Below are positions 1 through 39,847 of a stretch of 39,847 bases of DNA, in pieces. Origin of the DNA: Porphyromonas sp. COT-239 OH1446 (GTDB taxonomy: Bacteria > Bacteroidota > Bacteroidia > Bacteroidales > Porphyromonadaceae); the NCBI RefSeq assembly GCF_000768875.1, contig NZ_JRAO01000002.1, positions 1 to 39,847 of the forward strand. The letters run 5' to 3'. Under the pieces are notes generated by a model that had not been told where the DNA came from, ran no database searches, and saw only the letters and a list, made by a program, of their open reading frames with translations. Made by a program: the position numbers and the translations under genes. The first letter of the stretch is position 1; every line of letters begins with the position of its first letter.

Positions 1-84
1 GGCGTTCAAAATCGCTAGATGCTGCGGGCATAATCAATAGGAATTGGGCTCCACCCACTGTCAACTTTTTTCAGTACACGACAG

Positions 85-154
85 GTCTCCATCGAGGCAT
101 ATAAGTAGGGCCTCAAGCGAGGTATAGATAGGAGCGCAGCTGAGCTCCCGAGAG
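85..154 (+). repeat. Degenerate 23-bp tandem repeat, locus 1
   Basis: Three head-to-tail units (85-108, 109-131, 132-154) of 24, 23 and 23 bp. Two of them end in the family signature GAGG-N4-TAAGTAG or a close variant. This is the shortest and most decayed of four such loci in the window (others at 7378, 22928 and 30672). Confidence 0.6.
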
Positions 155-275
155 GGCTTCATCTGAGAGGCAACCGAGAGTTCTAGAGCAGTCGAAGCCT
201 TCTCCTATATGGATGCGAGGAGGGCAGGGCAACGCAGTGGCGTCTATCCCAACAACCTATAGAACAGCCCAATAA

Positions 276-315
276 GTCTGCGCCCCAGCATCCTAAGAGA
301 CACTGGGGCGCAGAC
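276..315 (-). terminator. Terminator-like hairpin after purL
   Basis: A perfect 13-bp inverted repeat (276-288 with 303-315, GTCTGCGCCCCAG and its complement) with a 14-nt loop, 26 bp past the purL stop. The following T-tract on the minus strand is weak (TTATT), so efficiency is uncertain. Confidence 0.6.
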
Positions 316-340
316 GATGTACATCAGATGGAGCTAGAGG

Positions 341-3300
341 CTAGTGAGCCCTCTGAGCGACAATCCATTCGTAGGCATTACGGAAGGCCAACATCCAGGG
401 GCTTACCTCATGCTCGGCTCTATGCTCGACAGGATAATAACCACACTGCCAGGGGAAGATCGAACGCTCGGGGTGAGGCATCATCGCCAAATGGCGGCCA
501 TCTCGGCTGCACAGTCCTGCGATCGCCCCAGGCGAACCATTCGGGTTCGCTGGATAGGCATCATAGGCATAGCGTACGGCAACCTCATACTGGCTCTCAT
601 CATAAGGGAGGCTAAACTTACCCTCACCATGGGCGATCCATGTCCCGATGCGACAACCAGCCAAATTGCCCAGCATGATGGACTTATTCTCTAGGATCTC
701 AAGAGAGACGAAACCACTCTCAAACTTGTTCGAGTCGTTGTGCAGCATCTTATGCTTGAGCTCATGCTCAGGGTAGAGCAGTTCGAGCTCAGCCATCAAC
801 TGACAGCCATTACAGATCCCGAGGCTTAGGGTATCAGGACGAGCATAGAAGCGATCGAGTGTTGCCTTAGCCTGCTCGTTGTAGAGGATGCCTGCGGCCC
901 AACCCTTAGCAGAGCCCAGCACATCACTATTGGAGAAACCTCCACAGTAGACGATCAGCTGTACATCGTCGAGGGTCTCTCGCCCACTAACAAGGTCGGT
1001 CAGGTGTACATCCTTGACATCAAAGCCAGCCAAGAAGAGCGTGTAGGCCATCTCCCGCTCACCATTCGTCCCCTTATCTCTGAGGATAGCAGCCCTCACT
1101 CCGCTGGGTTGCTTACGGTCGGGATCAAGACCTAGAGCCTGGAGATTGCCCGAAAAACCCTTGGGGAAGGTGTAGCGCACGGGCTGGCTCTTGTAGTGCT
1201 CGAAGCGTTCGGCAGCGAGCTTCTCCCCACTCTGATGCCTGTCCATCTCGTAGGAGGAGCGATACCAAAGGTCTCGCTTGGCATCAATATCAAGCTTGTG
1301 CTTTAGGCCAGCCTTGTGGATCTCGAGGTTGCGCTCCGATATGGGGCGGGCGATCTCCACGAAGCCTAGGCTAGCATCACGCAGCATCGCCTCGACACGA
1401 GCACGATCCCTCACCTGGATGACCACCCCAGGGTTCTCAGCAAAGAGGAGCTTGACTAGATCCTTCTCGGGCAGAGCATCTAGCTGCACCTTGAGACCAC
1501 CTCGACTATTGGCAAAGCACATCTCCAGCAGTGTGGTGATCATCCCCCCTGCCGAGATGTCATGCCCAGACAGGACAAGGTCGGCCTTGATCAGCTGCTG
1601 CACAGTCTCGAAGGCCTCACGGAAGTATTCGTGCTCACCGATATAGGGGACTTCACCCCCTACCCGTCCTAGGCTCTGTGAGAGAGCCGAGCCCCCAAGA
1701 GCAAGAGGAGCGAAGCTAAAGTCAATGTAGTAGAGTGATGTATCCGAATCGGGCAAGAGTACAGGAGAGACAACCCTCCTCACATCTGAGACCTCGGCGG
1801 CAGCACTAATGATCACCGTACCAGGGCTTAAGACGCTGGGCTCACCCTCGGGGTACTTCTGCGTCATTGAGAGCGAATCCTTACCCGTGGGGATATTGAT
1901 CCCGAGGGAGATGGCTAGCTCACTGGCTGCCTCCACGGCATCGTAGAGGCGAGCATCCTCACCCTCGTTGCGGCAGGGCCACATCCAGTTGGCACTGAGC
2001 GAGACGCCCGATAGACCATCGGTCAAAGGGGCGAAGACAATATTGGTCAATGCCTCTGCGATAGCCATCTGCGAGCCAGCTACAGGGTCTGCTAGGGCCA
2101 CCTGCGGAGCATGACCGATCGAGGTGGCGATCCCCGCACGACCTCTAAAGTCTAGGGCCATCACACCACAATCGCTCAGAGGTAGCTGGAGCTCCCCCTG
2201 GCACTGCTGACGAGCTACACGCCCCGTTACTGAGCGATCGACCTTGTTCGTCAGCCAATCCTTACAAGCCACGGCCTCCATCTGTAGTACCTGGTCGATG
2301 TACTCCTCGAGCTTGGCGGGGGAGTACTCAGGCATGGCATAGGTGCGCTCCACACGCTTGTCCTCCATAATAGTACGAGGGGCAGAGCCAAACATATCCC
2401 CTAGGGCAAGGTCGATAGGCTTCTCGCCATTGTCTCGCTCGAAGGTCAGGTGCATGTCGTCGGTGGTCTCCCCGACAACATACATCGGAGCACGCTCACG
2501 CTCAGCAATGCGAGTGATAGCCTCTATGGCATCCTCTGGAACGAGTAATCCCATTCGCTCCTGGCTTTCATTACCAATGATCTCACGAGCCGAGAGGGTT
2601 GGATCTCCGACGGGCAAACGATCCATCGCTATATGCCCACCTGTTGCCTCTACAAGCTCAGAGAGACAATTGAGATGACCTCCAGCCCCATGATCATGTA
2701 TCGAGACGATGGGGTTGTCCTCTGCCTCGGCGAGGGCGCGGATCACATTCTGCACACGCTTCTGCATCTCGGGGTTGGCACGTTGGACGGCATTGAGCTC
2801 GATCTTGCCAGCGAACTGGCCAGTATTGACCGAGCTAACAGCCCCGCCACCCATACCGATGCGATAGTTGTCTCCACCCATCAGAACGACCTTCTCCCCA
2901 GGTTTGGGCTCTCCCTTGAGGGCATTGCTCGACTGAGCATAGCCGACTCCTCCGGCGAGCATGATGACCTTGTCAAAGCCGTAGCGAGGGGCAGAGGGCT
3001 CCTCCTGATGCTCGAAGGTCAAGACTGAGCCACAGATGAGTGGCTGTCCGAATTTATTTCCGAAATCGCTAGCTCCATTGGAGGCCTTGGTCAAAATCTG
3101 TTGAGGTGTCTGATAAATCCACTTGCGCTCGGGCATATATCCCTCCCAAGCACGAGGGCCTTGGGGGCGAGGGTAAGAGGTCATATATACGGCCGTACCT
3201 GCCAGGGGGATGCTGGCTCGTCCGCCAGCCATACGATCTCGGATCTCCCCTCCTGTGCCTGTCGAAGCTCCGTTGAAGGGCTCTACGGTAGTGGGGAAGT

Positions 3301-4051
3301 TATGAGTCTCGGCCTTCAAGCTCAGTACGCTATCGACCTCTTTAGTCTGGAAGTAATCAGGTTTATCTGCAGAGGCAGGCGAGAAGAGCTCTATACGAGG
3401 GCCTGCCACGAAGGCAACATTGTCCTTGTAGGCCGAGACCAGCTTGCCAGGGTTGGCCGCACTAGTAGCCTTGATCATCGCAAAGAGCGAACTCTCACGC
3501 TCCTCGCCGTCGATGACGAAGGTACCGCCAAAGATCTTGTGTCGGCAGTGCTCCGAGTTCACCTGAGAGAAGCCGAAGAGCTCGCTATCGGTCAGAGGTC
3601 GGCCGATACGCTGCGACACACCCTCTAGGTAAGAGATCTCTTCGTCGCTCAAGGCTAAGCCCTCGGCCTCGTTGTAGGCTCGAATATCCTCTATGTATCG
3701 AATAGGCTCGGGCTGCACGTTGATGCTGAAGACCTCCTGATCCAAACCCTCATAAAGGGCCTGGAGCATAGGGTCATACTGGGCATCTAGACCGCTGACT
3801 GGAAAGAACTCTTCGATGCGAAGAATGCCCTTGATATTCATGTTTTGAGTGATCTCAACGGCATTGGTGCTCCAGGGAGTAATGATCTCCCGACGAGGGC
3901 CAACGAAGTAACCTGCCATCTGGGGAGCATCTTGATACTGAGCCCCACCAAAGAGCCAAGTGAGGCGACTGAGATCCTCAACGGAAAAGCTCTCGGATGA
4001 CTCTACGGCGAAGATAGAACCGCAGAGATTTTGGAAGAAGCTAATCATCAT
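341..4051 (-). CDS. purL: Phosphoribosylformylglycinamidine synthase (large PurL)
   Basis: Fourth step of de novo purine synthesis: converts FGAR, glutamine and ATP to FGAM in the cytosol. The 1236-residue length matches the single-chain large PurL, with an N-terminal domain, a FGAR-amidotransferase core and a C-terminal glutaminase. Visible landmarks are SEHCRHK near residue 170, the nucleotide-binding segment STGTGGEIRD, and the glutaminase nucleophile in GICNGCQ (Cys1080), followed by HGEGKF and PHPERS near the C-terminus. The gene starts with two ATG codons (4051 and 4048) and either could be used. A TATCTTTG -7 box lies about 87 bp upstream, so it has its own promoter. It shares the purine pathway with guaB in this window but is not in the same operon. 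Confidence 0.97.
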   Translation of the reverse strand: MMISFFQNLCGSIFAVESSESFSVEDLSRLTWLFGGAQYQDAPQMAGYFVGPRREIITPWSTNAVEITQNMNIKGILRIEEFFPVSGLDAQYDPMLQALYEGLDQEVFSINVQPEPIRYIEDIRAYNEAEGLALSDEEISYLEGVSQRIGRPLTDSELFGFSQVNSEHCRHKIFGGTFVIDGEERESSLFAMIKATSAANPGKLVSAYKDNVAFVAGPRIELFSPASADKPDYFQTKEVDSVLSLKAETHNFPTTVEPFNGASTGTGGEIRDRMAGGRASIPLAGTAVYMTSYPRPQGPRAWEGYMPERKWIYQTPQQILTKASNGASDFGNKFGQPLICGSVLTFEHQEEPSAPRYGFDKVIMLAGGVGYAQSSNALKGEPKPGEKVVLMGGDNYRIGMGGGAVSSVNTGQFAGKIELNAVQRANPEMQKRVQNVIRALAEAEDNPIVSIHDHGAGGHLNCLSELVEATGGHIAMDRLPVGDPTLSAREIIGNESQERMGLLVPEDAIEAITRIAERERAPMYVVGETTDDMHLTFERDNGEKPIDLALGDMFGSAPRTIMEDKRVERTYAMPEYSPAKLEEYIDQVLQMEAVACKDWLTNKVDRSVTGRVARQQCQGELQLPLSDCGVMALDFRGRAGIATSIGHAPQVALADPVAGSQMAIAEALTNIVFAPLTDGLSGVSLSANWMWPCRNEGEDARLYDAVEAASELAISLGINIPTGKDSLSMTQKYPEGEPSVLSPGTVIISAAAEVSDVRRVVSPVLLPDSDTSLYYIDFSFAPLALGGSALSQSLGRVGGEVPYIGEHEYFREAFETVQQLIKADLVLSGHDISAGGMITTLLEMCFANSRGGLKVQLDALPEKDLVKLLFAENPGVVIQVRDRARVEAMLRDASLGFVEIARPISERNLEIHKAGLKHKLDIDAKRDLWYRSSYEMDRHQSGEKLAAERFEHYKSQPVRYTFPKGFSGNLQALGLDPDRKQPSGVRAAILRDKGTNGEREMAYTLFLAGFDVKDVHLTDLVSGRETLDDVQLIVYCGGFSNSDVLGSAKGWAAGILYNEQAKATLDRFYARPDTLSLGICNGCQLMAELELLYPEHELKHKMLHNDSNKFESGFVSLEILENKSIMLGNLAGCRIGTWIAHGEGKFSLPYDESQYEVAVRYAYDAYPANPNGSPGAIAGLCSRDGRHLAMMPHPERSIFPWQCGYYPVEHRAEHEVSPWMLAFRNAYEWIVAQRAH

Positions 4052-4137
4052 TCAAAATTAAGCGTTTGTTCGGGTTGTAAACGGAGTGAGCCTTGACCCA
4101 CAGTAGATTTGCTCTCGAGGAGCATCTTGCAGTGGCA

Positions 4138-4145
4138 CAAAGATA
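4138..4145 (-). promoter_or_regulatory. -7 box of the purL promoter
   Basis: TATCTTTG on the minus strand fits the Bacteroidetes consensus TAnnTTTG. It lies in the 114-bp gap between the barrel-protein gene and purL, facing purL. No clear -33 TTTG is seen at the expected spacing. Confidence 0.6.
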
Positions 4146-4165
4146 CGCAATCTTGGCCGTCTCTC

Positions 4166-4894
4166 CTAGCTGCGTAGGGTGATGGAGAGGTAGACATAAC
4201 TTTTCTCCCTCTGAGGGTTAAGCGTATAGGAGACGCTCATCGGCAGGGCCAATGAGCCGAGCTTGAAATCGACCCGATATTGTAGGGTTAGATTGACCCA
4301 TGCAGCCCCTGAGCGGTAATCTGTATAGAAGCTCTTGAAGGGGGTTGCCCCGAGGCTGAGCGAGAGATGCTGCTCAGGGGAGAAGCTCTTGTAGTAACTC
4401 AGCTCAAAGTAGGTCGAGTAAGCCTGCCGCCCATCCTCGAGCCGATCATTACCGTAGAAGAAGCATGAGCCAAAGAAGGATAACGGCAAGCTCTCCGGCT
4501 CATAGAGCACACGCATATCGAGGGCATGGCGGGTGGACTGGGGTTTGAGATCAAGGTAAGTATCCTTCTTGCCCCAATGAGTGGGAGAATAAGAATCGAC
4601 AAGCGCGAAAGTAAATCGACTGAGACGATACCTTAGACCGAGATTGGCCTCCTTGTAGCTGCCATCGATACCTGTACTGCCGAGGGCATAAACCTGGAGA
4701 TTACCATGCGTGTAGGCGATCTTGGGAAAGAAGGTCGCAGCATCGCCATACTCCAATCCTCGCCAGATGTAGCGAGAGGCGAGCTCGAGGTCTATGCTCC
4801 ATGGAGAGATTGGCGCGGGTTTCATTTGCTGGGCCGATAGGCTCCAGAGGCTGCTCATCAGGACTAGGACGAGCGATAGGAGGCGGGTCTTCAT
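4166..4894 (-). CDS. Predicted outer-membrane beta-barrel protein
   Basis: A 242-residue exported protein. The N-terminus (MKTRLLSLVLVLMSSLWSLS) is a signal peptide with likely cleavage near SAQ. The rest alternates short hydrophobic and aromatic beta strands with turns (for example LASRYIWRGLEYG, LGLRYRLSRFTFAL, LTLQYRVDF) and ends in a strand, YVYLSITLRS, as in small barrels. The SRYIWRG start resembles the putative-porin (TorF-like) group, but substrate and function are unknown. It is the third gene of a leftward group, 27 bp after the methionine-sulfoxide reductase gene, with a purL promoter following. Confidence 0.65.
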   Translation of the reverse strand: MKTRLLSLVLVLMSSLWSLSAQQMKPAPISPWSIDLELASRYIWRGLEYGDAATFFPKIAYTHGNLQVYALGSTGIDGSYKEANLGLRYRLSRFTFALVDSYSPTHWGKKDTYLDLKPQSTRHALDMRVLYEPESLPLSFFGSCFFYGNDRLEDGRQAYSTYFELSYYKSFSPEQHLSLSLGATPFKSFYTDYRSGAAWVNLTLQYRVDFKLGSLALPMSVSYTLNPQREKSYVYLSITLRS

Positions 4895-4921
4895 CGTCTG
4901 TAGTATTTGATTGTTAATGAA

Positions 4922-5407
4922 CTAAAACTTCTCTGCCAGTAACTTGCTCAGACGCTCTAGGTATTGAGCGTCAATCTCGTCGAACTCGTCGAGCAAATCG
5001 CTATCCACATCAATCACACCGAGCACCTGTCCCTCTCGAAGGATGGGGACGACGATCTCGCTACGACTTGCCGAGCTACAAGCGATATGCCCTGGGAAGG
5101 CATCGACATTGGGCACAATGATCGTGCGGGCCTCGGCCCAACTGTGGCCGCAGACTCCCCTCCCCCTTGGGATGCGGGCACAGGCAATATCTCCCTGGAA
5201 GGGGCCTAAAATGAGGGTCTCAGTCGCCTCGTCCACCAGGTAGAAGCCGACCCAAAAGAAGCCGAAGGCCATACGTAGAGCCGAGGACACATTGGCCAAT
5301 GTAGCCACGAGGTTGTCCTCGCCATGGATGAGGGCATCGAGTTGAGGCATGAGCTCGGCATAGCGTCCTGCCTTGTCCCGAGCCGTAAGGGTAAGTGTTT
5401 CTGCCAT
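4922..5407 (-). CDS. msrC: Free methionine-(R)-sulfoxide reductase (GAF domain)
   Basis: A single GAF-domain protein of 161 residues that reduces free methionine-(R)-sulfoxide using thiols, a repair role against oxidant damage in the cytosol. Three cysteines, Cys76, Cys86 and Cys110, have the same spacing (10 and 24) as Cys84/94/118 of the E. coli enzyme. The surrounding motifs GDIACARIPRGRGVCG and HIAC are typical, and so is the closing GVIDVDSD-x-FDEID. The ATG overlaps the stop codon of the upstream ABC-F gene by one base (TAATG), so the two are translationally coupled. The family is sometimes annotated only as a GAF protein. Confidence 0.9.
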   Translation of the reverse strand: MAETLTLTARDKAGRYAELMPQLDALIHGEDNLVATLANVSSALRMAFGFFWVGFYLVDEATETLILGPFQGDIACARIPRGRGVCGHSWAEARTIIVPNVDAFPGHIACSSASRSEIVVPILREGQVLGVIDVDSDLLDEFDEIDAQYLERLSKLLAEKF

Positions 5408-7038
5408 TATTTCTCCAGTTCTTTGAGATTCTCCAGCTTCTTGCGCTGCATAAATTCGTAGATGCCCTCGAGGTGCTCAATCACTCGACCACCGCCGAAC
5501 TCATAGACCTTGCCCACCAAACCATCGAGGAAGTCTCGGTCGTGTGAGACGAGGATCAGAGTCCCGTCGTAGTTCATGAGGGCATCCTTGAGGACTTCTT
5601 TTGTCTTCATATCGAGGTGGTTGGTAGGCTCGTCGAGGATGAGCAGGTTGTAGGGTTCGAGGAGTAGCTTGAGCAGGGCCAGACGAGTACGCTCACCTCC
5701 ACTGAGGACCTTCACCTTCTTGGCCGAGGCCTCTCCGCCGAACATAAATGCCCCGAGCAAGTCCTTGATCTTGGTACGGATCTCTCCCTCGGCTACATCA
5801 TCAATAGTCTGGAAGACGGTGAGGTTCTCATCGATGGCGGCAGCCTCATTCTGGGCGAAATAACCAACCTTGACATTGTGCCCGAGGGTCAATTCACCCT
5901 CATGCTCCAGCTCCTTCATGATACAACGCACGAGAGTACTCTTCCCCTCGCCATTCTTGCCAACGAAAGCGATCTTATCCCCTCGCTCGATCGTCAGATT
6001 GACGTGAGAGAAGATACGCTTGTCGCCGAAACTCTTACCCACATCGCTCATCGTTACGGGATAGCTCCCCGAGCGTGGGGCTGGAGGGAAGCGCAGGCGA
6101 ATGGCAGAGGTGTCAATCTCGTCCACCTCGACGAGCTCTAGCTTCTCCAGCATGCGCACTCGGCTCTGCACCTGGTTAGTCTTGGAATAAGTTCCCTTGA
6201 ACCGCTCGATGAAGTCCGTAGTCTCTGCAATGAACTTCTGCTGCTCTTCGTATGCCTTCTGCTGCTGCTCACGTCGCTCTGCCCTGAGACGCTGATACTC
6301 GGTATAGTTCACCTTGTAGTCGTAGATGCGCCCTCGGGTGATCTCGATGGTTCGGGTAGTAATACGATCGACGAAGGCTCGGTCGTGGCTGATGACCACG
6401 ACAGTCTGATTATTGTCTACGAGGAAGTCCTCAAGCCACTGAATAGACTCAATGTCGAGGTGGTTCGTGGGCTCGTCTAATAGGAGAATATCGGGCTTAC
6501 GCAGGAGGAGCTTGGCCAGCTCGATACGCATACGCCATCCACCGCTAAACTCCGAGGTCTGCCGAGTAAAGTCGCTTCGCTTGAAGCCTAGGCCTATGAG
6601 TGTCTGCTCGATAGCCTTATCATAGTTGATCTCCTCAATCGCGTAAAACTTCTCCCCCAGGGCCGATACCTCCTCGATGATAGCCATATACTCATCACTA
6701 TCATAGTCTGTACGGGTTTCGAGCTGATGGTTCAGCTCTGCCATGCGGGCCTCCATTTGGTGAAGGTGAGCGAAGGCCTGCTCGGTCTCTTCAAACACCG
6801 TACGGCCATCCTCGGTCAGTAAGTGCTGTGGCAGGTAGGCCACCACGACATCTCGGGGGATGCTCACCTTGCCTCGAGAGGGCTCTCTCACTCCAGCGAG
6901 GATTTTGAGCAGGGTAGACTTACCGGCACCGTTCTTCCCCATCAGGGCAATACGATCCTTGGGGTTGATCACGAAGGATATATCAGAAAATAAAGCACTG
7001 CCTCCCATCTCTACGGTGAGGGCATCAATAGAAATCAT
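5407..7038 (-). CDS. ABC-F family ATPase
   Basis: A soluble protein of 543 residues with two ATP-binding cassettes and no membrane segments, the ABC-F arrangement that acts on ribosomes. The first cassette has GKNGAGKST, FSGGWRMR and a LLDEPTNHLD Walker B. The second has GKNGEGKST, LSGGERTR and LILDEPTNHLD. The linker between them, around residues 230-310, is charged and helical, like the P-site tRNA interaction motif. The subgroup (translation factor or antibiotic protection) cannot be settled by eye, although length and motifs fit the YbiT/YkpA-like housekeeping members. First gene of a likely operon with msrC and the barrel protein; the -7 box is at 7083-7090. Confidence 0.92.
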   Translation of the reverse strand: MISIDALTVEMGGSALFSDISFVINPKDRIALMGKNGAGKSTLLKILAGVREPSRGKVSIPRDVVVAYLPQHLLTEDGRTVFEETEQAFAHLHQMEARMAELNHQLETRTDYDSDEYMAIIEEVSALGEKFYAIEEINYDKAIEQTLIGLGFKRSDFTRQTSEFSGGWRMRIELAKLLLRKPDILLLDEPTNHLDIESIQWLEDFLVDNNQTVVVISHDRAFVDRITTRTIEITRGRIYDYKVNYTEYQRLRAERREQQQKAYEEQQKFIAETTDFIERFKGTYSKTNQVQSRVRMLEKLELVEVDEIDTSAIRLRFPPAPRSGSYPVTMSDVGKSFGDKRIFSHVNLTIERGDKIAFVGKNGEGKSTLVRCIMKELEHEGELTLGHNVKVGYFAQNEAAAIDENLTVFQTIDDVAEGEIRTKIKDLLGAFMFGGEASAKKVKVLSGGERTRLALLKLLLEPYNLLILDEPTNHLDMKTKEVLKDALMNYDGTLILVSHDRDFLDGLVGKVYEFGGGRVIEHLEGIYEFMQRKKLENLKELEK

Positions 7039-7082
7039 ACGTCAATATAATGTAGGTAATTGTTCACTGTGCGACTGCCCTG

Positions 7083-7090
7083 CAAAGATA
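7083..7090 (-). promoter_or_regulatory. -7 box of the ABC-F operon promoter
   Basis: TATCTTTG on the minus strand, 45 bp upstream of the ABC-F start codon. It is identical to the boxes found before purL, aguA, pgk and the small RNA gene. Confidence 0.6.
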
Positions 7091-7290
7091 CGCCAATTTG
7101 TCTCTCGAGCCATGCGCTCCCTTGACATGCACCCAAGGACCGTCAGACTCTATTCTCCACCCAGGCAGAAGCTCGATCGAAGCTATAGAGAGGAGCTCGG
7201 ATGCGGGTCAAGCAGGCCCTCCATCTAGGCCTTATAGGAAGCACAAAAGGGCATCCAGTGAGAAGTCAATAAACACATAAGTAGTAGTGC

Positions 7291-7350
7291 AAAATCTTGT
7301 AAGTTAGCGGTCTGCGTCCAATAAGTTGCGACAAAAAATCTTGTAAGTTA
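7291..7350 (+). repeat. Pair of 16-bp direct repeats
   Basis: AAAATCTTGTAAGTTA occurs exactly at 7291-7306 and 7335-7350, 44 bp apart start to start, just before the 23-bp array. Its role is unknown; it could be an operator pair or a remnant of a small mobile element. Confidence 0.7.
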
Positions 7351-7377
7351 TCAGATCTATAGAGAGATAACTTAGCA

Positions 7378-7536
7378 GATCCATCGAGGTATAGATAGGA
7401 TCGCAACGGAGGCTCAAGTAGGAACTCGATTGAGGTCTAAGTAGGATCACAGGTGAGACTCAAATAGGATCGCAATAGAGGTATAAATAGCAGCTCAATG
7501 AAGGTGTAAATAGTGCTTCGATAAAGGCTCTAGAGG
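7378..7536 (+). repeat. Degenerate 23-bp tandem repeat, locus 2
   Basis: Seven head-to-tail units: one of 21 bp (7378-7398) followed by six of exactly 23 bp (to 7536). Units share the frame GATCGCAA-N3-GAG-N3-TAAGTAG with many substitutions, while the 23-bp period is kept without a single indel over six units. Keeping the period while bases drift suggests that spacing matters, or that the units spread by tandem duplication. Confidence 0.8.
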
Positions 7537-7664
7537 AGGTTCGCTCGAGGGGGGAATACCATACAACATAAGGGGCAGGTCCAACTGTAGGCAGAGGGGG
7601 GCATTGAGGTCGAGAGGAGATGGTAGACAGGGAATGAGGCATCCAAGAATAAGGCTAAAATTGA

Positions 7665-7696
7665 TTTGGTGCATTGGGGCAAATTGATTACCTTTG
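7665..7696 (+). promoter_or_regulatory. guaB promoter
   Basis: TTTG at 7665-7668 and TACCTTTG at 7689-7696, separated by 20 bp. This is the full Bacteroidetes consensus (TTTG, about 19-21 bp, TAnnTTTG), and it lies 41 bp before the guaB ATG. Confidence 0.75.
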
Positions 7697-7737
7697 GCGG
7701 GAAATTTCAGTCTCATACTTAAATCGATCAAGTTGTT

Positions 7738-9234
7738 ATGGCAGTCTTTGTCAATGAAGTTTCTCGCACCTTCGGGGAATACCTACTCATCCCAGGGCTC
7801 ACGACCAGAGCCTGTACACCCCAAAACGTTAATTTAGCCACCCCACTAGTACGATATCGTCGGGGCGAGCAGGCACGCATCCGCCTCAACATCCCTTTCG
7901 TCTCTGCCATCATGCAGTCTGTCTCTAACGATACACTGGCCATCGAATTGGCACGCAACGGGGGGCTCTCTTTCATCTTCGGTTCACAACCCATCACCGA
8001 GCAGGCAGAGATGGTACGCCGTGTGAAGAAGTTCAAGGCAGGCTTCGTTACCAGCGATGCTAATGTACGTCCAGATGCAACCCTGGCAGAGGTTCTTGAG
8101 GTTAAAAGAGCTTCGGGACACTCAACCATCGGCGTTACCCATGACGGATCGAGCAATGGCCGCCTACTGGGGATCATCACCAGCCGAGACTACAGACTGG
8201 GCACAGACCCCATAGACATGAAAGCGGAGGAATTCATGACCCCCTTCGACAAGCTCAAGGTTGGCCGCCTCGGGATCACTCTCAAGGAAGCAAACAATAT
8301 CATCTGGGAGCACAAGCTCAATACTCTGCCCATCATCGACGAGACGAATCATCTCGTTTACCTGGTCTTCCGCAAGGACTATGACGCCCACAAGGACAAT
8401 CCAATCGAGCTCTCTAGCAAGGAGACCAAAGAGCTGCTCGTCGGAGCCGGGATCAATACTCGAGACTACAAGGAGCGTGTCCCCGCCCTCGTGGAGGCTG
8501 GTGTGGATGTGCTCTGCATCGACTCCTCCGACGGATACTCCGAGTGGCAGTACGACACGCTGCAGTGGATTCGCAGCACCTATGGCGACAAGGTAATGGT
8601 CGGGGCTGGTAACATCGTCGATGCCGAGGGCTTCCGCTACCTCGCAGAGGCTGGCGCAGACTTTATCAAGGTAGGTATCGGCGGTGGCTCCATCTGCATC
8701 ACTCGTGAGCAGAAGGGGATCGGCCGAGGCCAAGCCACTGCTGTGATCGAGGTAGCCAAGGCTCGAGACGAATACTTCGCCGAGACGGGCATCTACGTCC
8801 CCATCTGTAGCGATGGCGGTCTCGTGCACGACTATCACATGACCCTAGCTATTGCCATGGGGGCGGACTTCCTCATGATGGGTCGCTACTTTGCCCGCTT
8901 CGATGAGTCTCCCACACGCAAGCTCAAGATCGGGAACAATATCGTCAAAGAATACTGGGGCGAAGGTTCGAACAGAGCTCAGAACTGGCAACGCTACGAC
9001 AGCGGAGGTGCTGAGAACCTCAAATTTGAGGAGGGTGTGGACAGCTACGTCCCCTACGCTGGTAAGCTCAAGGACAACTTGGCCGTTACCCTCGGCAAGA
9101 TGAAGGCCACCATGTGCAGCTGTGGAGCTATCACCCTAGCCGAGCTCAAGGAGAAGGCCAAGATCACCCTAGTCTCTAGCACCTCGATCGTCGAGGGGGG
9201 AGCACACGATGTCATCCTCAAGGATAGAGGTTAA
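7738..9234 (+). CDS. guaB: IMP dehydrogenase, Tritrichomonas-like subfamily
   Basis: Oxidises IMP to XMP with NAD+, the committed step of GMP synthesis. The 498 residues comprise a TIM barrel with an inserted CBS region (about 100-225, including [10 protein letters not shown] and the second CBS segment ending VFRKDYD). The catalytic loop is [12 protein letters not shown] with Cys320, rather than the common GPGSxCTTR form. The flap carries NWQRYD with Arg419-Tyr420. From memory, these align with Cys319 and Arg418-Tyr419 of the protozoan T. foetus enzyme with a constant offset of one, and long stretches such as the segment around [11 protein letters not shown] are nearly the same. This is a distinct bacterial-type subfamily, not a standard GuaB. 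It is the first gene of a guaB-miaA unit with a clear promoter upstream. Confidence 0.95.
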
Positions 9235-9239
9235 GGCGA

Positions 9240-10175
9240 ATGATCACGATCGTAGGGCCGACGGCCTCGGGCAAGACCGCTGTCGCTACACGGCTGGCAT
9301 ATAGGTTGGGCTCGGAGGTCATCAGTGCCGACTCTCGCCAGGTCTATCGAGGCATGGATCTCGGCACAGGCAAGGACTTATCCGAATATCAGGTGGAGGG
9401 GATCTCGATCCCCTACCACCTGATTGATATTATGCCTGCAGGGGCTCGCTATAGTCTATATGCCTATCAGCACGACTTTCACCGTGTGTATGCCGATCTA
9501 AGGCTTAGGGACATCACAACACCTATCCTCTGCGGGGGAACGGGGATGTATGTAGAGGCAGTCCTGAGGGGCTATCACCTACCTGACGTGCCGCCCAATG
9601 AGCCTCTGCGTAGAGACCTCTCGGGCCTTAGCCTCGAAGAGCTACGCCATCGTCTAGAGGCCTACGGGCCTCTGCACAACAAGACGGATGTCGATAGTAC
9701 CCAGCGGGCCATCCGAGCCATCGAGATCGCAGAGCATATCCGTCAGCAGAGAGCTGAGGGGGTAGAGCAAACCGAGTTCGCCCCCATCGAGAGCCTCATC
9801 ATCTGCCTGGATCTAGATCGGGAGACCCGTAGGGCTCGTATCAGCCAGCGACTGCGCTCTCGGCTCGACGACGGGATGATCACCGAGGTCGAGGGCCTAC
9901 TGGCCTCTGGGGTCTCTGCCGAGGATCTCATCTATTATGGTTTGGAGTACAAATGGCTCACACAGTATGTCATCGGGCAGATCTCCTATGAAGAAATGTT
10001 TCAAGGGCTCGAAACAGCCATTCATCAGTTCGCCAAGAGACAGATGACTTGGTTTCGGGGGATGGAGCGCAGAGGGCACAGGATACACTATGTGGATGCC
10101 CTCCTACCCCTCGAGGACAAGGCCGACCAGATCCTCGAGCTCCACACACATTGGCTGCAAGGGACAGGGAGGTAG
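9240..10175 (+). CDS. miaA: tRNA dimethylallyltransferase
   Basis: Adds a dimethylallyl group to A37 of tRNAs reading UNN codons. The 311 residues show the P-loop GPTASGKT (6-13), SADSRQVYRGMDLGTGK just after it, the GGTGMYVEAVLRG segment and LEYKWLTQYV in the C-terminal half. The DLGTGKD variant is common in one of the two MiaA types that Bacteroidetes carry, so a second miaA may exist elsewhere in the genome. The ATG is 5 bp after the guaB stop, so the two are co-transcribed. Confidence 0.95.
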   Translation: MITIVGPTASGKTAVATRLAYRLGSEVISADSRQVYRGMDLGTGKDLSEYQVEGISIPYHLIDIMPAGARYSLYAYQHDFHRVYADLRLRDITTPILCGGTGMYVEAVLRGYHLPDVPPNEPLRRDLSGLSLEELRHRLEAYGPLHNKTDVDSTQRAIRAIEIAEHIRQQRAEGVEQTEFAPIESLIICLDLDRETRRARISQRLRSRLDDGMITEVEGLLASGVSAEDLIYYGLEYKWLTQYVIGQISYEEMFQGLETAIHQFAKRQMTWFRGMERRGHRIHYVDALLPLEDKADQILELHTHWLQGTGR

Positions 10176-10206
10176 GAGGCGAAAAAAGGAGGAGAGGTCA
10201 AAATGT

Positions 10207-10256
10207 GCTGAGGGCGCAGAGAGCAATGGATACTCATTGCTCTCTGCGCCCTCAGC
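10207..10256. terminator. Bidirectional terminator between miaA and the GH16 gene
   Basis: A perfect 22-bp inverted repeat (10207-10228 with 10235-10256, arm starting GCTGAGGGCGCAGAGAGCAA) with a 6-nt loop. It sits between the convergent miaA and GH16 genes. T-tracts are short on both sides (CTTTC on plus), but the stem is very strong and can serve both strands. Confidence 0.8.
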
Positions 10257-10282
10257 TTTCGTTCCTAGTCCTCAAGAGCGAG

Positions 10283-11116
10283 CTACTCCCAAAACGAGGG
10301 AGCCTTCGCCTCAGGGGTATAGTAGCGTACCCAATCAATGTGCATCTCGATGGGCTCTCTGAGACCCTCTACCTTACCAACCCATTTACCACCCAACTGC
10401 ATATCTATGAGCAGATAATAGTCTTTACCAAAGGGGAACTGACCATCGGCCTCCTTCTCTGGTAGACGAGGATAGGCAAAGGAGAAGCGGTCATTGATAA
10501 AGAAGCGTAGCTCATTGGGCAGCACCTCCACAGCATAGGTATTGTACCCTTCGGGGTCAATCGGTGCTGTCGTGTAGTACTTGGGATTGGTTTTCTGGCC
10601 GAGCTTGACCGTGTAGTACGAATGTACAGTCTGATAGGCAAAGCTATCGAAATTGAGCCGCTCCATGATGTCAATCTCTCCACCCTTGGGCCATGGAGCA
10701 TTGTTCGGCAGCATCCAAATGGCAGGCCAAGCCCCCTTAGCTCCTTGGAGCTTGCAGCGGATCTCGATGCGACCAAGGTCGAAGCTCTTCTTCCCCTTGG
10801 TATAGACGCCACCAGTCAGATACTCTGCGCTATCGGCGACATTGACATCGTTGCGACGGCCACGCAGGATCAGCTTACCCTGCTGTAGGTCATAGAGGCT
10901 CTCGTGGGGGCTCATCGTATTGTTCCAATCACTGTGGCCACGAGGGATCTTCGTCCACACACCTGTGGCGAAAATATCCTCTCGATCAAATTCATCAGAC
11001 CAAGCCAAGGCCCAGCGGTGGGGCTTAGGCTCAACCTCGGGGCGAGACTGCTTCGTAGCACAAGAGGCTAGAGGGAGTGCCAAAAGGCAGCAGAGAAGGC
11101 GATGTAATGGTTTCAT
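10283..11116 (-). CDS. Glycoside hydrolase family 16 lipoprotein
   Basis: A 277-residue secreted beta-glucanase-like enzyme. The N-terminus is a lipoprotein signal with lipobox LASC, so it should be anchored in a membrane facing the periplasm or cell surface. The GH16 catalytic motif ExDxxE is present as EIDIME, with nucleophile Glu147, Asp149 and acid/base Glu152. Flanking WAIWMLP and the beta-sandwich strand pattern also fit. The exact glucan (laminarin-type beta-1,3, mixed-linkage or other) cannot be read from sequence. It follows the TonB-dependent receptor by 76 bp in the same direction, so glycan hydrolysis may be linked to uptake, but there is no SusD-like partner. Confidence 0.88.
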   Translation of the reverse strand: MKPLHRLLCCLLALPLASCATKQSRPEVEPKPHRWALAWSDEFDREDIFATGVWTKIPRGHSDWNNTMSPHESLYDLQQGKLILRGRRNDVNVADSAEYLTGGVYTKGKKSFDLGRIEIRCKLQGAKGAWPAIWMLPNNAPWPKGGEIDIMERLNFDSFAYQTVHSYYTVKLGQKTNPKYYTTAPIDPEGYNTYAVEVLPNELRFFINDRFSFAYPRLPEKEADGQFPFGKDYYLLIDMQLGGKWVGKVEGLREPIEMHIDWVRYYTPEAKAPSFWE

Positions 11117-11192
11117 AAGCGTTTTGAAATTAGGATGAACGGCAAAATTTATTAACTACCAAATAATCAACCAAGAGGAATAGCTGCCCAGC

Positions 11193-13643
11193 CTAGAACT
11201 TCACCATAATCCCTAGCGTAGGCAGAATAATCCCCGAGGAGGGAGAGAGCTCCCGTAGCAATTGCTTGTGCTGCGGGTCTTTAGGGTCATCCATAATGCG
11301 TCCTTGATGATCCCGGTTGGTATAGACGGGAGGCATCTTGGCCTGGGCATTATACACGTTCTGAACGTCAATATATAGATTGAGCATCCAGCGGTCGAAG
11401 TAGAACTCCTTGTCTACCCGGACATCCAACTGATGGGCATCGTCGAGACGCTCAGCATTGTATCTCTTATAGTCGAGATAGGCCTGATTACGTGCCGCCC
11501 AGGCTCTCTTGTCCGTCGAGAGCTCCCGATCTATAGGTGTGTAGGGAGCTCCGCCCAGGTAACGCCAGCGAGCCGCAAAGTGCCACCCATCGGGAGCAGC
11601 GTAGGAGGCATTGAGATTGAGCTGCTGACGAGTATCCCAAGAGGAGGGGATGAAGCGGCCATCTAGACCCGTAAATTCGCTCTTGAACCTCGTATAGATC
11701 AGCCCCAAATTGATTCCCCGCCAGTCAGTGAGCTGTGCCACCAACTCGAGGCCGTAGGCTCGTCCCCTTCCGACAGAGCGGGTAGCCTCGTCCCCCACCT
11801 GACCATAGGCGATCATGCGGCTAGCTAGACTGACACCGTCCCTCAAAGATACTGGATAATTGCTATAATGCTTATAAAACCCCTCAAGACTAAAGCTCAA
11901 GTGCTTGCCCCTACGGTATTCTCCCCCTAAAACAACCTGATCCGAGAGGATATAGCGAGTGTCTTCTCCTTGATTAACATACTTCCCCGAAGCATCCTTA
12001 TAGCCTAGGGTGGTATAGGCAGGGCGCATAGCATAGCGGCCCATATTGGCGTTAATATCAAAATCTTCGCTAACGGCCCACGAGGCGGAGAGGCGAGCCG
12101 AGAGCTGAGGCAGTGGGTTTGCCATGGTTCGAGTGAGGGTATTACCCATGAGATTAACCCCAAGAGAGGCCTTGAGACGTCCATCAAAATATTCGTCTGA
12201 GGCTTGAGAGAAGGCCTGATAGGAGAGCATCGACAGTGAGCTATCATACTCTAATTGCTCCTCTTGACTGTTCACAAAGGCAAGACGTCTAGTGGAGTTC
12301 GTGTACTGGGCATACTGAAGGCCAGCCCCTAGCGTAAGCTTAAAAGGCAAGGTCGTATAGACACGCTCAAAGCGGAGCTTGCTCTCCACCTCGTCGGACA
12401 GATAATCGAGCGTCCTGGGCAGCATCTCGTCATTATTACGGTGCTTGTAGCTTCCATTTCGGAGCATATTACGGCTCAGAACCCAGGTGTCGATATGTCC
12501 CTGACCAAAGTGCTTGTACACAGCACCAATAGCATAGCTCCACTGCGAGAGCACAGGCAAGTAGCCCAGTAGATATCGCTGGCTCTCAGTGCCCCCTTCC
12601 TCGAGGGAGGTATTAAGCCTCATTTGGTCGATAGAGCCTAGACCAATGATACTTAACTCATCCTTTGCTCCGACTTTATACTTGTACTTCATTTGGAAAT
12701 CGTTGTAAGTTGGCAGAAACGGCAGTCCGATAGCCTTGAAGAGGAGCTGTAGATAGGACTGACGCGCCGAGACGATGAAGGTAGACTTCTTGCCTAGAGG
12801 GCCATCCAAGGTTAGGGCTGCATCGGATGCCCCAATCGTTACCTTTGTGTGCAGTCTATCCTGGCTACCATCCCGCTGGATAATCTCCATGACTGAGCTC
12901 AAGCCCCCAGATCTATTGGCGGGGAATGCACCACTGTAGAAATTAATTCTTTGGACAAAGTCGGGGTTCAAAATCCCTACAACTCCACCAGATGCCCCCT
13001 GAGTGGAGAAATGGTTGATGACTGGGATCTCAATGCCATCTAGGTAGAAGACGTTCTCCGAAGGCCCTCCCCCTCGAACAATAAGATCATTGCGGTTCGG
13101 GTCAGTTGCCCCGACACCTGGGAGCGTCTGCATCAGCTTAGAGATATCTCTATTCGCACCGGCACTCTTCTCGATCTGCTGAACACCTATCGAACGTACC
13201 GACAGGGGGCTCTCGATAGGGCGAAGACTAAGATTGGGACGAATAATGAGCTCTCGCAGCGTAACACTCATAGGCGGGAGCTCAATGTCTACGAAGGTAG
13301 TTTGGTGACCTTGAACATGCAGTTCTACAGAACGAGTACGCTCGTAGCCAACCATCGAGACGATCAGATGAAAGAAGCCGGCAGGGACATTCTTGACTAT
13401 AAAGTTCCCCTCCTCATCGGCCGTGGCGAAGAGCTGAGTCCCCTCAACCTGTATGGTGGCAAACTCTACTGGTTCATGGGTCTCTGCGTCTAGGATACGC
13501 CCTCGGACACTCCCTGTAGAGAGCTTCTTATCAAGCTCTTTCTTGGGCGAGAAATGGGTAGATGTCTTAGTCTCCTCAGCTTGTAGCGGGTAAGTTAGGA
13601 GCACAATAGAAGCCAAGCTGGCTATAAGTCGTATTGATTTCAT
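11193..13643 (-). CDS. TonB-dependent outer-membrane receptor
   Basis: An 816-residue active transporter of the outer membrane driven by TonB. In order: a signal peptide (1-22, ending PLQA), a carboxypeptidase-like regulatory domain (about 45-125, GRILDAETHEPVEFATIQVE), a plug domain (about 145-260, with LPGVGATDPNRNDLIVRGGG and FYLDGIEIP), and a beta barrel to the C-terminus ending in GIMVKF. The ligand is unknown. No SusD gene is adjacent, which argues against a standard Sus system. It is 22 bp downstream of the O-methyltransferase gene and is probably read through from that cluster unless it has its own promoter, which I could not see. Confidence 0.92.
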   Translation of the reverse strand: MKSIRLIASLASIVLLTYPLQAEETKTSTHFSPKKELDKKLSTGSVRGRILDAETHEPVEFATIQVEGTQLFATADEEGNFIVKNVPAGFFHLIVSMVGYERTRSVELHVQGHQTTFVDIELPPMSVTLRELIIRPNLSLRPIESPLSVRSIGVQQIEKSAGANRDISKLMQTLPGVGATDPNRNDLIVRGGGPSENVFYLDGIEIPVINHFSTQGASGGVVGILNPDFVQRINFYSGAFPANRSGGLSSVMEIIQRDGSQDRLHTKVTIGASDAALTLDGPLGKKSTFIVSARQSYLQLLFKAIGLPFLPTYNDFQMKYKYKVGAKDELSIIGLGSIDQMRLNTSLEEGGTESQRYLLGYLPVLSQWSYAIGAVYKHFGQGHIDTWVLSRNMLRNGSYKHRNNDEMLPRTLDYLSDEVESKLRFERVYTTLPFKLTLGAGLQYAQYTNSTRRLAFVNSQEEQLEYDSSLSMLSYQAFSQASDEYFDGRLKASLGVNLMGNTLTRTMANPLPQLSARLSASWAVSEDFDINANMGRYAMRPAYTTLGYKDASGKYVNQGEDTRYILSDQVVLGGEYRRGKHLSFSLEGFYKHYSNYPVSLRDGVSLASRMIAYGQVGDEATRSVGRGRAYGLELVAQLTDWRGINLGLIYTRFKSEFTGLDGRFIPSSWDTRQQLNLNASYAAPDGWHFAARWRYLGGAPYTPIDRELSTDKRAWAARNQAYLDYKRYNAERLDDAHQLDVRVDKEFYFDRWMLNLYIDVQNVYNAQAKMPPVYTNRDHQGRIMDDPKDPQHKQLLRELSPSSGIILPTLGIMVKF

Positions 13644-13665
13644 AAAGTTAGGTAAGCCTCCAGGG

Positions 13666-14316
13666 CTAATGGGATATTTTTTGAATAAGGCTGAGGCCGT
13701 CTCTCATGGGTAGGATTAGATTGTCTACTCTAGGGTCAGACTGTATCAGGTCATTGAACTCAAGGATCCCTCTAGTCTGTGCATCCGAGGGATTAAGCAG
13801 TTGGATCACCTTGCCATCCCAAAGCGTATTGTCGGCCAAGATCAATGCTCCTAGGGGCAGGTGATCGATGATCATTCGGTAGTAGTCTGGGTACTGACGC
13901 TTGTTCGCATCTATGTACACTAGGTCGAAGCGATACTGCTGCACAAGACTAGGCAACAGCTCCATGGCGTCTCCAATGTGGAGCTTCATCTTGTGGCCAT
14001 ACGGAGCTCGAGCGATATAGCTTCGGATGAAGTCCTCCATCTCGTCATCACTCTCCAGGCTGTGTACCTCCCCATCCTCACCAAGCCCTTCGGCCAGGCA
14101 ATGGGCAGCATAGCCTGTGAAAGTGCCGATCTCTAGCACCCTCTGGGCCTTAGCAAGGCGACACAGCATGCGCAACAGATTGCCCTGTAGATGCCCCGAG
14201 AGCATCCGAGCCCTCAAGAGGTGTAAATGTGCCGCCCGATAAATCTCATGGCGTAGCTCTCCCTCGGGACTAGTGTGCTCGAGGATGTATTGCTCTAGAA
14301 GGTCGATGCTCTCCAT
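13666..14316 (-). CDS. Class I SAM-dependent O-methyltransferase
   Basis: 216 residues of the caffeoyl-CoA/catechol O-methyltransferase-like family (Methyltransf_3). The SAM-binding motif is VLEIGTFTGYAAHCLAEGL (about residues 66-84), then the acidic SESLESDDE-type region (HSLESDDEME) and the metal-binding segment YIDANKRQYPDYY with ILADNTLWDG. The family methylates small catechol-like substrates or, in some members, rRNA; the substrate here is unknown. It lies 21 bp after ispH. Confidence 0.87.
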   Translation of the reverse strand: MESIDLLEQYILEHTSPEGELRHEIYRAAHLHLLRARMLSGHLQGNLLRMLCRLAKAQRVLEIGTFTGYAAHCLAEGLGEDGEVHSLESDDEMEDFIRSYIARAPYGHKMKLHIGDAMELLPSLVQQYRFDLVYIDANKRQYPDYYRMIIDHLPLGALILADNTLWDGKVIQLLNPSDAQTRGILEFNDLIQSDPRVDNLILPMRDGLSLIQKISH

Positions 14317-14337
14317 TGTCTTGGTATCATCTAGAGA

Positions 14338-15231
14338 TCACTCGGTGGGCATCTCCAGCAACTCTTGAATGCGGCTCTCGACCTCCTGCATCTGCCACAT
14401 AGGGGTAGAGGTTGCTCCACAGATCCCGATGCTCTTGGGCATGGGCTCTAGCATCTCTAGGGTTAGTTCGCTGGCAGAGGAGACGAAGATGCTACGAGGA
14501 TTACCCTCCAGGCAATGCTGATAGAGCACCTTACCATTGGAGCTCTTAGCCCCAGCGACGAAGATGATGAGCTCGTGCTGTAGGGCAAACTCTTTGACAT
14601 GAGGCATTCGATTCGAGACCTGACGGCAGATAGAGTCTTGATATTCGAAAGGTACCCCCTCGTGCATACGCCCCTGCAGCTCCTGGATCAAGTGATGGAA
14701 GCCCGATAGCGACTGCGTCGTCTGAGAGAAAAGTGCCACAGGCCTAGAGAAGTCTATCTGCTCTATATCCTCGTCTGACTGCACTACGATGGCCTTCCCC
14801 TCTGTTTGTCCGATCAAGCCATTGACCTCGGCGTGCCCCTTTTTGCCATAAATAACAATTTGCCCTCCAAGTTCCTTCAGCTCACTATGCTTCTTGTAGA
14901 CCTTGCGCTGAAGGGTTGTAACCACTGGACAAGTGGCATCAACAAGCTCTATGCCACGCTCTCGTGCCCACTGGTAGACCTGAGGAGGTTCGCCATGGGC
15001 TCGGAAGAGAACGCGCTTGCCACGAAGCTTCTTGAGGCCTTCGTAGTCGATGGTCTTCATTCCTTTAGCCTCTAGACGCTCTACTTCTAGGTTGTTGTGG
15101 ACGATGTCGCCTAGGCAATACAGCTCCTTATTGTCCGAGGCTAGCTCTCGCTCAGCATGCTTGATAGCATTGATCACCCCGAAGCAAAAGCCCGATTGCT
15201 GATCAATCTCTATTATAGGGAAATTATTCAT
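14338..15231 (-). CDS. ispH: 4-hydroxy-3-methylbut-2-enyl diphosphate reductase
   Basis: Last step of the MEP isoprenoid pathway, giving IPP and DMAPP using a [4Fe-4S] cluster. Starting at the ATG at 15231 gives 297 residues beginning MNNFPIIEI. A longer frame starts at 15270, but its 13 extra residues do not look like the family. Cluster cysteines are Cys16 (GFCFGV), Cys101 (DATCPVV) and Cys202 (DSICRQ). Substrate residues are His45, His79, His133 and Glu135, spaced as in E. coli (His41, His74, His124, Glu126). All key residues are present. It is in the same direction as ybeY (75 bp gap). Confidence 0.95.
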   Translation of the reverse strand: MNNFPIIEIDQQSGFCFGVINAIKHAERELASDNKELYCLGDIVHNNLEVERLEAKGMKTIDYEGLKKLRGKRVLFRAHGEPPQVYQWARERGIELVDATCPVVTTLQRKVYKKHSELKELGGQIVIYGKKGHAEVNGLIGQTEGKAIVVQSDEDIEQIDFSRPVALFSQTTQSLSGFHHLIQELQGRMHEGVPFEYQDSICRQVSNRMPHVKEFALQHELIIFVAGAKSSNGKVLYQHCLEGNPRSIFVSSASELTLEMLEPMPKSIGICGATSTPMWQMQEVESRIQELLEMPTE

Positions 15232-15306
15232 TGACGTAATCCGTTTGTTTTTACCAATCGTTATAAGCATAACAAACGGAGCCGTAGGCTTTGTTGCGAA
15301 CTGGGC

Positions 15307-15756
15307 CTAAACGAATAGCCTTTTTCCCTCACCGGTCATACAGCCAAGTACCTCGAGGGCTTTGTCTTCGGCCTGACGCATGATCTGAGCCTCGGTCTTC
15401 GTCTTATCCCCCAACCCACACAGATGTAGCAGGCCATGCACGAGGACACGATGAAGCTCCTCGGCATAGGGTACTCCGAGCATCTGAGCATTGCTCCGCA
15501 CAGTGTCTAGACTGATGAGCAGGTCCCCCGAGACCACCGAGCCATGACTGTCGTCGAAGGTGATAATATCTGTGTAATAATCGTGCTGTAGGAACTCCCT
15601 ATTGACCTCTAGAATACGCTCGTCATTGCAGAACTGGTACGACAGCTCCCCCACCTCTCGCCCATAGGAGCGAGCCACCTCTTCGAGCCAAAAGCGGACA
15701 ATGCGCCGACGCAAGCGTGGCATAGGCACGGCCTCGTCCGTATAGAAATGAATCAT
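15307..15756 (-). CDS. ybeY: Endoribonuclease / rRNA maturation factor YbeY
   Basis: A 149-residue metal-dependent RNase that acts in 16S rRNA 3'-end maturation and ribosome quality control. The UPF0054 signature is present as HGLLHLCGLGD: His107 and His111 are kept, but the third ligand position (His in the E. coli motif HGxLHxxGYDH) is Asp117. As far as I recall, Asp at this place is common in Bacteroidetes, as in HExxHxxGxxD metzincins. The gene starts 4 bp after the SpmAB stop. Confidence 0.92.
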   Translation of the reverse strand: MIHFYTDEAVPMPRLRRRIVRFWLEEVARSYGREVGELSYQFCNDERILEVNREFLQHDYYTDIITFDDSHGSVVSGDLLISLDTVRSNAQMLGVPYAEELHRVLVHGLLHLCGLGDKTKTEAQIMRQAEDKALEVLGCMTGEGKRLFV

Positions 15757-15760
15757 AGTA

Positions 15761-16993
15761 TTAAGTGAAGAATAAATAAGTAACTAGAATGGCCGTAATT
15801 GCCCCTGCAAGATCCGCCAAGAGCGAATATCCAACCACATAAGAACTGCGCCGTATGCCTACAGAGCCTAGATAGAGGGCAATCACGTAAAAAGTCGTGT
15901 CGCTAGCCCCCTGCACTGTACAGCACAGACGACCGACGAAGCTATCCGCCCCATGGGTCTGCATCGCATCAACCATCAACCCCCTCGCCCCACTACCGCT
16001 GAGGGGCTTCATGAGTATGGTCGGTAGAGCCTCGACAAAGCTGGTATCCCAGCCCAAGGCTGCCACAAGCCAGCGTAGGGTCCTCTCGATGAGCTCGATG
16101 CCCCCAGAGGCTCGAAACACCCCGATCCCAACCAGCATAGCCACCAAATAGGGGATGATCGTAACCGCCGTCGAGAAGCCCTCTTTAGCCCCCTCGACAA
16201 AGGTGTCATATACATTGAGCCCCCGCCTCGCCCCAATAATCAAGAAAGTGGTCATCATGGATAAGAGGATCATTGAAGCAACACCCGTGCTAACACTACC
16301 GAAGGTCTCTGCAGGCAAGACCTTCGCAGCCCATAGGATAAGGCCAAAAGAGCCCAAGATAGCCCCAAAGGTGAGTAACAGAGGACGCTGTAGGAGGTTA
16401 ATACCCTGCCTCAGGGCAACCAAAAGGACTGCCACCAGCGTAGAGGCCGTAGTAGCCATGAGGATTGGAAGGAAGATGTCTGCAGGATTGGCTGCCCCTA
16501 CCTGCATCCGATAGGCGATGATGGAAGTCGGGATGATGGTCAGACCACTGGCATTGAGGGCGAGGAACATGAGCATAGCATCCGAGGGCGAAGACTTGTC
16601 CTGATTGAGCCCCTGTAGCTCTTGCATAGCCTTAAGCCCTAGAGGGGTAGCAGCATTGTCTAGCCCGAGCATATTCGCCGAGATGTTCATGAAGATATTC
16701 CCCAGGGCTGGGTGATCTTTGGGTAGAGAGGGGAAGAGGGCCGAGAGCACAGGTGTGGAGCGTCTTGCCATCGAGGAGACCAGTCCACTGCGCTCAGCGA
16801 CCTTGAGTAGGCCCAGCCACAAGCAGAGCATCCCTGTTAGGTAGAGGGAGATCTCAAAGCCATTCTTCGCCTGCGCAAAGCTCGACTGTACGATCGCATC
16901 AAAAGAGGCAAAGCTACCAGTTAAGAGCAACTCTCCCAACGCCATAAGCAGTGCAACGACGAAGAATCCGACGAAGATATAGTGTAGTGTCAT
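15761..16993 (-). CDS. Fused SpmA-SpmB (nucleoside-recognition, 'Gate') membrane protein
   Basis: 410 residues with about ten hydrophobic segments, made of two similar halves. The N-terminal half matches SpmA (LGNIFMNISANMLGLDNAATP), and the C-terminal half matches SpmB (PYLVAMLVGIGVFRASGGIE and SGSGARGLMVDAM). In spore formers the two are separate spore-maturation proteins; in Bacteroidetes, which do not sporulate, a fused form is usual. Its transport substrate is not known. It sits between a Sua5/YciO gene and ybeY in a close-packed leftward cluster. Confidence 0.85.
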   Translation of the reverse strand: MTLHYIFVGFFVVALLMALGELLLTGSFASFDAIVQSSFAQAKNGFEISLYLTGMLCLWLGLLKVAERSGLVSSMARRSTPVLSALFPSLPKDHPALGNIFMNISANMLGLDNAATPLGLKAMQELQGLNQDKSSPSDAMLMFLALNASGLTIIPTSIIAYRMQVGAANPADIFLPILMATTASTLVAVLLVALRQGINLLQRPLLLTFGAILGSFGLILWAAKVLPAETFGSVSTGVASMILLSMMTTFLIIGARRGLNVYDTFVEGAKEGFSTAVTIIPYLVAMLVGIGVFRASGGIELIERTLRWLVAALGWDTSFVEALPTILMKPLSGSGARGLMVDAMQTHGADSFVGRLCCTVQGASDTTFYVIALYLGSVGIRRSSYVVGYSLLADLAGAITAILVTYLFFT

Positions 16994-17027
16994 CTCGATC
17001 CTTCTCTAAGAATAACCATTGCCCACA

Positions 17028-17654
17028 TTAGACCTCGGGGATAAACTCCTCGGCATCAATACGTCCACCGCCCAAGCGCAAGATCTCAAAGGGCTCGACC
17101 GTACAATCTACGATCGTCGAAGCCCCCCCGTGGACCATCCCGCCATCGACCACGAGAGCGACCTGCCGTCCAAAGCGTTCGTAGACCAGCTCGGGGTCTG
17201 TGGCATATTCGGGCTCCTCCTCGTCTATAGGCAGAGAGCTGGTGATTAGGGGGTTGCCCAGCTCCTCGAGCAAGAGTCTCCCTACGGGATGCAGGGCTAG
17301 ACGTACACCGACCTCCTTGCGATGCTTGAAGAGCTTGGGCAGGCTGCCTGCAGGCGGGAGGATAAAGGTGTAGTTACCGCTGTGCTCCTTGATGAACTTA
17401 AATACCCTATCGTTCATTTTACAATACTCCGAGACTTCGCTCAAGCCTGCGAACATGATCGAGAGCGACTTCTTGCGAGGGTCAATGTCTTTGAGTGCAC
17501 AGATTGCCTCTACGGCTCGAGGCTGTAGGGCATCGCAGCAATAGGCATATCCCGTTACGGTCGGATAGATGATCACAGCCCCATCTCTTAGGGCTTGTAC
17601 AACGCTCGACACCTCTTTGTAATTAGGGGCATCTGCATACAATTTGACTAACAT
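17028..17654 (-). CDS. Sua5/YciO/YrdC-family protein (threonylcarbamoyl-AMP synthase-like)
   Basis: 208 residues from the ATG at 17654; a longer frame from 17681 adds 9 residues unlike the family start MLVKLY. The family makes threonylcarbamoyl-AMP for the t6A37 tRNA modification. Seen here: GGAVIIYPTVTGYAYCCD-like start (GAVIIYPT), a CALKDIDPRKKSLSIMF segment with the nucleotide-binding Lys and Arg, and TSSLPIDEEE. It ends soon after the YrdC domain, so it lacks the Sua5 C-terminal domain. The length and TGYAY variant are closer to YciO than to TsaC, so its activity in t6A is not assured. It follows polA by 30 bp. Confidence 0.82.
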   Translation of the reverse strand: MLVKLYADAPNYKEVSSVVQALRDGAVIIYPTVTGYAYCCDALQPRAVEAICALKDIDPRKKSLSIMFAGLSEVSEYCKMNDRVFKFIKEHSGNYTFILPPAGSLPKLFKHRKEVGVRLALHPVGRLLLEELGNPLITSSLPIDEEEPEYATDPELVYERFGRQVALVVDGGMVHGGASTIVDCTVEPFEILRLGGGRIDAEEFIPEV

Positions 17655-17684
17655 AAGCCTTTGATTTGATCTAGAATACAATAC

Positions 17685-20501
17685 TTAGTGTGCTGCGAGC
17701 CAATTATCTCCTACACCGAGCTCGACCTCTAGGCGAATGCTTAAGCTCGGGAGCACCCCCTCCATCGTCTCTTTGATTAGGGGGAGCAACTCGTCGAGCT
17801 CATCCCTGTAGACGTTGAAGTTCAGTTCGTCATGCACCTGCAGGATCATCCGGCTGCGCAGCTTACGTCGCTTGATCTCCTGGTATAGGCGCACCATGGC
17901 GATCTTGATGATGTCGGCTGCCGTCCCTTGGAGGGGGGCATTGATGGCGTTACGCTCTGCATAGCCTCGGACTACAGCATTGGCACTATTAATATCTCGG
18001 ACATAGCTTCTGCGACCGAGGAGGGTCGAGACATAGCCCTGAGCCTTGGCCTCGGCCTTAGTCCGCTCCATATACTCAGCAACCCCTGGGTAAGAGGCGA
18101 AGTAGCCGTCGATAAGCTCCTTAGCCTCGCCTCTGGGGATAGATAGCCGCTCACTGAGCCCAAAGGCACTGATGCCATAGATGATCCCGAAGTTTGCCGT
18201 CTTGGCCCTACGGCGCATATCGCTCGTAACCTCCTCTAAGGGCACTCCGTAGATCTTGGAGGCTGTAGCCCGGTGAATATCCTCCCCTTGGGCAAAGGCC
18301 TCCAGGAGGGCCGGATCGGCACTCATGTGTGCCATCAGGCGCAGCTCTATCTGCGAATAGTCCGCACTAACGAAGACACACTTCTCCGAATCGGGGACGA
18401 AAGCCTCTCGGATAGAGCGACCCTGCTCCGTGCGTATAGGGATGTTCTGAATATTCGGATTACTGCTTGAGAGGCGGCCTGTGGAGGCAACCGTCTGATT
18501 GAAGCTCGAGTGCAACTTGCCATCGCCATAGAGCAGTTCTGGCAGACTGTCGATGTAGGTGCTCAGGAGCTTCTTGAGCCCTCTGTAATCCAATATCTTC
18601 TGCACGATGGGATGCCGATCCCTCAGCTTCTCCAACACATCGACGGAGGTTGTATAGTTGCCAGTCTTAGTCTTTTTCGTCCGAGCCCCTCCGACCTGTA
18701 GCTCGTCGAAGAGGACTTGGCCCACCTGCCTAGAGCTATTGATATTGAAGGGATGTCCCGCCAAGAGGTAGATCTCCTCCTCTAGAGTCTCTAGGGCCTG
18801 CCCCAGCTCCATAGATTTCTCCCTCAGCACGGCTACGTCGAGGCGTACCCCCTCTCGCTCCATGGAGGCGAGCACAGGGATGAGCGGCATCTCGATCTTG
18901 TCGAATAGCTCTCCCATCTGTCGCTCCTCGACCTTCGGGGCAAAGAGTGTATAGAGGCGATAGGTCAAGTGGGCATCCTCGGTCGCATAGTAGGCCAAAC
19001 GCTCTGCTTCTACCGCTCTGAGGTCGAAGCTCGACTTGCTCTGCGGGGCGATCATCTGCTCAAAGCTCATGGGGATATGCCCCAGGTATCTCTCCGAGAG
19101 CTCATCGAGCCCATGCCTGAGCTCAGGGGCTAGGAGGTAATGAGCTACCATCGTGTCGAAGAGGGGGAGCTCGACCTCGATCCCATAGCTGGCCATGACC
19201 TGTAGGTCATACTTGATGTTTTGCCCGATCTTGAGGAGGGTATGATCCTCAAGCAGGGGGCGCAGAGGCTCGAGAAGGCTCAGGGCCTCCTCTCTGTCGG
19301 CAGGCACTCCGAGGTAATAGGCAGAGGCATCGTCTAGGGCAAAGGTCATGGCCACGAGCTCGGCTCTAAGGGGGTCTCTATCCGTCGTCTCTGTGTCCCA
19401 AGCGAAGTGCCCCTGCTCTCGAGCCTTACAGACGAAGGCCTCTATATCCTCTCGGCTGTTGAGGTAGTTGATCTCGAAAGAGAGTCTCTCGGGCTCGGTC
19501 GTCTCCGAAGAGGATAGAGGGGCAAAGAGCTCTAGAGCAAAGAGGTCATTGGTCGGTATCTCGGCCTCTTCTCGAGGCTTTGCTAGCCCTACTGAGGCAG
19601 CCTCTTTAGGCTGAGAGGGCACAGCCTCCGAAGCTCTAGAGAGGACACGAGGGAGCAGCGAGCGAAACTCTAGCTCGCCAAACAGCTCCTCGGTAGCCTG
19701 GGTATCGGGGCTTTTGCTGCGCAGTAGATCTACATCGAGCTCGATAGGGACAGTGGTGCAGATGGTCGCTAGATAGCGAGATAGGCGGGCAGTATCAGCC
19801 CCCGCTTGTATCTTCGCCCCCGTAGCTCCCTTGATCTGATCTGCCGAGGATAGGACGCCCTCTAGGTCAGAGTATTCGGCCAGGAGCTTCTCGGCGGTCT
19901 TGGGCCCTATCCCCTTGCAGCCAGGGATATTGTCCGCCGTGTCTCCGACGAGGGCAAGGTAATCGATCACCTGTGCGGGAGACTTGAGTCCAAAACGCTG
20001 GCAGACCTCCTCCTCACCCCAAAGCTCATAGCCCCCACCCTGAGCTGGGCGATACATCCGCACCCTAGGGGTAACGAGCTGGGCATAATCCTTGTCGGGG
20101 GTTACCATGAGTACCTCATAGCCCTCACGCTCAGCCTGCTGGGCAAGCGTCCCGATAACATCGTCCGCCTCGAAGCCCTCGACCTCGATACTGGGGATAC
20201 GATAGGCCTCGAGTAGCCTCTTGATATAGGGGACGGCAAGGCGAATACCCTCGGGCGTCTCCTCCCGATGAGCCTTGTATTCAGGGTACTCTTTGTGGCG
20301 GAATGTACCTCCTGGAGGGTCAAAGACAACCCCGATCATCTCCGGATGTTCTCGCTCGAGGATCTCCTCGAGCATCAAAGCAAAGCCGAAGATCGCACTG
20401 GTATCTCTACCCTGCGAATCCCTTCGAGGGTTACGGATGAAGGCATAATAGGCCCTAAATATGAGGGCATAAGCGTCTAAAAGGAATATACGAGGGTTCA
20501 T
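17685..20501 (-). CDS. polA: DNA polymerase I
   Basis: 938 residues from the ATG at 20501; a TTG one codon upstream opens the same frame but is a less likely start. Three domains: 5'-3' flap nuclease (about 1-290; LLDAYALIFRAYYAF, FEADDVIGTLA, GDTADNIPG), 3'-5' exonuclease (about 345-530; DTETTDRDP, NIKYD and YATEDAHLTY, so the proofreading acidic residues are present, unlike Taq), and the family A polymerase (about 560-938; DYSQIELRLMAHMS, RRRAKTANFGIIYG and QVHDELNF). Functions in Okazaki fragment processing and repair. Flanked by glycosyltransferase genes upstream and Sua5/YciO downstream. Confidence 0.97.
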   Translation of the reverse strand: MNPRIFLLDAYALIFRAYYAFIRNPRRDSQGRDTSAIFGFALMLEEILEREHPEMIGVVFDPPGGTFRHKEYPEYKAHREETPEGIRLAVPYIKRLLEAYRIPSIEVEGFEADDVIGTLAQQAEREGYEVLMVTPDKDYAQLVTPRVRMYRPAQGGGYELWGEEEVCQRFGLKSPAQVIDYLALVGDTADNIPGCKGIGPKTAEKLLAEYSDLEGVLSSADQIKGATGAKIQAGADTARLSRYLATICTTVPIELDVDLLRSKSPDTQATEELFGELEFRSLLPRVLSRASEAVPSQPKEAASVGLAKPREEAEIPTNDLFALELFAPLSSSETTEPERLSFEINYLNSREDIEAFVCKAREQGHFAWDTETTDRDPLRAELVAMTFALDDASAYYLGVPADREEALSLLEPLRPLLEDHTLLKIGQNIKYDLQVMASYGIEVELPLFDTMVAHYLLAPELRHGLDELSERYLGHIPMSFEQMIAPQSKSSFDLRAVEAERLAYYATEDAHLTYRLYTLFAPKVEERQMGELFDKIEMPLIPVLASMEREGVRLDVAVLREKSMELGQALETLEEEIYLLAGHPFNINSSRQVGQVLFDELQVGGARTKKTKTGNYTTSVDVLEKLRDRHPIVQKILDYRGLKKLLSTYIDSLPELLYGDGKLHSSFNQTVASTGRLSSSNPNIQNIPIRTEQGRSIREAFVPDSEKCVFVSADYSQIELRLMAHMSADPALLEAFAQGEDIHRATASKIYGVPLEEVTSDMRRRAKTANFGIIYGISAFGLSERLSIPRGEAKELIDGYFASYPGVAEYMERTKAEAKAQGYVSTLLGRRSYVRDINSANAVVRGYAERNAINAPLQGTAADIIKIAMVRLYQEIKRRKLRSRMILQVHDELNFNVYRDELDELLPLIKETMEGVLPSLSIRLEVELGVGDNWLAAH

Positions 20502-20533
20502 CAAGTCTATTCAATCGGGTTAGTCTATGAGCT

Positions 20534-21472
20534 CTAAGGCATCACCCCTGCCTGGGTCAATACCTCCTCGAGGCGTCTCTGTGCCTCGGGACCGAAGTAG
20601 GTCATCTTGTGGATGCCACAGCGATCGATCGCCTCGGCATAGCCCATCGCTCGATAGTCCCCACCATTGACCTTGGTATGGATCACGTGGGGGAGGACGT
20701 CGCTCACGATCGGGCAATTCTCCCCTGTGATACCACTATGCAGCAATTCATTGAAAAGGATCTGATAGATGAAATAATCCAGTACTCTACTTTGGGTCTT
20801 CCAATAATGGAGGAGCAAATCCAATAGCGTGCTGAGCATCTTGCTCTGAGGCTTAGAGAAGATCACACTATTGAGACACCTAACCGAGAATCTCCGATCC
20901 CACCCCCAGTAGGGGTAATAGCTCGCTCGCCAATAGAGCTTGTCGGGCTCGTCCTCTGAGCGTTGGAACATGAAGAACTCGCTCTGGCTGTACAGCTCGT
21001 CGAAGGGACGGGTAAGTAAGATCGTCGCATCAAGCCATACCCCTCCGTAGGTTGCCAGGAGGGCCGTGCGGAGTAGGTCTGAGAAGATCGTACGGTTGTA
21101 GCCTCCCTGCTCCCTCATCCGCTGATATACAAACTCAGGCAGATCAATGTAATCACCAATCATTGCGTCCGAGAGGCGAATGATCTCATACTCCCCTCGA
21201 TGACGATCGACAGAGGCAAAGCAGAGGCGTACGATCTCGGGTAGATCGGCCTCATCGACTCCCTGCCCCCAATATTGCCAAATGACCTTGCGTCCAGCCA
21301 GATCCTGCTTGGGCTGTAGCTCGTAGTGTGGGATCTGCCCTTGGATATAGGCCTGTATCTGCCTCTGCCAATAGCGGGAGAGGGTCTGATACCTTCTGAT
21401 GATGGGCCATTGGCGTAGGTCTAGCCATAGCCTCGTGGGGATCAACTTCGTGATCTTGTGCACTAGGGACAT
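20534..21472 (-). CDS. Capsular-polysaccharide-type glycosyltransferase
   Basis: 312 residues resembling the Caps_synth / Gly_transf_sug family (GT-A fold with a DxD motif). Landmarks: VIWQYWGQGVDEADLPEIVR (start of the sugar-nucleotide domain), AFSDLLRTALLATYGGVWLDAT-like segment (FSDLLRTALLATYGGVWLDA), where WLDA is the position of DxD, and a tryptophan-rich middle. These enzymes add sugars to surface polysaccharide or lipopolysaccharide. The donor and acceptor are unknown. It starts 12 bp after the GT4 gene, and the two are likely co-transcribed and act on the same glycan. Confidence 0.82.
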   Translation of the reverse strand: MSLVHKITKLIPTRLWLDLRQWPIIRRYQTLSRYWQRQIQAYIQGQIPHYELQPKQDLAGRKVIWQYWGQGVDEADLPEIVRLCFASVDRHRGEYEIIRLSDAMIGDYIDLPEFVYQRMREQGGYNRTIFSDLLRTALLATYGGVWLDATILLTRPFDELYSQSEFFMFQRSEDEPDKLYWRASYYPYWGWDRRFSVRCLNSVIFSKPQSKMLSTLLDLLLHYWKTQSRVLDYFIYQILFNELLHSGITGENCPIVSDVLPHVIHTKVNGGDYRAMGYAEAIDRCGIHKMTYFGPEAQRRLEEVLTQAGVMP

Positions 21473-21484
21473 AGTGGTTGGGGA

Positions 21485-22636
21485 TTAAGGTGAGACGCTC
21501 GAGGATAGAATGCTCGGAGAGCTCTCGTCAAGCTCCACCCCGAGGATGGAGGCGAAGAGCTGATGAAGCCCTTGCAGGTATGGCTCTAGGGCATAGTGCT
21601 GCTCGAGATGCTCTCGAGACCGCTCGCCCATGAGGCGGCGCTCCTCGGGGTGCTCCTGCATCCAACAGATTTGTCGGGCGAGGTCTGTGGGATCACGAGG
21701 CTCTGCCAATAAGCCTGTGTATCCGGGGACGATCAGGTCTCGACTGCCCGGGATATTGCTCACGATGGTAGGCAGACCGAGAGCCATGGCCTCCCGAAGG
21801 ACTCTCGGGGAGGCATCTCGGTATGAGGGGAGGACGTAGACCTCAGCTCCGGCGATGTAACGCATAGCCTCGCTCGATGGGCCGACGAAGTGGAAGCATT
21901 CGGGTACTGGCCCTCTCATCGCTAGGGCATAGTCTGCCCCGGAATAGTCCCCTACGAGGACAAGGCTGAGCGATGGGTCTGCGATGAGGTTGATCGCCTC
22001 GACGAGGGTTGTCAGCCCCTTATAGGGCCGACCTAGGGTATTGGCCACAGAGACGAGCCTAAGACTTATAGGTCGATCGGCCTTGGGGTGTAGGGGCTCT
22101 CGAGCAGCCTCCTGGGTCCATTCGAGGGCAAAGGGTTTAGTATGTACAGAGAGCTTACTCGGGGGTATGAAGTGCTCCATGTAGGAGCGAATATGCTCCG
22201 TCTCACAGATCAAATGCGTAACCCTGGGGTTGAGGACGCCGAGGTAATAGGTCGGATCCCACCGACGCACTCGTGCCCCCGTCCCCCTATAGCCGATATG
22301 TTTGCCTCGGCGACCGAGGGTGGCCAATAGGGCATTGGAGAGGCCAGAGCTCCCCACCGAGTAGATCAGATCGAAGCAGTAGCAACTGTCATAGCGGCGC
22401 AGCTGACAGATAGCGGGCCAAGAGCATTTGGAGGTAATAGGCGATAGAGGTAGATAGGTGATACCTCCCTCTTGCCAGGGTGAGGACTCTACCTTTTGAC
22501 TGGGCTTGCATTCGGCCGTAACATAGACCTCCCAATGCGCCTTGGAGGCGAGGTATTGGGCTAGGTGGAGCGTGATCGAGTCCATCTCTCTATGCGTAAA
22601 GAGTACTCGAGGCGAATGCTGTCTTCTTATCTTCAT
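21485..22636 (-). CDS. Glycosyltransferase family 4 (GT-B)
   Basis: 383 residues with a retaining GT-B fold. The C-terminal half carries SVANTLGRPYKGLTTLVEA, LVLVGDYSG, GAEVYVLPSYRDASPRVLREAMALG and the E-x7-E-type motif (REAMALGLPTIVSNIPG), typical of GT4. The N-terminus begins VLFTHREMDSITLHLAQYL. Probably adds a sugar to a cell-surface glycan at the inner membrane; specificity is not readable. It is the first gene of the long leftward cluster and has its own -7 box at 22656-22663. Confidence 0.87.
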   Translation of the reverse strand: MKIRRQHSPRVLFTHREMDSITLHLAQYLASKAHWEVYVTAECKPSQKVESSPWQEGGITYLPLSPITSKCSWPAICQLRRYDSCYCFDLIYSVGSSGLSNALLATLGRRGKHIGYRGTGARVRRWDPTYYLGVLNPRVTHLICETEHIRSYMEHFIPPSKLSVHTKPFALEWTQEAAREPLHPKADRPISLRLVSVANTLGRPYKGLTTLVEAINLIADPSLSLVLVGDYSGADYALAMRGPVPECFHFVGPSSEAMRYIAGAEVYVLPSYRDASPRVLREAMALGLPTIVSNIPGSRDLIVPGYTGLLAEPRDPTDLARQICWMQEHPEERRLMGERSREHLEQHYALEPYLQGLHQLFASILGVELDESSPSILSSSVSP

Positions 22637-22655
22637 CGTCAGAAACCTTGGACTA

Positions 22656-22663
22656 CAAAGGTA
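22656..22663 (-). promoter_or_regulatory. -7 box for the glycosyltransferase-polA cluster
   Basis: TACCTTTG on the minus strand, 20 bp before the GT4 start codon, fitting TAnnTTTG. With gaps of 4 to 76 bp downstream, it could drive much of the cluster from 22636 to 10283. Confidence 0.55.
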
Positions 22664-22736
22664 ACGAGAAAACTTCAGCTATTCCCCTGCCCACCCCAGG
22701 GCAACCGCATCAAATCTCCGCTATCTTCTTAACATG

Positions 22737-22828
22737 CTGATTATCAGATTAAATTTTGATCCTGATTTCTCCCAACCTCTACTTTGCAGGAAGAAATAGC
22801 TACTGATAATCAATGGGTTAGATTTTGA
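22737..22828 (+). promoter_or_regulatory. Duplicated dyad / ATTTTGA motif, possible operator pair
   Basis: The palindrome CTGATTATCAG (22737-22747) is followed by TTAAATTTTGA (22749-22759). The pair recurs as CTGATAATCAA (22803-22813) and TTAGATTTTGA (22818-22828), about 66-69 bp later. Between them is TACTTTG (22780-22786), one base short of the -7 consensus, with TTTG 21 bp upstream (22755-22758). This may be a regulated plus-strand promoter; this is an inference. Confidence 0.4.
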
Positions 22829-22927
22829 CACGGTTGCTCTGTACCCTCTACGACGTCGAGCGAACGCATTCCCAAAACGGAGTGTCCTCAAAACGGGAGC
22901 AATCTTGAGATCGTCCCATCCGTTCTC

Positions 22928-23066
22928 CTATTCATACCTCAACAGAGATCCTATGTTAGACCTTACTCGAGAGCCTACTTGAGTCTCGGCTGAGATCCTA
23001 CTTAGACCTCGATGGAGATCCTATTTGAGCCTCGGTCGAGAGCCTATCGGGAGAGAAGCAGAGCTC
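22928..23066 (-). repeat. Degenerate 23-bp tandem repeat, locus 3 (inverted)
   Basis: Six units of 23, 24, 23, 23, 23 and 23 bp in the opposite orientation to the other loci. On the plus strand they read CTACTTGAG/AGAC...GAGATC. Strongest units are 22975-22997, 22998-23020 and 23021-23043. Confidence 0.8.
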
Positions 23067-23195
23067 TCGAAGGGGGCGAGATGAGGGAGCTTCAGGGACT
23101 CATCAACGAGCTTCTCCTCAGACAAGAGACCACGACAAGAGAGACGATCACAAGACGGTACATAGAGCTCAAGAGGAGGCTGCGCCATTATTGGT

Positions 23196-23203
23196 TATCT
23201 TTG
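23196..23203 (+). promoter_or_regulatory. -7 box of the aguAB promoter
   Basis: TATCTTTG, followed by GCA, 48 bp before the aguA ATG at 23252. It lies inside the longer upstream open frame, which argues that translation starts at 23252. Confidence 0.65.
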
Positions 23204-23251
23204 CACTCGCAATTAACTCAGTATTCAGCATATCATTCAGATATATACTCT

Positions 23252-24307
23252 ATGGACATTCAAATCAGACTCATCCCCGAGTGGGAGGCTCAGGATGCCG
23301 TTATCATCTCTTGGCCGCATGCCGAGACCGATTGGGCACATATCCTCGACGAGGCAGACGCTTGCTACAGAGAGCTCGCAAGGGCTATCCTGCGCTTTGA
23401 GGATCTGATCATCCTTACCCCAGAGGTTGAGCGCATACAGCAGTTCTTCGGCGAAGAGGCCTTTGCTCACCAGCTACGCTTCATCGAGCTTCCCACCAAT
23501 GACACCTGGGTGAGGGACTACGGGCCTCTCTCCTTCCGCCTCAAGACAGAGGAGGAGGAGCTCAAGGCTATAGCAGACTTCACCTTCAACGGCTGGGGAA
23601 TGAAGTTCGCCGCAGATGCGGACAACCTGGTCAATCGAGCCTTGTATGTGGGTAGGTACTTTGCCTCCGATATTCAGCGACTCAACAACCTCTTGCTCGT
23701 CCTCGAGGGTGGAGGCGTAGAGAGTGATGGAGAGGGGACAATCCTCACGACAGAGAGCTGCATCTTCGAGCCCAATCGCAACCCAGGCTTCGATGAAGAG
23801 GAGCTCAAGGCTATGCTCCGTGAGACACTGGGTGCGGATCGTCTGCTCATGCTGCGCCATGGTGACTTAGAGGGGGACGATACCGATGGGCACATCGACA
23901 CGCTCGCTCGCTTCGTCGATACAGAGACCATAGCCTACGTGTGCTGCGATGATACCGAGGATGAGCACTATCATCGCCTCAAGCGCATGGAGCAGGAGCT
24001 CGAACAACTGACTACACCCGAGGGCAAGCCCTACAGGCTCATTCCCCTTCCCCTACCCAGTGCTATCCATGAGGAGGATGGGCATCGACTGCCAGCCACC
24101 TACGCCAACTTCCTCTTCGTCAATGGAGGGCTGCTCGTACCCACCTATGCCCAGAGCTCGGATGAGGTAGCCCTATCTCGACTCAGAGAGGCCCTACCGG
24201 GGCTCGAGGTCGTAGGCGTAGACTGCCGCACACTGATCCGCCAACATGGCAGCCTGCACTGCGCTACGATGCAGCTGCCGCAGGGATTTATTAACCCTAA
24301 TAAATAA
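23252..24307 (+). CDS. aguA: Agmatine deiminase
   Basis: Converts agmatine to N-carbamoylputrescine and ammonia. The start at 23252 gives 351 residues beginning MDIQIRLIPEWEAQDAV, the usual family start; the open frame reaches back to 23012, but that part is repeat sequence with a promoter inside it. Motifs: NDTWVRDYGPLSF (substrate Asp), GGGVESDGEGTIL, GDDTDGHIDTLARF (catalytic Asp/His) and the nucleophile Cys337 in HGSLHCATMQ near the C-terminus. The PPAD peptidylarginine deiminase of P. gingivalis belongs to the wider superfamily, but this protein has no signal peptide, and its partner aguB supports an agmatine role in the cytosol. Confidence 0.93.
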   Translation: MDIQIRLIPEWEAQDAVIISWPHAETDWAHILDEADACYRELARAILRFEDLIILTPEVERIQQFFGEEAFAHQLRFIELPTNDTWVRDYGPLSFRLKTEEEELKAIADFTFNGWGMKFAADADNLVNRALYVGRYFASDIQRLNNLLLVLEGGGVESDGEGTILTTESCIFEPNRNPGFDEEELKAMLRETLGADRLLMLRHGDLEGDDTDGHIDTLARFVDTETIAYVCCDDTEDEHYHRLKRMEQELEQLTTPEGKPYRLIPLPLPSAIHEEDGHRLPATYANFLFVNGGLLVPTYAQSSDEVALSRLREALPGLEVVGVDCRTLIRQHGSLHCATMQLPQGFINPNK

Positions 24308-24312
24308 TCACA

Positions 24313-25185
24313 ATGAAAGTAGGTATTATTCAGCAGGCCAATAGCTCAGACCTGCGCCACAACATAGATCGGCTCAAGAGCAGCATCCGCACGCTTGCCC
24401 TCGAGGGGGCAGAGCTCGTCGTCCTGCAAGAGCTTCACAACGGGTTGTACTTTTGCCAAGAGGAGAACGTAGACATCTTCGACCAGGCAGAGCCCATACC
24501 TGGGCCTAGTACGGATGAGTTTGGTTCCCTAGCCCGAGAGCTAGGCATTGTGCTCGTACTCTCACTCTTCGAGCGAAGGGCTCCAGGTCTATATCACAAC
24601 ACAGCTGTCGTCCTCGAACGAGATGGAAGCATTGCAGGTAAATACCGCAAGATGCACATCCCTGATGACCCCGCCTACTACGAGAAGTTCTACTTCACTC
24701 CAGGCGATCTTGGCTTCGAGCCCATCGACACCTCTGTGGGTCGCTTAGGGGTCTTGGTCTGCTGGGATCAGTGGTATCCCGAGGCTGCACGCCTCATGGC
24801 TATGAAGGGGGCTGAGCTACTCATTTACCCCACAGCGATCGGCTGGGAGAGCAGCGATCATGCCCACGAGCAGACGAGGCAGAGCGACGCTTGGCAGCTC
24901 GTACAACGTGGGCATGCCGTAGCCAATGGGCTGCCAGTCATTGCGGTCAATCGTGTAGGACACGAGGCAGACCCGACAGGGCAGACCCGAGGCATTCTCT
25001 TCTGGGGGCGTAGCTTCGTGGCCGGGCCACAGGGTGAGCTACTGGCCGAGCTGGGTCAGGAGGAAGGGCTCCGTATCATAGAGATTGACCTCGAGCGGAG
25101 CGAGCGAGTTCGTCGCTGGTGGCCCTTCTTCAGAGATCGACGCATCGATGCCTTCGAAGACCTCACCAAACGATATAGGCTCTAA
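24313..25185 (+). CDS. aguB: N-carbamoylputrescine amidase
   Basis: Nitrilase-superfamily enzyme of 290 residues that hydrolyses N-carbamoylputrescine to putrescine, CO2 and ammonia, completing the arginine-decarboxylase route of polyamine synthesis after AguA. The Glu-Lys-Cys triad is visible: Glu40 (VLQELHN), Lys113 (KYRKMHIP) and Cys150 (VLVCWDQWYPEAAR). The GWESSDHAHEQTRQSDAWQL segment is characteristic of the plant and bacterial carbamoylputrescine amidases. The ATG is 5 bp after the aguA stop. Confidence 0.95.
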   Translation: MKVGIIQQANSSDLRHNIDRLKSSIRTLALEGAELVVLQELHNGLYFCQEENVDIFDQAEPIPGPSTDEFGSLARELGIVLVLSLFERRAPGLYHNTAVVLERDGSIAGKYRKMHIPDDPAYYEKFYFTPGDLGFEPIDTSVGRLGVLVCWDQWYPEAARLMAMKGAELLIYPTAIGWESSDHAHEQTRQSDAWQLVQRGHAVANGLPVIAVNRVGHEADPTGQTRGILFWGRSFVAGPQGELLAELGQEEGLRIIEIDLERSERVRRWWPFFRDRRIDAFEDLTKRYRL

Positions 25186-25198
25186 ACGTATAAAGCAC

Positions 25199-25206
25199 TA
25201 TCTTTG
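25199..25206 (+). promoter_or_regulatory. -7 box of the pgk promoter
   Basis: TATCTTTGCG lies 48 bp before the pgk ATG, the same distance as the identical box before aguA. pgk is therefore probably transcribed on its own, as well as by read-through from aguB. Confidence 0.65.
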
Positions 25207-25254
25207 CGTGCGAACGTAAAGAGATTATCCATCATAACTAAAACAACGAAAGAA

Positions 25255-26511
25255 ATGACTATCGAACAGTTCAATTTCTCAGGTAAGAAGGCTTTCGTTC
25301 GAGTAGACTTCAACGTCCCCCTCGACGCCGACTTCAACATCACTGACGACACCCGCATACGTGCCGCCCTACCTACACTCAAGAAGATTCTCGCCGACGG
25401 TGGCTCTGTCATCATTGGCTCACACCTCGGCCGACCCAAGAAGGTTGAGGATAAGTTCTCCCTGCGCCACATCCTTGCTCACGTGTCTGAGTGCCTGGGT
25501 GTAGAGGTGCAGTTCGCAAATGACTGCGTTGGTGCAGAGGCTGTCGAGAAGGCTGCTGCCCTGAAGCCAGGCGAAGCTCTCCTGCTCGAGAATCTCCGCT
25601 TCTATGCCGAAGAGGAAGGTAAGCCAAGAGGCCTAGCCGAAGATGCCTCAGACGAGGAGAAGGCTGCCGCTAAGAAGGCTGTTAAGGAGAGTCAGAAGGA
25701 GTTCACCAAGAAGCTTGCTAGCCTAGCCGACTGCTATGTAAACGACGCCTTCGGTACAGCTCACCGCGCCCATGCCTCTACGGCTCTTATCGCAGCATAC
25801 TTCGACAAGGACAACAAGATGTTCGGTTACCTCATGGGCAAGGAAGTGAATGCTGTGGCTAAGGTGATGCAGGACATCAATCGTCCCTTCACGGCTATCA
25901 TGGGGGGCTCAAAGGTCTCTAGCAAGATCGACATCATCGAGAACCTACTGGGCAAGGTAGATAACCTCATCCTCACAGGCGCAATGACCTACACCTTCTT
26001 CAAGGCAGAGGGAGGCAACATCGGCAACTCACTCTGCGAAGAGGATAAGCTCGACCTAGCTCGTGAGATCGTAGCCAAGGCTAAGGCCAACGGAGTAAAC
26101 CTCGTACTGAGCTCTGACTCGAAGATCGCAGATGCCTTTGCCAACGATGCCAAGACAGACTATGCTCAGAACGACAACATCCCCACTGGCTGGATCGGTA
26201 TGGACATCGGCCCTGAGAGCATCAAGACTTACGCCGAGGTGATCAAGGCTTCGAAGACAATCCTTTGGAATGGCCCTACAGGGGTGTTTGAGATGGATAA
26301 TTTCTCCGAAGGTACTCGTGCCGTGGCCGAAGCTATTGCCGAGGCTACTGCAGCAGGGGCATTCTCCCTCGTTGGCGGTGGAGATAGCGTTGCAGCTGTC
26401 AATAAGTTTGGCTTCGCTGACAAGGTTAGCTATGTGTCTACTGGTGGCGGTGCTCTACTGGAGGCGATCGAGGGCAAGAAGCTCCCCGGTATCGCAGCTA
26501 TCGAAGACTAA
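25255..26511 (+). CDS. pgk: Phosphoglycerate kinase
   Basis: Glycolytic ATP-forming enzyme (1,3-bisphosphoglycerate + ADP). Starting at the ATG at 25255 gives 418 residues beginning [20 protein letters not shown]; an in-frame start at 25204 lies in the promoter. Motifs: [22 protein letters not shown], the [11 protein letters not shown] substrate loop, [18 protein letters not shown] and [13 protein letters not shown] (nucleotide binding). The charged insertion near residues 120-150 ([11 protein letters not shown]) is usual for Bacteroidetes PGK. Confidence 0.97.
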
Positions 26512-26533
26512 GCACTCGATACCCTTCTACAAA

Positions 26534-26577
26534 TCAATAGGCCTCGGGCGAACGCTTGTTCGCTCGAGGCTTATTGA
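26534..26577. terminator. Bidirectional terminator between pgk and the ATP-grasp gene
   Basis: A 20-bp stem (26534-26553 with 26558-26577; all pairs Watson-Crick except two G-U on one strand) with a 4-nt GCTT loop, between convergent stop codons. The minus-strand gene's stop codon is immediately next to it (26579-26581). Confidence 0.85.
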
Positions 26578-26578
26578 C

Positions 26579-27805
26579 TTATGGCTCTATCTCCACATAA
26601 GCATAGAAGCCACCACCCTCGGGCAAGGGGGTCAAGCCCCAATGCCCCCCATAGAGTCTCCCCTCTGCATCGAAGAGAGGCGGCAGGCCTGAGCGGCGAA
26701 CCTGCTCTGCCATGGCCTCTCGATCGCTTAAGTAGAGCAGTCTGTAATACCCTCGCTTAGAGGGGTGAATGTAACGCTGATACAATTGATGAGCCAATAC
26801 CCCCATAGTTGTACGCAGATTGATCTCTACACAGGGGTGCAGCCTAGGCCTTTCGTCCCAAGGAGCTGAGTAGACAAAGAGGTCTACACCGATATAACCC
26901 CGATAGCCCGAGCCTAGCGAATGGGAGAGGAAGCGACAGTGCTGCTCCACTACAGCGGCGAGTACCTCTGCACCGACGAGCTGCTCGAGCTCCTCCCTCA
27001 GCTGTGCTTCACCTGCGAGGATATTCCCTCGATAGGCTCCACTAGCCTCATGGGTCTCGAAATGAGAGAGACCAAGCAGAGACACTTGTCCTAGACCATC
27101 GCTCCAGTACTCGAGAGCCCAATTGTCCAGCACCTGTAGCATCGGCTCGAGGCTCAGAGAACCACTACGGCGACAGCCTGCAGCGAGGGCACGCACCCGA
27201 TCAGCCCCTAGAGGTAGAGGGATGGGCTGTACTCCTCGACCCGAAGAGCTGAAGGGACGCTTGGCAAAGAGAGCCTGGAGGCCTAGATATTGCTGCTGAT
27301 AGGCCCTAGCCCAATACTCGATCTCGGCCTCGATCTCGTGCTCGGGACGATCGCCCTCGATCCATCGAGGCTGGAGATACTGAGGGGCTAACGAATGCTC
27401 TACAAGCTGCCGCAGTAGTCCCTCGGCACTTCGTCGGTGGGAGAGGCTCAGATAGGCCTCTGAGATCTGAGGCTGGATGAGACGGAGAGATGGATAAGCC
27501 TCCTGTAGCTGTTGGGTGATCACACGCAGTAGATGGAGCTCGAGGGCCCAAGGGCTTAGCTCTAGAGCCTCGGGGAGAACCTCGGGGGATAAGACCTCGG
27601 CCAAGGAGTGATCGAGCAACCTACCCCAAGAGCCATCCTGCTCGGGCTGCCAAACGAAATCCCCCTCCTCAGCAAAGACTTGCATCAGAGGGGCAAGCTC
27701 GCTCATCATCCGGCATACCTCCCTCTTGGGAGTATAACGCTGACTGAGAGGGATGCGTAGAGCCTCTTCGTGTCCAGGGTTGAAGATCCAAAGCTTGGGT
27801 ATCAT
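26579..27805 (-). CDS. ATP-grasp-like protein of unknown function
   Basis: 408 residues from the ATG at 27805 (MIPKLWIFNPGHEEALR). The open frame extends to 28093, but the extra part is antisense to the RNase H coding frame. The second half resembles an ATP-grasp enzyme: FAKRPFSSSGRG (lysine plus flexible loop), EPMLQVLDNWALEYW (hinge-like), and YIGVDLFVY...CVEINLRTTMG (the Glu/Asn metal-site strand). The N-terminal part, about 1-190, has no family I recognise. If right, it ligates an amine to a carboxylate, but substrates are unknown. It is the last gene of an operon with RNase HI (10 bp gap). Confidence 0.6.
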   Translation of the reverse strand: MIPKLWIFNPGHEEALRIPLSQRYTPKREVCRMMSELAPLMQVFAEEGDFVWQPEQDGSWGRLLDHSLAEVLSPEVLPEALELSPWALELHLLRVITQQLQEAYPSLRLIQPQISEAYLSLSHRRSAEGLLRQLVEHSLAPQYLQPRWIEGDRPEHEIEAEIEYWARAYQQQYLGLQALFAKRPFSSSGRGVQPIPLPLGADRVRALAAGCRRSGSLSLEPMLQVLDNWALEYWSDGLGQVSLLGLSHFETHEASGAYRGNILAGEAQLREELEQLVGAEVLAAVVEQHCRFLSHSLGSGYRGYIGVDLFVYSAPWDERPRLHPCVEINLRTTMGVLAHQLYQRYIHPSKRGYYRLLYLSDREAMAEQVRRSGLPPLFDAEGRLYGGHWGLTPLPEGGGFYAYVEIEP

Positions 27806-27815
27806 GATCGCATGG

Positions 27816-28445
27816 CTAACCCTTACGGCCAAAGTCGGCTGGGATCTCGCCCCAGTTCGGCGTATCCCATTTGTAGATCGGATTTCTATAGGTATGCTCA
27901 TGCAACCATTTCTCCGCTCTAAGCACGAGGTCGAGCACAGGGGCGGACTTAGGCGTGCGCTGCAGCAAGGTCTTGCAACGCTTGTTACGTACCCAAGAGA
28001 TGGCGGTAACGCTGTCCGAATAGATCGGCAAATGCTCCATATTGCGCTGCTTGAGCAGGGCCAGGGCATGGACGATAGCGAGGAACTCTCCAATATTGTT
28101 CGTACCCTCTGGCAGAGGGCCTACGTGGAAGATCTCCTGATGCGTGTCTACCCTAACGGCTCTATACTCCATTACCCCTGGATTGCCACTACAGGCGGCA
28201 TCGACAGCTAGGGCTGCAAAGATTGGCTTGCCGGACATAGGAGCAGCCTCCTCTTGACTCCCGTAGTGTCTACGATAGAAGCCCTCCGCTCCGTCCTCGA
28301 AGGCCTGCATAGCCTGCGAACGAGAGGGGAAGGCCTTGTAACGAGCCCCCTTGACCCCTTCGATCTGTTGGCGACACTCCTCCCAACTGTCATAGACTCC
28401 AGGCTCGAGGCCTGACCAGACGACGTACCACTTCTTACCTGCCAT
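27816..28445 (-). CDS. rnhA: Ribonuclease HI with N-terminal RHBD/viroplasmin domain
   Basis: Degrades RNA in RNA-DNA hybrids. The 209 residues have a hybrid-binding domain (1-50, KWYVVWSGLEPGVYDSWEEC and YKAFPSRSQAMQAF) as in eukaryotic RNase H1, and a catalytic domain from about 75. Active-site acids are Asp82 (VDAACSGNPG), Glu in NNIGEFLAI and Asp in IYSDSVTAI. Bacteroidetes often carry this two-domain form. It lies 10 bp after the MATE gene. Confidence 0.93.
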   Translation of the reverse strand: MAGKKWYVVWSGLEPGVYDSWEECRQQIEGVKGARYKAFPSRSQAMQAFEDGAEGFYRRHYGSQEEAAPMSGKPIFAALAVDAACSGNPGVMEYRAVRVDTHQEIFHVGPLPEGTNNIGEFLAIVHALALLKQRNMEHLPIYSDSVTAISWVRNKRCKTLLQRTPKSAPVLDLVLRAEKWLHEHTYRNPIYKWDTPNWGEIPADFGRKG

Positions 28446-28455
28446 AATGTGTCAG

Positions 28456-29796
28456 TTATTTGATGAAAGTAATCTTGCGAAACCGATAGCGAAGTAATAG
28501 TCCTAGAGTCAGTAAGCCTATCGGATAAGCACTCCAAATAGCCGTTAGCTGCAGGGCTGGGTCTGTCAGCCCCAGTCGGAAGCCGAAGACATAGTTGAGC
28601 AATGGCTCTAACCCCATGTGTACAGCCGTAGCAGCAATAGCCAGGAAGAGCACGTCCTGCATCCCCCTTAGGGCATTGGCATAGATGACTTGCAGAGCAT
28701 CTCCAATCTGATAGAGGATAACGGGGATAAGGCCAACGGCCACCATCTCTGCCAGGGCAGGATCGCTCCCAAAGATATAGCCAATCTGATGCCTACCCAG
28801 CCACATCAGGAGCATGGCATTGAGTGCCACACCGAAGGAGACCTCAATCCCGACCCTAACGGCCAAGCGTGCACCGACTAGATCACCCCGAGCCCTCGAG
28901 CGACTCACCAGGATCGTCGTGGCTGCACCTAGGCCATAGTAAACGAAGTAGCCAATGGTCGTAACGACGCACAGTATCTGATGCACGGCTAGAGGGATAA
29001 CTCCGAGCTTCGTAACAAAGAGCAAGGCAATAGTGAAGGCCCCTGCCTCGACTCCAGCATATAACCCGATGGGCATCCCCATGTGTACGAGGCTGCGAAG
29101 GTAGAGCCGACGAAGCCTCCAGCGAATAGGACGGGGGAAAGCAAGGCGAAAGTGCGCTACACGCCCAAAGAAATATACAAAGGCCAGGAGGGTAAAGAGC
29201 CGCGCCAAGACTGTAGAGAGACCTGCCCCCCACAACCCCCACTCGGGTAGCCCCCAATGACCAAAGATGAAGAGCCAATTACCAAAGATATTGAGCCCAT
29301 TGGAGGCCAATACAACCCACATCCCGACGTCCGTACGCCCCGAGCCATCGAAGAATTGCTTGAAGGCATTGAAGAGCATAAAAAGGACGAAGGAGAGTAG
29401 CTGCAGCAGGTAGTAGGGCTTAGCAATCGGGATGAGCTCGCTCGGCAGATCGGTATGCTCTAGGTTCAGGTAGAGGGCGAGCATGAGGAGAGACACAACG
29501 AGGGCTACGAGCACATTGAGCAGGAGGCTGTGCAGCATGAGATGCCCTGCCCTCGCATAACGCTCTCGGGTATAGGCATGGGTTACCAACGGGGTAAGCC
29601 CATAGGCAAAGCCCATCCCGAAGATGAAGACCAGGGCGAAGATATTATTGACAAAGGAAGCCGCCGCTAGCTCGTGGGTGCTGTGATGGCCAACCATGAT
29701 ATTGTCGGCAAAGCTGACAAATATCGTTCCCACCTGCCCCAGGACAATGGGCAGGCCCGTGTGAAGCAGCTCCCGATAAGGCTTGCTCGAGGTCAT
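28456..29796 (-). CDS. MATE-family multidrug/cation exporter
   Basis: 446 residues with about twelve membrane segments in two similar halves, typical of the MATE family (Na+ or H+ antiport of drugs and metabolites). Landmarks: GLPIVLGQVGTIFVSFADNIMVGHHSTHELAAASF in the first two helices (in part: FADNIMVGHHSTHELAAAS) and the matching GYFVYYGLGAATTILVSRSRARGD segment of the second half. No substrate can be given. It follows the cyclophilin gene by 12 bp. Confidence 0.92.
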   Translation of the reverse strand: MTSSKPYRELLHTGLPIVLGQVGTIFVSFADNIMVGHHSTHELAAASFVNNIFALVFIFGMGFAYGLTPLVTHAYTRERYARAGHLMLHSLLLNVLVALVVSLLMLALYLNLEHTDLPSELIPIAKPYYLLQLLSFVLFMLFNAFKQFFDGSGRTDVGMWVVLASNGLNIFGNWLFIFGHWGLPEWGLWGAGLSTVLARLFTLLAFVYFFGRVAHFRLAFPRPIRWRLRRLYLRSLVHMGMPIGLYAGVEAGAFTIALLFVTKLGVIPLAVHQILCVVTTIGYFVYYGLGAATTILVSRSRARGDLVGARLAVRVGIEVSFGVALNAMLLMWLGRHQIGYIFGSDPALAEMVAVGLIPVILYQIGDALQVIYANALRGMQDVLFLAIAATAVHMGLEPLLNYVFGFRLGLTDPALQLTAIWSAYPIGLLTLGLLLRYRFRKITFIK

Positions 29797-29808
29797 CCCG
29801 GCCGAGGA

Positions 29809-30507
29809 CTAGAGCTTCTTGCGCTCCTTGCCCTCCAGCACCCGCATACGACGGATGAAGATAGACTTGAGCGGACGATCCTCTTCGTTCGTTTGGAAGC
29901 GTTGGATCTTGTCCACCACGCTCCACCCGTCCACGAGACGGCCGAAGACTGTGTAGTTGCCATCCAGGTGAGGCGTCCCCCCTTGGAGCATGTATTGCTT
30001 CACCTGCTCGGGGCTGTATTGGTATCCTCCCTTGGCCATGATCTCCTTCATGTCAAACTCTGTGTAGAACTTCCCCGTAACGATGTAGAACTGAGTGGCC
30101 GAAGACTCCTTCTCAGGGTTTACATCATCTGGCAGTCGAGCTGCTGCGAGTGAGCCACGTAGGTGAATGAAACGCTCGGGCATCAGCTCTGCCATGACTA
30201 TGCCAGCCGTAGAGTCTACAGGGAGCTCTTCGTCGGACTTAAGGCTCGACTTAGCCTCTAGGTTGCCACCTTGGATCATGAAGTCCTTGATGATGCGGTG
30301 GAAGATTACATCCTCATAGGCCCCAGCACGTACCTGGGCGAGGAAGTTGTCTCGATGCTTGGGAGTCTCGTTGTATAGTTCGACGACGAACTTCCCTCTA
30401 TTGGTTTCGATCAAAACTTGCTGGCGCACCTCTGCGCTCTGCTGTGCGTCGAGGGTTGTGCTGCCCACAAGGGCGAGGAAGGAGGCAAAGAGTAATTTAC
30501 GTACCAT
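29809..30507 (-). CDS. Exported cyclophilin-type peptidyl-prolyl isomerase
   Basis: 232 residues from the ATG at 30507, where a signal peptide starts (MVRKLLFASFLALVGSTTLD). The open frame extends 10 codons upstream to 30537, but those codons lie at the expected transcription start. The cyclophilin core is present: FHRIIKDFMIQGG (catalytic Arg), SATQFYIVTG and NYTVFGRLVDGWSVVDKI. It probably helps fold exported or outer-membrane proteins in the periplasm. It has an insertion (about residues 140-170, GGYQYSPEQVKQYMLQGG) compared with E. coli PpiA. First gene of a four-gene operon. Confidence 0.92.
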   Translation of the reverse strand: MVRKLLFASFLALVGSTTLDAQQSAEVRQQVLIETNRGKFVVELYNETPKHRDNFLAQVRAGAYEDVIFHRIIKDFMIQGGNLEAKSSLKSDEELPVDSTAGIVMAELMPERFIHLRGSLAAARLPDDVNPEKESSATQFYIVTGKFYTEFDMKEIMAKGGYQYSPEQVKQYMLQGGTPHLDGNYTVFGRLVDGWSVVDKIQRFQTNEEDRPLKSIFIRRMRVLEGKERKKL

Positions 30508-30544
30508 ACAGTAATTGAAGGGTAATTCGAATAGCAATGGATAG

Positions 30545-30552
30545 CAAAGGTA
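30545..30552 (-). promoter_or_regulatory. -7 box of the cyclophilin operon
   Basis: TACCTTTG on the minus strand, 37 bp upstream of the chosen start. It places the transcription start close to 30538 and supports the internal ATG at 30507. Confidence 0.6.
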
Positions 30553-30671
30553 CAGATAATATTATTCGATCGTGAAGCCACTATCCCTTGAAGCTCCACA
30601 CAAACCATCGGGATAATCCCAGGAGCCCCCCCTCTAGAGCCCCCGAGACAACGAGCTAAGAGCTCTCGATA

Positions 30672-30833
30672 GCCTCTCGACCGAGATCTAAGTAAGCCCT
30701 CCATCGAGACCCAAATAGGATCGCAACCGAGACTCAAGTAGGAGCTCCATCGAGGTCTAAGTAGGATCGCCATCGAGACTCAAGTAGGCTCTCTATCGAG
30801 GTCTAAGTAAGATCGCAACAGAGCTCCCAACAG
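30672..30833 (+). repeat. Degenerate 23-bp tandem repeat, locus 4
   Basis: Seven units, the first of 24 bp and the next six of exactly 23 bp. The best preserved of the four loci. Two unit types alternate: one like GATCGCAACCGAGACTCAAG+TAG and one like GAGCTCCATCGAGGTCTAAG+TAG, so the true period may be a 46-bp dimer. Confidence 0.85.
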
Positions 30834-30922
30834 GGGCGAAGCGGAGCGGCTTTCGAGGATTCGACGAGGTTATCCATCCCCTTTCGCTCGCAGAGGGAGC
30901 AAAATCTCGCAAACCCTCCTAC

Positions 30923-31025
30923 AAAAACTAACCCCACGGGCTGGTATTAGCCCGTGGGGTTATACGATTGAGGCCATAGAGATGCCCTAACACATGTTTC
31001 AACTCACCCCGATCTGACAAACGGG
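30923..31025 (-). ncRNA. crRNA-mimic small RNA (CreR/CreA-like), predicted cas autorepressor
   Basis: A leftward unit of about 100 nt with four parts. (1) A -7 box TATCTTTG (31030-31037). (2) A pseudo-repeat ending GTGAGTTGAAAC (31007-30996), 11 of 12 identical to the 3' end of the array repeat (GTGAATTGAAAC), preceded by a short CCCG...CGGG stem. (3) A 33-nt pseudo-spacer (30995-30963) starting ATGTGTTAGGGCAT; array spacers are 34-36 nt. (4) A 14-bp terminator hairpin plus TTTTT in place of a second repeat. The product would have the shape of a mature crRNA: handle, guide, 3' hairpin. The first 14 guide bases match 12 of 14 in the cas promoter region beside a TTC. CreA and CreR RNAs of this kind are known from other type I systems; function here is inferred. 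Confidence 0.75.
30929..30962 (-). terminator. Intrinsic terminator of the crRNA-mimic RNA
   Basis: A 14-bp perfect stem (30929-30942 with 30949-30962, core AACCCCACGGGCT) with a 6-nt loop, followed on the minus strand by G and then TTTTT (30927-30923). This is the best-formed intrinsic terminator in the window, and it points leftward, away from cas3, ending no protein gene. Confidence 0.85.
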
Positions 31026-31029
31026 TACA

Positions 31030-31037
31030 CAAAGATA
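31030..31037 (-). promoter_or_regulatory. -7 box of the crRNA-mimic RNA
   Basis: TATCTTTG on the minus strand. Transcription would start about 31022-31025, at the first base pairs of the pseudo-repeat stem, so almost nothing precedes it. Confidence 0.6.
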
Positions 31038-31095
31038 CAACAGAAATGCGTAAAGAAATGAAGATTACGACGATGAGCCCCAAGCTATCGTCTCT

Positions 31096-31131
31096 TCGAT
31101 CCAGCAGCAAAATTATCCCCTATCACATGAA
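31096..31131 (-). promoter_or_regulatory. Predicted Cascade binding site in the cas promoter
   Basis: On the minus strand TTC (31131-31129) is followed by ATGTGATAGGGGAT (31128-31115). The pseudo-spacer reads ATGTGTTAGGGCAT, so positions 1-5, 7-11 and 13-14 match and only 6 and 12 differ. Beyond 14 the match breaks down (18, 20 and 21 agree by chance). The seed covers the region about 17-30 bp upstream of the cas -7 box, where the -33 element would be. A short match should allow binding and repression without Cas3-driven cleavage. Confidence 0.7.
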
Positions 31132-31144
31132 TAAAAAAAATGAT

Positions 31145-31152
31145 TACATTTG
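31145..31152 (+). promoter_or_regulatory. -7 box of the cas operon promoter
   Basis: TACATTTG fits TAnnTTTG and precedes the 46-codon ORF and cas3. The expected start, near 31159, would leave a 5' leader of about 60 nt before the ORF at 31220. No good -33 TTTG is visible. Confidence 0.6.
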
Positions 31153-31219
31153 CAAGCAAAAGGATAGAGGGGGGAAAAAGTAAGTTTGAACCCAGCTAGA
31201 TTAATCCCGAGGATAAGAA

Positions 31220-31360
31220 ATGGCAACGAAAACCTACATAATAGAGCTCCTGTATAAGGAAGGCAAAGGCGCGACCTATAAATACGAACGAGTAGTTCTT
31301 TGGACATTATGTGATTCTGGCCGTATCTTCGTTGAGAGAGACATGGACAAGGCTTGCTAA
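31220..31360 (+). CDS. Small protein at the head of the cas operon (46 aa)
   Basis: A short ORF beginning MATKTYIIELLYKEGKG and ending ERDMDKAC, between the cas promoter and cas3 (21 bp gap). I recognise no family. Beta-strand-like residues alternate (KTYIIELLY, YKYERVVLW, GRIFVER), it is lightly charged and it has no membrane segment. It is too short to be a known Cas protein. Because it is the first reading frame under the promoter that the crRNA mimic is predicted to repress, it could be a leader peptide, a regulator or a CreT-like toxin. Expression is not proven, and a chance ORF of this length is possible. Confidence 0.45.
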   Translation: MATKTYIIELLYKEGKGATYKYERVVLWTLCDSGRIFVERDMDKAC

Positions 31361-31381
31361 AGCCATTAACAACTAAGCAAA

Positions 31382-33688
31382 ATGAGCACCAAAGATCACC
31401 TAGCCCACATCAGCGACGACAAGCGAGAGCAGTCGATGAGCGACCATGCAGAGGCCGTAGCAACGCTATGCGCACGATTTATCTCCGAGAGCTATAGCCC
31501 TCGACTTACTCCTCTAGGATGGCTAGTGGGTCGCCTCCATGATGCAGGGAAGGCCCAGCCAAGCTTCCAACGATACCTCAGAGCCGTGGCCCTCGAGGGG
31601 GAGAGAGCCCCCAAAGCTCCTCATAGTGCCGCTGGGGCTCTGCTGTGCTTCAGAGGTCTTGCGGATCTATACCCCATGACTGCTCAAGCCCTAGCCTACT
31701 GCATTGATGGGCATCACAGAGGCCTCAGAGGATACAAAGACCTCGATCAAGTGCTAGAGGACGGAGAAACTCTAATGAGGCTACACGACACACTAGAGCA
31801 CGATCGACAGGTTAGCACTCTGCTAGAGCATTGGGCAGAGGAACATGGCCACAAGATCGAGAGGCATCTCGGCAAGATGGATAGCGAGGACAGACAGCTA
31901 TTTGTGCGGATACTATTCTCCTGTCTCACGGATGCGGACTTCCTCGATACAGAGGCTTTCATGGATAGGGAGCGACGGCATCTGCGCCTCGAGATCTCAA
32001 GGCAGTACAGCACTATGACAGAGCTCCGAGAGCTCCTCAGACAGCATACCGATCGCTTTCAGGCCACAAGCTCGATCAATCAGAAGCGGAAGCTCTTCTT
32101 GGATGCCTGCCGAGAGCACGGGAGGCAGTGTAACAAGGGCTTCTACAGCCTCCTCTTACCTACTGGTGGGGGCAAGACCCTATCCTCCATGGCCTGGGCC
32201 CTGGAGCATGCCATACAACACCAGTCGCCCCGCATCATCTACGTCATCCCCTATACCTCGATCATCACACAGACGGCACAAACGTTTAGGGAGATATTCG
32301 GCGAGCATAATATCCTCGAGCACCACTCCGACATCAGATTCGAGCGTGATGCAGAGATCGATGAGCGACTAGATAGGACTAGGATCCTCGCCGAGAACTG
32401 GGATGCACCGATCATCATCACGACCAACGTACAGTTCTTCGAGTCCCTCTTCGCCCACAAGACCTCTCGATGCCGTAAGCTACACCATATCTGCCAAGCG
32501 ACCTTGGTATTCGATGAGGTACAGATCTTCCCCACAGGCTTCCTGCACCCTATGCTCAGAGCACTCAATAGCCTCTACTACTCCTTCGGGACGCAAACAC
32601 TCTTTTGCTCAGCTACCCTACCCAACTTCGACGAGGTCGTCGGCAGCGAATATGCGCACAAAAAGAACTTCTTCGCCCTTGAGGAGAAGGTGCAGCCCAT
32701 CATCCCATACGATCGGGAGCACTTCGCCCCCTTCGATCGAGTGGACTACCAAATTGAGCCAGTACAGTATAGTATGGAGGGGCTTGCCGAGGCCCTCGCT
32801 CAGCATCCCTCTGCCCTCTGCATCGTGAACACTCGTAGGGAAGCCGCTTGCCTCTACCGGAGTCTCATGGGGATAGGGCTTCCCCCAGATAGGGTCATCC
32901 ATCTCTCTCGCATGATGTGCTCGGCACACATCCAGGATCAGATCACCAGCATCAAGGATCGCCTAGCTCAGGGCGAGCCTACGATCATCGTCAGCACACA
33001 GCTCATCGAGGCAGGGGTCGATATTGACCTACCTGTTGTCTACCGAGCGTTCGCAGGGCTAGACTCGATCGTCCAGGCAGGGGGCAGATGTAACCGAGAG
33101 GGGCGAGGCCTGGAGCGAGGGCGAATGATCTGCTTCACCCTCACAGAGGGTTCGAGGGCTATGGGAGAGCTCCACGATGCACAGCAGGCATGTAGGCAGC
33201 TCCTGAGAACGTGGGCAGGGGATCAAGACCTAACCTCGCCCGAGATCATATCCTCCTACTACAAGATCTTCTACACCGCAGTGTCTCAGTTCGACATCAA
33301 AGGCATCGAGAACCTCCTTTGGCATAGTTGCAATAGTGAGAGCTGGCGATTTGATTTTGAGCAAGCTAGCCAGGAGTTTATGATGATAGACGAAAGAAAT
33401 AAAATAGATATATTTACACCATACAAGAAGGAGGGGGCTAATCTCCTCGGCCAGATCAAATGCGGGAAGCGTCCCCTAGATCGCTCCGCCCTGCGACTGC
33501 TACAGCGGTACAGAGTGGGGGTCTATGAGAAGGACTTCGAGACACTCTGCCAGGCAGGACGTCTCGAGCGGGTGGTCATTGACCATCGCTCTGAGAGGGC
33601 CATCTATCTACTCACACCAGAGGGCTACGACCTCGCCCTGGGGACTAAAACAGACAATCCATTCATAGATGGGCTACTTGCCGTATAG
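31382..33688 (+). CDS. cas3: Cas3 helicase-nuclease (type I-C)
   Basis: 768 residues. An N-terminal HD nuclease domain (about 15-220; His53-Asp54 in GRLHDAGKAQPSF, then HSAAG and DGHHRGL) is joined to a superfamily 2 helicase. Walker A is TGGGKT with Lys265; the Walker B box is DEVQ (378-381), as in many I-C and I-B Cas3. Motif III is FCSATLP and motif VI is QAGGRCNREGRG. The protein unwinds and degrades target DNA after being recruited by the effector complex. All key motifs are present, so it should be active. It is the first cas gene, 70 bp before cas5c; that gap is A-rich and carries no terminator. Confidence 0.96.
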   Translation: MSTKDHLAHISDDKREQSMSDHAEAVATLCARFISESYSPRLTPLGWLVGRLHDAGKAQPSFQRYLRAVALEGERAPKAPHSAAGALLCFRGLADLYPMTAQALAYCIDGHHRGLRGYKDLDQVLEDGETLMRLHDTLEHDRQVSTLLEHWAEEHGHKIERHLGKMDSEDRQLFVRILFSCLTDADFLDTEAFMDRERRHLRLEISRQYSTMTELRELLRQHTDRFQATSSINQKRKLFLDACREHGRQCNKGFYSLLLPTGGGKTLSSMAWALEHAIQHQSPRIIYVIPYTSIITQTAQTFREIFGEHNILEHHSDIRFERDAEIDERLDRTRILAENWDAPIIITTNVQFFESLFAHKTSRCRKLHHICQATLVFDEVQIFPTGFLHPMLRALNSLYYSFGTQTLFCSATLPNFDEVVGSEYAHKKNFFALEEKVQPIIPYDREHFAPFDRVDYQIEPVQYSMEGLAEALAQHPSALCIVNTRREAACLYRSLMGIGLPPDRVIHLSRMMCSAHIQDQITSIKDRLAQGEPTIIVSTQLIEAGVDIDLPVVYRAFAGLDSIVQAGGRCNREGRGLERGRMICFTLTEGSRAMGELHDAQQACRQLLRTWAGDQDLTSPEIISSYYKIFYTAVSQFDIKGIENLLWHSCNSESWRFDFEQASQEFMMIDERNKIDIFTPYKKEGANLLGQIKCGKRPLDRSALRLLQRYRVGVYEKDFETLCQAGRLERVVIDHRSERAIYLLTPEGYDLALGTKTDNPFIDGLLAV

Positions 33689-33758
33689 CCCCACATATAG
33701 AACTATTGGGAGAAATAAACTAGAAACAAAGGACACAAACACAAATAAATCAATATCT

Positions 33759-34433
33759 ATGGACAGAAAAACTTATTGTCTAGAGATCCGAGGAGACTTC
33801 GCCTGCTTCACTCGACCAGAGCTCAAGGTCGAGCGGGTCTCTTACGACGTCATCACCCCCTCGGCAGCTCGTAACATCTTCCAAGCCATCTTTTGGAAAC
33901 CAGCCATACAATGGCACGTCCGACGCATCGAGGTGCTTCATCCGATCAAGAAATGCTCGATCCGACGCAATGAGGTCGGCAAGACCATGGGGAAGGACTC
34001 CAAACAAATCCTCATAGAAGGCAACCGACAGCAGCGCACTGCCTACCTCCTCCAGGACGTGGCCTATCGGATCTTCGCCGAGATGGAGTTCATCCCGCTA
34101 GAGCAACGGCCTCTAGAGCAGCAGGTGGGGGCAGAGCACCCCGAGGCTGAGATCCCTCGCAAGTATCAAGAGATATTCGAGCGCAGAGCCTCTATGGGCC
34201 AGTGTCATACTCAACCTTATCTAGGGTGTAGAGAGTTCTCCTGCTCCTTTGAGCTCGTCCCCAACGCTCCAGAGGGGCTTGGGATCGAGGAGAGTAGAGA
34301 CCTCGGGATCATGCTCTTCGACATGGACTTCGAGGCGAATAAGTCTTGTCCCCCTGCCCTCTTCTTCCATGCAACCATGGAGCATGGGGTCATTATGGTA
34401 CCATCTAAAGACAGCCAAGAGATACTCCGATGA
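33759..34433 (+). CDS. cas5c: Cas5c (Cas5d) crRNA-processing subunit
   Basis: 224 residues from the ATG at 33759. The open frame reaches back to 33669 within cas3, but the family start is near MDRKTYCLEIRGDFACFTRP. In type I-C this subunit both cuts pre-crRNA at the base of the repeat hairpin and caps the 5' handle. Seen: KVERVSYDVITPSAARNIFQ, FWKPAIQW, RRNEVG, QRTAYLLQDVAYRI, ERRASMGQC and PYLGCREF. In my alignment the conserved Lys-His pair before FxRR is Lys135-Tyr136 here, and the KGQCFH motif is MGQCHT. The stop overlaps the cas8c start (ATGA). Confidence 0.94.
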   Translation: MDRKTYCLEIRGDFACFTRPELKVERVSYDVITPSAARNIFQAIFWKPAIQWHVRRIEVLHPIKKCSIRRNEVGKTMGKDSKQILIEGNRQQRTAYLLQDVAYRIFAEMEFIPLEQRPLEQQVGAEHPEAEIPRKYQEIFERRASMGQCHTQPYLGCREFSCSFELVPNAPEGLGIEESRDLGIMLFDMDFEANKSCPPALFFHATMEHGVIMVPSKDSQEILR

Positions 34434-36325
34434 TACTACAAGCTCTCAACGAATATTACCAGGCGATGAATGCCTTAGGCAAGGTCGCCCCATTCGGGAT
34501 GGAGTGGAAGAGCCTTCCCTTCATCATCGTCATCAGCCCAGAGGGTGAATACGTAGACTTCGTAGACACTAGGGACAAGGGAGAGAACAAACTAGGACGC
34601 AGATACCTAGTGGCCAAGACCAAGGGCAGAAGTGGATCTAAGAGCTATGAGACCTCCCAAGTCCTTTGGGATCACTCAGGCTATGTGTTGGGTACCCCGA
34701 CAGAGCAGGATGCGAACAAGGTCGAGATGGCACCCAAGCAGCATGAGGCGTTCAAACGGGAGCTAAAAGAGCTTTGCGAGACCTTCCCCGAGAATAAAGA
34801 GTTCAGAGCCATCCAACTATTCTACGACAAGGGGCAGCATCTAGCCCTACCGCAAGAGGCCATAGAGGCAATAAGCAAAAAGGTGGGGGCGAATATCAGC
34901 TTCAGACTGAGCACAGAGAACGATCTCAATCGTTTGATCGCCTCTCATCTAGATATTGCCAGCTATGTAGGAGGCCCATCATCCACAAGCTCCAATAGTG
35001 ATCCTATAGGCCGCTGCCTCGTAACAGGAGAGAGAGCCCCTATAGCCCGATTACATGGTGGAGTCTCGCTCTTTGGAGCCCAACCAGGGGCCAATCTCAT
35101 CAGCTTTCAGAAAGGCTCCGGATACGACTCTTACGGCAAAGAGCAAGGCCTCAATGCCCCCATCTCTGTGGCCTCCTCCGACGCCATATCGACAGCCCTC
35201 AACCACCTCCTCCTGGCTGATAGCAATACAAATTATCGTATTGGAGATACGACCTTTGTGTTTTGGAGTACACTGCACCAAGACAGCCTACTCGAATGCT
35301 ACAAAAAGGCCACCTTCAACGGCATAGAAACAAGCCGAAACGATGCAGACGATGAGGAGGACGACGAGGATACCCCTAAGCGTCCACGTAGGAAGGCCAG
35401 CTCTAAGCCCCAAGGACCAGACCCAGAGCTAGAGGCTCACAAGGTACTCAGTGCCCTGAAGAGCATACGTGGGAATAAGGGGGCTCATATCGACCGGAAG
35501 AGCCAAGATCAGTTCTATATCCTGGGGCTTACCCCAAATGCAAAAAGAATATCGGTCAAGCTTTGGCAGCAAGGTAGCGTCCAAGAGATCGTCTCCAACA
35601 CGCTGAAGCATCTCGAGGACATGAATATTGTCCGATTCGGAGGCCTTGTAGACAACGAACATCCACGTCTACGATCCTTATACACAGTCATGAAGGCCGT
35701 GTCTTCATCCAACAAGTCAGACAAGTGGTCTGCTCTCATGATCCAAGGCATAGTCGAGAGTATTGTCAAGGGACGTCCCTACCCCGAGGCATTACAACTC
35801 GCTTGCCTAGAGCGCATCCTGCATGACCACAGCACCTCCAGCCCTGTGTCAGAGCTAAGGGCTGCCATCCTCAAAGCATATATCAACCGCAAATACAACT
35901 ACGAACGTATCACCATGGCACTAGACAAGACCAACGCAGAGCCTGCCTATTTGGCTGGAAGACTTTTTGCTGTCCTAGAGGGCATTCAGAAAGCAGCTAT
36001 CAAACAAGCCAATGCGACCATCACCGACAGGTATTATCGCACGGCATCGAGTACCCCTGGCATTATCTTTGGCCGATTGACCCAACTCAGCGTACATCAC
36101 CTCTCCAAGATCGACAAGGAAAAGCCTGGGCTTGCATATCTATTCCGCAAGGAGATAGAGCAGATTTATAGCCTTTTGCCAGGGGGCACAGCTCGCTTCC
36201 CCAAGTATCTTAACCCTGATGAACAGAGCATATTTGCCGCAGGCTATTACCATCAGCGTAATACTTCGCTCAAGAATGAGAAAGGAGACCTTCAAGAGCA
36301 AGAAATGTTAGAGACAGCCAACTAA
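34430..36325 (+). CDS. cas8c: Cas8c (Csd1) large subunit
   Basis: 631 residues, matching the family start (MILQALNEYYQAMNA) and SLPFIIVISPEGEYVDFVDTR. It is the large subunit of the type I-C effector complex, which reads the PAM (TTC in studied systems) and positions the target. The variable acidic stretch near residues 300-320 (DADDEEDDEDTPKRPRRKA) is a linker. The C-terminal helical part, from about residue 496, equals the small subunit Cas11c, probably also made separately. Translation is coupled to cas5c by ATGA overlap. Confidence 0.95.
   Translation: MILQALNEYYQAMNALGKVAPFGMEWKSLPFIIVISPEGEYVDFVDTRDKGENKLGRRYLVAKTKGRSGSKSYETSQVLWDHSGYVLGTPTEQDANKVEMAPKQHEAFKRELKELCETFPENKEFRAIQLFYDKGQHLALPQEAIEAISKKVGANISFRLSTENDLNRLIASHLDIASYVGGPSSTSSNSDPIGRCLVTGERAPIARLHGGVSLFGAQPGANLISFQKGSGYDSYGKEQGLNAPISVASSDAISTALNHLLLADSNTNYRIGDTTFVFWSTLHQDSLLECYKKATFNGIETSRNDADDEEDDEDTPKRPRRKASSKPQGPDPELEAHKVLSALKSIRGNKGAHIDRKSQDQFYILGLTPNAKRISVKLWQQGSVQEIVSNTLKHLEDMNIVRFGGLVDNEHPRLRSLYTVMKAVSSSNKSDKWSALMIQGIVESIVKGRPYPEALQLACLERILHDHSTSSPVSELRAAILKAYINRKYNYERITMALDKTNAEPAYLAGRLFAVLEGIQKAAIKQANATITDRYYRTASSTPGIIFGRLTQLSVHHLSKIDKEKPGLAYLFRKEIEQIYSLLPGGTARFPKYLNPDEQSIFAAGYYHQRNTSLKNEKGDLQEQEMLETAN
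35915..36325 (+). CDS. cas11c: Putative Cas11c small subunit from internal start in cas8c
   Basis: In type I-C the small subunit is translated from an internal start in cas8c (established for Desulfovibrio and others). Here an in-frame ATG at codon 496 (35915-35917) begins MALDKTNAEPAYLAGRLFAV, the place and motif where the Desulfovibrio Cas11c starts as I recall. It would be 136 residues of alpha-helix. No Shine-Dalgarno is visible, but those are rare in Bacteroidetes. Confidence 0.5.
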   Translation: MALDKTNAEPAYLAGRLFAVLEGIQKAAIKQANATITDRYYRTASSTPGIIFGRLTQLSVHHLSKIDKEKPGLAYLFRKEIEQIYSLLPGGTARFPKYLNPDEQSIFAAGYYHQRNTSLKNEKGDLQEQEMLETAN

Positions 36326-36365
36326 ATCGTAATCATTATTATCTCACTTAATAAACTTTACCCTT

Positions 36366-37238
36366 ATGGAATCACCTATCATTAGCAACCGCTACGACTT
36401 CCTCTACTTCTTCGATGTGCAGGATGGCAACCCCAACGGAGATCCCGATGCCGGCAACCTACCACGCCTAGACTTCGAGACAGGCCAGGGATTGGTTACG
36501 GATGTATGCCTCAAGCGCAAGGTTCGCAACTATATCGAACTAGTCCGCGAGGAGCTCGCCCCAGAAGATAGAGAGTTCTACAAGATCTTCATTCGAGAGA
36601 AGGCGATACTGAACCAAACCATCGCTGCCGAATACGATGCGGCTGGAGGCAAAAGTATTGAGGATGCCCGAGCACGTATGTGTGCCCATTACTACGATGT
36701 GCGCACCTTCGGAGCAGTAATGTCAACAGGAGAGAAAGGGAAAAATGCTGGACAGGTACGAGGGGCAATCCAATTGACCTTTGCTCGCTCCATAGATCAA
36801 GTATTCTCCAGCGAGCATACTATCACTCGTATGGCCGTTGCCACTGAAAAAGAGGCGAAGGATCAAAGCGGAGATAATCGGACTATGGGCCGCAAAGCAA
36901 CCATTCCCTACGGTCTCTATCGCACACAGGGCTTCATATCAGCTGCTTTGGCAAAGGACACCAAGTTCTCAGAGCAAGATTTAGAGCTATTTTGGAGGGC
37001 TCTCCAAAATATGTTCGACGTGGATCGCTCCGCAGCACGAGGCCTGATGGCTGCACGTAAGTTGATCGTATTCAAGCATCAAAGCAAACTCGGCAACGCC
37101 CCTGCACACAAGCTCTTCGACCTGATCAAAGTCGAGCGAAAAGCCCCAGACCAAGCTCCCCGCTCGTTCGACGACTACATCATCAAGATTGACAGGGAAG
37201 GACTACCCCAAGGCGTAGAGATCCTGGAGCTCATATAG
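36366..37238 (+). CDS. cas7: Cas7 (Csd2) backbone subunit
   Basis: 290 residues, the repeated backbone subunit that coats the guide segment of crRNA. The start [29 protein letters not shown] and [15 protein letters not shown] is diagnostic of Csd2. Further motifs are [20 protein letters not shown] (thumb region) and [14 protein letters not shown]. Backbone subunits of this type are thought to kink the guide every sixth base, which fits the mismatch pattern of the predicted promoter target. It lies 40 bp after cas8c. Confidence 0.96.
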
Positions 37239-37253
37239 CTTAGATAGTACTCT

Positions 37254-37937
37254 ATGGAAACCAAGAGATATACAGAGGATGAGTTGCTATTCCTCTCCGA
37301 CATACAACATTATACCTTCTGTCCTAGACAATGGTATCTGATGTGCATGGAACAAATGTGGGAGGATAATCACCTCACTGTCGAAGGAGCTCTACTACAC
37401 AGCAAAGTACACGAACCTGAGCAGAGTGAACGCCGAGGAGACGTTATCACACTCCGATCTGTACCCTTGGCTTCCTATCAACTAGGTCTTTATGGGTTCT
37501 CCGATGCGGTGGAGCTAGTCCCCGCATCGGACCCCATAGGCCCAGCCTTCGTACACCCTCAGTATCCTGGCCGCTGGGATGCGACCCCAGTCGAATACAA
37601 AAGAGGGAAACCTAAGCGGCACAATGCAGACCGCCTCCAATTGTGCGCCCAGGCTATCTGCCTTGAGGAGACTTACGGCATTCATATCCCACGAGGTTAC
37701 TTATTCTATGGGGAAATAAAGCACCGAGAGGCGGTATTGCTTGACGAAGCCTTGAGGCTAGAGCTTTTTGATATAACAGAGCAGATGCATCGGGCATACG
37801 AAAGTAAACGTCCTATTGCAGCCGTCTACTCGTCTAAGTGTCGCTCCTGCTCACTAGTAAACCAATGCCTTCCTCGAGCCAATCAATTCGGCTCCGCCTC
37901 TGAATATCTGCTACGAAACAACTTGTTTAATCCATGA
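37254..37937 (+). CDS. cas4: Cas4 adaptation nuclease
   Basis: 227 residues of the RecB-like exonuclease family with a [4Fe-4S] cluster. Cluster cysteines are Cys23 (FCPRQWYL), Cys196, Cys199 and Cys205 (SKCRSCSLVNQC). Nuclease residues are in VEYKRGKPKRHNADRLQLCAQA. It trims prespacers and checks the PAM together with Cas1-Cas2. It overlaps cas1 by ATGA. Confidence 0.95.
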   Translation: METKRYTEDELLFLSDIQHYTFCPRQWYLMCMEQMWEDNHLTVEGALLHSKVHEPEQSERRGDVITLRSVPLASYQLGLYGFSDAVELVPASDPIGPAFVHPQYPGRWDATPVEYKRGKPKRHNADRLQLCAQAICLEETYGIHIPRGYLFYGEIKHREAVLLDEALRLELFDITEQMHRAYESKRPIAAVYSSKCRSCSLVNQCLPRANQFGSASEYLLRNNLFNP

Positions 37938-38962
37938 GACGTCTACTCAATACCCTATACATCCTCAGTCCCAACGCATATCTGAGCAAAAATGGAGAGA
38001 ACCTCATCGTGCGTATCGAACAAGATGAGGCTATGCGCTTGCCCATCCACAATATCGAGGGGGTAATTTCTTTCTCCCGTATGGGAGCATCACCAGGGGC
38101 CATGCACCTATGCGTGCAGAATGGGATTAAGCTAACTTTCCTATCCCCTACTGGCCGGTATATTGGGAGCTTAGAGGGAGGGATCAAAGGAAATGTATTA
38201 CTGCGTAGAACCCAATATCGTCTCGCAGACGATAATGTATGTTCTGCCCATCTTGCCTCCGTTTTTATTGCAGGAAAGATCGCCAACCATAGGGCCGTAC
38301 TAGCTCGCTTTTGCCGAGACCATCAACCCGAGGAGGGTGTGGAGAAGCAAATCAAGGAGATCATTCTTCAGCTCAAGGAAGAGCAAAAGAAACTGGCCAA
38401 TGTGGCAGATCGAATGACTGTCATGGGGATAGAGGGGAATGCCGCAAAGTTATATTTCTCCGTTTTTAATCACCTCATCCTCAACGCAGACTTTCCCTTC
38501 TCTGGAAGGCACAAGAGGCCACCCAAGGATATGGTCAATGCCCTCTTATCTTTCTTCTATACCTTACTCGCTCACGATGTACGTGCTGCACTGGAGAGTG
38601 TTGGTCTAGACCCTTTTGTAGGGTTCTTACATGTAGATCGACCTGGCAGGGCTGGCCTTGCCTTAGACATGATGGAGGAGCTGAGGGCCTATATTGTCGA
38701 TCGCTTTGTACTATCTGTCATCAATAAGCGACAAATTAGCTCCAAGGACTTTCTGACCCAAGGAGAGAATGGCATACTGCTTAAAGAAGATACCCGTAAG
38801 GCTCTAATCAAGTTATGGCAGCAACGCAAGAGAGACGAACTGACCCATCCTTTCCTCAGAGAAAAAATACCTGTAGGCTTGATCCCCTATGTGCAGGCTC
38901 AGCTGCTGGCACGACATTTGAGAGGGGATCTAGACGAGTATCCTGTATTTCTCATTCAATAG
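37934..38962 (+). CDS. cas1: Cas1 integrase (type I-C)
   Basis: 342 residues, the metal-dependent integrase that inserts spacers at the leader end. Active-site residues in my count are Glu167 (IEGNAAKLYF), His233 (FLHVDRPGRAG) and Asp245 with Glu248. The start RRLLNTLYILSPNAYLSKNG and the GRHKRPPKDMVNALLSF segment are typical of I-C. The complete set of catalytic residues suggests a working adaptation module. Confidence 0.96.
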   Translation: MRRLLNTLYILSPNAYLSKNGENLIVRIEQDEAMRLPIHNIEGVISFSRMGASPGAMHLCVQNGIKLTFLSPTGRYIGSLEGGIKGNVLLRRTQYRLADDNVCSAHLASVFIAGKIANHRAVLARFCRDHQPEEGVEKQIKEIILQLKEEQKKLANVADRMTVMGIEGNAAKLYFSVFNHLILNADFPFSGRHKRPPKDMVNALLSFFYTLLAHDVRAALESVGLDPFVGFLHVDRPGRAGLALDMMEELRAYIVDRFVLSVINKRQISSKDFLTQGENGILLKEDTRKALIKLWQQRKRDELTHPFLREKIPVGLIPYVQAQLLARHLRGDLDEYPVFLIQ

Positions 38963-38966
38963 TGTT

Positions 38967-39257
38967 ATGTATCTGCTTATTACCTATGATGTCTGTACTT
39001 CCAGCCCATCTGGAGCGAAACGACTGAGGCAGGTCGCACGCATATGTCAAAATTATGGCCAAAGGGTGCAGAATTCTGTCTTTGAATGCCTCGTAGAGCC
39101 AGCTCAGTTTGTCTCCTTACAGCACCAGTTACTCTCCGTCATTGATAAAGAGTTAGATAGCCTGCGGATATACCACCTAGGGAATAATTACAAGAGGCAG
39201 ATATTCTGCTTTGGGAAAGTAACCTCATTTGAGATAGAGGGAGAGCTAATCATCTAG
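38967..39257 (+). CDS. cas2: Cas2
   Basis: 96 residues of ferredoxin-like fold forming the core of the Cas1-Cas2 integrase. The start MYLLITYDVCTSS has the conserved Asp8. RVQNSVFECLVEPAQF and the C-terminal YHLGNNY are typical. It starts 4 bp after cas1. Confidence 0.96.
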   Translation: MYLLITYDVCTSSPSGAKRLRQVARICQNYGQRVQNSVFECLVEPAQFVSLQHQLLSVIDKELDSLRIYHLGNNYKRQIFCFGKVTSFEIEGELII

Positions 39258-39356
39258 AGTTTCTTGAACCTACTTCAATCTCAATAGGCTATCCCCAGGG
39301 GCTAGGTCTAAGGCTCTGCGAACCTCAAGTGCACAGCAAAACCCTGGAGATCTCGC

Positions 39357-39377
39357 AAGTGCTTATTCTCAGCACTT
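39357..39377 (+). terminator. Possible terminator of the cas operon
   Basis: A 6-bp stem AAGTGC/GCACTT with a 9-nt loop, followed nearby by CTATTTTTG. Weak; it may instead be an integration-related element of the leader. Confidence 0.35.
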
Positions 39378-39467
39378 TGGCTATTTTTGTAGGACTAGTT
39401 CGTAAGAGAGATCTTTGACGTATTTGATTATTCGCATTTTACCCCTCTACAGTTCGCATAAATTCTA

Positions 39468-39475
39468 TACTTTTG
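39468..39475 (+). promoter_or_regulatory. -7 box of the CRISPR array promoter
   Basis: TACTTTTG, TAnnTTTG consensus, ends 10 bp before the first repeat. Transcription would start within a few bases of the first repeat, in the array's orientation. Confidence 0.6.
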
Positions 39476-39485
39476 TGCCTATACT

Positions 39486-39847
39486 GTCGCATCCCTCTCG
39501 GGATGCGTGAATTGAAACCTAGATCACTTGCTGATTGATTACACCCCAAAGGTAGTCGCATCCCTCTCGGGATGCGTGAATTGAAACCGTATGCTCACCT
39601 CGGGGGCTCACCTCGAGGAGTGTCGCATCCCTCTCGGGATGCGTGAATTGAAACCTCGGGGGCTACGTAGCGGAAAAATCCAAGAATATCGTCGCATCCC
39701 TCTCGGGATGCGTGAATTGAAACCTTAGTCCCATTAAGCCTACGGATTTCGTTGATAGTCGCATCCCTCTCGGGATGCGTGAATTGAAACCCACCGCCAT
39801 AGCAGGAGCGATATACCTATATAAGTCGCATCCCTCTCGGGATGCGT
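39486..39847 (+). CRISPR. Type I-C CRISPR array (truncated by the window end)
   Basis: Repeats of 33 nt begin at 39486, 39555, 39622, 39691, 39758 and 39825 (the last cut after 23 nt). The repeat starts GTCGCATCCCTCTCGGG and ends GTGAATTGAAAC. An 8-bp hairpin CGCATCCC/GGGATGCG with a TCTC loop precedes the 11-nt handle, as expected for Cas5c processing. All visible copies are identical. The five spacers are 36, 34, 36, 34 and 34 nt. Each spacer starts with C, so the unit may be read as a 34-nt repeat. The repeat strand, leader side and cas gene direction all agree with rightward transcription. Confidence 0.97.

Follow-up and report, generated by a model that had tools for sequence, protein, structure and literature searches.

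In this study, we analysed a stretch of 39,847 nucleotides from Porphyromonas sp. COT-239 OH1446 (contig NZ_JRAO01000002.1, positions 1 to 39,847; called the window here), and found beside its type I-C cas operon a single degenerate CRISPR repeat, followed by a guide that matches, next to a TTC protospacer-adjacent motif (PAM), a site in the putative cas promoter. We consider it very likely that this element encodes a CreR-type RNA that represses the cas genes of its own type I-C system and that is made up of one repeat and an intrinsic terminator. With such an RNA, the CRISPR system would probably turn itself down when it is abundant. If this is true, RNA-guided self-control of CRISPR systems extends to subtype I-C.

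The cas operon and its array

The type I-C set in the window is complete, with cas3-cas5c-cas8c-cas7-cas4-cas1-cas2 and an array, all on the plus strand. The gene for cas3, with HD and helicase domains (NCBIfam TIGR01596 and TIGR01587), lies at 31382..33688 and is followed by cas5c (33669..34433; TIGR01876), cas8c (34430..36325; TIGR01863), cas7, also named csd2 (36366..37238; TIGR02589), cas4 (37254..37937; TIGR00372), cas1c (37934..38962; TIGR03640) and cas2 (38967..39257; TIGR01573). The CRISPR array occupies 39486..39847, where six GTCGCATCCCTCTCGGGATGCGTGAATTGAAAC repeats are seen, the last of them cut by the contig end. All five readable spacers (at 39519, 39588, 39655, 39724 and 39791) start with a C straight after GAAAC, and the effective end of the repeat in this array may be GAAACC.

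Anatomy of the guide RNA element

On the minus strand, about 380 bp before cas3, lies a lone element consisting of a stem-loop, then TGAGTTGAAAC and then ATGTGTTAGGGCAT. It is a degenerate CRISPR repeat present in a single copy, located outside the array and adjoining the cas operon, which is one of the sequence features of CreR. The hairpin of this pseudo-repeat (CCCG...CGGG; 31007..31028, minus strand) was identified by folding and from the hairpins that relatives have at the equivalent place, and it is followed by the 5' handle TGAGTTGAAAC (30996..31006, minus strand), which is identical at 10 of 11 positions to the array handle TGAATTGAAAC. The pseudo-spacer extends over 30963..30995 on the same strand, its first 14 nt (30995-30982) being the guide ATGTGTTAGGGCAT, and folding places after it an intrinsic terminator-like hairpin of 14 bp and then GTTTTTG (30929..30962, minus strand). 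The 104-nt RNA including this terminator-like hairpin has a folding z of -3.26, and the sole Rfam match was to the terminator hairpin, below threshold (21.1 bits with 41.5 required). Hairpins before the handle vary among loci, those of L021 and L022, the nearest relatives of the window, being mostly alike; folding was seen in all seven loci compared (L043, L033, L021, L022, L140, L101 and the window), and the hairpin of the window, at -6.4 kcal/mol and taken alone, folds no better than shuffles, as do those of L021 and L101.

The Bacteroidota -7 promoter consensus is TAnnTTTG, and a scan for it gave TATCTTTG at 31030..31037 on the minus strand as a candidate box for the guide RNA. The handle follows 23 nt further on from the box at 31037, a spacing that would allow the RNA to start at the pseudo-repeat. 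Boxes with one mismatch (TACTTTCG) and alike in spacing were seen by eye in L021 and L022. The window also holds degenerate 23-nt tandem repeats at 30669-30829 and 22956-23053, inverted counterparts of each other about 7.6 kb apart.

Predicted pairing with the putative cas promoter

The plus strand at 31115-31131 reads ATCCCCTATCACATGAA, and its reverse complement is TTC followed by ATGTGATAGGGGAT. The PAM occupies 31129..31131 and the protospacer-like target ATGTGATAGGGGAT 31115..31128, both on the minus strand and upstream of the -7-like box of the cas operon. The guide ATGTGTTAGGGCAT pairs with this site at positions 1-5, 7-11, 13 and 14 and differs from it at 6 and 12 only; the original prediction, which had claimed exactly this pattern of mismatches beside TTC, was correct to the base on rechecking. 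It had also placed the site 17-30 bp upstream of the cas -7 box, which agrees with our count from the first base of the box at 31145. This box, TACATTTG(C), was found by consensus scan at 31145..31152 on the plus strand, and the PAM ends 13 nt ahead of TACATTTGC at 31145; a clear -33 element was not seen by eye in the cas promoter of the window. A second -7-like box, TAAGTTTG, at 31181..31188 on the plus strand is a possible alternative promoter and might drive cas3 instead. Partial complementarity to the cas promoter beside a PAM, a further sequence feature of CreR, is present here, with the promoter boxes assigned by consensus only.

TTC had also been claimed as a type I-C PAM. The available portion of PMC8482600 gives TTC and TTT among the type I-C PAMs; its table assigns CCN to Porphyromonas I-C, however, which is a point against the prediction. 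A search of viral contigs with pieces of 24 nt from three array spacers of the window, out of five, gave no exact match. The array spacers were also considered as the regulator and rejected, since at most 8 of the 12 counted positions matched in any of the five readable ones.

As a test of chance, the upstream region of 452 nt was resampled 20,000 times with a first-order Markov model; a site next to TTC never matched at 12 of the 12 counted positions, and one matched at 11. In the genome of 1,961,776 bases the pattern TTCATGTGNTAGGG is found at one place; however, a reversed-pattern control is likewise single, so that uniqueness by itself is weak evidence and the strong evidence is comparative.

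Guides and targets in other type I-C loci

A DNA similarity search of the region against 26 genomes of the genus found no homologue elsewhere, the matches beyond its own genome being two short ones in G022, and relatives were therefore collected via their cas genes. A search of genome contigs with Cas3 as a single protein gave no confirmed stretch, and a search with a Cas7 alignment was used; of the 594 stretches that it confirmed, the 80 best were retained. Regions were taken from 31 of 51 matching genomes (two others were already in the set) and, in a second search, from 40 of 64. Four duplicates or near-duplicates (L062, L064, L125 and L156) were removed before counting, loci without a detectable cas3 were left out (11, 6 and 3 in successive sets), and so were loci with at most 250 nt before cas3 in the cas3-upstream scans of 90, 113 and 34 loci.

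When the guides of 17 family loci were compared with their own cas3-upstream regions, five scored at least 21 (the window, L021, L022, L033 and L043), and the highest scores among 272 control cross-pairings were a single 21 and a single 20, which both came from pairings between the sister loci L021 and L022. The other 12 of the 17 loci had no clear guide and target pair in this set, and the trait is patchy (5/17). Scores of at least 21 were reached by 7 of 90 loci in a smaller earlier set, compared with 5 of 2,500 cross-pairings, and by 7 of 113 loci in the larger one, compared with 9 of 12,656. The pairs beyond the family set are those of L140, from a Spirochaetia bacterium, and L101, from a Desulfobacula metagenome-assembled genome (MAG). 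In 34 further loci that belong to the same phylum as L101, the cas3-upstream scan had no such score (the best was 19), and two of these loci had matches in the gap between cas3 and cas5 instead.

The original prediction had set in advance, as a check able to refute it, whether seed and target are conserved together in relatives. They are: five further loci (L021, L022, L033, L043 and L140) have guides that match their own cas3-upstream region with pairing at 1-5 and 7-11, and their seed sequences are mostly different. Joint conservation of this kind is not among the published criteria for CreR and was added in this study. That the arrangement is kept with differing but matching sequences in some relatives argues against a chance match. 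Between L021 and L022, guide position 11 is A in one and G in the other and the target has changed likewise, a compensatory change, whereas position 12 is T in one guide and C in the other and the target is unchanged. The loci L042 and L043 are 91% and 86% identical in their flanks, yet L042 has neither the RNA segment nor the target at that place. In addition, a 14-nt block, GGGTGAGTTGAAAC, is common to the window, L021 and L022, while the window has a guide unlike those of the other two.

A wide scan covered, in each of 157 type I-C loci, the region between 1.5 kb upstream and 3.6 kb downstream of the cas3 start, and took as elements those outside arrays with a handle of at least 9/11 and a hairpin, of which there were 205 in 116 loci. 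A match had to include all ten seed positions (1-5 and 7-11) and to lie beside a PAM within 700 nt. The full seed was found for 12 of the 205 elements, with TTC as the PAM in nine and TTT in three; in the control, in which each element was given 60 cross-pairings and any of seven PAMs was accepted, no more than 6 of 12,300 cross-pairings reached ten positions, three of them with TTC, and the pairing is thus beyond chance. It might still be argued that such elements are decayed CRISPR remnants, whose match is accidental or vestigial and has no present function, since handle and hairpin are degenerate and the hairpin of the window is weak. This excess of exact seeds, the compensatory change, the joint absence in L042 and the strong terminator all stand against that explanation, which we regard as extremely improbable.

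Half of the 12 pairs lie upstream of cas3 (the window, L021, L022, L033, L043 and L140) and half in the cas3-cas5 gap (L083, L119, L127, L137, L198 and L216), the hosts of the latter including an Enterobacterales MAG (L083), Delftia tsuruhatensis (L119), a Nitrospira MAG (L127) and a Gallionella MAG (L137). Mismatches fall on position 12 in 11 of the 12 pairs and on position 6 in 8, which fits bases that Cascade does not read. The 12 pairs cannot all be counted as independent, since the first seven letters of the L033 and L140 seeds are identical and L021 and L022 are sister loci. We considered, and dropped as a general rule, a constant T at position 6 of the guide combined with a constant A at position 6 of the target: it held for the first seven pairs, but it holds for 6 of the 12 overall and fails in the cas3-cas5 class. 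By position, the combination was seen in 7/7 cases when the six cas3-upstream pairs are taken with L101, and in 0/6 of the cas3-cas5 pairs. L066 was also noticed to have a solitary repeat, some 9 kb downstream from where cas3 starts and so beyond the region covered in the 157 loci; its guide fits a site next to TTA at -8 of cas3, pairing at positions 1-5, 7-11 and 13-15 and not at 6 and 12.

Position of the targets relative to promoters

In L021 and L022, as judged by eye, a TAnnTTTGC box lies about 30 nt away from the start of cas3, and target and PAM reach to within 9 nt of this box on its upstream side; the TTTGC form of the box is common to the window, L021, L022 and L043. The target of L043, likewise by eye, lies just past its box, and that of L140 just past TTGACA-17-TATATT, a sigma-70-like promoter by eye; in L033 and L140 the consensus scan gave no exact TAnnTTTG box facing cas3. 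Target sites placed in this way, that of the window included, are where bound Cascade should block initiation.

In the window, a divergent -7-like box, TAATTTTG(C), was found by the consensus scan at 31108..31115 on the minus strand, touching the target. The RNA could on this basis control itself or another divergent transcript through the box at 31115, with repression of cas being secondary. The contact between the TAATTTTGC box on the minus strand and the target would fit this, as would L101, where the target lies, by eye, directly upstream of the TTGACA-17-TATAGT promoter of the RNA itself and not of that of cas3. However, the RNA of the window has a closer box at 31037, and the targets of L021, L022, L043 and L140 are at promoter-like sequence facing cas3, and we think it very improbable that divergent control is the main function. 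L101, which has 9 of 10 seed pairs, was rejected as a member of the cas3-upstream group and kept apart in view of its target site. Its guide is at -352 and its target at -425 from the cas3 start, with a moderately hydrophobic 43-aa ORF after them, and the target placement suggests self-control of the guide RNA.

Small ORFs and the possibility of addiction

Between the target promoter and cas3, the window has a leader ORF of 46 aa (MATKTYIIELL...; 31220..31360, plus strand). Its place invites comparison with CreTA, in that the guide RNA could silence this ORF and the loss of Cascade would release a product that harms the cell. Precedents for such addiction in types I-B and I-F are found in the available parts of PMC8501985 and PMC10097628, and several of the elements in the cas3-cas5 gap have a small ORF by the target, some of them with a hydrophobic stretch (L119 and L137; also the weaker elements L092 and, outside that class, L101). 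However, the 46-aa ORF is not strongly hydrophobic (maximum 15-residue mean 1.05), it has no Pfam match and no convincing relative among the fetched loci (one match of 23 residues, E 0.083), and the nearest relatives L021 and L022 have a like RNA but no such ORF. An addiction function for the window element is in our opinion improbable. As the cas genes lie downstream of the ORF and in the same direction, addiction and control of cas may coexist. No complete ORF of at least 18 aa with an ATG or GTG start was found from the target to cas3 in L021, L022, L033, L043 or L140, which makes cas3, or the cas operon, the likely regulated unit in these five loci.

The guides in the cas3-cas5 gap (L119, L137, L127, L216, L198 and L083, and more weakly L092) lie roughly between +2200 and +2790, counted from where cas3 starts, and their targets are nearby, several of them, as judged by eye, next to promoter-like sequence. 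In some of these loci a small ORF separates the target from cas5, and in L119, L137 and L092 this ORF includes a hydrophobic stretch; none was found in L083. It is possible that these elements are type I-C addiction modules. A more speculative view, which we put forward only tentatively, is that type I-C systems have repeatedly built single-repeat guides whose new seeds are directed at the locus that carries them, in a cas3-upstream form that throttles the operon and a cas3-cas5 form with small, sometimes membrane-type ORFs that is maybe an addiction module; the window may combine both, the loss of Cascade raising the cas genes together with a guard product.

Proposed mechanism of autorepression

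Type I-C repeats are cleaved by Cas5c and not by Cas6. Under the preferred reading of a cas-autorepressing RNA, the minus strand at about 31028-30925 would be expressed as a small crRNA-like RNA, whose degenerate type I-C repeat, with its hairpin and 11-nt handle, would allow processing by Cas5c and adoption into Cascade, and whose intrinsic terminator would take the place of a second repeat. The loaded Cascade would bind the cas promoter at 31131-31115 via TTC and seed pairs 1-5 and 7-11, with a hybrid presumably too short for a full R-loop or cleavage by Cas3, and would block transcription of cas3-cas5c-cas8c-cas7-cas4-cas1-cas2. Free Cascade would in this way lower its own synthesis, which would rise when Cascade is occupied or disabled by crRNAs or anti-CRISPRs, a predicted form of sensing. 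The 1-5/7-11 rule is shared with the I-B CreA and predicts binding without full unwinding or a Cas3 cut, hence repression of cas. The 12 natural guide and target pairs have mostly different seeds and all obey this rule, and the set makes it testable how few pairs suffice for Cascade binding without cutting and whether cas expression goes up under attack by anti-CRISPRs in Bacteroidota.

Comparison with known systems

The idea is already known in kind from CreR, whose sequence features are found here and whose functional features are predicted. The CreR abstract of Liu et al. from 2023 reportedly names subtypes I-B, I-E and V-A; the present case differs from these in being type I-C, with one repeat and a terminator, although I-C cases in the primary paper are possible. 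In the titles and abstract openings of the literature searched we found no type I-C CreR, and other or subscription papers may hold one. The available parts of PMC12737573 and PMC12948488 both describe CreR for type I and type V-A, and the former sets out the theory that crRNAs compete for Cascade and that anti-CRISPRs relieve repression. Like CreR in that account (PMC12737573), the window RNA is crRNA-like and has limited complementarity to the cas promoter, and autorepression with a response to crRNA load and anti-CRISPRs is predicted for it.

The I-B CreA, as far as the accessible text of PMC8501985 goes, represses its promoter together with Cascade at a site with a TTC PAM, and mutations showed that each of the ten pairs at 1-5 and 7-11 is essential and that 6 and 12 are free. 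The window shares with it TTC, the pairing at 1-5 and 7-11 with 6 and 12 free, a degenerate repeat and a promoter target. In contrast, most creA genes in the same excerpt have two flanking repeats and guard a toxic RNA, whereas the window has one repeat and the cas genes are the main downstream genes. Likewise, the portion of PMC10097628 on the I-F CreA of Acinetobacter describes a mini-CRISPR that lies between cas genes and pairs only in part, positions 6, 11 and 18 of CreA being unpaired, but it differs in a CC PAM, 17 of 20 pairs, no canonical seed, a small-RNA toxin and two repeats. Racr, according to the available part of PMC10651486, is likewise a solitary repeat that mimics CRISPR repeats; it is, however, a phage-borne anti-CRISPR, whereas the element described here is encoded by the host, is linked to cas and carries a guide that matches the cas promoter.
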